Origin: a virus
Strand: one strand, 5' to 3'
Virus record (IMG/VR): IMGVR_UViG_3300030109_004767
Coordinates: 1-46,779 of that record
Length of the DNA: 46,779 nt
Part shown: in pieces, positions 1 to 46,779 of the stretch
Layout: each line of letters opens with the position of its first letter
Position numbering within the stretch: the stretch's first letter is position 1
Notes under the pieces: generated by a model
Seen by the model: the letters and a program-made list of their open reading frames with translations, nothing else
What the model was told of the DNA's origin: nothing
Database searches by the model: none
Made by a program: the position numbers and the translations under genes

Positions 1-3000
1 TCTGATATTCTTACTTTGGTGGCAGGGTCAAATGTTACGATTACTACTACTGCCGGAACAGATACCATTACCTTTGCCTCTACCGACACCAATACAAATC
101 AACTCACCACATTCACATTAACGGGAGATTCAGGTAGTAACCAAACAATAGCTCACGGTAATACACTAGATATTGCGGGCGGAGGAGGCATTGCTACTGT
201 TGTCGGGGCGACTGATACAGTAACTGTCTCATTGGACGATCCTGCGAATCTATCAGAATTAAACGAGTCAACCGATGCCACCGACGATAAAATCCTACTG
301 TGGGATGAATCAGGGTCTTCTTGGAAATATATGACGCTTGATAACTTGCAGGATTCAATCGACACAACAGGAGGGGGTGGCTCTGTAAGAACGGTTACAG
401 CAGGTGGAAATACACTCGGTGGTTCTGAAACTCTTGCATTTACAGCAGGGACTAACATAGCGATCAGTGAGAGTGGTGGAGCAGTAACAATTGCTTCTGC
501 CGCAGGGAATGTGCAACTTGCTAATAGTATAGCATTAGCAGGGGCGACAGGTAACAGTCTACGAATTACAACAGCACAAGTAGCTTCTAATGGTGTAATT
601 TTATCATTCGTTGGAAGTGACAATAACAGTATAAGTAATCTCACAGTACCATCGGGTGATGGAACAATATCAACTTCTGACACTCAACTTACTACTGAAC
701 AAGTCCAAGACATAGTTGGGGGTATGTTGGTCGGTACTGAAACTAGAATTGGCGTTACCTATGACGATACGAATGGTAGAATTAATTTTGTCGTAGATGA
801 TATGACCGCAGATACTAACACCTTTAGAACTGTAACTGCGGGAGGTAACACATTAGGATCAAGCGAAACTCTTGCATTTACCGCAGGGTCAAATGTTACT
901 ATTACTGAATCCGGCGGCGCCGTAACAATAGCATCAACAGATACCAACACTCAACTCTCCACCGAGCAGGTTCAAGACATCGTAGGTGCGATGTTTGGTG
1001 GTAATACAGAAACTAGAATATCTGCTACCTATGAGGATGGTGACGGCACTATCGATTTGGTAGTGGATGACATGACTACTAGAACCATAACCGCAGGTGG
1101 CAACACTCTTGCTTCAACTGAAACTCTTGCCTTTACTGCGGGGTCTAATGTGACGATAACGGAGAGTGGAGGTGCAGTAACAATAGCATCTACCGACACT
1201 AATACACAATTATCTCTTCTTGATGAGGACAACTTTGCTTCCAATAGTGCAACAGCCGCTGCATCTCAGCAATCCATCAAGGCTTATGTTGATGCTGAAG
1301 TAGCAGGATTAGTCGATTCTGCTCCCGCTGCTTTGAACACACTCAATGAGTTAGCAGCAGCTTTGGGCGACGATGCGAGTTTCTCTGCAACTACATCTAC
1401 AGCTTTGGGCAACAGACTACGTGTTGATGTCAGTAACCAAGGATTAAACTCTACACAACAGGGCAATGCTTTGACTAATTTAGGAATAACTGCTTCTCTT
1501 GCGGAAATTAACATACTGGATGATGGATTGGCAGCTTCTGACATACCCAGTCTGGCCACGAGTAAGATCACTTCAGGAACCTTTGCAGATGGCAGAGTTG
1601 CACAGAGCAACGTAACTCAACACTTAGCAGTTGGATCGGGTGGAGGTATTGGCCTATCTGGTAAGACATTCACACTCGATATAGATGGCATGACAGATAT
1701 AGGAGCTGCTCTAGCTGATGCAGACATCTTCGCGGTAGATGACGGAGCTGGTGGCACTAACAGAAAGGCAACCATGACGCGCCTAAAGACGTACATGCAG
1801 AACAATCTCACGTTCACAACAAATACAAATACAAATCAATTAACTACCTTTACTCTGACAGGCGATTCTGGTAGTAACCAGACAATTGCACATGGTAACA
1901 CACTAGATGTAGCAGGGGGGTCTGGAATTGCTACGGTCGTTGGAGCAACGGATACTGTTACTGTGTCCTTAGATGACCCTGCAAATCTATCCGAACTAAC
2001 TGAAGCTACCGATTCTACTTCTGATAAGTTCCTTCTTTGGGATGAATCGGCATCTTCATGGAAGCACATGACCTTTTCTAACTTGTACGATAGTATCAAT
2101 TCTGATAACCATGTGACTCATAGAATAGTCACCGCAGGTGGTAACACCTTAGACAATACTGAAACCCTTGCCTTTACAGCTGGTTCTAATATCACAATAA
2201 CAGAATCAGGAGGAGCAGTTACGATAGCAGCAGCTGCATCGTCAGGTGCGAGTGAGGCATTCAAGACTATCTCAGTTAGCGGTCAATCTGATGTTGTAGC
2301 CGATGCCGCCGCAGACACGCTAACCTTTGCCGAGGGGTCAAATGTCACCATTACAACAAATGCAAGTTCTGACACGATCACAATTGCATCTACCGATACT
2401 AACACATTTAGAACCGTAACTGCGGGTGGCAATACTCTTGGATCGGGTGAAACTCTTGCTTTCACGGCAGGAAGCAATGTCAGCATATCAGAATCAAGTG
2501 GAGCAGTTACTATTGCTTCAACAGATACTAACACCGAGTATTCAGCAGGTACTAACATATCTCTGAGCGGCACTACTTTCAATGTAGATGATGCTTTCTT
2601 GAAGAACGATGCTGATGACACGACATCAGGCAAACTTACTGCGGCAGGATTCGTATCCACTTCTACTGACGGAATAGTGCTATCTGCTCACAATGTTAAA
2701 TTGACAGCAGGTACAACAACCAATGTTAGATTCACAACAGGAGCAGCATCATCAAGTGGAGCAACTCTACAATTCGTTGGTAGCGATAACAATGTAATCA
2801 GTAACCTTACAATTCCTTCTAGTAGCGGTACTATTTCTCTCTCTGATACCAACACAAACCAACTCACAACATTCACCCTAACAGGAGATTCAGGAAGCAA
2901 TCAAACGATAGCACATGGAAACACGTTGGATATTGCTGGTGGAGATGGTATAGCAACTGTTGTTGGAGCAACAGATACTGTGACTGTCGGATTAGATATA

Positions 3001-5907
3001 GATGGCATGACAGACATTGGAGCAGCGTTGGTGGATGCTGACCTAATGATAGTTGACGATGGTGCAGGTGGCACTAACAGAAAGGCAACGATGTCTCGAT
3101 TGAAGACCTATATGCAGAACAACCTTTCCTTTACCAATAATGCAGGTGACATTACAGGAGTCACCGCAGGTACAGGTCTGAGTGGGGGTGGCAGCTCCGG
3201 TGGCGTTACCCTCAATGTAAGTGGTTTGACTGTATCAGAACTAGCAGCCAACAGCATTCAACTCAGCTCGGAATCATTTGCGAACAATGATACATCGTTG
3301 ATGACTTCCGCCGCCATTGAAGATAAGATTCTATCATACGGATTCGGAACGGGTGGAGGTGACATTACCGCAGTAGTAGCCGGAACAGGGCTGAGTGGTG
3401 GTGCAACGAGCGGTTCTGCAACTCTCAACATCGATCTAAAAGACGAAGACAATATGGCGTCAAATTCGGCATCGCATGCAGCTTCACAGCAATCAATCAA
3501 AGCATATGTCGATGCAGAGTTGGCAAGTCTTGTGGATTCAGCACCGTCTGCACTCAACACACTGAATGAGCTCGCTGCCGCTCTTGGTGACGATGCTTCC
3601 TTTTCGACAACAACTGCCACATCACTGGGTAACAGGTTGAGAGTAGACGTGAGCAATCAAGGACTGAACTCCACACAACAAGGAAACGCTTTGACTAATT
3701 TGGGAATCACTGCATCTCTAGCTGAAATAAATATTCTCGATGACGGTCTCGCAGCTAGTGACATACCTAGTTTAGCCGCTGGCAAAATAACATCTGACAC
3801 ATTTGCAGATGCTAGGATAGCAGAAAGCAACGTCACTCAACACCTTGCTGTAGGTTCAGGAGGCGGGATCGGACTATCGGGTAAGACATTCACATTAGAC
3901 ATAGATGGAATGACTGACATTGGTGCGGCCTTAGCTGACGCTGATTTGTTTGCAGTGGACGATGGTGCAGGAGGTACGAACAGAAAGGCAACCATGTCTC
4001 GATTGAAGACGTACATGCAAAACAACCTCACCTTCACCACAAATACGAATACGCAACTTTCCAATGAACAAGTACAAGATATTGCAGGAGGAATGTTTTC
4101 ATCAAACACGGAAACTCTGATTACCGCCACATATCAAGATGGTGATGGTACTGTTGACTTAGTAGTAGACAATGACCTGTCTAACTATGATAACAGTTCT
4201 TCAGGATTTATCACTGCAACATTAACTACTGAACAGGTTCAAGATATTGTTGGTGCTATGTTTAGCAGTAACACGGAGACTAGAATTGCAGCCACTTATC
4301 AAGACGGGGATGGAACAATTGATTTGGTGGTTGATGATTTAAATACAGATACACAATTGACTACTGAGGCTGTTCAAGATATTGTAGGGGCTATGTTTAG
4401 TGGCAACACAGAGACAAGAGTTTCCGCTACCTATCAAGACGGTGATGGTACAATTGACCTTGTTGTTGATGACATGACGGCAAATGATAATACCTTTAGA
4501 ACAATTACCGCAGGAGGTAATACGCTAGGTTCTACTGAAACTTTGGCCTTTACAGCAGGTAGTAATGTAACAATAACTGAATCCGGTGGAGCAGTAACTA
4601 TTGCTTCAACCGATACTAATACTAACACCCAATTATCTACTGAACAAGTTCAAGATATCGTAGGTGCTATGGTCTCAAGCAACACGGAAACTAACATAGC
4701 TGTTACCTATGATGACAGTGCAGGAAAACTAAACTTTGCTTCTACTGACACCAACACCACTTACTCAGCTGGCAATGGAATGGCACTAAGTGGAACAGCC
4801 TTTTCAATCGATGATCCTGCGAACCTAACTCAGATTGCAGAAGCAGCTATTGTAGCCGCCGATAAGCTATTGATCTGGGACGAATCTGCATCTACGTGGA
4901 AATATGTCACTGTAGAGGACCTACAAGACGAGATCGATACAACTGGTTCAGGTGGGATATCTAACGTAGTCGAGGATCAAACACCACAGTTGTATGCGGG
5001 CTCCACATTGGATACCAACTCTGGATATATCTCATTCGATGATGACCATGGCATACAAGATGACTCAGGCAACGAAGTGCTGTACTTTGGTAAGACCACA
5101 AGTGCAAATGCCTACATCAAGATATGGAATGGTATCTCTGATACTACTGCTGGTACTTTGTTTGGAACGGATGTAGTCTCGTCTTCCGGTAACACGCTTG
5201 CTGCGGGTCGTATGACTGGACCCGGATTTGAGGCAACAGGTTCCCAATCAGACGTTGGAATGTCATTCAAGGCGAAAGGGTTAGGCCAATTCCTATTCAC
5301 CAAGGATGACGCTACCGATGCAGCTGGACCAGTTATTACTCTGCTTAGGAACAATCTCGAAGGTGAGGTCGCTGACGATGACAATATTGGCATGATTAAG
5401 TTCATGGGTGCAGACTCCGCGATGATAGAGGAAGGCAGCGTTCAAGCGATACATGATTACAGGGATTACGCTAGAATAGGGGTTCTAGTGCCTGACCAAA
5501 CCAGCGGCAACGCTGATGGTGAGATGTACTTCTCCATCCTAGTCAAGGACAGTCAGAGAAGGCTACTATCAGTTGGTTCTAACAATCTCGCCCACGGTGA
5601 TACTCCCGGTGCGGGTGTTGCAGCAAAGGCAGGACAGGTACGGACATTCTCCGGCAACCAAGCACTGGACTACGATGACTACGCTGGTTTGTATCTGGTA
5701 GCCACTAGCGCACTCACCTTCACACTACCTGCCGACCCCAACAGAGGAGAGCAGTATGTGATCATCAGCGACACAACAGGAACTGTAACCATTAACAGGA
5801 ATGGAAACACAATCAACGGTGCATCCTCAAATGCCACCATAACCACTCGCTATGAGGCGAAGACGTTTATTGCGACTTCCTCTTCAGCGTACATAATGTT
5901 AGGATGA
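1..5907 (+). CDS. Giant repetitive tail fibre / receptor-binding protein (5' truncated by window edge)
   Basis: The reading frame is open from base 1, so the N-terminus lies outside; 1968 residues are visible. The protein is built from shuffled low-complexity modules rich in Thr, Ser, Asn, Gly and Asp. They include a GGNTL-x3-ETLAFTAGSNVTI module (six or seven copies), a TEQVQDIVGAMF...DGDGTIDLVVDD module (six copies), an LTGDSGSNQTIAHGNTLD module (three copies) and a 205-residue unit with SQQSIKAYVDAE and LNELAAALGDD motifs (two full copies). Such motifs are familiar from tail fibres of marine phages. The last 300 or so residues (from about 4960) are non-repetitive and may form the distal tip or a virion-attachment head. 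The next gene starts 4 bases after the stop. A fibre role is inferred from composition and tail-gene context. The gene lies upstream of the tail tube rather than downstream of the hub, which is unusual. Confidence 0.75.
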   Translation, partial: SDILTLVAGSNVTITTTAGTDTITFASTDTNTNQLTTFTLTGDSGSNQTIAHGNTLDIAGGGGIATVVGATDTVTVSLDDPANLSELNESTDATDDKILLWDESGSSWKYMTLDNLQDSIDTTGGGGSVRTVTAGGNTLGGSETLAFTAGTNIAISESGGAVTIASAAGNVQLANSIALAGATGNSLRITTAQVASNGVILSFVGSDNNSISNLTVPSGDGTISTSDTQLTTEQVQDIVGGMLVGTETRIGVTYDDTNGRINFVVDDMTADTNTFRTVTAGGNTLGSSETLAFTAGSNVTITESGGAVTIASTDTNTQLSTEQVQDIVGAMFGGNTETRISATYEDGDGTIDLVVDDMTTRTITAGGNTLASTETLAFTAGSNVTITESGGAVTIASTDTNTQLSLLDEDNFASNSATAAASQQSIKAYVDAEVAGLVDSAPAALNTLNELAAALGDDASFSATTSTALGNRLRVDVSNQGLNSTQQGNALTNLGITASLAEINILDDGLAASDIPSLATSKITSGTFADGRVAQSNVTQHLAVGSGGGIGLSGKTFTLDIDGMTDIGAALADADIFAVDDGAGGTNRKATMTRLKTYMQNNLTFTTNTNTNQLTTFTLTGDSGSNQTIAHGNTLDVAGGSGIATVVGATDTVTVSLDDPANLSELTEATDSTSDKFLLWDESASSWKHMTFSNLYDSINSDNHVTHRIVTAGGNTLDNTETLAFTAGSNITITESGGAVTIAAAASSGASEAFKTISVSGQSDVVADAAADTLTFAEGSNVTITTNASSDTITIASTDTNTFRTVTAGGNTLGSGETLAFTAGSNVSISESSGAVTIASTDTNTEYSAGTNISLSGTTFNVDDAFLKNDADDTTSGKLTAAGFVSTSTDGIVLSAHNVKLTAGTTTNVRFTTGAASSSGATLQFVGSDNNVISNLTIPSSSGTISLSDTNTNQLTTFTLTGDSGSNQTIAHGNTLDIAGGDGIATVVGATDTVTVGLDIDGMTDIGAALVDADLMIVDDGAGGTNRKATMSRLKTYMQNNLSFTNNAGDITGVTAGTGLSGGGSSGGVTLNVSGLTVSELAANSIQLSSESFANNDTSLMTSAAIEDKILSYGFGTGGGDITAVVAGTGLSGGATSGSATLNIDLKDEDNMASNSASHAASQQSIKAYVDAELASLVDSAPSALNTLNELAAALGDDASFSTTTATSLGNRLRVDVSNQGLNSTQQGNALTNLGITASLAEINILDDGLAASDIPSLAAGKITSDTFADARIAESNVTQHLAVGSGGGIGLSGKTFTLDIDGMTDIGAALADADLFAVDDGAGGTNRKATMSRLKTYMQNNLTFTTNTNTQLSNEQVQDIAGGMFSSNTETLITATYQDGDGTVDLVVDNDLSNYDNSSSGFITATLTTEQVQDIVGAMFSSNTETRIAATYQDGDGTIDLVVDDLNTDTQLTTEAVQDIVGAMFSGNTETRVSATYQDGDGTIDLVVDDMTANDNTFRTITAGGNTLGSTETLAFTAGSNVTITESGGAVTIASTDTNTNTQLSTEQVQDIVGAMVSSNTETNIAVTYDDSAGKLNFASTDTNTTYSAGNGMALSGTAFSIDDPANLTQIAEAAIVAADKLLIWDESASTWKYVTVEDLQDEIDTTGSGGISNVVEDQTPQLYAGSTLDTNSGYISFDDDHGIQDDSGNEVLYFGKTTSANAYIKIWNGISDTTAGTLFGTDVVSSSGNTLAAGRMTGPGFEATGSQSDVGMSFKAKGLGQFLFTKDDATDAAGPVITLLRNNLEGEVADDDNIGMIKFMGADSAMIEEGSVQAIHDYRDYARIGVLVPDQTSGNADGEMYFSILVKDSQRRLLSVGSNNLAHGDTPGAGVAAKAGQVRTFSGNQALDYDDYAGLYLVATSALTFTLPADPNRGEQYVIISDTTGTVTINRNGNTINGASSNATITTRYEAKTFIATSSSAYIMLG
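1222..1836 (+). repeat. Long protein-level repeat in fibre gene, copy 1
   Basis: This 615-base unit encodes 205 residues beginning DEDNFASNS and ending NNLTFTTNTNT. It matches 3442-4056 with no insertions or deletions. By hand count 17 of 205 residues differ, while many codons differ synonymously. Its last part (DIDGMTDIGAAL... to NNLSFT) occurs a third time at about 2995-3135. Confidence 0.85.
3442..4056 (+). repeat. Long protein-level repeat in fibre gene, copy 2
   Basis: This is the second 615-base unit, starting DEDNMASNS, and is collinear with 1222-1836. In the 47-codon stretch from LRVDVSNQG to DIPSLA the proteins are identical, but about 27 codons differ by synonymous changes (hand count). 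Confidence 0.85.
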
Positions 5908-5911
5908 TACC

Positions 5912-6469
5912 ATGCCAATGCCAGCAGTCTTAGGAACAATCGCACAGCAGGGGCAATCGGGTGGCGGTGCTTCTGCACCAACAAATGTAAGCATAGCAAC
6001 TTCTTCTAGTGGCAATTACGACAATGCGGTCATAGTACATGACGAATCAGGAGTAGGTGCGCTCTTTGATGATGATGGATCGTCTTTTACTAGCGACGCA
6101 ATGGGATTGCTAGTACCCGTCAATCAAATGGCTTCTGCTTACAACAGTAATTCTGTTACTGAGACATTTGTTTTCAAAGGATATTGTAGAGCCACAGGTG
6201 CAACATCATTCGCATGGGATGTGTCATTGAGTGGTGAAACAGACTGTAACGGTACTTTATCAATTATAGGCACGGCCTCGACAAGTCAAGATGCAACGGG
6301 TACTAACGGGGCAGGTGAAAAAGTGTATTGGCAGTTTGCAGGTGGCAAAAGCGGTGTCCAATACCCAGCTTCGGGTACTCAGTTAGTAATGCTTGTTAAT
6401 TGTACTGCTACTAATGCAAATGGGTCAACAGACGCAGACACACTGTCAATAATCTACACTTTCGACTAA
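5912..6469 (+). CDS. Putative small virion/fibre-associated protein, beta-rich
   Basis: I do not recognise a family for this 185-residue protein. It starts at an ATG four bases after the fibre stop codon, so it is probably co-transcribed and translationally coupled with the fibre gene. The sequence is rich in Ser, Thr, Gly and Asn, has alternating hydrophobic residues typical of beta-structure, and lacks a signal peptide or membrane segment. Two cysteines (in GYCRATG and TDCNG) and a third in LVNCTATN could matter for structure. A phrase like FAWDVSLSGETDCNGTLSIIG, followed by a closing strand DTLSIIYTF, resembles an Ig-like or carbohydrate-binding beta-sandwich, but that is only an impression. 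Context suggests a fibre-tip, adhesin-like or fibre-assembly protein. Confidence 0.6.
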   Translation: MPMPAVLGTIAQQGQSGGGASAPTNVSIATSSSGNYDNAVIVHDESGVGALFDDDGSSFTSDAMGLLVPVNQMASAYNSNSVTETFVFKGYCRATGATSFAWDVSLSGETDCNGTLSIIGTASTSQDATGTNGAGEKVYWQFAGGKSGVQYPASGTQLVMLVNCTATNANGSTDADTLSIIYTFD

Positions 6470-6484
6470 TGGCTAGAATAATGC

Positions 6485-6505
6485 TGTCATGATTGACAAC
6501 TTTAT
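6485..6505 (+). promoter_or_regulatory. Operator plus TATA-like element, copy 1 (TGTCA-N4-TGACA-AC-TTTAT)
   Basis: The inverted repeat TGTCA/TGACA (4-base spacer) is followed by AC and TTTAT. The same arrangement recurs at 6739-6759. The TTTAT box centre (about 6503) lies 29 bases before the ATG at 6532. That fits an archaeal TATA box about 26 bases upstream of a transcription start that gives a nearly leaderless mRNA. Confidence 0.55.
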
Positions 6506-6531
6506 GAGTGAAGCCCTCTGAGATGAGACCA

Positions 6532-6735
6532 ATGGCCTCAGAAGAAATCAACCACGAAGAAGCGGCATTTGCCTTTCAACAACAAGCCTCAGACAGATTA
6601 ATTTTATTCCGTTTGAATCAATCCTGCGTTCAAGATATTCTAAATTATACCAACCAACGAATCGCGCAGCTGGAGAAGGATATGGCGGAGGTTTCCGCCG
6701 CAACTAGAGCCAGACTGGGTAAAAAGGAAGAATGA
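6532..6735 (+). CDS. Small hypothetical protein A (paralogue-like pair with 6787-7062)
   Basis: This 67-residue protein is probably alpha-helical and coiled-coil, with a core FQQQASDRLILFRLNQ and a helix NYTNQRIAQLEKDMAEV. In-frame alternatives are GTG 6508 and ATG 6523. I chose ATG 6532 because it lies 29 bases after the TTTAT box of the upstream promoter-like element, the same distance as in the next gene; the resulting N-terminus MASEE also resembles the neighbour's MSDED. The next gene shares the pattern FQQ...S-DR-hydrophobic3-R, so the pair may be a diverged duplication. The genes lie between fibre and tail tube, so a structural accessory or tail-completion role is possible, but nothing in the sequence proves it. 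No known family is recognised. Confidence 0.6.
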   Translation: MASEEINHEEAAFAFQQQASDRLILFRLNQSCVQDILNYTNQRIAQLEKDMAEVSAATRARLGKKEE

Positions 6736-6738
6736 ACC

Positions 6739-6759
6739 TGTCAACAGTGACAACTTTAT
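6739..6759 (+). promoter_or_regulatory. Operator plus TATA-like element, copy 2 (TGTCA-N4-TGACA-AC-TTTAT)
   Basis: This is the same element as at 6485-6505: inverted TGTCA/TGACA with a different 4-base spacer, then AC and TTTAT. It is placed so that the ATG at 6787 lies 30 bases after the TTTAT centre. The C before TGTCA is also shared. Confidence 0.55.
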
Positions 6760-6786
6760 CAACTAAATGCAACGGGGGGCTAATCA

Positions 6787-7062
6787 ATGTCTGATGAAGA
6801 TACTCCTGTGGAAGAGCCGAAAGAAGAAATTACTGTAAGTCCAGAGCAATTGATTCAATTGTTTCAACAATCTGAGCTAAGATCGACGGACAGAATGGTC
6901 TTTCTCCGTTCTTTTGAGAAGTTCTATAACGACGTAAATCAGGCTAGAGGGGTGTTGTTGCGCGATTTACAGGAAATAAACAATTCAATTTCCGTTCGCA
7001 ATGCCGGCGTTATACCGGAAGAAACGGGTGAAGAAACCGATGTTGGTACCGAAGAAGAGTAA
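6787..7062 (+). CDS. Small acidic coiled-coil hypothetical protein B
   Basis: This 91-residue protein has an acidic N-terminus (about residues 1-18) and an acidic C-terminus (about 78-91) around a helical middle, LIQLFQQSEL to RDLQEINNSI. The middle shares FQQ...S-DR-MVF-R with the preceding gene. The ATG at 6787 lies 30 bases downstream of the centre of the second TTTAT box, so the gene is probably transcribed on its own with a very short leader. There is a run of G residues upstream (GGGGGGC) but at a poor Shine-Dalgarno match. No family is recognised. Its position just before the tail tube suggests a small structural or morphogenesis protein; this is inference. Confidence 0.65.
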   Translation: MSDEDTPVEEPKEEITVSPEQLIQLFQQSELRSTDRMVFLRSFEKFYNDVNQARGVLLRDLQEINNSISVRNAGVIPEETGEETDVGTEEE

Positions 7063-7072
7063 ATCATCCATA

Positions 7073-7094
7073 GTCCTTAAGGACAATTGTCCTT
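7073..7094 (+). promoter_or_regulatory. Nested palindromes upstream of the tail tube gene
   Basis: Two perfect palindromes overlap: GTCCTTAAGGAC (7073-7084) and AAGGACAATTGTCCTT (7079-7094). Three alternating copies of the hexamer GTCCTT/AAGGAC result. The element sits in the 51-base gap between the preceding stop (7062) and the ATG at 7114. It could be an operator, or an RNA hairpin with a 6-bp stem and an AATT loop acting as terminator or 5' stabiliser. Confidence 0.45.
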
Positions 7095-7113
7095 CGTAGG
7101 CTTGTTGATAACT

Positions 7114-9306
7114 ATGGCGAACACGCTATTCAAGGGTGATCTGGCGGAGGTCTCTTTCGGTAAAGAGACTGGATTCAGAGTGGACGGAAAAAACTCACAA
7201 GCGAATTGGACACATACTTCGGTCAGTGGAAACACGAGTCTAATCACATTAGGAGCAGACGAATACTGGACGGCCGCTGGACCGGACCTGTTAATACCAG
7301 ATAATATCCTTGTTGGATGCACACTCAAGATAGAGGGTGGTGGAAATTACACCGCAGACGACTTTGCTACTACGAAGCGCACATACTACATTACAGCAAA
7401 TGATACTGGGGCTGGAACAATATCAGTGCAGCCCGCTCTACTGACCACAGCTGCAACTGCCACAGCAGATGACGACAACTTGGTGATCGATTTCTTCCGA
7501 GCTCCTACATTTGAGTCTACTATGACTACGGGAGCTCAACAAGTGAAAACCGATCAGTTCATTGGATTATTGAATGAGTTCGCTATACCTGAGCCACAGA
7601 TAGATGTCAGGAAGCAACACGTCGTCGGTCTAGGAAGAGACGTGAATATAGTCACAAGCGGCCGGGAGACTATGAGCGGAGGCAACATTCAGCTAAACGC
7701 ACACACATTGAGGTGGGTTAAGTATGCACTTGGCGGGCACACTGCAAAGAGTCAGGGTGAGTTTGCACACTCAGCAGGAGGCGATACTACCCTCACTGGT
7801 GCATCTCCATTGAATATGAAAGACCAATCTGCTACGAAGACCTATGCCGGACAAAAGTATGGAGCTGGAACGGTAGACACCTCCATGTCTGCATTGAGTG
7901 GCACGACACTGACAGGTAACACCCTTTCTGGCAATTTCCTTTTGGGTGCTTTGACAGCATCAGGGTCAAGCAGCACTATCGTATTCGCCACCAACAATTA
8001 CGATGTTCACTTTGAAAACGTGGGCACGGCAGGAATTTTCAAAGTCCTATCCGCCGCTGGTGCGGTTCTATACGGCTCATACGGTGGTGCATCCGGCACG
8101 ACATTGTCAACCTGTGCAGATATAGATTCAGGAGCTGTAGAAAGGGCAAACGACCAAAATATGGCAGTCTATCTATTAGGTCAAGTAGAAGCTGATGTCT
8201 CCGCTGGAGATATTAGACTCAAAGTAGGTTCGGCAAATAGAGCTAAATTCACTGCCGGAACAACTTACGTGCAGATTATCGACAAGGACAAGTTCACTAT
8301 TCCCGGTCAGGATGAGGCAGTGACATCACGACAACTCCACAAACACGAGCTGAGGAGAGTAATTGCATTGGGTACTTCCAATGGCAACGATGCGGACTAT
8401 ATCTATGTGGAAGAACCATTTACGTTCGATCACACCGCTACTAGCATCGGCGTCGAGCGTCTACAATATGGAAGCAGCTCAAACAGAGGGAGTGCTCACA
8501 TTGATTCGACCAGTAAAGAGCTACAGTTTGGTGTGGCACACACTTACTTTGGCCATGATGTACTGCCTTCCTTTACTATAGAGCAATCATTCAGGCAGAA
8601 GGACGTAGAAGCAGATTCAAAACAACTCTTGAGGCTATACAGTGGATGCAAAGCAACATCAGCCACCATATCTGCTGATACAGAGGGCGAAGTAAAGCTT
8701 GAGGTCGCATACGAAGCTTCACGTCACTATACAGAGACCACCAATACTATTACACCACACAGAATGTTTGACAATACCGCAAATACCGCTACTAACAGAA
8801 AGATAAGTGGCATAGCCATAGACGGTGAGAAACCATTCCTCTTCCAAGACGTGAACGTCAGCGTCTTTGGTAGACCAGTTCTCAGAGGCACTGAGTTTAG
8901 CTTACAAGTAGCTAACTCCACAGAAGCCCGCTGGTTCATTAGAGGGTATGAGGGAACTACCTCAGACAATGACCAAGTCCAACACGGTGCTACACAGATG
9001 CCTCTGGAGATCACAGAGGGGCAGAGAGAGTACACCTTTACCATGAGAGCCATGATTGAGGATGATAGAATGTGGGAGGAGCTAAGGACACGAAGGCATC
9101 ACCGCAATACCAACGACATTACAATTACTATGACAAAGGTCGGTAGTAACGCTACGAGAGAAACAGCTACTATTACACTCGAAGATTACACTATTATGAA
9201 AGCTGACCATCAGGTTCCATCTGACAAAGGTCCGGTCTTTGCGGAGATCGAACTTGTCGTCAGACACATGAAGGTGACAGAAAACTCACCTTACTACATA
9301 ATGTAA
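7114..9306 (+). CDS. Tail tube (major tail) protein, enlarged
   Basis: This 730-residue protein probably forms the hollow tail tube. An earlier TTG (7087) extends the frame, but ATG 7114 gives the natural start MANTLFKGDLAEVSFGKETG and clears the palindromes. Residues about 146-210 hold the block TDQFIGLLNEFAIPEPQ...GRETMSGGNIQL...LRWVKYALGG, reminiscent of tail tube proteins. The last 90 or so residues (EYTFTMRAMIEDDRMWEELR ... ATITLEDYTI ... EIELVVRHMKV) look like the closing beta-strands of the same fold. Between them, about residues 240-470 form a Ser/Thr/Gly-rich segment that could be an inserted decoration domain on the tail surface. The position immediately before the G/GT chaperones and tape measure strongly supports the call. 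The size is well above the usual 150-300 residues. Confidence 0.65.
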   Translation: MANTLFKGDLAEVSFGKETGFRVDGKNSQANWTHTSVSGNTSLITLGADEYWTAAGPDLLIPDNILVGCTLKIEGGGNYTADDFATTKRTYYITANDTGAGTISVQPALLTTAATATADDDNLVIDFFRAPTFESTMTTGAQQVKTDQFIGLLNEFAIPEPQIDVRKQHVVGLGRDVNIVTSGRETMSGGNIQLNAHTLRWVKYALGGHTAKSQGEFAHSAGGDTTLTGASPLNMKDQSATKTYAGQKYGAGTVDTSMSALSGTTLTGNTLSGNFLLGALTASGSSSTIVFATNNYDVHFENVGTAGIFKVLSAAGAVLYGSYGGASGTTLSTCADIDSGAVERANDQNMAVYLLGQVEADVSAGDIRLKVGSANRAKFTAGTTYVQIIDKDKFTIPGQDEAVTSRQLHKHELRRVIALGTSNGNDADYIYVEEPFTFDHTATSIGVERLQYGSSSNRGSAHIDSTSKELQFGVAHTYFGHDVLPSFTIEQSFRQKDVEADSKQLLRLYSGCKATSATISADTEGEVKLEVAYEASRHYTETTNTITPHRMFDNTANTATNRKISGIAIDGEKPFLFQDVNVSVFGRPVLRGTEFSLQVANSTEARWFIRGYEGTTSDNDQVQHGATQMPLEITEGQREYTFTMRAMIEDDRMWEELRTRRHHRNTNDITITMTKVGSNATRETATITLEDYTIMKADHQVPSDKGPVFAEIELVVRHMKVTENSPYYIM

Positions 9307-9346
9307 AGCCAATGCTTATGAACGATATAACAAGGAGATGAGAATA

Positions 9347-9727
9347 ATGAAGATAACCGGAATAGTAGGTGATGGGTTCAAATCCTATCTAATTGATTGG
9401 ACAATAACAGAAGACGGCATTGAATCCCATGGCGGTTCTTTAGACATAAGTGGATTGTCTGTATCGGGGATGCTTACTCTTCAGGCAGAAACGGAAGAAG
9501 CTCTTGCTCCTACCGATTCATATAACGACATGACTGTCGTAGACCTCAAAGTATTGTTATCACAAAGAGATTTGCCAATATACGGCAACAAAGATCAACT
9601 CATTGAAAGACTGAGGGAATGGGATGCATCCAACCCTGATGGTCTGGTAGGAGCAGTTGCGGAAGATTCGGGGGAGTCTAGCGAAGCAACTGTAGTAGAC
9701 GAGTCGGAGGTTGAAGTAGTTGAGTAA
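9347..9727 (+). CDS. SAP-domain protein in the tail module
   Basis: This 126-residue protein has a SAP motif at about residues 60-93: YNDMTVVDLKVLLSQRDLPI then YGNKDQLIERLREW. It fits the SAP pattern of two helices around L-x-R-x-L-P-x-x-G-x-K-x-x-L. SAP domains normally bind DNA. The N-terminal part (KITGIVGDGFKSYLIDWTIT) looks like small beta-strands, and the tail is acidic (VVDESEVEVVE). Of two in-frame ATGs (9338, 9347), I chose 9347 because AAGGAG at 9332-9337 then lies 9 bases upstream. The stop overlaps the TTG start of the tail chaperone gene. A DNA-binding domain between tail tube and tail chaperone genes is odd; small SAP-like domains do occur in phage structural genes, so a head-tail or tail-completion role is possible. 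Confidence 0.65.
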   Translation: MKITGIVGDGFKSYLIDWTITEDGIESHGGSLDISGLSVSGMLTLQAETEEALAPTDSYNDMTVVDLKVLLSQRDLPIYGNKDQLIERLREWDASNPDGLVGAVAEDSGESSEATVVDESEVEVVE

Positions 9728-10067
9728 TTTCACGATAAGCAATACACCAGACCATCATCAAGTAGAAACTGATGACGGCACACTAGAAGTATGGGTAAAG
9801 CCCTTGTCATGGATACAGCAACAGGAAGCTCTCACTAAGTTCGTGGACTTCGCATTGGAAGGAGATAATATATCACCTACCCTTGACTTTGGCGGTTATT
9901 GGAGATACGTTTTGAAAAACTGCATCACAAAGACAGAGCCCAAACTAAGTTACTCCGACCTGCTGAATCTAAAACCAGAAGTCGGTAGCAAGCTAGCTAA
10001 GGTACTGCCTAATCTCACTGATCTGATAAATCAACTCTCAGAGGACGTATCGAGCCCTTTGGAATAA
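9720..10067 (+). CDS. Tail assembly chaperone, short form (gpG-like)
   Basis: This 115-residue protein sits exactly where lambda gpG sits, between the tail tube and tape measure genes. It starts at TTG 9720: an in-frame TAG lies directly upstream, no internal Met exists, and GGAGG (9706-9710) is 9 bases before the TTG. The sequence is soluble and mostly helical, with the motif YWRYVLKNCI and a leucine-rich C-terminus (LNLKPEVGSKLAKVLPNL). Such proteins coat the tape measure while the tube polymerises. Just before its stop codon lies a CCCTTTG slippery heptamer, and the -1 frame continues to 10441. The family cannot be confirmed by eye, but position, size and frameshift together make the call good. 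Confidence 0.7.
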   Translation: MSNFTISNTPDHHQVETDDGTLEVWVKPLSWIQQQEALTKFVDFALEGDNISPTLDFGGYWRYVLKNCITKTEPKLSYSDLLNLKPEVGSKLAKVLPNLTDLINQLSEDVSSPLE

Positions 10068-10441
10068 GCTTCTCTGACCTGAAAAGGTACATCAACAGCG
10101 ACGGAGAAGTAAATCCATTCGACCAAGAACAGTCAATGATGCTTTCGTACCAGACCATTCGCTTTGTTTTAGGCACTCATTTTCACTGCCCCCCTCATTC
10201 TTGGGACGACCAACCCTTTGATCGTGTTATGCTCGATTATATGTTCGTCCAATCCGTTCAACAAAAACAACAGGCTGATATGGAAAAGAAGCAGAAAGAC
10301 ATGAAGAAGCAGTATAACAAAGGGAACAATAAAGGTGGCCGCGTTATACGGACTACCAGTGATGCGGGGGAGCTGGAGGACTACTTTGATCGTATCAACG
10401 CTGAAATGAGGGATAGCGATGGTTCTGAAGGGGTTAGCTGA
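9720..10441 (+). CDS. Tail assembly chaperone, frameshifted long form (gpGT-like)
   Basis: A -1 frameshift on C-CCT-TTG (10055-10061) would join 114 codons of the short form to 126 further codons in the -1 frame, giving about 240 residues. The -1 frame is open from 10022 to 10441. Its translation after the slip (FGISFSDLKRYINSDGEVNP...) is convincing protein that continues without a break into the segment from 10136 (MMLSYQTIRFVLGTHFHCPP...), which has no ribosome-binding site of its own. The T part ends in a highly charged helix (QKQQADMEKKQKDMKKQYNK). In lambda the T domain recruits tail tube subunits to the tape measure. The stop overlaps the tape measure gene's start (10419). The alternative is a separate gene starting at ATG 10136 or 10139. 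Confidence 0.65.
10055..10061 (+). other. Predicted programmed -1 frameshift site (CCCTTTG)
   Basis: In the zero frame the sequence reads C-CCT-TTG-GAA-TAA, a perfect X-XXY-YYZ heptamer. A slip allows CCC and TTT to re-pair. The zero-frame stop TAA follows at 10065-10067, and the -1 frame is open on both sides. Confidence 0.65.
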
Positions 10442-11987
10442 TTCTCTCAAGACGATTAGATTACTCGCTGTCGGAACAGACGCATACGGAAAGGCAACTC
10501 AAAAATCCATAGTAAAGTATCAGGTACTCAGAGGACTTCTTGGACCTGTCGTCGATTTGATGTATGAGCTAAAATCCAACATTCAATTAGTTACCGAAGT
10601 ATTGGGCGTCAATACAGAAGCAGCGGAGGATGCGAATGAAACACTCGAACCGTTAGGAAAGACTCTGAGTATCGTTTCCGCAGGATTCAAAGGAATTTTT
10701 ATGGCAGCCTTTACGCTTGTTGGGTTATTCCTAACGGTATCAGCTGTTCTAATGACTATGACGGGGTCGTTTAGCGGAGCGGTTGAGTTATTCCCTGCTT
10801 TCTATCAAGGCTTTGATCAAATATACGCTTCTGCTATAAGTGTAAAAGATAGTCTTTCAGAGATAGGCGCAGCAATAATGGAAGTTGATTTCGGCCCTCT
10901 ATTGGAGATTGCAGGAGCAGTGTTTGGTGGCATAATTATGCTAGTCGTCAACTTTGCGTCTGCATTCATGGGATTCATTGCAGATGTTTTCACTACCTTG
11001 GCCGATCTGTTCACCTTCATGGCTGATACTGGAGCATTCCAAGCTGTAGTAGATGGCGTAACGGGGATACTAACTGCCTTTGTGATGGTGTTCGCATATA
11101 TCGGAGAGATACTAAGCGTATTTGGAATAAATTTTGAAAGTGTATTTGGCGTCCTTTCTACTCTAATCAGAGCCTTTGTGTTCTTCTTGATGAATAGCGG
11201 GCTCATAGAGTTCTTCGCACTTGCTGTTCAAGCCATTGGCACTATATTGCCACCTGTTGTCTTTGTGATAGGGGAGATATTAGTGGCGGTAGCAAAGGTA
11301 ATTGCATTCTTCGCAGGGCCCCTCGTAAGTGGAATCATCGTAGCAATGACATTGATTGCCGCCGGTATTGGCGTGGCAATCAAATTGATTGTGCTCGTAG
11401 TAAAGGGGCTGGCAAACGCTGTTAATTTCATTTTGGATGGACTTTTCTATGTATTCACCCAAGGTTGGAAAGACGCAATAGATTTTGTTGCTAGTCTGTT
11501 CGACAATAGTTTTGGAAGAGTCATAATAGCCGGTCTTGAACTTCTAATTGATGGCTTTACATATGCTTTTAATGGTATAAAAAATATCATAATGTCCTTC
11601 ATAAACAGCGGGCCTGTTGAGAGCTTGATGGATATAATTGGAGTTATTGGAGACGGTATCGGAGGCATAGGTGATGCAGTTGGAAGCGTCGTGGGAGGTG
11701 CGGCAGATTTCCTTGGCTTCCATTCGGGAGGCATATCCACGGGCCCCGCGAGCGGTTATCCGGTAACTCTACACGGAACAGAGGCTGTCGTCCCCCTCCC
11801 TGATGGCAAATCCATACCTGTGACTATGCAGGGCGTGGGCGGTGGTGGCGGAGAAAACATCACAGTGAATATTAGCGTCAGTGGAGGAGGCAATGCACGA
11901 GAAGTAGCAAGAGCCGTAAGCCAAGAGGTCCAGCGTGTATTCAGGAGCCGTTCGAGAGGCGGCGGTTTTGGTAGAGGGGTGATCTGA
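10419..11987 (+). CDS. Tape measure protein
   Basis: This 522-residue protein probably sets tail length. It starts at ATG 10419, overlapping the end of the chaperone frame, and its stop overlaps the next start (TGATG at 11985-11989). After a helical N-terminal part there are many hydrophobic segments between about residues 85 and 365 (for example GIFMAAFTLVGLFLTVSAVL and AGIGVAIKLIVLVVKGLA), as expected for a tape measure that may enter the cell envelope. The C-terminus holds the typical block HSGGISTGP...TLHGTEAVVPLPDGKSIPV, a glycine stretch, and NITVNISVSGGGNAREVARAV ending in an Arg-rich tail. No lysozyme or peptidase motif is seen. The short length predicts a fairly short tail (roughly 80 nm at 0.15 nm per residue; inference). 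Confidence 0.9.
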   Translation: MVLKGLADSLKTIRLLAVGTDAYGKATQKSIVKYQVLRGLLGPVVDLMYELKSNIQLVTEVLGVNTEAAEDANETLEPLGKTLSIVSAGFKGIFMAAFTLVGLFLTVSAVLMTMTGSFSGAVELFPAFYQGFDQIYASAISVKDSLSEIGAAIMEVDFGPLLEIAGAVFGGIIMLVVNFASAFMGFIADVFTTLADLFTFMADTGAFQAVVDGVTGILTAFVMVFAYIGEILSVFGINFESVFGVLSTLIRAFVFFLMNSGLIEFFALAVQAIGTILPPVVFVIGEILVAVAKVIAFFAGPLVSGIIVAMTLIAAGIGVAIKLIVLVVKGLANAVNFILDGLFYVFTQGWKDAIDFVASLFDNSFGRVIIAGLELLIDGFTYAFNGIKNIIMSFINSGPVESLMDIIGVIGDGIGGIGDAVGSVVGGAADFLGFHSGGISTGPASGYPVTLHGTEAVVPLPDGKSIPVTMQGVGGGGGENITVNISVSGGGNAREVARAVSQEVQRVFRSRSRGGGFGRGVI

Positions 11988-13270
11988 TGCCTAAGATACA
12001 GCTCATTAGAAAGGACAGCACGGTGATAGAACTGGACGCCGAAACCATCGGCTTTGCTATGACTAGAGGAGTTCAGACCTTTCCACTACCTTTCATAGCC
12101 ACAAGATATGCAATCGATCTTAATCAGACAGATATTGGCATAAGCATCAGTGGCATATTATCGGACGATGAGGGAGAAGCCACAGGTAACGGTGCAGCTT
12201 TCACGATAGACCTATCGCAATCAGCTGGGAGCATACCCAGCTCGACGTGGTATGGTCAGTATTCTACATCGGCAGGGTCATGGAATACGGTCAAAGCAGA
12301 TTTAGACGGCGTCAATATATCATTCAAATCGATAGGACAACAGAATGCAGGTTTAGGTGAAACGACTTCTATTCGATTAGCGAATGGCACTACTACTTCT
12401 AGCACAGCTAGCAGTATAATCGGAGTGAACATAAGCAGTACCACAACCACTCAGACATTATCTTCAGCAATAACTACAGCTCTAGCTTCTGCCAATATAA
12501 CTGAAAACGGGGCTACTGTCGCCTTTTCAACAGCATTTACTGTCTCGACAGAAACAGGCCAACAGAAAAATAATTCTTACTTTCATCAAACAGGGGATGT
12601 CAATGCTACTTATGCTGCTGAAAGAATCCAGATCAAGAATAATACAGTAGGCAAAAAGGGCAATCTTTCAGTGACAGTGCAAAAGGGAGTGAATGCTGGT
12701 AGCAACACCTTTGCGTTGATTGATGGTTCGTTGGGCAAGTGGGACAAAGAGTTCCTAGTCACTAATCTTACAGGAGGCACGGACATAAGTAAGATGACAA
12801 TGGGGGATAAGGTTCAGGAGGTTTTGAATCTAGCGAATATGTCTGCCGGAGGAGCTCTCATTTCTCCCAACGTAATGACTGGTTCGGTTTTAGATTTGCC
12901 AAGCAGTGTGTCGTCTTTTGATGCGTCTCGTTTTCTGTCAATAGAAGATGCTGCAACTGTTAAGAAATACATTGTAGGCGTTAGAATACCATACGAATCA
13001 ATAGCTAGCTCTTCAATCGGCCAACGAGTATTACGTCAATATATTGTGCCAGCAGGACCGGGAACTGATTTTGCCCCGGAGAAAAACACCGAATCATTCG
13101 ATCCATCTATAACCGTAAATAACCAAATCGTCCGGCCGAATCCCTATCTTGAACAGGGCGTGGCCATACCTTGCGTTTTGAATACATGGAATCCCACATA
13201 CGATGCAGGTAATGGGTATTGGGCTTACGACCTTACATTATCAGTAGTAGAACAACTTGTGGGGATTTGA
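11987..13270 (+). CDS. Putative distal tail / baseplate protein
   Basis: This 427-residue protein directly follows the tape measure, the usual place for the distal tail protein that caps the tube. Residues 1-60 (MPKIQLIRKDSTVIELDAE ... ATRYAIDLNQTDIGISISGI) and the C-terminus (YDLTLSVVEQLVGI) read like the split beta-barrel halves of a tube-like protein that packs onto the tube end. Between about residues 65 and 265 lies a Ser/Thr-rich segment (STTTTQTLSSAITTALASAN) that may be an inserted surface or carbohydrate-binding domain. No catalytic motif is visible. The assignment rests on gene order and general beta-character, not on a recognised family. Confidence 0.5.
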   Translation: MPKIQLIRKDSTVIELDAETIGFAMTRGVQTFPLPFIATRYAIDLNQTDIGISISGILSDDEGEATGNGAAFTIDLSQSAGSIPSSTWYGQYSTSAGSWNTVKADLDGVNISFKSIGQQNAGLGETTSIRLANGTTTSSTASSIIGVNISSTTTTQTLSSAITTALASANITENGATVAFSTAFTVSTETGQQKNNSYFHQTGDVNATYAAERIQIKNNTVGKKGNLSVTVQKGVNAGSNTFALIDGSLGKWDKEFLVTNLTGGTDISKMTMGDKVQEVLNLANMSAGGALISPNVMTGSVLDLPSSVSSFDASRFLSIEDAATVKKYIVGVRIPYESIASSSIGQRVLRQYIVPAGPGTDFAPEKNTESFDPSITVNNQIVRPNPYLEQGVAIPCVLNTWNPTYDAGNGYWAYDLTLSVVEQLVGI

Positions 13271-13273
13271 TGC

Positions 13274-16200
13274 ATGGGGATTATTCGATACCACGGAAAG
13301 GCTGTAAGGCTCAACGGACTAACCGATGGCCTAGTAGTGCCTACAGGTAAGTTCAAAGAATCTGGTAAGGATTTGAGGCACCCAGAATTTGCAGCTACGG
13401 CGAAAACACCCAAGAGCGACGCGGCCAAGATAGGCAGAAAACACGAAGAACAAATATCGAACCCATTAAACTCCATCAGAGGTGCGTTCACGATTGACGC
13501 ATGTATAGTTCCAGACTATGGTGGCGTGGTTTTAGAAAAGCCGGGACAATTCAAATTGACATATGGAAATCCATTTTCTAACGGCCCTCTCATATTCGAT
13601 GTTACCACGGATCAGAGAACATATAGGATAGAGACTTCATACAATGTCCCGATAGTCACATCAAATCATTCCGGTTCATATTCTGGAGGAGAACATAAGC
13701 CACAGGACCTCACACTATCAGAGCAACCTCTTGTCTTTATCTGTGCTCAATTTAGTCGTAGGTTCGTCCGTTGTTTTGTAAATGGCGATTTGGTTGGTGA
13801 GTTAAATTTTGGCGGAGAAGAACCCTTGGTGTCTCAATCCTCTTCTGATTTATTCATAGGGGGTCAGGGGGGTGAATATAGGGGGCTCATCGAATCGATC
13901 AGATTGAGCAAGGGTGTGACAGAACCCAAGATTGAACCCTTGACCAAAATAGACTCTACTCTCGGTCTGTGGCGTTTTGATGATGAGATCGATGTGCCAG
14001 ATATCTATTTCTTCAACAATGCAAGGTCAGCTGTAACCAATCAAGGAAGGGACGGTCCAGACACTCATGATGGACTCATGCCCATGCCCATGGTAGCTAT
14101 GGGGCATACGTTTGCCGTCAGCGGCACTAACACGTTCAAACTACGAGACTACCCTGCTAACCCCAATAGTAGTGTAGACCGATACACTGCATTGGAAAAA
14201 CTAGCAGCATACATAACAGGGATTGAGCTGAAGGACATCAAGAATCAATCTTGGTTTGCTACTGGTACGTTAGATTTGACAGACGCTCAGTATTTTAGCG
14301 GTGTCGCATCTACTCCTTTGAATGTTATAATCAATCACTCAGGCACACATCCAATGACTGGAATATCTGCAACTCCTTCCAGTCAGATGATTAGATATTC
14401 AGATGATAACGTGCAAGCCACAGCTGCGGCAGTGGACCTTAACCCCATGACAGTCAAACCCGAACGTCTTCGCGTAACTATATTGGATTTTGTCAACTCA
14501 AAGATTACTTGCACTGCTATTCACCTAGCTAATGACGAGGCAAATAATGGAGTAGACAATCTCCCTGAAACACAGAACTCCATATTCTATCAATCTCGAA
14601 CAGATGATGTCCCGGTGTGGTTTGTTTTAGGTAAGTCGGATGTTCTAATCGATCCGGGCAATCCTAATGTCAACGCAGGTGTCTCAAACCAGAAGACTAG
14701 AGCAAAAGATACGTTCACTAAATATCTCTTTACACACAACCAGAAATTCAAAGATACAACTGAATTTAGCAATGATGCTTTCTTCATATCTCCGAAGAGC
14801 CGTTCGATAAGCACTGGTTCTGCCACTGCTTTGGCGGCACCAGCTGAGGATTATTCAGCCATGGGTGGCGTGACATCGTACTCGATTTATGAGGGTGAGT
14901 TCTTTCTTAAGCGACTACCACAACCCGACGAACAGAGAGTTAAACAGACTATACAGGGCATTGCCAACACCTTTGAGTATGTTACCGATGACCCGTCTTT
15001 GAATAGTATATTGAATCAAAATGATATAGTCAAAGTCACAGAGACAGTATTTACAGGATCAATTGACAGAGTAATCAATACCTCGTCATCTGTATTAGCT
15101 ACTGATGCCGGAGGTGATCCCTTCAATCGAATTGTAACCGAGTCCGGTGTTGGGTTCTATGCTACTAACAACATGTCCGCTTCTACAAGAGAGGAGATAG
15201 TGGCGATAGCTGTAGACAATGTCAAGCCCTTCTTATTGAAGGGGCTCGATGATGACCACACAGCCGAACTATCAGGAGGTGTTCCGACCAACGATGCATA
15301 TGTACGACACTTGACTCCAGAAAAGGAACCCAGACTAGCTACAATAGATTCTCCGTCTGTTTTGATTAGTGCTGGTGGCCCAAGAAAGATACATGTCTAC
15401 TATGATGCTATTGACCTCACTGGAGAGATTGTAGCGGGCACTGGTTTCTCATTAAGGTCTGGCATCAATGCTAAGCTCACACCTTTCCATGCTATAGGGA
15501 ATAAGGGCTATCTGGTGGTCAAGAAAACCGTTCCCTGTGGTAGTGCCGTCTTTGGTAGTAGAACGGTCTCAGATTGGCTTAGAAAGCCCTATTCTTCAGC
15601 TCCTAGCAATCACAAGGATATACTGATGAAAGTTACAGCTCCCGGTGGCCTTCTGAGTCTGCCCACGGCTTCTTTCAATGGACCCATGTCTAGCAATATA
15701 TTGTCAGCCGCTCCGACTGGTGACATCACTCCTTCGCCATTCATCAACATCGAAGACTGCGTGGTCACTGTCGGTACAGGCATACAAGGCTATGGACGCC
15801 CTAAGCCCGTTCCCAGCACCAACACCCCCGACGATAGCAGCAACTCTGAGTTTCATTCCCTCTTCATAGAGAATACTCAGCTGAAGGACCAACGAGACTA
15901 CACCACTGCCTCTCCCACGCCTCCCGCCCTTACCAGATCGAATCTCATCGGGTTTGACGTGATAGATAACGATTTGAAAACTAATGACAGCATCGTCCTA
16001 GTCCACCCAACCAACAGGAAAAGAACAGCATCTCTTGAGGATATAGTGACATCGGAGGGTGGCGATGATTCTAGCACAGCTACTATTGAGCTCAATCTTA
16101 TGAAGGGCAGAATAGAAGAGATATCTCCCACGATGAACACGGATGGCTCTTCAGAGCTTACATTGAGGGGACGTTCCATATTGATGGACATATCAGACAG

Positions 16201-19200
16201 CAGAGCTATCAGAGACTTCAATCTTGGAAGAGGTTCACCTGTGAAGGAGATAGGAGACCTTGGGACGCCTACTGTCACTATGACTCTTGGAGGTCTGGGG
16301 CAGGGAGGAGTAGACATACAACCGACATACACCGAGCACCCTCTTTTCCCCGGATGGAAAGACAGGATCGTTGGAACGGGCAATGCCTCGGTTAGAAACG
16401 ATAGGCAAGCATCGACATATTATGCGTCTACTAGAGCTATCACCGAGATACCGTTGTTTCCCTCTATGTTCTTCGATGTAGAATCTATCGAGGATTCTAC
16501 TAATGACCCAAGAACTCCACTTTCACCGACTAGATCATTCAAAATGACAGTGGATGCTACCATGACAGCCATGAACCGGCCCCAAATGAAAGAGTATGAA
16601 AGTAGGTTCGCAATCGATTGGGGAATGTCCGAGTTTGTTTCATCGGTCGAAGTGACTGATGGTTTCATATCTCAGATTCTGGGTGCAGAGGGTTTTACAA
16701 ACGGGATTTTGATGAGATGCCAGAGGCCATCCGTTCAAGCTGTAGTAACTTCATACAGCTCTGGGGTAATTACTGTAGATGACTACTCGGCCTTCCTAAA
16801 GGCAACGGGAGACAGAGGAGATGCCGCATACCTAAATGAAGTTCTAACTGACGATGAGACAAGTGGAGGAGCTAACGATGGGGGCTTTTGGGTCACTATA
16901 GGCGAAGGCATTTCTTCAATCAACGACGGATACGGCGTTCTTGTTCAAGTAGGCAAGCACACATCAGATGCCAACAAATTCATGGTTAGACCATATGGTA
17001 GCTCTCCGGCATACAGGGGATTTCACCCAAGGACATTGGCCTCTGCCGATTTATCCTCTACCATGGCTACGGGCTTGCCCGTGGTTCTGGGTGGTTACAT
17101 CAATATGGGTACCGCGGAGAACCCTTCTGGTGCAACTCTAACTGAGACTTTTGTTGTGAATCTGGTAACTACACTTACCACTTACAATAGCGCACACGGC
17201 ACTCCTAGTGATTTTGCCTATGAAAACTCAAAGGTAGCCCCTATCGCATCTAGTCAAATAGCCGTAGCCGCGAGAAAACTGTTGGGATTGAAATCAACAG
17301 CTGTTCAACAAGACGCACTTAATTCTAATCGGTACTATATCAGAGACGGTCCAAATATGAACGCCTTTGATTATGACACAACAGAGACACAGGAGTCATC
17401 GAATGACCGTTATACCATTCCTGCGGTGCTGTTAAAAACGAACGCATTGGCGTTGAAAGGGAAAAAATCAGATGGCACTTCTTTGGACTACGTTCGGCCA
17501 TTAGAGTTAGATTTCAATGATATAGCGGTGAAAATGGGAGACTTCAATTTGTGTGTCCAAGAAGTTATACGCCGTATAAACATGGCCGGACACCCTCAAG
17601 CTAAGAATACAGCTGGCGGTAGTGCATTCAACCCTCCTCCATTGTTTTCAACCACTAACACAGATACTGGAACACACATGGGGTATGTTCGATCTTTCGA
17701 TGGTTCGGAGGTTGAAAGCAGGGATGGAGAGAGAGGTATGTCGATTGTCATACACAGTACGGTCCCCGGTGCCGCTGGTAGAAACTTATGCGTATTTATG
17801 AGTAATAATACACCCTATCCATACAAACCAAATAGAATAATAGGATATGCGGGGATAACAGCAAACAACAGCAGAATGTACCAGCCCAATTCATTCCCAG
17901 CTCCTTTACCTATTGGAGCGGACGGAGAGACCTTTGTTCCGATCAGTACATTTCGAGGAGCTCCACACGGTGCCACTTTAGACTCCGAGGGTAGTGTCAG
18001 GTCCTACGAAGCTTTAGGTGGTAATTTCACCGTCAAAACTGTAGCGGCACCAAGTGTAAAAAATAGTGGTACGAATGTAACAGACTCAACAAACGACGGT
18101 AGGATGATTAATCCAGAGACTTTATCCTCGGCAAAATCTTCTGGTTTTAGCTATCTGACAGTCAGCAAAAGGACAGAAGATTATTTGAAGAGAATATCGG
18201 CTTCCGTGTCTGCTACGACAAAAGGAATCATAAGAGTCAACGGGAAGCTTGCTGATTATGAGTTTATCACACAAGGTCCGACTTTGGCAACAGTGGCATC
18301 AAATGCATTCTATATCAACAACATCACACCAAGAGAGGACATGGATTCATTCTACTTACAATTCTTTGATACATCACAAGGCCAACCTGCGACCAACAAT
18401 GACTTCGAGATCAATGACATAGACGTAGAGTTCCTATGGCCTCCTATGGATTCCGAGGGGGTTGTTTTCTTTGGGGGTGGACATACAGGAGTAGTAATGG
18501 ATATCAGTGACGGGACCGCCAATGACTACACAGATGATTACAAACATCCACTTTCTTCAGGCCCCACGGGATTCAGTGGTTTTCAAAATTTACATGAAGT
18601 CTCAGGAGCCTCTGCCGTTTTGGATTTCACCAATATAACAAACAACGACACCATCAATGAAAACACAATGAGGGGTTTTCATCATGCACTGACCGTAGAT
18701 TCATCAGGCAACGCTGTAGACAGGGCTAGACTCTATGCTCGTCTAAATGACACAATCAGCTCAGGAACCCATAGTCAAGTCAACACATTGGCCGTAGAAG
18801 ACCTGTATGGTTCGGCGATGAGAGTGACAGGCACAGGAGCAAACTTTGCCTTGGTAAATGGCCCTGCTAATAGCGTGGACAGTGAAGATAAGGGGATGCA
18901 GTTCAACCATGGTGGCATCAATACAGCTGCAAGCTCAGATCAGGTAATAGCACTATACAATTACAATTCAGGAGTTGAAGCGGAGTACGGGCCGTTGAAA
19001 GAGTTTGATTGCACAGGAGAGTTTTCTATCAGTGCATGGTTCAGAGGGTCATCGTCATCAGCGGGCGGACCGATAGTATCAGGTTTTGACAAGAACGGAA
19101 GGCCATGGGGTCTTTTCATAGCTGGAGCTCAAGCAAGTCTCAATCAATATGTCCAAGTAGCATTTTTGGGAGCTAGAGCTGACGGAACCAAATTATTGGT

Positions 19201-19840
19201 TATGAATGACGTTAGCACGGGGGGCATCAGAGTAGATAGAGACCAATGGTCGTGCGTAGTAGCAACGAAGTTGGGAGATGATGTCACGATCTATTTGGGC
19301 AACATCAACGGTTTGAAGTTTGGAGGTAACAACGCAGGGGGTAACTGGGACATAGGAACAGGGACTGTGACAGATATGGTAGACATCACGACTCCGAGGA
19401 CAATTCATTCAGGTGGTTCTTTGGGCAATACTGTGAATATAGAGGTAAAGACATCTATTAGTAACGGAAATGCAAATGCCGTAGCTGCCACGATCCCCAG
19501 TGCATTGGGTAGCACAGCAGCTACCAACATGTCCTTCATCGGTTTATCTGCTGTAAAGAATCTAAGCTTAGGAGGAGGGGGTGCAGGTCTTAGGATAGGT
19601 GAGATGTACCAAGGACCTTACACCGCACCATGGACTTCAACTTACGTTGACATGACAGTCATTGCCAGAAGAGGTGACAACGGTGCCTTTGTCTCAAGTG
19701 CTACCAGTACAAACGAATCTAAAATGAATTTATCAGTTCCTTTTCACTTCTCAGGTTATTTGTCAAATGTAGCCGTCTACAACAAAGCACTGTCTTCTTC
19801 GGAAGTGAATGAGCTTTGGACTGCAAGGGGGGTTTGGTGA
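13274..19840 (+). CDS. Giant tail/baseplate protein with LamG-like domains at both ends
   Basis: This 2188-residue protein has a LamG/concanavalin-like segment near the N-terminus (about residues 60-230: IRGAFTIDACIVPDYGG ... FVNGDLVGELNFGG ... IESIRLSKG). A second one is at the C-terminus (about 1890-2185: GEFSISAWFRGSS ... WSCVVATKLGDDVTIYLG ... SNVAVYNKALSSSEVNELW). The closing phrase is very typical of LamG-type jelly rolls, which bind sugars or proteins. The middle has no recognised domain; a stretch near residues 940-1000 (KGRIEEISPTMNTDGSSELTLRGRS) resembles the start of a baseplate beta-domain. The gene lies between distal-tail-like and hub-like genes and overlaps the next start (TGATG at 19838-19842). 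It probably forms a large baseplate or tail-tip structure for host surface binding. No peptidase or hydrolase motif was seen. Confidence 0.65.
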   Translation: MGIIRYHGKAVRLNGLTDGLVVPTGKFKESGKDLRHPEFAATAKTPKSDAAKIGRKHEEQISNPLNSIRGAFTIDACIVPDYGGVVLEKPGQFKLTYGNPFSNGPLIFDVTTDQRTYRIETSYNVPIVTSNHSGSYSGGEHKPQDLTLSEQPLVFICAQFSRRFVRCFVNGDLVGELNFGGEEPLVSQSSSDLFIGGQGGEYRGLIESIRLSKGVTEPKIEPLTKIDSTLGLWRFDDEIDVPDIYFFNNARSAVTNQGRDGPDTHDGLMPMPMVAMGHTFAVSGTNTFKLRDYPANPNSSVDRYTALEKLAAYITGIELKDIKNQSWFATGTLDLTDAQYFSGVASTPLNVIINHSGTHPMTGISATPSSQMIRYSDDNVQATAAAVDLNPMTVKPERLRVTILDFVNSKITCTAIHLANDEANNGVDNLPETQNSIFYQSRTDDVPVWFVLGKSDVLIDPGNPNVNAGVSNQKTRAKDTFTKYLFTHNQKFKDTTEFSNDAFFISPKSRSISTGSATALAAPAEDYSAMGGVTSYSIYEGEFFLKRLPQPDEQRVKQTIQGIANTFEYVTDDPSLNSILNQNDIVKVTETVFTGSIDRVINTSSSVLATDAGGDPFNRIVTESGVGFYATNNMSASTREEIVAIAVDNVKPFLLKGLDDDHTAELSGGVPTNDAYVRHLTPEKEPRLATIDSPSVLISAGGPRKIHVYYDAIDLTGEIVAGTGFSLRSGINAKLTPFHAIGNKGYLVVKKTVPCGSAVFGSRTVSDWLRKPYSSAPSNHKDILMKVTAPGGLLSLPTASFNGPMSSNILSAAPTGDITPSPFINIEDCVVTVGTGIQGYGRPKPVPSTNTPDDSSNSEFHSLFIENTQLKDQRDYTTASPTPPALTRSNLIGFDVIDNDLKTNDSIVLVHPTNRKRTASLEDIVTSEGGDDSSTATIELNLMKGRIEEISPTMNTDGSSELTLRGRSILMDISDSRAIRDFNLGRGSPVKEIGDLGTPTVTMTLGGLGQGGVDIQPTYTEHPLFPGWKDRIVGTGNASVRNDRQASTYYASTRAITEIPLFPSMFFDVESIEDSTNDPRTPLSPTRSFKMTVDATMTAMNRPQMKEYESRFAIDWGMSEFVSSVEVTDGFISQILGAEGFTNGILMRCQRPSVQAVVTSYSSGVITVDDYSAFLKATGDRGDAAYLNEVLTDDETSGGANDGGFWVTIGEGISSINDGYGVLVQVGKHTSDANKFMVRPYGSSPAYRGFHPRTLASADLSSTMATGLPVVLGGYINMGTAENPSGATLTETFVVNLVTTLTTYNSAHGTPSDFAYENSKVAPIASSQIAVAARKLLGLKSTAVQQDALNSNRYYIRDGPNMNAFDYDTTETQESSNDRYTIPAVLLKTNALALKGKKSDGTSLDYVRPLELDFNDIAVKMGDFNLCVQEVIRRINMAGHPQAKNTAGGSAFNPPPLFSTTNTDTGTHMGYVRSFDGSEVESRDGERGMSIVIHSTVPGAAGRNLCVFMSNNTPYPYKPNRIIGYAGITANNSRMYQPNSFPAPLPIGADGETFVPISTFRGAPHGATLDSEGSVRSYEALGGNFTVKTVAAPSVKNSGTNVTDSTNDGRMINPETLSSAKSSGFSYLTVSKRTEDYLKRISASVSATTKGIIRVNGKLADYEFITQGPTLATVASNAFYINNITPREDMDSFYLQFFDTSQGQPATNNDFEINDIDVEFLWPPMDSEGVVFFGGGHTGVVMDISDGTANDYTDDYKHPLSSGPTGFSGFQNLHEVSGASAVLDFTNITNNDTINENTMRGFHHALTVDSSGNAVDRARLYARLNDTISSGTHSQVNTLAVEDLYGSAMRVTGTGANFALVNGPANSVDSEDKGMQFNHGGINTAASSDQVIALYNYNSGVEAEYGPLKEFDCTGEFSISAWFRGSSSSAGGPIVSGFDKNGRPWGLFIAGAQASLNQYVQVAFLGARADGTKLLVMNDVSTGGIRVDRDQWSCVVATKLGDDVTIYLGNINGLKFGGNNAGGNWDIGTGTVTDMVDITTPRTIHSGGSLGNTVNIEVKTSISNGNANAVAATIPSALGSTAATNMSFIGLSAVKNLSLGGGGAGLRIGEMYQGPYTAPWTSTYVDMTVIARRGDNGAFVSSATSTNESKMNLSVPFHFSGYLSNVAVYNKALSSSEVNELWTARGVW

Positions 19841-22800
19841 TGACTAGGTTCGAGAAACAAATCTATCCGGCCAAAGTCCAACCACTCGCTGGGGCGTCAG
19901 GATACCCCGCTAGTGGCTTTTTTGCCATGCATATAACGTATCCAGACACAGATTATGACCACGATATAACGACGTGGCAGTACGCGGCAAACAGTAATTC
20001 ATGGAAACAAGGGTTGACGGTTTTAGTCCGAACCAACATAGCAACGGCTTCTGCCCCTGCCGAGGCACAAAATGTGATTGTAGTTGATCTGAAAGCTCAG
20101 GATGCAGCTGGGCCGGGAGATTACAATTTAGGGACAGAAGAAGCTACACGCTACATAGCTGCTAAGATAAACAGTAGGAAGGTAAAGCAGGTAGCACCGG
20201 GAGGGACAAGGTATCTCAGAGCCAGATACGTCAGGATGTCCGGTAGACCAACGTACTCCGGTGCTGCTACTATTATGATTGATGCCAATACACTGCGCCT
20301 ACAATTCGATGGAGGCTACAGGAATGGTTTTCCCTCTGATTTACCCACAACAGGCACTATTAGCTATACAGACGGCGACCATACAAATCTTACATTGAAC
20401 TATACCAACATAACCCCAGCTAGATTTGGTCCGACAAGAATCAACAATTTCATTAATTCGAGCAATAGTTTATCCGATCTTACGATAACTGAAACTCTAA
20501 CGTCTTCGATTACTCAAGCTAGTGGAACTAATGATGTTCTTTCTAGTGCTACGTTCACAATAGCTGGAGAACCACCTAAGCACACTATCGTTCTGACATG
20601 GGAGCAGAGAACACCTAACAGCGCGGGTGGCTATTGGGCAGAGGCCAACGGTGGACCAATTGTTCAGGGTCTCGGCCAGAGTGTGCCTACGTGGTTCTTG
20701 ACTGCAAAGGGCATGGATGGTGGAAACATGGGTCTGCCATCTACGGGCTATGACTCCAAGGGTTGCACTGCCGTAGCGCACTCTTCTGGCCATGGATATG
20801 TCAGATTCAGTGTAGAAGGACTCAATTCTTGTGATCTTCCAGATATCCCTCCTCCAGATTACACAGTTACATCTCCCTCTTTGAGAGGTGTGACCAAAGT
20901 AGACTCTGATACCACAGGCTCATCAAACATCAAAATGGCCGGTTTGGAATATGGGACTAAGCTCTCAACCACGTCAGGAGATAAGTTCCATACTTCACAT
21001 GGATATCAAGCTACAGCTGCAACTGCCTCGAATATAGTCAAGCATAGTAATGATGAATTGACTAATATCTCATATGTGGGAGACTTTGTAGCTCAGGGCC
21101 TGAAATATGATAACACCAAATACGCACCACGTCCCATATTCTCTGCAAAATCTCTCAACTCAACGACCAAGGTAAGAGGTCTTCAGATAAGTAACGAGAA
21201 TATGGTCTTTGATGATTTGGAGACTAAGGACGACCAAGGAAACGTATTGACCCTATTCGGCGGTTCTCCTTGGGGTGTAGTCATTAGAGACTACAAGTTA
21301 CAGAACACCAGAGAGGACCCAGTAACAGGGGAAGAAGTAACCGGGCCATCGACTACAGATGGCAGATTAACCCCCAACATGGAGATTCAACTGCCCGATC
21401 CGTCGGAGATTCCGGGCGGGGTATTCGTCAGAACGGGGCATGATCGCGTCCAAGCGTGGTCTAACATGACGTGGGGGTTAGGGGGGATGGCCGCCCCAGA
21501 CCCTCGCAAACCGGGTATCGCTGAGGCATCTAATGCTGCATCGCAGTTCGATACACATGACCGTATGCTGGTCTTTCACGTACAGAGGCTGTTACACCCC
21601 GATCTAAGCACGAAACACGGCCTCACCCCCCACACTACCCCCGGAGCAGTTCCAAGCGGCTCTACACGCCTCTTTTCGGCACACAGGGTCACAGACCACG
21701 CAGAGAGGGGTTCTGTGCTTACACAGACGAACAACGGCAATCCTAGCGGTAACGCCTACCCTCATCACAGGATTCGATTTGGAAGACAAGGGCATTCCTT
21801 CGTTACTCCTACAGGGCATAGAGGAACCCCTGCTGCAATGAGAAGGCAGCTGCACCGTTCACATGGATCATCGTACTCACTGCTGTTTGAAGCAGAAACC
21901 GAGCATAAGCACACGTTGTTTGGTTCGGGCAAGAGCACGTCTACTAATACGGTGTTTGAGCTCGATACGCTAGATACCAAAGCCCAGACTGGTTATGACC
22001 ATTCAACAGGCTCCTTTGCCTCAGATGGCATTCCTTTGGATGAAATAAAGGGATTTAGATTGCCGGATGTCAAAACAACATACGGTTCAGTAACTCCTAG
22101 AGATGATTTAGATTATCTTGTTGCACCCGGTCAAGAACATACCAAGACGTTTGGAGTCGGTCATCAAGTGAGGAGGGGGGCTCCAAGCGAGAACGCATCC
22201 TTCTCTGTAGCGGGTCCTACGAGACTGACATTTGCCAACGCATTACCTAGTGCGACTCGATATAATACAGCGTCAGAAGTCAATATAAACGGTATATTGC
22301 TTGGAGATTATCTTCTTGGTGGAGGCTCTCCGATGCCGGTTTTGGCTTATGCTGGAAGCAGTGCTTACTTCGTATCTGGAAGAGAAGAAGGCGTCTCAGT
22401 CACACGAATAGCCACCGAAATAGCGACTACTCCTCCTTTACTTTGTCACGATCCAGAGTACCTCAATCTAGGTGCAAGGACAGAAGCGGGTGGCGGTATA
22501 ACTGCCGCCAATGCAGATTTGGCTTTATTGAAGGCCACTAACACTGGAACGGGAGCAAAACCGGATGCGTTCTTGTGTAATTGGTTAGCTGAATACAATC
22601 ACCCAGCTTTCTTTGGGACGGTCCGAGAACACTACTTGACTTTCAGGTACAGAGAGGCAGGAATGCCCCGTTCGCTAAACTACCCACCAGTGAGAGGACT
22701 GTATCTTCGCAACCATTCCAATCCCACTACCACAGCTCAAGCGGAAAACGCAGAAGCAATCGAAAGGATATATGTGAATCAATGGTTACAGAACTATGGG

Positions 22801-25800
22801 TACAATGGATTGAATGCAGGAGGACATGGTAATACTGACGGATTGCGTAGTGCCAATGCCGTCCTGATGGGTCATACTACAGTCAGGGAATCACAGGGGA
22901 CTCTTCGTCTGCTCAAACAATATGAGAATATACGATACTCCAGAGGAGAGGGTATAGGAGATGGCATCAACCCCGAAAGAACTGGAGGTGCCATATACTA
23001 CGATAACGATTCAGACAGTGTGAGCTTCACGAAATATGTGACGGTCCTAGATAGTATGGTCGCATATGACATGAGTAGAAGAATGCCAATAAGAGCATAT
23101 GGTGTTAGGACGGCTTCAGATGCGTTAGATATGTTAGCTGGAGACCCGAATGAAGGTACAAACACGCTTGGAGTATATGGCAAGGGCAGGTTTGATGGAG
23201 GAATACATGATTCCGTGCAGAAAATACCGAACGCTACTACCCATGGTGCGACGTGGTTCTTCGATAATGATTATTCAGGGGTCGAGCGTTCGGTGCCGAT
23301 TGGATTGGTTATGTCTAGCCACACAGCAGAGGCATCTCCTTTCTCCAGCACGGTAAGAAGATCGAATTTACCCTCTAACTCGTCCGAATCGCCGATAGGA
23401 ATAGGTTCTACATTAGGATTACAATCAGGAGGGATGACTTTGCCGACCTCTATGCCAGCTGGCTTATGGGAAAACGAGTTCATAGAAGCCCCTTTGAAAG
23501 CGAGACCTCACAATAAAGGTTCAGACCCATTCATAGACCTCTACCAATACACCGGCTCCAACAATTATTCACAATCCCAATCAAGGTCCGCAGTGGTTAG
23601 AAGTAACACTTTTGGGGTTTCAGGAACTTTCTATCATCTAAGGGGGAATGCGTTACACGCAAACGCTTCGGCTTTGGATCACTCTGCTATGAGGCCGTTA
23701 GCCGCATCTAACGGTGAGAAAAAGACACACTACCCCACTACGGGCTGGGGGGAGGCAACATACAACTCCTCGACAAACGCAACTAAGACGGTGAAAGCCA
23801 TACCGCTCTCTGAGATAAGTGATCACAGACAGGTCCAGTCAAGGACCGAACCTAGATTGGGGTTGATAATAGACACGGAGAATGAAAGACTCAACAACAA
23901 GACGATGGAGTATCAAGTAATAGGAACGAAGGCTGCTTCTCTTAACAGCGATCTAGCAGTGGGGCAGCATTATCCAATAACCCCATCGTGGGTCAATAAA
24001 ACCAAGCTTGAGAAGGACGGCTTTACTCTCGATGGAGGAGCGGGTAGCACAGTGACTCACTCCAATGAATATGTAGCCCCTACATGGAGTCCAGATAGTG
24101 ATGATGCAAAGGGCATGGGCGGTGCAGCGATATCTGGAATTACATTGACCGGAGCCGGAACGGGATATTCTGATGGAAATCTTACAGCGACCGGCGGCGG
24201 TGGTTCTAATTTCGCGGGTACCTATCTCATAGCCAGACAAGTAGCCAGTGTAACTTTGAACAATCTCAAATTTAATCCAGCGGAGACTACAAATTACAGG
24301 GTAGTAATAACAACCAACACGGTAAGTAGCATTCAAGCGACACAGGCAATAGTCACTTTCACAGTCAACGGGCAACTTGTAGCTACGGGACATAGTGTTG
24401 CGTCGGCCGGTGCCAATTTCCTATCCACTCATACTCAATCATTAGAATATCAGAATCAAGATGGCCTTGGCAATTGGATAACAGTAACACCTAATGGTGG
24501 TTCAATAACGGTGAATCTTACCACTACGGGAGTTGTCAAAGTAATTACAATGACTAATGGTGGTTCGGGATACACATCTGAACCTACGATAGTCTTCCAG
24601 AATGCTGGTTCAAATGCAACAGTGTCTGTCTCTCTACCGACAACCGATGAAGAACCTAGAGTCCACGCTAATACCCATGCACTTGATTCTTGGGCGGTCA
24701 GAGGATCGGCGGACCTTCCGCCATGGGGGGGAGTCTACTTACTAAGAAAGACGTATCTCAACAGAACGGAAGAGGGTTCGATGTCCACTGAGATATTCGG
24801 AGCTTCTGGCAACGCCATGCCATCCCACCCTCGTAGAAAGTCTGTAGATTACATCGTGAGACCTGTAAGGCCGCTTAAGTTATACGGATTTGCTTCTAGT
24901 TTGTTACAGGACGGTTGGACGCACGGTCCTAGATGTAAAACGACTAATACGGATAACGTCGCATATCAACCATTTACTAGAGATTCTAGGTATGGTATGT
25001 TCGAGGCCAACGTCGATGAGGGATTGGGGAATAGTAGCTTTGTAGGCTCTCCCGAAGGTGCGTTTGTTATCGACTACCCAGACGCCAATGAGTATGATGT
25101 TGTGTATCATTTGATACCGACCGCATCAATGTTACAATTCTTCAAATCGGATGCAGCTAGGAAGTCCCCGGATGGTACGTTCAATTCAGAAATTGAAGCT
25201 AGATATTCTCAGAGTCTGCATCCGGGTGGAGGAGAGCCACTTCACCAAAGTCAAGTTAGATACAAGACAGATGGTTCAGGCATAGGCGGAGACTTTGCCA
25301 AGCAAGGATTAGAGGACGAAGTAACACACACCACACACAAGTCCATGATGCGGTTGTTCCCTCACTTTGAGGTTAAGTCACACTACACCGCCGGTTCAAC
25401 ATTTATCGTTCTGGATGATGCAAGCATTTTACCATCGTCTGGCAAGCTGTTCATATCTGGAGTGTCGGGCGCATTCACATATTCTGCAAAGAGTGGTAAC
25501 AAGCTCACACAATCTGCAAATGCAATTACTGGCCATACAACCGTCGGGGACCTAGTAGGCAAAACACTATACTTCACAGACGTGAATACGCCATCCTCGA
25601 TAAACGACTTCCGTTCGCTAACCCTCCCCTATCCTACAATCCCCACTCTCGTAGACAACACACTTGTCATGGCTAAGATCGAGTCAGATAGTTGGAGGAG
25701 ATATGATACAACTACGGATACGGTGAAAGAAACCACTCTCTCATATCGTGGTCTCTTGGAGTACGACCCATCCGATTTCATCATGCTAAGTCAGCAGCCG

Positions 25801-27090
25801 TTGAAAATTACCAATGGCAAGAACATTGTAGAAGTGAAGAACATCAAGACCTCAATAAGGAAGATTAGGGTAGACGGCAAAGAGCTATCTGAAACATATA
25901 GCCCCCCATACCTCTTAGATAGCGAGGGCGTTCGCTTACGAGTAGCTGGCACAAAAATAGAGGCGGCAACAACATCTCTAGTGTTCAAGAATGTAGATTC
26001 AGATAGTATTTCTGATCTGGGTATTGACACAGAAACAGGCATACTGTTGGGACAATACGGTTTCATAGGTGTCAGAACATCCGATGCAGCTCTAATGATG
26101 CTTGATGATGCAGGGCCTGAGCTCACAGGATTCAACGTCACACCAACCAACGCCTTGGTAGCTAATGACCGTGATATCTCAGCCACTCTAAAAGCGCATC
26201 CTTCTCTAAGAATCATCAATGACCACTCTAGGACTTATGTTGCTAGAAAGACTCGTGGGATAGGCATAATGGAAGTTATTAGAAACTTGTCGCAGCTGGA
26301 TGGAAAGCAGTTAGTCAACGAGAAGAACGGTGGCCTCATCTATGGTTCTAGTGTATTCAACAACAGGGGCAACAAAATCGGTATGGGCAGTGCGGCCAAG
26401 GAAGTAGGCATTAGTAAAATGATTGATTCGCCGAATGAAGTTGTCGTAGTAGGTGACGAACTAGCGTTGAACGAAAGGGTGTATGTGGCAATCAGCGATC
26501 CAGAGAGAATGAAAATAGAAGCAGGTGCAGGAGCCACCAGCAATCTAACAAAGATTCTCAGGCAGGACATCCCCGGTTTGAAAACCAAACAAGAAGCTGT
26601 AAAGCTAGCCAAGTCAATATTGGCTAGAACAGAAAACAGGTCGCCCGTTATATCGGTTAGAGGAGCTTTGAAAATGACATCTGTTAATCCGGGCGAGATG
26701 GTATCAGTGGACTTGCCAATTCATGGTTTGCGCGGTGAGTTTGCTGTTTTCGAGGCCGAACATGATTTCAGTACGTTACAAAGCAACTTCGTTATAGCTC
26801 AATATGACAAGGGGATCGAAGGTATATTGTCAGACTTACAAGCGTTCACGGCCAATACCTCACCTGCCGACGAATCTGCATCCGATATCTTTGATGTGGC
26901 CGAGCTATCCACCTCTGGGGCTATACGAATACAGGCCGTCCACCGAGTACAAATTCGTTCAGTAAATAACCGTGGCTTCATTATCGGTGCGAAAGAAGCA
27001 AAAGGAATGGGTAAAATCGGAGTACGGACAGGGAACAAGCGGAGCTTACCTATTGGGCAGTCGAAATCAAGATATTATGTGGTGAAATAA
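19840..27090 (+). CDS. Giant baseplate hub / tail-tip protein (hub-like C-terminus)
   Basis: This 2416-residue protein starts at ATG 19840, overlapping the previous stop, with a G-rich AAGGGGGG about 8 bases upstream; the earlier TTG at 19816 is less likely. About residues 1850 to 2340 look like a phage baseplate hub (gp27/gpD/Tal type). A beta-barrel (PLKITNGKNIVEVKNIKTSI) is followed by the signature of a second barrel: VRNLSQLDGKQLVNEKNGG-like text, KTKQEAVKLAKSILARTENR, then ISVRGALKMTSVNPGEMVSV. The first 1800 residues are an unusual extension with no recognised domain except a Gly/Thr-rich insert at about nucleotides 24118-24640. The hub would close the tube and hold fibres. The C-terminus is basic (GVRTGNKRSLPIGQSKSRYY). 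No lysozyme or peptidase motif was recognised. Confidence 0.65.
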   Translation: MTRFEKQIYPAKVQPLAGASGYPASGFFAMHITYPDTDYDHDITTWQYAANSNSWKQGLTVLVRTNIATASAPAEAQNVIVVDLKAQDAAGPGDYNLGTEEATRYIAAKINSRKVKQVAPGGTRYLRARYVRMSGRPTYSGAATIMIDANTLRLQFDGGYRNGFPSDLPTTGTISYTDGDHTNLTLNYTNITPARFGPTRINNFINSSNSLSDLTITETLTSSITQASGTNDVLSSATFTIAGEPPKHTIVLTWEQRTPNSAGGYWAEANGGPIVQGLGQSVPTWFLTAKGMDGGNMGLPSTGYDSKGCTAVAHSSGHGYVRFSVEGLNSCDLPDIPPPDYTVTSPSLRGVTKVDSDTTGSSNIKMAGLEYGTKLSTTSGDKFHTSHGYQATAATASNIVKHSNDELTNISYVGDFVAQGLKYDNTKYAPRPIFSAKSLNSTTKVRGLQISNENMVFDDLETKDDQGNVLTLFGGSPWGVVIRDYKLQNTREDPVTGEEVTGPSTTDGRLTPNMEIQLPDPSEIPGGVFVRTGHDRVQAWSNMTWGLGGMAAPDPRKPGIAEASNAASQFDTHDRMLVFHVQRLLHPDLSTKHGLTPHTTPGAVPSGSTRLFSAHRVTDHAERGSVLTQTNNGNPSGNAYPHHRIRFGRQGHSFVTPTGHRGTPAAMRRQLHRSHGSSYSLLFEAETEHKHTLFGSGKSTSTNTVFELDTLDTKAQTGYDHSTGSFASDGIPLDEIKGFRLPDVKTTYGSVTPRDDLDYLVAPGQEHTKTFGVGHQVRRGAPSENASFSVAGPTRLTFANALPSATRYNTASEVNINGILLGDYLLGGGSPMPVLAYAGSSAYFVSGREEGVSVTRIATEIATTPPLLCHDPEYLNLGARTEAGGGITAANADLALLKATNTGTGAKPDAFLCNWLAEYNHPAFFGTVREHYLTFRYREAGMPRSLNYPPVRGLYLRNHSNPTTTAQAENAEAIERIYVNQWLQNYGYNGLNAGGHGNTDGLRSANAVLMGHTTVRESQGTLRLLKQYENIRYSRGEGIGDGINPERTGGAIYYDNDSDSVSFTKYVTVLDSMVAYDMSRRMPIRAYGVRTASDALDMLAGDPNEGTNTLGVYGKGRFDGGIHDSVQKIPNATTHGATWFFDNDYSGVERSVPIGLVMSSHTAEASPFSSTVRRSNLPSNSSESPIGIGSTLGLQSGGMTLPTSMPAGLWENEFIEAPLKARPHNKGSDPFIDLYQYTGSNNYSQSQSRSAVVRSNTFGVSGTFYHLRGNALHANASALDHSAMRPLAASNGEKKTHYPTTGWGEATYNSSTNATKTVKAIPLSEISDHRQVQSRTEPRLGLIIDTENERLNNKTMEYQVIGTKAASLNSDLAVGQHYPITPSWVNKTKLEKDGFTLDGGAGSTVTHSNEYVAPTWSPDSDDAKGMGGAAISGITLTGAGTGYSDGNLTATGGGGSNFAGTYLIARQVASVTLNNLKFNPAETTNYRVVITTNTVSSIQATQAIVTFTVNGQLVATGHSVASAGANFLSTHTQSLEYQNQDGLGNWITVTPNGGSITVNLTTTGVVKVITMTNGGSGYTSEPTIVFQNAGSNATVSVSLPTTDEEPRVHANTHALDSWAVRGSADLPPWGGVYLLRKTYLNRTEEGSMSTEIFGASGNAMPSHPRRKSVDYIVRPVRPLKLYGFASSLLQDGWTHGPRCKTTNTDNVAYQPFTRDSRYGMFEANVDEGLGNSSFVGSPEGAFVIDYPDANEYDVVYHLIPTASMLQFFKSDAARKSPDGTFNSEIEARYSQSLHPGGGEPLHQSQVRYKTDGSGIGGDFAKQGLEDEVTHTTHKSMMRLFPHFEVKSHYTAGSTFIVLDDASILPSSGKLFISGVSGAFTYSAKSGNKLTQSANAITGHTTVGDLVGKTLYFTDVNTPSSINDFRSLTLPYPTIPTLVDNTLVMAKIESDSWRRYDTTTDTVKETTLSYRGLLEYDPSDFIMLSQQPLKITNGKNIVEVKNIKTSIRKIRVDGKELSETYSPPYLLDSEGVRLRVAGTKIEAATTSLVFKNVDSDSISDLGIDTETGILLGQYGFIGVRTSDAALMMLDDAGPELTGFNVTPTNALVANDRDISATLKAHPSLRIINDHSRTYVARKTRGIGIMEVIRNLSQLDGKQLVNEKNGGLIYGSSVFNNRGNKIGMGSAAKEVGISKMIDSPNEVVVVGDELALNERVYVAISDPERMKIEAGAGATSNLTKILRQDIPGLKTKQEAVKLAKSILARTENRSPVISVRGALKMTSVNPGEMVSVDLPIHGLRGEFAVFEAEHDFSTLQSNFVIAQYDKGIEGILSDLQAFTANTSPADESASDIFDVAELSTSGAIRIQAVHRVQIRSVNNRGFIIGAKEAKGMGKIGVRTGNKRSLPIGQSKSRYYVVK

Positions 27091-27431
27091 TGCCGGTGTT
27101 AGATACTTTGAAATCCGCTTTGACAGATCATCTGTCTACTTTGATAACTAAAATGACTCTTGGTTCGGCAGGTGGCGACTCTTCTAGTAGAGACGGAGGA
27201 GCTGGCAATCCCCAGATTACCGTAGACCCTAATGTCAGGAGAATAGATGACAGGACAATATCGGTGTCTGCTATGTTTAACACACAGCAAACAGCATCTC
27301 AGACTATCAAAGAGCTAGTCTTACACGGTGACACCGCTCTTGACTCACCAGCATACCGTGCAACATTCATGCCTATATCTAAAGACGCAACCAATGAAAT
27401 CAAAGTAGACGTATTGCTGGAGGTGAGATAA
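27090..27431 (+). CDS. Small baseplate-associated protein
   Basis: This 113-residue protein overlaps both neighbours by one base (TAATG at each end). It has an N-terminal helix (MPVLDTLKSALTDHLSTLITKM), a Gly/Ser loop, then beta-strands (DDRTISVSAMFNTQQTASQTIKELVLHG ... AYRATFMPISKDATNEIKVDVLLEV). This layout, in which a small domain describes a change in a value, an increase in order and a closing strand, resembles short proteins placed between hub and fibre genes in many tailed phages. Those proteins link fibres to the baseplate. That parallel is by pattern only. Its gene for the next protein has a perfect GGAGGTGA at 27419-27426 inside this gene's end. Confidence 0.5.
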   Translation: MPVLDTLKSALTDHLSTLITKMTLGSAGGDSSSRDGGAGNPQITVDPNVRRIDDRTISVSAMFNTQQTASQTIKELVLHGDTALDSPAYRATFMPISKDATNEIKVDVLLEVR

Positions 27432-28600
27432 TGGCGGGTTTGGGACAGGGACATGAGTCTGCAAATCAATCATATCAGACCGACGGATTGAGAGACACGG
27501 ATGTATTGACTAGCTCTACATTGACAAACTTCAACGAAAGAGGTCTGATGAACGGAGTTATACCCGTGTCTGTGAACAACTATCACTCTTCAAACTCAAA
27601 CAGATTATCGTCAACAGCGGGTAATTGTGCTGTTTCTAGCACGGGAAACCCGGTTCAAAGTGTCGTTATCGCCGCAGGTACTGTGCTATTAGACGGCATG
27701 TTCTACGAAGTCAGCAGTACGACTCTCGATATCAGCAGTAACAGTAACACTGGAAAGTTCCCATATAACAGCTCTGCATTGCCGACTCTTACTTCTACCA
27801 ATCATGAAAGGATAATGTTGGTTTATCTCGATCCGACACTGGCTGGATTCATCGGGCTTACATACGGTTCCGAAATAGACACTTCCGGTGGTTCTTACCC
27901 TCAAAGCCCTACAGGTCATTTAGCAAAACACACTATTGTTCTAGCTTCATGCAGATTAACTAAGACAGGCTCGAACGTGATAGTAAGTTCTGTGGATGAC
28001 AAGAGAGTATTCATTCGTCCGGGGCCGATGCCGTTGTCGTCCCTGTCTAATCATTCTTCCAACGGTAGCAACCCGGCAAATGATTTCATTGCTGGCTCTC
28101 AAGCAGGAACTCTTCCAGTAACCGACCTTGGATTTTTGTTTGCCAGAGACCCAGCTGGGCTTTCCGGTTCACCCAATGGCACCGGACAAACACACTTGTT
28201 CTTTCAATCAGATCAAGGATTAGGAGAAACAGCTGGAGGTGGCGGTGCGTATCAGATAACTCCCGTTCATCGGACTTCTAAGAAGATATTTACATGGGAC
28301 CCCTCTTCAAGTAAAACCATTACCTTCGGGACTGATATACTGTTCAAGCCCCTTCAGTCTCAAGATCAGTCAGACATATACCTGATCGAGATATTCTCAT
28401 TCGATGTTAGCGATACGGGGTCGTTAAAGCATGGCGATGGTGTCTTGATACAGGGGCCACAAGGAGGAGGTGGCACTCCAGTTGGAGAGTTTTATGTCAA
28501 TACCAATGGTACGGCTATCACAATCCCTGCTCACGCTGGCTACAATACTGGAGGGGCTGATAGGATTCTCTTGACGTACACCCATGCGGGGCATGCCTGA
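27431..28600 (+). CDS. Putative tail fibre / baseplate spike protein
   Basis: This 389-residue protein starts at ATG 27431 with a perfect GGAGGTGA (27419-27426) 4 bases upstream, one of the strongest ribosome-binding sites in the window, so it is probably made in quantity. It is beta-rich with short repeats of small residues. An N-terminal region (about 1-200: SVVIAAGTVLLDGMFYEVSSTTLDI ... ERIMLVYLDPTLAGFIGLTYG) resembles fibre or baseplate wedge proteins that contain a value-and-limit beta-domain. A C-terminal region (QSDIYLIEIFSFDVSDTGSLKHGDG ... ITIPAHAGYNTGGADRILLTYTHAG) is also beta-sandwich-like. It follows the hub gene and a small linker gene, as expected for a second receptor-binding fibre. 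No family is recognised. Confidence 0.5.
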   Translation: MAGLGQGHESANQSYQTDGLRDTDVLTSSTLTNFNERGLMNGVIPVSVNNYHSSNSNRLSSTAGNCAVSSTGNPVQSVVIAAGTVLLDGMFYEVSSTTLDISSNSNTGKFPYNSSALPTLTSTNHERIMLVYLDPTLAGFIGLTYGSEIDTSGGSYPQSPTGHLAKHTIVLASCRLTKTGSNVIVSSVDDKRVFIRPGPMPLSSLSNHSSNGSNPANDFIAGSQAGTLPVTDLGFLFARDPAGLSGSPNGTGQTHLFFQSDQGLGETAGGGGAYQITPVHRTSKKIFTWDPSSSKTITFGTDILFKPLQSQDQSDIYLIEIFSFDVSDTGSLKHGDGVLIQGPQGGGGTPVGEFYVNTNGTAITIPAHAGYNTGGADRILLTYTHAGHA

Positions 28601-28809
28601 TGCTATCTGGCCGAAGTAGAGCAAAGGCTTTTCGAGACAAGATCAGTCAGGACTGCCCGGACTGTGGAAATAGAGTTCTAGCTATCCGTATCAACGGTTT
28701 CTATGCGGGCTCAAGAGACAGAATATTTCTATGGGAATGTCCTATCTGTGAGTCCGTTTGGAAGAAGACAAGACCAAAACTCCTTAGAGAATTGTCCGAT
28801 GATGTGTAA
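28600..28809 (+). CDS. Zinc-ribbon protein
   Basis: This 69-residue protein overlaps the preceding stop (TGATG). It has two CxxC knuckles: CPDCGNRV at about residues 19-26 and ECPICESVW at about 46-54, separated by a short beta-hairpin (AIRINGFYAGSRDRIFLW). That is a classical single zinc ribbon. The N-terminus (MLSGRSRAKAFRDKIS) and the C-terminal stretch (KKTRPKLLREL) are basic, so it may bind nucleic acid or a protein. It sits between baseplate genes and the methyltransferase-like gene, with only 2 bases to the latter's start, so it may be a partner of that protein. Function unknown. Confidence 0.65.
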   Translation: MLSGRSRAKAFRDKISQDCPDCGNRVLAIRINGFYAGSRDRIFLWECPICESVWKKTRPKLLRELSDDV

Positions 28810-28811
28810 AT

Positions 28812-30722
28812 ATGAGCGTAGCCTTTGATGAATCATGGGGTATGGTCAAGAACGAGGAGAAAGCCAAATTCCAAGGTTACTCGAAGAACACCGTGAGTGG
28901 AAGAGCTGAGCGAGCTGGAAAGGCTAGAGCTTGGAATCAATCGCGGAAGGTGAAGCGTGGAAGGACACGTAGAAGGTACGCTCGAAACAAGAGCAGGGGC
29001 AATGTCAGACCCAAGATGAGAAGACAGCTTGGAGCTGGTGGTTCAAGGGCCGAGGTATCAAAGGATGCAGCGGACATTAATGCCATGGTCGATGCAGCTT
29101 CGATCAATGAGCTCGTGGAGAAGGCATCCGAAGAAGCTCTTACTACCCTTTCGTTGGGAAGGATACCACAGAGAAGTGCAATAGGGATGCTGGCTCAGAG
29201 CATGCCAATGACTAATTTGCTTGCAGGTGATAAAGACCGTTTGGATGTGATGGAATATTTCGCAGGTGCCGGAGCTCAGCCCTATACCGTCGGTGGCCTC
29301 AAGGTTGACCCTTTACGAAGAGGACACAATGTCTTGGCCACGGATATAGGGTCGAAGCTCGTCGGTGCTAAGAAAGACCGCATGGAAGGTGGCGGTTGGG
29401 ATTGGGAAGAAGATATCCAGAGGTACACTCCCAAAGAGTGGGCTGATAAGGCGGAGGCAAAGCTCGGCGGCAGATTGCCCGATGTGCTATTCGCAGCTCC
29501 TACGTGCGTTGACATGTCTATCTCAGGGATCGGCGGTAAATGGAAACCACCACCCGGATACGGGACAGGTTCAAAATTAGAGGCGTATGAAGCTAGAAGA
29601 GATAACGAACCTCCTTCTTGGATGGGTGAGTCCACTAAGGACAGACCGTTTGGAAATTGGGAGATGGGTCCAAAAAACAAAGGAACCGCTAAGTATTTCA
29701 AACAGGTATTCGATATCATCAGTGAGTTTTCAAGAAGAAACCCAGATATGTTTTCTCTTGTTGAGAACCCTGTCGGTATGTCTCCATTCATGCCCTTCAC
29801 ATATAATCCAGATTTGCCAGATATGGCAGTAACTAGCATGGCATCATACACTAATCCTATGGCTGGCGCATATGGAATCCCTCAGAATGTTGATCCTAAC
29901 AATCCTATGTTGACCGACCCCTTGGAAACTTCTAGTTTCTATGATATGCAGACAGACGAAGAAAAGGCCCGCAGAGCGAGAACCGGGGAAATATTAGGAA
30001 AACCATTGAAGAGAACCGTTCTCTATGGTAATTTTCCTCCCGGCTTTGAACCCCGACCAAGAGTGGGGCAAATATCGGCAGAGCCAGAATCAACACCTAC
30101 GGACAAAGCCATGAGACGTGGCGGCGTGAAGTTTAGTGACTTCTCAATGAATCCCGGTTTGAGACAGGACAGGATTGTGCCACAGGCATACGTGGAGGCA
30201 GTCGCCAACGAAGGACTGAGGTCATTATCAGATAATGCGATGAGGACGAATCAACTTAGCATACAGCCCACGGAATCACTCATGGCCAGTCGTCAGATGA
30301 CTGGGAATCCAGAAGCTAAATGGAAGAAAGGAGGAAGTATGCTGAGCGGGGTTGGTTTTTCATACGCACCCGGAAAGTCTCAAAGAGGTGTTCAACAGAC
30401 TAAGGGCTTCAAATATTTCGATCCACATCTGCAACGCATAGTGGAAGTTTCAGATTATCATGGAAAGTCAATTCTCCCCAGCCAACTAGGTGCTGATTTC
30501 ATGAGAGCTTCAGAAGCAAAACTAGGAGTCCTGCCACCCGTTCAGCCCGACACCGAGTTTCACCTGAACAACCCCAATATAGCTCTACGAGAGTTCAGAG
30601 AAAGAGGGGGCATGACTTTTGATGACTATATGAGAATGGCACCCAGAGCTGCAAAACATGCTTTGGGGTTACAAGACGAATACAACTATGACTTGAGAAC
30701 AGGAGCTCGCAGAGTAGCTTAA
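28812..30722 (+). CDS. Cytosine-C5 DNA methyltransferase-like protein with basic N-terminal extension
   Basis: This 636-residue protein has a Rossmann-type methyltransferase core from about residue 145. Motif I is EYFAGAG (148-154), followed by a GHNVLATDIG strand (171-180) and motif IV-like PDVLFAAPTC (223-232). Motif VI-like SLVENPVG (315-322) has the ENP form known in phage C5-methyltransferase-like proteins. A C-terminal part of the core reads KPLKRTVLYGNFPPGF (398-412). C232 is the candidate catalytic cysteine, but the usual Pro before it is Thr. The first 130 or so residues are an added region; residues 38-72 are strongly basic (VKRGRTRRRYARNK). The C-terminus (about 420-636) is unassigned. 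It may methylate viral DNA, or be a virion-packaged protein given its place in the tail operon. The family is likely; activity is unproven. Confidence 0.6.
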   Translation: MSVAFDESWGMVKNEEKAKFQGYSKNTVSGRAERAGKARAWNQSRKVKRGRTRRRYARNKSRGNVRPKMRRQLGAGGSRAEVSKDAADINAMVDAASINELVEKASEEALTTLSLGRIPQRSAIGMLAQSMPMTNLLAGDKDRLDVMEYFAGAGAQPYTVGGLKVDPLRRGHNVLATDIGSKLVGAKKDRMEGGGWDWEEDIQRYTPKEWADKAEAKLGGRLPDVLFAAPTCVDMSISGIGGKWKPPPGYGTGSKLEAYEARRDNEPPSWMGESTKDRPFGNWEMGPKNKGTAKYFKQVFDIISEFSRRNPDMFSLVENPVGMSPFMPFTYNPDLPDMAVTSMASYTNPMAGAYGIPQNVDPNNPMLTDPLETSSFYDMQTDEEKARRARTGEILGKPLKRTVLYGNFPPGFEPRPRVGQISAEPESTPTDKAMRRGGVKFSDFSMNPGLRQDRIVPQAYVEAVANEGLRSLSDNAMRTNQLSIQPTESLMASRQMTGNPEAKWKKGGSMLSGVGFSYAPGKSQRGVQQTKGFKYFDPHLQRIVEVSDYHGKSILPSQLGADFMRASEAKLGVLPPVQPDTEFHLNNPNIALREFRERGGMTFDDYMRMAPRAAKHALGLQDEYNYDLRTGARRVA

Positions 30723-30808
30723 TCACAGTTAGGACATCGATGACGCCGATCATGGCGATGCGAGGCCACTTTTCCGCCACACCACCTACACATGTTGTTG
30801 TTTCTCAT
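30719..30808 (-). CDS. Cysteine-rich mini-protein 2 (zinc-finger-like, 29 residues)
   Basis: This is a 29-codon ORF with two CxxC pairs, MCRWCGGK near the start and RCPNCD at the end, with a His-rich linker (SHRHDRRHR). Its ATG overlaps the stop of the upstream mini-ORF (TGATG), suggesting translational coupling. Its own stop overlaps the last 4 bases of the methyltransferase-like gene on the other strand. The motif density makes chance unlikely for so short an ORF. It probably binds one zinc; the function is unknown. Confidence 0.5.
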   Translation of the reverse strand: MRNNNMCRWCGGKVASHRHDRRHRCPNCD

Positions 30809-30894
30809 CAGTACACCCTCTTACATATCCTACAGGACTTCTCGCCTCGGACTCTTCCATGCTTGTAACAACACAACAAATCACTCTTCTTCAC
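30808..30894 (-). CDS. Cysteine-rich mini-protein 1 (28 residues)
   Basis: This short ORF starts at a GTG (30892-30894) inside the end of the winged-helix gene and encodes about 28 residues with LLCCYKHG and SCRICKRVY. A CC..H pair and a CxxC could together bind one zinc. The stop codon overlaps the ATG of the next mini-ORF. I did not see a strong ribosome-binding site, so translation may depend on termination of the upstream gene. Function unknown. Confidence 0.4.
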   Translation of the reverse strand: MKKSDLLCCYKHGRVRGEKSCRICKRVY

Positions 30895-31141
30895 CTGCAA
30901 GCCCCCACACAAGCATATCATAACGGCCACTCGTAGATTGAGAAACTCGTATCGTCTCGACTACTATGAAACGGGGGTCTTTTGCTAGCACATTGGTCAT
31001 GCTATTCATGGTAGTGCCTTGTCTATTTACCCGGTTAAAATAATCGAGGAGCTCGCGCGACGACTTCGGACCGACCTCTCCAAGATGCTTGACGAGTTTT
31101 TCCCTTAGTCGTTTTGTTCTGTTAGACCTATATTTCGGCAT
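30881..31141 (-). CDS. Winged-helix DNA-binding protein
   Basis: This 86-residue protein has a basic N-terminus ([20 protein letters not shown]) and a winged-helix pattern: helix 1 LREKLVKHLGEVG, helix 2 SSRELLDYFNRVN, recognition-like helix TTMNSMTNVLAKDPRF, then wing strands FIVVETIRVSQ and YDMLVWGL. It probably acts as a small transcription regulator. Its ATG overlaps the thermosome stop codon (TAATG), so the two are co-translated; it could control the thermosome operon itself or the convergent late genes. The alternative is a small structural winged-helix domain with a role in replication. Confidence 0.7.
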   Translation of the reverse strand: MPKYRSNRTKRLREKLVKHLGEVGPKSSRELLDYFNRVNRQGTTMNSMTNVLAKDPRFIVVETIRVSQSTSGRYDMLVWGLAGEEE

Positions 31142-32760
31142 TACATCCCACCCATCGGAGGTCCGGTGGGGGTGCTCATGCCCATTGACAATACATCATC
31201 AATACGCAGAATGGATATTGCAGCCTCTGTAGAGGACTTAATCGCATTCGTTACTACTCTGCTAGGTTCAAGGACTTGCTGATCAACCATATCCCTTACT
31301 TTGCCATCTCTTCCTATTCCGTAGATAGGCAGAGCTGGTGTTATGGTTATCTGGCTTCGCATCTCTATCATCGCATCCACTGGATCGACACCAGCGTTCT
31401 CAGCTAGGGTCCTTGGGATGCTTTCAAGGGCCTGAGCAAAAGCGTCTATCGCCATCTGCTCGCGCCCCCCGATACCATCTGCATAATCCTTGAGTGCCCT
31501 ACTCAAGTAGGCGTAAGAGGCCCCACCGCCAGCTAGATACTCGCCATCCTCATACGCCACAGACACGACTCCGATGCAGTCCTCAAAGGCTCTCTCCAGC
31601 TCTTCTGCTGTGTGAGAGCTAACTCCTCTGAGCACTACTGTGACGGGACTTTTCTCTCCCCCGCCTCCAGAGACGTGAATGCAATGGTGTTCTCCATACT
31701 GAACGAGTCTAGCGGTTCCCTCTCCCAAGTCTCCCTCTTTCATATCCTTAAGTGAATTGACTAAGTTAGCCCCTGTTGTCTTTCTGACTAGCTCTAGGTC
31801 GGAAGGCGATACTCTTTCTACTGCGATGATCCTTTCTCGTGAGAGATAGTGGCTGGCCAAATCGTCAATGGCTCCTTTGACTAGCACTACAGCTGCTCCC
31901 GATGCTTTGATAGAATCTACCATTTCCTTAATCGCCTCTTCCTCTTTCGCTAGAAATGCTTCCATGGATGCAGGGTCAGATATCGACAGCTGTGCGTCCT
32001 GCTTCATCTCCTTGACTTCAAGCTCCGAGGTTAAGCAGAGCACAGGCCCAGCTATTGCAGGTGGCATCTGTGAATGTGCAGGGTCTTTCTCGATCAGACA
32101 CCCGTCCAGTAATTCGGAATCGCTGAATGAAGCACCGGCGAATGTTAGTATTTTGACATCGTCCAACTCCACTCTAGTCTCAGTAGACGCCTTGGTTACT
32201 GCGTCAATAGCTAACTGAGCGATTAACCCGACCTCAGTCTCCGCCGACTTTCCTGTTAGTGAAGTAACACCGACAGGCATTAACATAGAATCTACGTCTA
32301 GTGCCGAATCTACTCTTTTTGCGACATCGTCCATCTGAGTCTTGAGCAAATCCAATGCCTTCTTAGACGCGGCTCTGAATCCTTTACAGATAGTAGTAGG
32401 ATGAATCCCTTTTGCTATGAGAAGCTCACTCTCAGCCAGTAAAGCTCCAGCTATGATCACAGAGCTAGTCGTTCCATCATAAGTGGCTTCCTCTTGGTTC
32501 TCGGCTACGGATATCATTAGATTACCGGCTGGGTGTTGACAATCAATCTCTCTCAGTATAGTAGCTCCGTCATTCGTGATTACAACCTGCTTGCCTTCTC
32601 CTGATACAAGCATTTTGTCACTGCCACTGGGTCCTAGTGTTGAGCGAACCGCCTCGGCCACTGCTTTCGCCGCCGCTATGTTACTTCTCTGTGCAGACTT
32701 TCCTTGGTTGCTGTCTATGTTGTTATTCAATATGTAAATCGGCTGTCCCTCTTGGCTCAT
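31141..32760 (-). CDS. Thermosome (group II chaperonin) subunit
   Basis: This 539-residue ATP-dependent folding machine subunit is recognisable over its full length. In order: LGPSG (42-46, usually LGPKG), NDGATIL (63-69), [11 protein letters not shown] (95-105), [10 protein letters not shown], the apical and intermediate domains, [11 protein letters not shown], and the equatorial C-terminal half [38 protein letters not shown]. It ends in the PPMGGM tail typical of thermosomes. The ATP-loop residue before DGTT is Tyr instead of Gly, and LRGG is LRGV. ATG 32760 gives a normal N-terminus; a GTG at 32787 would add nine residues. The 66-base leader holds inverted repeats. It is coupled to a winged-helix gene. 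Viral thermosomes are, as I recall, known from magroviruses; it may form homo-rings or join host rings. Confidence 0.95.
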
Positions 32761-32775
32761 ACAGCTCAGGGCGTA

Positions 32776-32818
32776 CCTGACTGACACTTAAGGTCTCACT
32801 CTCGACAGGACTGTCAGG
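32776..32818 (-). promoter_or_regulatory. Inverted repeats upstream of the thermosome gene
   Basis: In the 66 bases upstream of the thermosome ATG there is a perfect 5-bp inverted repeat GACAG-GA-CTGTC (32804-32815). A wider pair CCTGAC (32776-32781) / GTCAGG (32813-32818) also occurs. This could be an operator for a regulator such as the downstream winged-helix protein. No clear TATA box is seen. Confidence 0.4.
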
Positions 32819-32826
32819 ATTGATAT

Positions 32827-33585
32827 TTACTCTTCTTCCGTCTTTACCAGACCCTGTGAATATTCATCCCAGAACTCTTGTTCTTCATTTCCTGTGAAGA
32901 AACCTTTAGCTAGAACGTGCTGATGAAAATCTATAGGGATTAAGACTCCCTTTTCAGTAACAGGATCGAGCACTCTGACCTCGCCCTTCCTCCTGACACG
33001 GGCACCTAGCTTAGCAGTCATCTCACACTCGGCACAGAGATTCTTAGCTACACTTCTAAATCGATTGTTAAACCACTCGTTAAACATCTCAACAGAATTG
33101 AAGAACCATGAAAAATGAGGTAGTACCGTTTGCTTGATACTGTTCCATCTAGCCATAGTCCTTAGAGGGTATCTTTTTTTCTCAAGTGCCAGCTCTTCAG
33201 CTATAGAAAGCCCTATTGCATCCATGAGATCGATGGTTTTGAAATTGATACTATATGCCTTTACTAAAAGTTGATAATCTAATTTTGTAGTGTTATAGCC
33301 CATGAGTATGATGTCGTCAGATAGCTCCGCCAACCACTCTCCTAGCTTCGCTCGGTCCTTTACAACGGTCTTGTAGCCCCTATGGTTCATACCCTTAGCG
33401 ATCACATCGCAGAATACATAGAATGTTTTACCATTGAAGAATACCGCAGCGTCTAAATTGAAGCTATCAAGACGGGTGTAGTCTTTGTCGTCAGTATGTG
33501 CAGCGAATACTCTGAAAGACATGACTTTCTCTTTTGCCATCCAGTATGACATTCTGTTAAAGTGCATTTTCATTATCTCACCCAT
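32827..33585 (-). CDS. DEDD/RNase-H-fold exonuclease-like protein, probably degenerate
   Basis: This 252-residue protein resembles DnaQ/RNase D type 3'-5' exonucleases. Motif II reads DIILMGYNTTKLDYQLLVKAY (91-111) with the expected Asp. A TIDLMDAIG strand follows at about 118-125, and motif III-like NLCAECEMTAKL (182-193) takes the place of YxxxD. Motif I, normally D-x-E after a hydrophobic strand, reads RVFAAHTDD (25-33) and lacks the acidic pair in place. The protein therefore may not cut DNA, or my alignment of motif I is wrong. It overlaps the helicase gene by 8 bases, so it is part of the replication operon and could be a proofreading-like or DNA-binding partner of it. ATGs at 33573 and 33567 are also possible starts; GGTGAG lies just before both. 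Confidence 0.45.
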   Translation of the reverse strand: MGEIMKMHFNRMSYWMAKEKVMSFRVFAAHTDDKDYTRLDSFNLDAAVFFNGKTFYVFCDVIAKGMNHRGYKTVVKDRAKLGEWLAELSDDIILMGYNTTKLDYQLLVKAYSINFKTIDLMDAIGLSIAEELALEKKRYPLRTMARWNSIKQTVLPHFSWFFNSVEMFNEWFNNRFRSVAKNLCAECEMTAKLGARVRRKGEVRVLDPVTEKGVLIPIDFHQHVLAKGFFTGNEEQEFWDEYSQGLVKTEEE

Positions 33586-35026
33586 TCATCGAAATGTATG
33601 CTACTCGTCCCTTCATGTATCTCTCAGCGGTCTTGTTCTCTAGTAGTTTATCCAAACGCCTCTTTGCTGTTTTGACACTGACGGAGAACTCCTGAGCGTA
33701 ACGAGATTCTATATCCGCCTTTTTGACTACCTCTTTGCCTGTCTTTGGATGAAGCTCCTTATCCGCCTTGTTGAACGCGGTTCTCCATGAGTGAACCTCA
33801 GCTTGAGTCTTCTTGGCTGCCTTGTAATTCTGCTTCTGTTCAAGCCAAATGATTAGATTATACAGGTTGTCATAAATCATCTCCTTCGCCATCATTACAT
33901 GCTCAGCTGTGATGACGGTACTTTGCATGGTTGCGGCTATTATGTTGGCCATGATACAAGTATAATTCTCCACGTTAGGAAGAAAGCTGATTGCAGTTTC
34001 TCTGATATTATCATCGGCCACTCCTCTCACTAACCCGTAGTAATCATCCAGAGCATTGAACAGGGCAGCGTGATATGATGGCCCGGCCTTGAAGATGTCA
34101 TATGCGTGTCTAACCGCCAAGTCTTCTCTCTCGCCATCCTTCATGGCGTCCCACTCCTCTTGTGTTATACCAGCTGCAACAAACAGTCTGTCTCTGATCA
34201 AGTCCCTGCACTCTACCATTCTGGCTGCCAAGTCTTCATACTTCCACAGCTTGTCAGGGACTGGCTTGTATGCTCCAGCTAATCTATGCTCACTGGTGGT
34301 GTGCCTTGTCTCCAAACTCACATCATTCTGATACAGATACACACGCTGGAAGAATCCCTTCTCAAGAACGTGATGCATGATGTCCTTTGGGGGGAATGTC
34401 GTGCACCACAGTGATACACCCGATGGAGTCCTGACTGTACCGCCTACCAAGTGTTTTACTAACACGTTGGTCTCACTACCTATTGGTGCCATGGCTTGTT
34501 GTAAGTACAGAATCTTGTCACTGAAATATGCCTTTTGATCATTCAGAAGTACGCTGGCCTCGTCGAACAACAGAGTCTTGTACCCATTGAGGATACCCGG
34601 AACGACTTCGTGCTCTGTCCTACCTGTTGGTTTGCCTTCTTCATCATATACTGCTACTTCCTTTGTCGTACCGATCAGCTTCGCATCTGACCCTGAGCTG
34701 AAGACCTCAGTTTCTACTTCACATAGTTTGAGTATCTTAGAGATAAACTCGTATGCTACTGACTTACCCGACCGAGACTGCTGTATCCAATAGATGTGGA
34801 ACCTACTATCGATAAAGACACCATGTATTGGTATTCTCATGTAAGGTGCGAGGAGCTGACCCATGACAAAGAAGTAAGACATAAGACCTGCATATTCATT
34901 GTAGAATGACACAGTGTTGAAACGATCAATGTAGTTACGGACGAACTTCGACCCCTCGTAGTCTGACTTTACCAAGGCATAATCGTTCCATTTTCGAGTA
35001 GTATCAGTGTCGGAACGCATCAGCAT
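33578..35026 (-). CDS. P-loop ATPase, probable replicative helicase
   Basis: This 482-residue protein has a Walker A-like motif QQSRSGKSV (82-90; the first Gly of GxxxxGKS is absent) and Walker B TLLFDEAS (151-158). A sensor-like strand SLWCTTFPP follows, and the C-terminal winged-helix DNA-binding region is near residues 440-482 (IESRYAQEFSVSVKTAKRRLDKLLE). Such architecture fits MCM-like or DUF3987-like primase-helicase ATPases of viruses and plasmids. It probably unwinds viral DNA with the primase encoded upstream at 36541-37638. ATG 35026 is used; a second ATG at 35020 is possible. The exonuclease-like gene overlaps the 3' end. Family assignment within AAA+/RecA-type ATPases is uncertain. 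Confidence 0.6.
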   Translation of the reverse strand: MLMRSDTDTTRKWNDYALVKSDYEGSKFVRNYIDRFNTVSFYNEYAGLMSYFFVMGQLLAPYMRIPIHGVFIDSRFHIYWIQQSRSGKSVAYEFISKILKLCEVETEVFSSGSDAKLIGTTKEVAVYDEEGKPTGRTEHEVVPGILNGYKTLLFDEASVLLNDQKAYFSDKILYLQQAMAPIGSETNVLVKHLVGGTVRTPSGVSLWCTTFPPKDIMHHVLEKGFFQRVYLYQNDVSLETRHTTSEHRLAGAYKPVPDKLWKYEDLAARMVECRDLIRDRLFVAAGITQEEWDAMKDGEREDLAVRHAYDIFKAGPSYHAALFNALDDYYGLVRGVADDNIRETAISFLPNVENYTCIMANIIAATMQSTVITAEHVMMAKEMIYDNLYNLIIWLEQKQNYKAAKKTQAEVHSWRTAFNKADKELHPKTGKEVVKKADIESRYAQEFSVSVKTAKRRLDKLLENKTAERYMKGRVAYISMNG

Positions 35027-35074
35027 AATATCACGGGAACCCTCGGTATGTGCTCACACTCTTAACCTCTCACT

Positions 35075-35782
35075 CTATGACCGACTCATTCTGACTCGTT
35101 CACTCACCATTTTTTCTTCACTGTTTAGGACTTCATTGATTCTTTGAGCCCTAATTTTGCCAAGACCTTGAAGAGTCGTCAATTCTTTCACGCTGGTAGC
35201 AGCTATCTCAGCTATTGAACCAAACTCTTCCAGAAGGCTCTCTGCTATGGCTTGGCTAGCACCGGCTGCTCTTAGAGAATCTACTCTCATATCCTCCGAA
35301 GAAGTCTTTCTCAATACCCTGTAAGTAGAAGACGAGCCAAGCGAACCGTCTTTCTCAAATCTCTTGCAGATAAATCTGGCGGCGGTAGACCTGTCAGGCA
35401 GTGTCACGATATTGATATCGTAATCAGTAGCATAACGAGCTAGAGAGCCGACAAATGACGACCAAGCTCTTTGGTATGGTATCTTCCTGCCACTCTTGAC
35501 TGCTTGAGCCAAGTAATTGTCCAACGTCCCCCATACGAGTAACGTGGCTTGATTGTAATTGTCATCGAGATTGTGTAGCTGTTGTTCGAGATGCCCCGAC
35601 ATCATGCTACCCATGTAATCGTGAATGCTCTTTGCCTCGATCCCCACGCTCTTGAAGGCATAGTCGGCAATCATGTTCTGCTTAGTCTGGTGAAAGAGTC
35701 CGTCCTTCTTGTCAATGTATTTCTTGACGAGGTCTTCAAGCCCTGATCGTTCTCTATTATCAATAAAAAGTACCTTTGTCAC
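35075..35782 (-). CDS. XPF/Hef/Mus81-type (ERCC4) nuclease with HhH domain
   Basis: This 235-residue protein has an ERCC4 nuclease domain at residues 1-160: IDNRERSG (7-14; the ID.RE motif), then IADYAFKSVGIEAKSIHDYMGSM (38-60), which matches the GD...ERK...D active-site region with E49 and K51 kept, but Arg of ERK replaced by Ala. A C-terminal helix-hairpin-helix domain follows (about 173-222: LRAAGASQAIAESLLEEFGS ... LQGLGKIRAQRINEVL). Such enzymes cut flapped or branched DNA at junctions. There is no helicase domain, so it resembles short XPF proteins. It starts at GTG 35782, which overlaps the stop of the upstream small gene; GGAGG lies 4 bases before it. It probably resolves replication or recombination intermediates. 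Confidence 0.85.
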   Translation of the reverse strand: MTKVLFIDNRERSGLEDLVKKYIDKKDGLFHQTKQNMIADYAFKSVGIEAKSIHDYMGSMMSGHLEQQLHNLDDNYNQATLLVWGTLDNYLAQAVKSGRKIPYQRAWSSFVGSLARYATDYDINIVTLPDRSTAARFICKRFEKDGSLGSSSTYRVLRKTSSEDMRVDSLRAAGASQAIAESLLEEFGSIAEIAATSVKELTTLQGLGKIRAQRINEVLNSEEKMVSERVRMSRS

Positions 35783-35943
35783 TCCTCTTCCTCCATTGAT
35801 TCATGCATCTTGATCTTGGTTCTCATGACATCAGCTTCTCTGACCAGCCATCTGACCGAGGCAGATGCCACCTCTCTTCTATTGATTATGTTTAGAGCTA
35901 ACTCGATGCCCTCAAGCTTACCAAGTAGTCGTTCTTTCTTCAT
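35779..35943 (-). CDS. Small helical hypothetical protein (54 residues)
   Basis: This 54-residue protein starts at ATG 35943 and ends at TGA overlapping the GTG start of the XPF gene (GTGA). It is helical, amphipathic and charged (KKERLLGKLEGIELALNIIN ... VRWLVREADVMRTKIKMHE) and ends in four glutamates. The GGAGG of the XPF gene lies inside its end, a coupling seen elsewhere in this operon. No family recognised; it may be an adaptor or regulator of the nuclease. Confidence 0.55.
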   Translation of the reverse strand: MKKERLLGKLEGIELALNIINRREVASASVRWLVREADVMRTKIKMHESMEEEE

Positions 35944-35948
35944 GTTGA

Positions 35949-36143
35949 TCACAACGGCACCGGGGGTATTTCATCTTCGTTTTCCGGTTTTGTGATGAAG
36001 TAAGCTGTAGCTCCGCAGTCCTTGCATTCCAAATTAGCAACGATTCCCTCGCCCATTCCTTCCCAGCCGTAGTCCTCGAAAGTGTGGTCTCCTCCCCAGA
36101 TGACTGTACCTCCACAAAACCAACAGACCAAACTCGTAGGCAT
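35949..36143 (-). CDS. Small zinc-ribbon protein
   Basis: This 64-residue protein has VCWFCGGTVIWGG (6-18) and LECKDCGATAYF (38-49), two CxxCG knuckles that form a zinc ribbon. The C-terminus is acidic and Pro-rich. The start ATG 36143 lies immediately next to the stop of the upstream gene (36144), and the stop is 5 bases before the next small gene, as in a tight operon. An overlapping longer ORF in another frame (35918-36247) lacks any motif and is not chosen. Likely a nucleic-acid or protein binding factor; similar two-knuckle proteins are common in viruses. Confidence 0.7.
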   Translation of the reverse strand: MPTSLVCWFCGGTVIWGGDHTFEDYGWEGMGEGIVANLECKDCGATAYFITKPENEDEIPPVPL

Positions 36144-36470
36144 CTAGGTCTCCTCCTCTGTTTGGTTGATAGCCTCTTGCTCCGCAGCCTCACGCCATAG
36201 GAAGGCCCGGTTGAGCATGTCAGTAACCATATCTGCAAACTGAACATCCACAGCTATTGCCACGACGTTGGGGTCGTCGGCACTCTGCCTCATCTGGGGG
36301 TGATGCAGTATCTCCGTGAATCCAGTCGCTACATTTGTTCTAAATGACCACGGGAGCAAGTCTCGCATGCTCTCCAGATCATCTGCATGTTCTTCTTCGG
36401 TCTTACCGTCCATGCTTTCCATCAATTCTAATGCTTTTCTTCTTCTTATCTCATCAATATCTTCACTCAT
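36144..36470 (-). CDS. Hypothetical helical protein (108 residues)
   Basis: This protein has an N-terminal basic helix (MSEDIDEIRRRKALELMESMDG), a middle TGFTEILHHPQMR, then a hydrophobic helix PNVVAIAVDVQFADMVTDML and an acidic end (NQTEEET). I chose ATG 36470 because AAGGAGTGA lies a few bases upstream; GTG 36479 would sit within that site. The stop abuts the zinc-ribbon gene. The N-terminal phrase vaguely recalls PDCD5 proteins of archaea, but nothing else matches. No function can be assigned. Confidence 0.55.
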   Translation of the reverse strand: MSEDIDEIRRRKALELMESMDGKTEEEHADDLESMRDLLPWSFRTNVATGFTEILHHPQMRQSADDPNVVAIAVDVQFADMVTDMLNRAFLWREAAEQEAINQTEEET

Positions 36471-36540
36471 CTTCTTCACTCCTTTGTCTCTGTCTCAAAT
36501 TACTATCCAAAAGCTGTATCCACAGAGGCGTCATCGGCAT

Positions 36541-37638
36541 CTAAATCCCCTTCCCGTCATAGAACGGACAACGCCCCACACATAAGCCTTCATTGAAGAG
36601 TTTGGGGCAGGTAGGAGTTTGATAGTACCTAGATGCACCATGAGATAACATCTGGTGTGTGACCGCTGGCTTGTAGTCAGCCCATTGAAGTGATTCGATA
36701 AAGGCATGAGCTTTATTGACCGCTTCTTGGTTACTGACTGAGCTATCTTGCGGGGGTCTGGAAAAGCGTCTGAAGTAATCTAATAGATACATCATGAGAT
36801 ACGCTCTTGGCTGATGAGGTGGGTTAGAACCCTTCTCGCAACACGCCGCCTTGAGACAGGGTAACATGGGAACTCCTTCGACGTTCTTCATCTCTACCTC
36901 AATTTCCGCCGCGTCGAACTTTCCAAAGAATCCTGTCAGTCCTGACATCCTATATTCTTCATTATTTCTATTGACAATCTCCAAGGGCATACCCTCATTT
37001 CCCCTTACGAAGAGTCCGCTAGAGGGTTCTTCGGCAGCTTTTGTGATATGCTCCCATCCAGATTCTAACATATCCTTACTCACTGGTATGCTCCAAAGCT
37101 TCCTTTTGACATTGAAGGTATTCGGAACCCTGATGTGTCTATCGGGCCGAAACGAAACCACTGGATCGAGAGAGATGAGTCCCATTTCCTTGACCCATTT
37201 GTTCACTACTACTCTGCCTGAGAAGAGAAGCTCACTCAATTTGTCAGGCGGTAAATCATAAATTTGGTCTAACAATACCCAGATGTGATATCCTCCTCCG
37301 CTGAAGAACACCGCATGTTTCCAACCTCTTTTCGCTAAATAGTCGGATAGACGTAGAGTATCTTCGGTGCATCTTTGCCCAGCTTCTTCATCCGTCATCT
37401 GCAATTGCTCTATTGCTCTCCCCTTATCCAGATCAACGACGAAGTGAGGAATGATAGCTGTGGTGTATTCACATCGGTTGCCACCGGGCTTGAGCTCTTT
37501 GAAAGGATATACCGTCACAGTCATATTGGCTTTGCCGTTGGTGTTATTGACGTATCTCTGAAAGTCTTTCTTAGAATGAATGACCCTCCTGACACGCATG
37601 TCCACCTCTCTAGGATAACCATCAAAGATACTAGCCAA
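36541..37638 (-). CDS. Archaeo-eukaryotic primase fused to PriL-like Fe-S domain
   Basis: This 365-residue primase makes primers for DNA replication. The N-terminal catalytic part has VVDLDKG (67-73; the two Asp of the DxD motif are D69 and D71), FSGGGYHIW (112-120) and DPVVSFRPDRHIRVPNTFNVKRK (158-180), the three standard AEP motifs. The C-terminal part has four or more cysteines (C261, C266, C267, C344, C353, C357) around HQPRAYLMMYLLDYF, GASRYYQTPTC and GLCVGRCPF, which match the PriL C-terminal 4Fe-4S domain. So both primase subunits are in one chain, as in Nanoarchaeum. The start is TTG 37638, since GAGGAGGA lies 7 bases upstream and no better ATG is in frame. It lies 3 bases from the Cas4-like stop. 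Confidence 0.85.
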   Translation of the reverse strand: MASIFDGYPREVDMRVRRVIHSKKDFQRYVNNTNGKANMTVTVYPFKELKPGGNRCEYTTAIIPHFVVDLDKGRAIEQLQMTDEEAGQRCTEDTLRLSDYLAKRGWKHAVFFSGGGYHIWVLLDQIYDLPPDKLSELLFSGRVVVNKWVKEMGLISLDPVVSFRPDRHIRVPNTFNVKRKLWSIPVSKDMLESGWEHITKAAEEPSSGLFVRGNEGMPLEIVNRNNEEYRMSGLTGFFGKFDAAEIEVEMKNVEGVPMLPCLKAACCEKGSNPPHQPRAYLMMYLLDYFRRFSRPPQDSSVSNQEAVNKAHAFIESLQWADYKPAVTHQMLSHGASRYYQTPTCPKLFNEGLCVGRCPFYDGKGI

Positions 37639-37641
37639 AAA

Positions 37642-38583
37642 TCATTCCTCCTCATACGGTATTGATACACTCCCATATCTCGGACAGAAACTCTTGACTT
37701 TGCACCACGGCTCGCATGTGCTTTTTGTCCTAAAGTCAGATATCAAAGGGAATGAAGGGCCGAAATCTCTGCCAGTGTAACCTCTATGAGCTCTCAACAG
37801 GGCATCTATGTCTTTCTTCATCTTAGAAACAGAGCCCGTCTTGATAGCTTCTATGTGCCTGAATATATGGTCTCCGCCTGTATGGTCCCAGCCCCAATAC
37901 GCAGTATTCAGGCCGCCTAGTCTGGGATGATCGGATTTGTTTAGAAGATATACATAGTACGCCATCTCCTTTCGCATACTATCCCATTTCAATGGCTTGT
38001 CCTTCCATTTACCCGTCTTTAGCTCATGGATATGTATATCTCCGTTCTCATCCATGAACATGCGGTCAATGATGCCCGTAAAGTGTACTAGCTGGCCATC
38101 TATTTCCACCACGGCGTCAAGAGATATCTCATTGCCCACTGGAAGGAAATGCAAAGGGTCAGAGACCATGAAACGTCGCGCCTCTGCATCTAGCAATTTG
38201 TCCAAGTGGACTTGTTCACCCAATACAAAGTCCCCTCTCTTCGGATTTGAGTTTGGTATGAAGTCACAGAAATAGCTCTTTACCCTATCAAAGCCATAGG
38301 AACGCATAGAGGCGGCATAGCTCACATTGAGGTCATTGTAGAAGTCCTCAGTGGCGTCGTGGACATTACTACCGCGGATCATAGCATCGTTCTCTTCCTC
38401 CTTGACCCCTAATACTCTCTTGATGAAATATTGCTGTGAGCAAAAGGTGAAGTCGCTTAACGAAGATTTGGATATTCTAGGTATGATGTGTGGAGGTAGA
38501 CCGGGATGCCATGAATACGTGGACTTGAGTCCTTCACGTCCGGGCACAGGATAAGCTCTGGGCTCTCTAATTTGCATCGTCAT
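37642..38583 (-). CDS. Cas4/RecB-family nuclease with Fe-S cluster
   Basis: This 313-residue PD-(D/E)XK nuclease has motif I-like IRGSNVHDATEDFY (69-82), GIIDRMFMDENGDIHIHELKTGKW (170-193; active-site D173, E187 and K189) and AYYVYLL (208-214, the QxxxY region). One Cys (C48) and three C-terminal Cys (STCEPWCKVKSFCPRYG: C290, C294, C300) form the usual Cas4/AddB-type 4Fe-4S site. The enzyme probably trims or resects DNA ends. No cas1, cas2 or CRISPR array is nearby, so it is not for adaptation; many archaeal viruses carry such Cas4-like proteins for recombination or replication. Its start overlaps the PAPS-reductase-like gene by 17 bases; ATG 38577 is an alternative start. Confidence 0.85.
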   Translation of the reverse strand: MTMQIREPRAYPVPGREGLKSTYSWHPGLPPHIIPRISKSSLSDFTFCSQQYFIKRVLGVKEEENDAMIRGSNVHDATEDFYNDLNVSYAASMRSYGFDRVKSYFCDFIPNSNPKRGDFVLGEQVHLDKLLDAEARRFMVSDPLHFLPVGNEISLDAVVEIDGQLVHFTGIIDRMFMDENGDIHIHELKTGKWKDKPLKWDSMRKEMAYYVYLLNKSDHPRLGGLNTAYWGWDHTGGDHIFRHIEAIKTGSVSKMKKDIDALLRAHRGYTGRDFGPSFPLISDFRTKSTCEPWCKVKSFCPRYGSVSIPYEEE

Positions 38584-39529
38584 CCGAAGTCCCCCATACT
38601 ATGTCACAAGCTGGAGTCTCCTCATCGATCAGGCCCATGCGCTCATGTGCATTGTCATCACTACCTACAAAATCCTCCAATGTCATCTGCCCCTCAGCTA
38701 CGAACCGAACGGCATCGCATGAGGAACAATCAAACTTTGTACGACTCTTGGGCACTTCTCCTGCCTTGAATCGCTCTTCCATTTCTTCTAACGTCCAACC
38801 GTCTCCCTTCTTCATCGAACGAAGACCGTGATTACTGACCTTGAGACTCTCTTTGTCCCATTTCTTAGCTATGTCCCAGAGCTCAGGGTAGCCCCGCCAC
38901 ACGCCCCACCAAGACTCTGCTGGTTGTTTGATGCAGTGAAAACACCCAAGGCGTGTGAAATTGACATATAACTCATTCATCAGACCAAGGTCATCGAGAT
39001 AATCAAAGCAGTCCTGCTCAGTCCAACCCCACTCAACAAGAGGATACCTATTGCGAGCATTGCGAGGGTCTTCTGTGTGGTCTTTACCTGATTTGCCGTG
39101 CTTACCACTGTTGCGAGTGCGGTGTTCCTCGTCTTTAGCTATACCAATGTATATCACATCTGCGTCTTTTCCCGCCCTTTGTAGGGGTTGAACCTTAGAT
39201 TCTCTGGCCCACCAACAAGGATATGCACGTAGAGGAGCACCCCTTTGTTTGCCTTTATTAGCTCCACGAGTTATCTCTCCATAGAACCAGTCATCCCATG
39301 ATCGAGGTGACTTGACAAACTCTACCTTCAGCTCAGGGTTGAATCTCTCCTGAACATACTTCTCAACCTGAGATATGTAATCATAAAGCTCAGGAAACTC
39401 AAAGTCGGTATCAGCGAAGACAATTCTTGTGACAGGCATCTCTGGGTCATCAAGCTCCAAGAGCCGAATCAGCATTGCAGTGCTGTCTTTGCCCCCAGAA
39501 AAACTGACCATACCTGTCTTCGTAGACAT
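38567..39529 (-). CDS. PAPS-reductase/ATP-pyrophosphatase family protein
   Basis: This 320-residue protein of the adenine-nucleotide alpha-hydrolase fold has a PP-loop SFSGGKDSTAML (9-20), followed by the family's VFADTDFEFPELYDYI. Cysteine pairs occur in PCWWARESKVQPL, LGCFHCIKQ and FDCSSCDAV. ATG 39529 is chosen over GTG 39538 because it gives a normal N-terminus and GAGG precedes it. In cells such enzymes reduce activated sulfate; in phages they are often of unknown use, and DndC uses the same fold to put sulfur into DNA. Here it is tightly coupled to Cas4-like and Sak4-like genes, which points to DNA rather than sulfur metabolism. No dndD/E is visible. The cysteine pattern suggests metal or Fe-S binding. 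Confidence 0.75.
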   Translation of the reverse strand: MSTKTGMVSFSGGKDSTAMLIRLLELDDPEMPVTRIVFADTDFEFPELYDYISQVEKYVQERFNPELKVEFVKSPRSWDDWFYGEITRGANKGKQRGAPLRAYPCWWARESKVQPLQRAGKDADVIYIGIAKDEEHRTRNSGKHGKSGKDHTEDPRNARNRYPLVEWGWTEQDCFDYLDDLGLMNELYVNFTRLGCFHCIKQPAESWWGVWRGYPELWDIAKKWDKESLKVSNHGLRSMKKGDGWTLEEMEERFKAGEVPKSRTKFDCSSCDAVRFVAEGQMTLEDFVGSDDNAHERMGLIDEETPACDIVWGTSDDDAN

Positions 39530-39534
39530 CGCCC

Positions 39535-40761
39535 TCACTCCGAGGGTTCACTACTATTGTCCTTTACATCATCGGGGTGCTCAAACGATCCGTCACGTAA
39601 TCCCGGCCATCCGTACCATTCACCGCCAGTCCTATCCCTGCGGAATAGCTTCACCCTTCCATGGGCTTTCAAGCTGGTTCGATTCTGGGTCATGACAGCA
39701 AAGGATTCTACGACGCCTGTGAGCTCTCCTCGCTCGTCTCGCTCCTCGTCTACCTCTACGACGACCATCTGCTGTAGCCATCCTTCAGTGTCTCTGAGCC
39801 AGTGAGGAGTCTCCGCCCCCATTATCTCGTTGCCCGTACTGTCGTATGCCGACTTCATGTGCGTGATTAGGTAGCAGTGTATTCCTCTTCTGCATAGCTC
39901 CTGCAACGCAGTGAGTGCTGAATTGTATCGATTCTTTCTGATATTCCAATTGAAACGACCAATCTGAGTGGTCGTAGCTTTACCTGCTGTGGCAATACCA
40001 TCCGGTCCAAGACCGAGGTCATCCACCTTCATGGTAGTCTCACAGATGTTCAGCCAGTGATCAGCTCCGTCGAAAACGACTGTCTTCAAGTATGGTGTTG
40101 GCATTTCTCCGTGCCTCTCAAAATACTCCATCTGCTTGTCAGCCATCTCAATGGCGGCCTTCAGATAATCAATGGTCATTTGATAGCTAGCGGGGAAATC
40201 GTATGGAACCCTACTAGGCTTGTCATTCATAACCCACGGATTGAGAACGACGATGTTCTTCGATCCACTGTGGTGGGCCGCCTTCGTACTCTCTCCTCCT
40301 GCATCGAAGTCAATATGATGAATCTCAGCCCCATTTGCCTTTTCCTCCTCAGTCAGCGAGTCGAGAACCTGACCAGACTTTCCTGACTTGGGTGGCCCAG
40401 CTATGCCACATAGAACGTGCTTGTGGCTTCTGGTAGCTCTACCACGGGCGGCGTTAATCTGTGCCCATGCAGGGTTGGAGCTTGTATTCATCCAGCTCCC
40501 TTGTGGCTCGTTTATCACAGCAACAGGAGCCTTTGTTGGCATTATCTTTTCAACAAAATCATCCTTCATCTTATCCACTTCTTTGTGAAACTCTGGAGGC
40601 ATGGCTTCCATGACCTCCTTTACCTGTGTGGGATCGATGTTTTCCGGCTCTCTGAAACCTGTAGGAACATTAGAGCTGGGGTCCTGTGCTTTGTTCAAAG
40701 CACCTTTATCTGAGCTAGTGTCTATAGGCTCAAAGTCCTCAAAGAAACCCGTTCCGCTCAT
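39535..40761 (-). CDS. Sak4/RecA-like recombination ATPase
   Basis: This 408-residue protein has Walker A GPPKSGKSG (about 122-130), a strand EIHHIDFDAGGES, Walker B TVVFDGAD (about 227-234), and a motif ITHMKSAYDSTG that ends the RecA-like core; it matches the short RecA-like Sak4/AAA_24 type of phage single-strand annealing partners. The start ATG 40761 overlaps the upstream stop (ATGA); GTG 40776 is an alternative but less likely. The N-terminal 100 or so residues are an extra segment, Pro-rich and acidic. It lies directly next to the candidate ssDNA-binding protein, a pairing typical of phage recombination modules. It may also act as a helicase loader. Confidence 0.75.
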   Translation of the reverse strand: MSGTGFFEDFEPIDTSSDKGALNKAQDPSSNVPTGFREPENIDPTQVKEVMEAMPPEFHKEVDKMKDDFVEKIMPTKAPVAVINEPQGSWMNTSSNPAWAQINAARGRATRSHKHVLCGIAGPPKSGKSGQVLDSLTEEEKANGAEIHHIDFDAGGESTKAAHHSGSKNIVVLNPWVMNDKPSRVPYDFPASYQMTIDYLKAAIEMADKQMEYFERHGEMPTPYLKTVVFDGADHWLNICETTMKVDDLGLGPDGIATAGKATTTQIGRFNWNIRKNRYNSALTALQELCRRGIHCYLITHMKSAYDSTGNEIMGAETPHWLRDTEGWLQQMVVVEVDEERDERGELTGVVESFAVMTQNRTSLKAHGRVKLFRRDRTGGEWYGWPGLRDGSFEHPDDVKDNSSEPSE

Positions 40762-42110
40762 GGAAGTCCACCCCACTTGTCCTTCTCAGGCGTTCCGAAG
40801 TCATCGAATTGAGCTACATCGTTAGTGCTAGCTGACGGCTTTGGTGAAACTATTGATCGTAGAGGTAACGCATATACATTGAGACCATCCATGTTGTAAT
40901 TGATATCTCCTGTCTGGCTGACCCATGTCCTAGTCTGAATAACACACCATACTCTTGAGCCCTGCTGATAGTCATACCATCCATCGTCCTTCTTGACCTG
41001 ATGAGCGTGGTGGTCCTTGATATGAGCCTTGTTGAGATTCACCCATACTCCAGAGTTAGAAGGGTCTTCTCTTCTTAGATTCTGATTAGTCAGGACAATC
41101 GGGTGCTTTGAACCGCCCTCGGCATACTGGTCTTCCTTTCCATCGGAATTGATGTAGTCCACCTCTCCCATGACGGCAAATATAGGTCCAATCTCGCCAC
41201 CGTTGCGTAGGCTGATTTTGTTGTCAGCTTTATCGTGATAGTCCATGTAGTCCTCAAGAGCACACACAGGCATGAATTGAGCTATGAATTGATCAGGTTG
41301 GAACATTGCGTTCGCCTTTGTCAGATTACTCTGTGGAACCCAATCCAAACCATAGTTAGGGTCGATGTTACGAGCTTCTAAGATAGGTTCGTCTGAGCCC
41401 CAAGCGGTCCCCTTCTCGGCCTTGAACGATATTGGTACGTTCATGACAAGCTTTGTTTGTGCCGCATCGAAGGAACACTCAAGCACCATAGGAGTCTGTG
41501 GTCCTTCAACTAAGAAATTGTCCACCGTATTGACTACTACTACCCATCTCCTCTTCCAAAGGTATGCAACCTTCGGTCTTCGATCCTCTTTCAACATACA
41601 TACATAAGCAACGCCACTGTTAATCGGTATGGCCCAGTTGGGTGGGTTTTCTTGTGAACCCGCCTCTACGTGTAGTCTACTATCGTCTCCTGCCACGGCA
41701 ACCCAGTTACCACTGTCAAAATAAACACGGCCTATTGCGATTGTTCTGTCATTGTGCATCATCCCGAACTTCAAAGCATTGCCCAGATTAATTTCTGCTG
41801 CGTCCCTAGCCTTCTCTCTTTGTTGCCTCATATTATCATTAAGACCTAGATATCCTACGATCATGCCGACCCAAGTATCACCAGAGCCACCACCACTGCC
41901 ACCTCTACGAGCTGACGCGGCGTAATATTGCCTAAATACATCTAATTTATCATCGCTAGGCCAGCCCTTGAGAGTTTCTCCTCTGGCCTTCCATAAATCA
42001 CCCAATGAGGTCTTTAGCCATTCTTCAAACCCGGCCTCTACCTCTTTCTGGGTGACTCCTCTTTCTTCCGCTGTCTTCTTCAATTCATCTTTGTACGTCA
42101 TTCTCATCAT
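40758..42110 (-). CDS. Candidate ssDNA-binding/replication protein
   Basis: I do not firmly recognise this 450-residue protein. It has a helical charged N-terminus (YKDELKKTAEERGVTQKEVE), a Gly/Ser linker (RRGGSGGGSG), then a long beta-rich region with aromatic residues (GRVYFDSGNWVAVAGDD, YLWKRRWVVVVNTVD, GSRVWCVIQTRTWVSQTG). An acidic short tail carries aromatic residues (NDVAQFDDFGTPEKDKWGG). That is the layout of RPA-like or phage SSB proteins, whose tails recruit partners. It is encoded directly upstream of Sak4, with stop-start overlap (ATGA), the usual position for an SSB. It may thus protect ssDNA and load Sak4. Confidence in the function is low. ATG 42101 is an alternative start. Confidence 0.4.
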   Translation of the reverse strand: MMRMTYKDELKKTAEERGVTQKEVEAGFEEWLKTSLGDLWKARGETLKGWPSDDKLDVFRQYYAASARRGGSGGGSGDTWVGMIVGYLGLNDNMRQQREKARDAAEINLGNALKFGMMHNDRTIAIGRVYFDSGNWVAVAGDDSRLHVEAGSQENPPNWAIPINSGVAYVCMLKEDRRPKVAYLWKRRWVVVVNTVDNFLVEGPQTPMVLECSFDAAQTKLVMNVPISFKAEKGTAWGSDEPILEARNIDPNYGLDWVPQSNLTKANAMFQPDQFIAQFMPVCALEDYMDYHDKADNKISLRNGGEIGPIFAVMGEVDYINSDGKEDQYAEGGSKHPIVLTNQNLRREDPSNSGVWVNLNKAHIKDHHAHQVKKDDGWYDYQQGSRVWCVIQTRTWVSQTGDINYNMDGLNVYALPLRSIVSPKPSASTNDVAQFDDFGTPEKDKWGGLP

Positions 42111-42151
42111 TCCTCTACACTGGTGGGATAGCTACGATGGCCGTCTACCAC

Positions 42152-42523
42152 TTAAGCATTCATACGCAGAAGCTCTTCGATACTCTGTATTGTCGCCATT
42201 ACTTCATCATGGGTCTTCGGTTGGAATATCTGGCCGTTCAACAATCTTACATTTTCAATTCCTTTTGGCGTGGGCGACAAGTATTCTAATCCAGTAATTC
42301 CCTCTAGTATGATAGACATCTCCCTCCAACCAGAGTAAGTCCCTCTAACCTCAACACCCAACAACTCTAGTGCTCTCTTTATCGGGTCGTTCATTTTGAT
42401 AAACCATAGCTCCGGCCGAATGAGATAACCACATTTCCGTTCTTTCGTGAGCTGGCATTTTATTCCACCTCTCAAATGCGAAGCTAAAACAATCAAGTCC
42501 TTTTGGGATTCAGTTAATTCCAT
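42152..42523 (-). CDS. Hypothetical protein, possible DNA-binding fragment
   Basis: This 123-residue protein overlaps the end of the ligase-like gene by 10 bases. GGAGG lies just upstream of ATG 42523. The sequence has a positive segment (IKCQLTKERKCGYLIRPELWF), then KMNDPIKRALELLGVEVRGTY and ISIILEGITGLEYL-like hydrophobic stretches. The pattern of a repeat DPIKRALELLG recalls a half LAGLIDADG domain, but the characteristic motif and its acidic residues are absent, so I do not call it a homing endonuclease. Its conserved place between SSB and ligase-like genes suggests a replication accessory role. Confidence 0.5.
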   Translation of the reverse strand: MELTESQKDLIVLASHLRGGIKCQLTKERKCGYLIRPELWFIKMNDPIKRALELLGVEVRGTYSGWREMSIILEGITGLEYLSPTPKGIENVRLLNGQIFQPKTHDEVMATIQSIEELLRMNA

Positions 42524-43947
42524 CCGATCTCCTCCACCCCAATAACATCGGATATTCCAGAGCTAGGGCTTCCTTTCAGTATCGAACCAGAGATGTAAGG
42601 GCCAAAGTCCCCCCATCCAGAGGCGTCCATAGCAACCTCAACAAAACAGGGCACATCAATTTTTATTGATTCGCCCTCGGACATGGTCCAATCGGTTTCG
42701 ATATGGCGTTTGATGAATGCTTCAATTATGTGGTCCTGAGTTTGAAGCTCGCCCAAGGGGTAGTATCCCATTCCGTCTCTAGCAGATACTGTCCACACCA
42801 CGTATGGAGGAGCACCAGTTTGTGGTTGAACTACCTTACCTTCTGTCACTCTAAGGATTGTAGCTTTCTTCTCAGCTCTGACTAACACTACTTCATCGGG
42901 TATGTTCTCAAAGGTCAATATACCGTTAGGATTTCTCAATACTACAGGTTTATTGTTTGATATTTCTATGACAGTCAATGGGTCGTCGATCCTGTGTAAC
43001 TTCTTCAACGCCCATGGTGCCACGTTATCTTCGATTAGTTTTCTCCTACCTGCAAAGGACAGAGACAAATCCTCTGGGGATAATAAATCGACAATCAACA
43101 GGGGCGTGTCTCTCATTTCAGCATAATCACATAAGAAGATACCATTAGGGATTTTAGCAGAGTCCGCCCACCTCAATATTTCATCGTCATCTTCGGGTAG
43201 CTCTCCGCCGGATGCCGTAAATCCAATTGATACATTTTCCTTTCTATTTATGTGAATCGATACCCATGACCCCTCAACGGGCTCTACGAAACATGCACCG
43301 AAAGGCACGGACGCTAAGTCTGACATGTATGCCGGAGCAGGTATTACCATGCTCCAACCTATTCTCGGTCTGATCGCCTGAAACTCAAACTGTCCGGCCG
43401 AAAAAAGAATTGCGGTTCTTTTCAGTCCCATGAGATTTACAGCTGACCTGACGTGATGAAACAAGTGCCCATTTGCCATGGACAGTGCATTCAGAATATC
43501 TTTTCTTCTAGCTGGCCCTCCCTTTTTACTCAGTCTCATAAGAAATACTTTCAAATCTCTGCGGTTCATTTTGAGAAATAGGGGATACATCAGTCTCGCC
43601 CTAGTCTCATTATCAATATCCGAAAGAATGCTTTCGAGACGCATGTGTGCGGAGGGCAGGGAGATGTCCGTGACTTCTGTCTCGCTCAAACCAGCTAACA
43701 AATGAATGACATCGGGGTTTTCTGTGACTTCGGAAGGATAAGCTCCTGTCAGTAGAAAATAAATCTCTCTGAGGTCCTCATCCCCTAACCGTGTGGCAGA
43801 TGAAGGGGGATAGAAAAAATGAACGACGGGCCACTGGTTGTCTGATGAGCCCACCAGATTGTTCGCAATATATTCGGAACGCTTTCTAGCTTTGCCGATG
43901 ACTCTCCATGTTTCGGCTACTGATCGGAAGCTTAGCACTCGCCTCAC
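42514..43947 (-). CDS. ATP-dependent DNA-ligase-like protein, probably without the catalytic lysine
   Basis: This 477-residue protein has the layout of archaeal ATP-dependent DNA ligases. An all-helical N-terminal part (about 1-185) includes LREIYFLLTGAYPSE and FLMRLSKKGGPARRKDILNALSMANG, like the DNA-ligase A N-domain. PRIGWSMVIPAP (194-205) resembles the stretch before the nucleotidyltransferase motif. Then CFVEPVEGSWVSIHI (219-233) aligns with the E-x-K-x-D-G-x-R-x-Q-x-H motif, but the lysine is replaced by Pro and Asp by Glu. The downstream LLIVDLLSPEDLSLSFAGRRKLIED (283-307) fits the ligase DLL...L..RR.LL segment. A C-terminal beta region could be the OB domain. If true, this is a catalytically dead ligase with a structural role. 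GTG 43947 or GTG 43938 starts it. Confidence 0.45.
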   Translation of the reverse strand: MRRVLSFRSVAETWRVIGKARKRSEYIANNLVGSSDNQWPVVHFFYPPSSATRLGDEDLREIYFLLTGAYPSEVTENPDVIHLLAGLSETEVTDISLPSAHMRLESILSDIDNETRARLMYPLFLKMNRRDLKVFLMRLSKKGGPARRKDILNALSMANGHLFHHVRSAVNLMGLKRTAILFSAGQFEFQAIRPRIGWSMVIPAPAYMSDLASVPFGACFVEPVEGSWVSIHINRKENVSIGFTASGGELPEDDDEILRWADSAKIPNGIFLCDYAEMRDTPLLIVDLLSPEDLSLSFAGRRKLIEDNVAPWALKKLHRIDDPLTVIEISNNKPVVLRNPNGILTFENIPDEVVLVRAEKKATILRVTEGKVVQPQTGAPPYVVWTVSARDGMGYYPLGELQTQDHIIEAFIKRHIETDWTMSEGESIKIDVPCFVEVAMDASGWGDFGPYISGSILKGSPSSGISDVIGVEEIGWN

Positions 43948-44321
43948 CTACACAATTCCTGATACAGGGGCATAATGTCCTCCTCCTTCCCCCCACATAT
44001 ATCGAGGATAGCCTCCTTACCTCTAGGGTCCTCCCACCAAGAGCCATATCTGCCATTCCAAGTCGCCGTCGGCCTCTTGATAACAGCTAGAGCTACAGCG
44101 TCCATTTCTGTTAAGCTCACACCAATACCCGCCATGCTCAACATCGCATAGCAACAGTCCATACATAGGTTGTAGTAAGCTCTCTTGGCGTATTTCCTGA
44201 CACGGGACCACAATTCACAAGACATGTCTCCTATGACCTCATGGTCACACAATATGCCACATATTTCTCGTATGATCGAATGATGATGAGCCTCGAAGTC
44301 CTCAATTGTCTCCCATTTCAT
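43944..44321 (-). CDS. Hypothetical protein with Cys/His cluster
   Basis: This is a 125-residue helical protein whose N-terminal region has FEAHHHSIIREICGILCDHEVIG, with several His and Cys, followed by CELW and NLCMDCCYAMLSMAGIG. The Cys/His pattern could bind a metal. I chose ATG 44321 since GGAGGG (44334-44329) lies 7 bases before it; the upstream ATG 44336 would have no such site. The stop overlaps the GTG of the ligase-like gene. The end (YGSWWEDPRGKEAILDICGGKE) is conserved-looking but unfamiliar. Function unknown. Confidence 0.55.
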   Translation of the reverse strand: MKWETIEDFEAHHHSIIREICGILCDHEVIGDMSCELWSRVRKYAKRAYYNLCMDCCYAMLSMAGIGVSLTEMDAVALAVIKRPTATWNGRYGSWWEDPRGKEAILDICGGKEEDIMPLYQELCR

Positions 44322-44601
44322 TCCATTCCCCTCCATCTACTAGCCATGCCTCATCATTTTCGACAAGGCCGATCAGCGTGTCTCTAAGTTTCTTGGTCTC
44401 CTCCTTCGTGAGGAAAATACCTACCTTTGTGTATCCAGTGTATCCTGTTTTACTTGGCATCACTCTAAACATTCTGAGATTTAGGATGCGGTCTCCGTAT
44501 GCGTTCGTTGTCGTGATATGTAACTCCTGACCCAGATGGCATGAAGCGTCCATGACGCTATGCACCTCCTGTTTGTAGTCGTGAGTCTTGGACACATTCA
44601 C
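44302..44601 (-). CDS. Hypothetical protein, possibly PC4-like
   Basis: This 99-residue protein starts at GTG 44601 or GTG 44595; AGAGGAGGA stands just before, which favours the second. It has a beta-rich core (LHITTTNAYGDRILNLRMFRV, then YTKVGIFLTKEETKKLRDTLIGLVENDEAW). The strand plus helix GIFLTKEETKKLRDTL resembles the end of the PC4/ssDNA-binding fold, but I do not see the rest. Its start overlaps the stop of the upstream gene (GAGTGA). No function is safe; a small DNA- or RNA-binding protein is a guess. Confidence 0.5.
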   Translation of the reverse strand: MNVSKTHDYKQEVHSVMDASCHLGQELHITTTNAYGDRILNLRMFRVMPSKTGYTGYTKVGIFLTKEETKKLRDTLIGLVENDEAWLVDGGEWNEMGDN

Positions 44602-45137
44602 TCCTCCTCTTTAATTCCTAGACGGCGTCTCATTTGCGTGGCCGAATCATCTACAACCACCCATGCGTCGGTCCATACACGATCAAAGCCTACCTTATTG
44701 CATGTCGGGCACATGGTGCCTTTACCGTCGCTCTTTTTGAGCTGAACATAATGTTCGCCCGCTCTGTAAGGCTCAGCTCTGATGATGGTGCCACAACGAG
44801 CACTGCACACGTCCACCTGCCCTATCATATGAGTAGGCCATTCGTCGATCACCTCTCCATGCCAATCACGAGCTAACTCAATATCCTCAGTAATGTCCCA
44901 ATTGAGGATGGTACCTACAGTAAGAACCCAGTCATGAGAATCGAATGCCGTGCTTCCAAATGCGTCTGGCGTGGGTGTAGAAAAATATAGCTCGGTTAAA
45001 GATAGGGCATTCTCAGAAGTCTTTGTGTAGACCCCTACTACCGGCAATATCCATTTGGCTCCTATTTTCAGAGAGCTCCAGAGCCTATCGCACCAGAGAA
45101 TCTGTTCTTGTGATATTGATACTTCTTCATCGGTCAA
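44598..45137 (-). CDS. Hypothetical protein with possible zinc-binding C-terminus
   Basis: This 179-residue protein starts at TTG 45137: GGAGGT lies 6 bases upstream, the best possible Shine-Dalgarno spacing, and no in-frame ATG is near. The first 110 residues look alpha/beta (WILPVVGVYTKTSENALSLTELYFSTPTP). Later there is DVCSARCGTIIRAEPY (C-x3-C) and GTMCPTCNKVGF (C-x2-C), which together could hold one zinc. It ends in KEEE, overlapping the next gene. No family is recognised. It is in a run of small zinc-binding genes at the promoter-proximal side of the replication operon, so it is probably an early protein acting on nucleic acid or host proteins. Confidence 0.55.
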   Translation of the reverse strand: MTDEEVSISQEQILWCDRLWSSLKIGAKWILPVVGVYTKTSENALSLTELYFSTPTPDAFGSTAFDSHDWVLTVGTILNWDITEDIELARDWHGEVIDEWPTHMIGQVDVCSARCGTIIRAEPYRAGEHYVQLKKSDGKGTMCPTCNKVGFDRVWTDAWVVVDDSATQMRRRLGIKEEE

Positions 45138-45285
45138 ACGTCCACCTCCTGCACATAGGGCACTGTAAAGTAGCCTTTTCCTTTTTAGAGACTATATCCC
45201 ATCGTGAATGTCCTCCAGTCATGTAAATCATTCTTCCATGCGGGTCTTTGCATCCATTCGGACAAGGCAATTTCTCCTGTATCAT
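45127..45285 (-). CDS. Small zinc-ribbon-like protein (52 residues)
   Basis: This 52-residue protein has PCPNGCKDPHGRM (C-x3-C) and LQCPMCRRWTF (CxxC), separated by a hairpin-like segment (YMTGGHSRWDIVSKKEKAT), so it should bind zinc. Its ATG (45285) lies within the stop region of the upstream gene (ATGA), and the ribosome-binding site of the downstream gene lies in its last codons. This nested arrangement supports a real gene. The function is unknown; nucleic-acid binding is likely from the fold. Confidence 0.6.
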   Translation of the reverse strand: MIQEKLPCPNGCKDPHGRMIYMTGGHSRWDIVSKKEKATLQCPMCRRWTFDR

Positions 45286-45602
45286 ACCCTTCCCTCTAAT
45301 TCCTCATCATCCAATGCGGATATTTCAGACAATAATCTCCTGCTACGGAACATACCCAAATGCCGATTGGCTGAGCTTCTTTCAGACTCGTAATAGAAAA
45401 GCCACTCCTCGGCTTGTTTGATCCTCGTATCGATGGTGTCTAATGCTCCAGCTCTTTCTACTCCTACCATGTCTTGATACTCATTACTGCCTAGCAAAGC
45501 ACCACGCTCCGCTCTGAGCTCTCGTATGATTTCAGACCATGGTTTAGATAGTGTCCTATATCGTCTTTCTATGTTATACGCCCTAATCCGTATGTCGGCC
45601 AT
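45282..45602 (-). CDS. Hypothetical coiled-coil protein
   Basis: This 106-residue protein is highly charged and helical, from RIRAYNIERRYRTLSKPW through IIRELRAERGALL to IDTRIKQAEEWLFYYESERSS, a likely coiled coil. ATG 45602 is preceded by in-frame TGA, so the start is fixed or later. The stop overlaps the ATG of the small zinc protein. An AAGGAGGA lies about 19 bases upstream, too far for a normal site. Function unknown. Confidence 0.55.
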   Translation of the reverse strand: MADIRIRAYNIERRYRTLSKPWSEIIRELRAERGALLGSNEYQDMVGVERAGALDTIDTRIKQAEEWLFYYESERSSANRHLGMFRSRRLLSEISALDDEELEGRV

Positions 45603-45637
45603 AATTCATCTAGGATCGGCGTCCTCCTTTTGAGGGT

Positions 45638-46360
45638 TCATTCCATATCCTCCAAAGAGATGGAGTTTCTATCGTCTATGGAATCACCGCCATCAGCTTC
45701 ACAAGCTAGACAGTGAAACGCCGGTTCTTGAAACTCATCAAGCACCAAAAAGCGAGGTATTACGGATGATGACCCGCACCAACCACATCTCCTCGCCCCC
45801 GGATAAAATGCGTGGGTTATCTGGTCGTATGCTCCATCATCTCCTCTTTTGGTATCTGGCCTGTAATCATCCCTGTACTCAATAAAGACCCAACCAGCAT
45901 CCTTTGCTCTCCTCTTGATCGGGTTAGCACGAGGGTCGTCATAGTCTACTTCCTCCCAGCATTTCTGTAAGACCGTATTAACGAATCCTAGCTCTCCCCA
46001 CTCACTGACAGCGGAATATGTGCTTCTTCTGTATTTGAATATCTGAGGAATCTCAACATCGGGTAAAACAGCGATCAGTGTAGTAACAACTGGTACGCTA
46101 GTATTAGTCCATGGCAAAGAGGTTGGAAACTCCGACTCCAGCCACTGGTCTATTTCCTCTCGTGACCATAAATCTCCATAACCTCCCAGCTTTGCCGTAA
46201 GAAACTCATCCTCTAGCTCCATTACATCATCAGGGTATCGATCAGGCGTCTTGAGTAGGGTTTGCTGACCTGTAACCATCGGACCCTCTCCTCTGAACCG
46301 ATAAAACTTGACACGGACTGGTTTTACCAGAGCTCTAGGGAACTGCACGTAATCATTCAT
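45638..46360 (-). CDS. Hypothetical protein with C-terminal zinc ribbon
   Basis: This is a 240-residue protein. A TTG at 46366 extends the frame, but GGAGGT lies 7 bases before ATG 46360, so that is the start. The N-terminal part has beta-strands and many acidic residues (PVRVKFYRFRGEGPM, DVMELEDEFLTAKLGG). The C-terminus carries RRCGWCGSSSV and FHCLACEADGG, two CxxC knuckles around a strand VIPRFLVLDEF, a zinc ribbon. The start overlaps the stop of a 22-codon ORF. No family recognised. The long N-terminal part could be a regulator domain whose ribbon binds nucleic acid. Confidence 0.55.
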   Translation of the reverse strand: MNDYVQFPRALVKPVRVKFYRFRGEGPMVTGQQTLLKTPDRYPDDVMELEDEFLTAKLGGYGDLWSREEIDQWLESEFPTSLPWTNTSVPVVTTLIAVLPDVEIPQIFKYRRSTYSAVSEWGELGFVNTVLQKCWEEVDYDDPRANPIKRRAKDAGWVFIEYRDDYRPDTKRGDDGAYDQITHAFYPGARRCGWCGSSSVIPRFLVLDEFQEPAFHCLACEADGGDSIDDRNSISLEDME

Positions 46361-46425
46361 ATCCAATACCTCCTACCTTGATTGTAATGTATCTCAAATG
46401 GTATCTCCATATAGAATACGTTCAT
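46357..46425 (-). CDS. 22-residue coupled mini-ORF
   Basis: This ORF fills the gap between two genes with TGATG at its start and ATGA at its end, so it could be translated by coupling. The peptide is aromatic-rich (contains FYMEIPFEIHYN). The next gene's GGAGGT lies within it. It could be a leader that controls the next gene or just spacer; evidence is only the arrangement. Confidence 0.35.
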   Translation of the reverse strand: MNVFYMEIPFEIHYNQGRRYWI

Positions 46426-46643
46426 CACGCAACACTCTCCTTTACTGCTGAAAAGTATCCGTCTTTGCCGTCAGGCCATATACAGAACAGAGCTCCGCCA
46501 CCGTTGCCCTCTGGGTCTCTGGAAGGATACACTCTCGTGCCGTCCTCAAACACCATGACAACCGTTGGATGAGCCCATCCCTCATGATCGGTCTCTTTCT
46601 TAGTCATCATCCTGACTTCGACCAGCTTCATCGGTAGCTTCAT
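46425..46643 (-). CDS. Small hypothetical protein (72 residues)
   Basis: This 72-residue protein begins MKLPMKLVEVRMMTKKETDHEGW and has a beta-rich middle (TVVMVFEDGTRVYPSRD), a Gly-rich turn and WPDGKDGYFSAV. ATG 46643 is adjacent to the stop of the previous ORF (46644), and its stop overlaps the mini-ORF start. The phrase VVMVFEDGTRVYPSRDPEGNGGG reads like small phage proteins of unknown use. Likely a real early gene; no function. Confidence 0.55.
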   Translation of the reverse strand: MKLPMKLVEVRMMTKKETDHEGWAHPTVVMVFEDGTRVYPSRDPEGNGGGALFCIWPDGKDGYFSAVKESVA

Positions 46644-46769
46644 TCAAACCATCTCCTTCAATTGCTTACACACTTCTTGTGAGCTTCCAATCAATCTAAT
46701 CTTTACTTCTTCACCGTTCTCTATAAGCCATTCCGTGGATTTGCCTTTATGTGCCTTGACTAGCACCAT
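46644..46769 (-). CDS. Small hypothetical protein at window edge (possibly partial)
   Basis: This short ORF of 41 residues from ATG 46769 ends at TGA next to the start of the following gene. The frame is open to the window edge (at least three more codons), so it may continue upstream. The sequence (VKAHKGKSTEWLIENGEEVK) is basic and helical at the N-terminus. Nothing more can be said. Confidence 0.4.
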   Translation of the reverse strand: MVLVKAHKGKSTEWLIENGEEVKIRLIGSSQEVCKQLKEMV

Positions 46770-46779
46770 CCTTGAGGGA

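Follow-up and report, generated by a model that had tools for sequence, protein, structure and literature searches.

The window analysed here is a 46,779-base fragment of a virus record. The gene under study lies on its minus strand at 42514–43947 (stop included), starts with GTG at 43947 and encodes a predicted protein of 477 amino acids, referred to here as the pseudo-ligase; its 5' end overlaps the end of the upstream gene. Three domains, all on the minus strand, were delineated. Residues 1–188 (43384–43947) make up a helical N-terminal domain equivalent to the DBD of ligases, which was assigned from the secondary structure of a predicted model, a DBD-DBD profile match and conservation, and which carries an invariant acidic block, DED..E, at residues 56–61. 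Residues 189–360 (42868–43383) correspond to a degenerate nucleotidyltransferase (NTase) domain. At its motif I position (residues 222–226, 43270–43284) the sequence is EPVEG in place of ExKxDG, without the Lys. The C-terminal OB-fold domain (residues 361–477, 42517–42867) has no recognisable motif VI (RFPR...R.DK).

Magroviruses are tailed viruses of Marine Group II archaea, and a thermosome and two opposed gene clusters have been described for them (PMC10768690, PMC12999244). Since the window encodes a thermosome (Cpn60/TCP1, E=1.2e-140) and has two opposed gene clusters, with the replication block opposed to the structural module, and since the records of its relatives are 92–108 kb long, within the 90–110 kb of magrovirus-type genomes, the contig was regarded as magrovirus-type. 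The first relative of the pseudo-ligase was found in IMG/VR at 54% identity. Using the Sak4-like neighbour as bait yielded 21 loci, and hmmsearch placed a pseudo-ligase at the same position in most of them. The family now comprises 54 distinct full-length members, all in IMG/VR contigs of magrovirus type, i.e. from tailed viruses of marine archaea. No relatives were detected by tblastn against deposited phages or by a contig scan of cellular genomes.

The pseudo-ligase is the third gene of a block whose order, 99 aa–130 aa–pseudo-ligase–123 aa–450 aa–Sak4, was fixed across about 80 loci, some of which overlap within one contig, and was kept down to 27–30% identity. In the window, all of these genes are on the minus strand. 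By synteny, the 99-aa gene is at 44302–44601, the 130-aa gene, directly upstream of the pseudo-ligase in relatives, at 43944–44336, and the 123-aa gene, directly downstream in relatives, at 42152–42523. The 450-aa gene at 40758–42110 was identified by a PHROG match (phrog_4477) together with synteny, and the 413-aa gene at 39535–40776 encodes a Sak4-like RecA-family ssDNA-annealing ATPase with the Walker A motif GPPKSGKS. The initial annotation had placed the gene within a replication operon, and this fixed six-gene replication/recombination block with Sak4 bears it out. In relatives, a PD-(D/E)XK nuclease gene usually comes after the block, in many of them with an ERCC4 nuclease gene as well; Pfam matches placed these in the window at 37642–38583 and, with an HhH motif, at 35075–35782, respectively, both on the minus strand.

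Practically every relative has the 123-aa and 130-aa genes on either side of the pseudo-ligase. In 3 of 20 members, the 99-aa gene product weakly matched the C-terminal domain of a T4 y05I-like putative transcription factor, with E 1e-3 at best. Profile searches gave no support for two further ideas, that the 99-aa protein has a PC4-like ssDNA-binding fold and that the 450-aa protein has an OB/RPA fold. Between Sak4 and the PD-(D/E)XK nuclease, at 38567–39538, there is a PAPS-reductase-like gene (PF01507, 1e-15), which occurs in some relatives only. For the gene at 36541–37638, motifs of archaeo-eukaryotic primases (VIDLD, SGGGFH and DRHIRIPNS) were seen by eye in relatives, and a phmmer search against the PDB for this primase idea was negative.

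Searches with single pseudo-ligase sequences against Pfam, PHROGs, NCBIfam and the PDB (phmmer) gave no match, and the Pfam cut-offs of PF01068 and PF04675 were not reached, as would be expected if the fold were unrelated and the resemblance to ligases a matter of chance. An AlphaFold2 model was evaluated alongside profile comparisons. The model, built from an alignment of 15 relatives, had a mean pLDDT of 79.5, with a middling NTase region (pLDDT 53–73 around residues 191–260). A Foldseek search of the PDB gave 43 matches at E<=1e-3, every one a DNA ligase (best E=2.9e-15), and the matches spanned all three ligase domains; among viral models, the named matches were mostly DNA ligases too. The whole-chain TM-score was only about 0.35, with an rmsd of about 19 Å over all three domains, a low score that is expected from a different domain orientation.

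The profile of the 54-member family was aligned by hhalign with that of 12 archaeal ligases at E=6.6e-9 (score 76.8, 317 columns), whereas the best of 60 column-shuffled family decoys scored 24.5. When the domains were compared separately, the E values were 2.3e-5 for DBD-DBD, 1.7e-4 for NTase-NTase and 0.025 for OB-OB, in the right register, and all mismatched domain pairs gave values of at least 0.045. The OB match is too weak to stand alone, but it stands together with the fold search. With Foldseek, the decoy-controlled profile comparison and the domain-order test all agreeing on a DNA ligase, a chance resemblance of an unrelated fold is scarcely credible. By predicted structure and profile comparison, the ORF is confirmed as a homologue of archaeal ATP-dependent DNA ligases in which the DBD-NTase-OB fold and order are kept.

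The sequence EPVEGSW occupies residues 222–228. In the alignment of motif I, either the Pro or the Val of EPVEG lies opposite the catalytic Lys of FEIKYDG, with a register ambiguity of one residue, and neither option is a lysine. Across the family this position is filled by I, V, S, T, P, R, E, H or Y (54/54 members), and no lysine was found from G-5 to G-1 of motif I in any of the 54 full-length members. The motif I Gly is invariant in all 54, and the Asp of KxDG is replaced by Glu, Arg or Gln. Motif Ia (SRR) and motif VI (RFPR..R.DK) were not recognisable in the family alignment, and the motif V (W-K-K) region looks deleted, the register of motifs V and VI being partly set by eye. These comparisons confirmed that the catalytic lysine is truly absent from the aligned sequences and that its loss is family-wide, together with the loss of motifs Ia, V and VI. 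Hence, two proposals of the initial annotation held, namely that the ORF is a DNA ligase homologue and that EPVEGSW stands where KxDG is expected; the structure prediction gave a ligase fold and not an unrelated one.

The chemistry could in principle have moved to another lysine, so that the protein would still be a nucleotidyltransferase or an AMPylator. WNK kinases are the comparison case for a catalytic lysine at another position. The only candidate for such a relocated nucleophile is Lys315 (43003–43005, minus strand), the sole lysine invariant in 54/54 members, located after the helix of motif IIIa and before the strand that follows. An acid is kept at the motif III position (D/E274 in all members, with the register taken from an alignment by eye) and D287 of motif IIIa is retained in the family, so that residual nucleotide binding is possible. 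However, motifs Ia, V and VI have been lost as well and the lysine site varies freely, and we consider relocated chemistry improbable.

The pseudo-ligase shares the DBD-NTase-OB order and the predicted fold with the archaeal ligases of P. furiosus (2CFM), T. gammatolerans (9DFA) and A. fulgidus (3GDE), as well as a P-rich entry to the NTase domain, the motif I Gly, a downstream His, and the Asp of motif IIIa followed by RR. Unlike these enzymes, it lacks the motif I Lys, the SRR of motif Ia, the W-K-K of motif V and the Arg/Lys of motif VI; its NTase and OB domains are acidic, and it has about 477 residues compared with 560. The ligase of Halogranum tailed virus 1 (HGTV1_223), at 475 aa, is of nearly equal size and also comes from a large archaeal tailed virus. 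In contrast to the pseudo-ligase, it keeps KVDG and matches the ligase profile at 8e-36, and it did not match the magrovirus family profile. Since this 475-aa viral ligase retains its lysine, neither size nor viral origin is the cause of the loss.

All 54 distinct family ORFs were intact and full length, and pairwise dN/dS among close relatives was 0.009–0.15, supporting strong purifying selection on the predicted protein. In the family, the DBD was the best conserved domain (mean identity 0.41, versus 0.36 for the NTase domain), whereas in the 12 archaeal ligases it was the least conserved (0.36 versus 0.46), and the pattern of constraint is therefore inverted relative to active ligases. The domains also differed in charge, with mean net values of -8.8 for NTase and -7.6 for OB in the family as against +1.8 and +0.8 in the 12 archaeal ligases. 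In real ligases, the NTase and OB domains close around the nick. The acidic character of both domains in the pseudo-ligase speaks against a simple DNA clamp. The suggestion that a dead ligase had been kept at full length is thus well founded. The structural role proposed for it, such as nick binding or scaffolding, stood only in part: a conserved ligase homologue within a replication/recombination block is consistent with such a role, but the acidity acquired by the NTase and OB domains leaves nick binding in particular without specific support, and a protein-binding adaptor appears at least as likely.

The same negative charges, set against roughly +1 to +2 for archaeal ligases, would suit a decoy or inhibitor, that is, a DNA mimic or a competitor of the host ligase for the clamp or other partners, which would regulate replication rather than assist it. 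The gene is, however, locked in a block with the Sak4 ATPase and not with host-takeover genes, and the QKSFF clamp motif of archaeal ligases was invisible by eye in the family alignment. A decoy function is accordingly given little weight, and an ancient pseudo-ligase that serves as a non-catalytic subunit of a replication/recombination complex, presumably with the proteins of the block, is probably the best explanation. Its ancestor would have been an archaeal or viral ATP-dependent DNA ligase. The ability to transfer nucleotides may have disappeared before the sampled magroviruses split from one another, the protein being retained as a non-catalytic subunit. The gene order suggests a complex with the Sak4 recombinase/annealase and the 450-aa protein. 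The conserved helical domain would be the working surface, holding or positioning DNA and partners during replication/recombination, with its specificity for DNA again suggested by gene order. Nicks would presumably be sealed by another ligase, most likely that of the host.

Two known systems resemble parts of this arrangement. Inactivated archaeal PolB2 shares its operon with a RadA that is inactivated too (PMC4104785), and is likewise a replication enzyme without catalytic residues that is conserved beside a RadA-family protein (PMC4104785). It differs in being a polymerase, in being cellular and in the inactivation of its RadA partner, whereas Sak4 here keeps its Walker A motif. In yeast, Dnl4 without catalytic activity continues to support end joining (PMC3694833), which shows that a ligase need not be active to serve as an assembly factor at DNA ends (PMC3694833); this is an engineered mutant of an active enzyme in eukaryotic NHEJ. 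Archaea are already known to have pseudo-enzymes among their polymerases and RecA proteins, and our literature search found no paper on a natural, lineage-wide dead DNA ligase. The pseudo-ligase family joins inactivated replication enzymes such as PolB2. The initial observation is confirmed, and its interpretation is partly supported and widened from one odd gene to a lineage-wide family. If the magrovirus ligase homologues are indeed inactive, the conserved six-gene block with its dead ligase represents a testable new replication/recombination assembly.

Magroviruses are reportedly widely distributed in surface ocean waters and encode a replisome described as nearly complete, with a ligase among its parts. 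Across 20 large relatives (64–108 kb), PF01068 never reached the Pfam cut-off and PF04675 gave nothing. Weak PF01068 matches in these genomes led to a protein of about 1,140 aa, encoded at 11382–14792 on the minus strand of the 108-kb relative (L123), where it adjoins a head maturation protease and an SU10-type capsid gene; it was also present at loci L112–L119 and L129–L207, and absent from the window fragment. Its central region is ligase-like (NTase/OB), with a best Foldseek value of 1.6e-7 on a poor model (pLDDT 58.7), and the matches listed were all ligases or relatives of ligases. The hhalign score of this region was 37.8 against 26.3 for the best decoy. Because the motif I Lys is not conserved (of the 72 members whose motif could be read, 38 have K, 30 have M and 4 have another residue), this second ligase domain looks degenerate too. 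The two proteins were also compared as possible paralogues, and the hhalign result was unconvincing (E=0.019 over 33 columns).

What the magrovirus literature calls an 'ATP-dependent DNA ligase' is probably this protein of about 1,140 aa. Since the ligase of the literature is apparently this head-module protein, the pseudo-ligase at 42514–43947 has probably gone unannotated there. Contrary to the published virus-encoded ATP-dependent DNA ligase, magroviruses as a group may then have no working DNA ligase but two separately degenerated homologues, a replication/recombination adaptor and the head-module fusion of about 1,140 aa, with the host sealing the nicks; we see the chances for and against this wider proposal as evenly balanced. 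Should both homologues prove inactive, the claimed independence of magroviruses from the host needs revision. A D12-class adenine methyltransferase was also observed in the 108-kb relative (L125, 97–1587, minus strand; PF02086, 1.1e-6).
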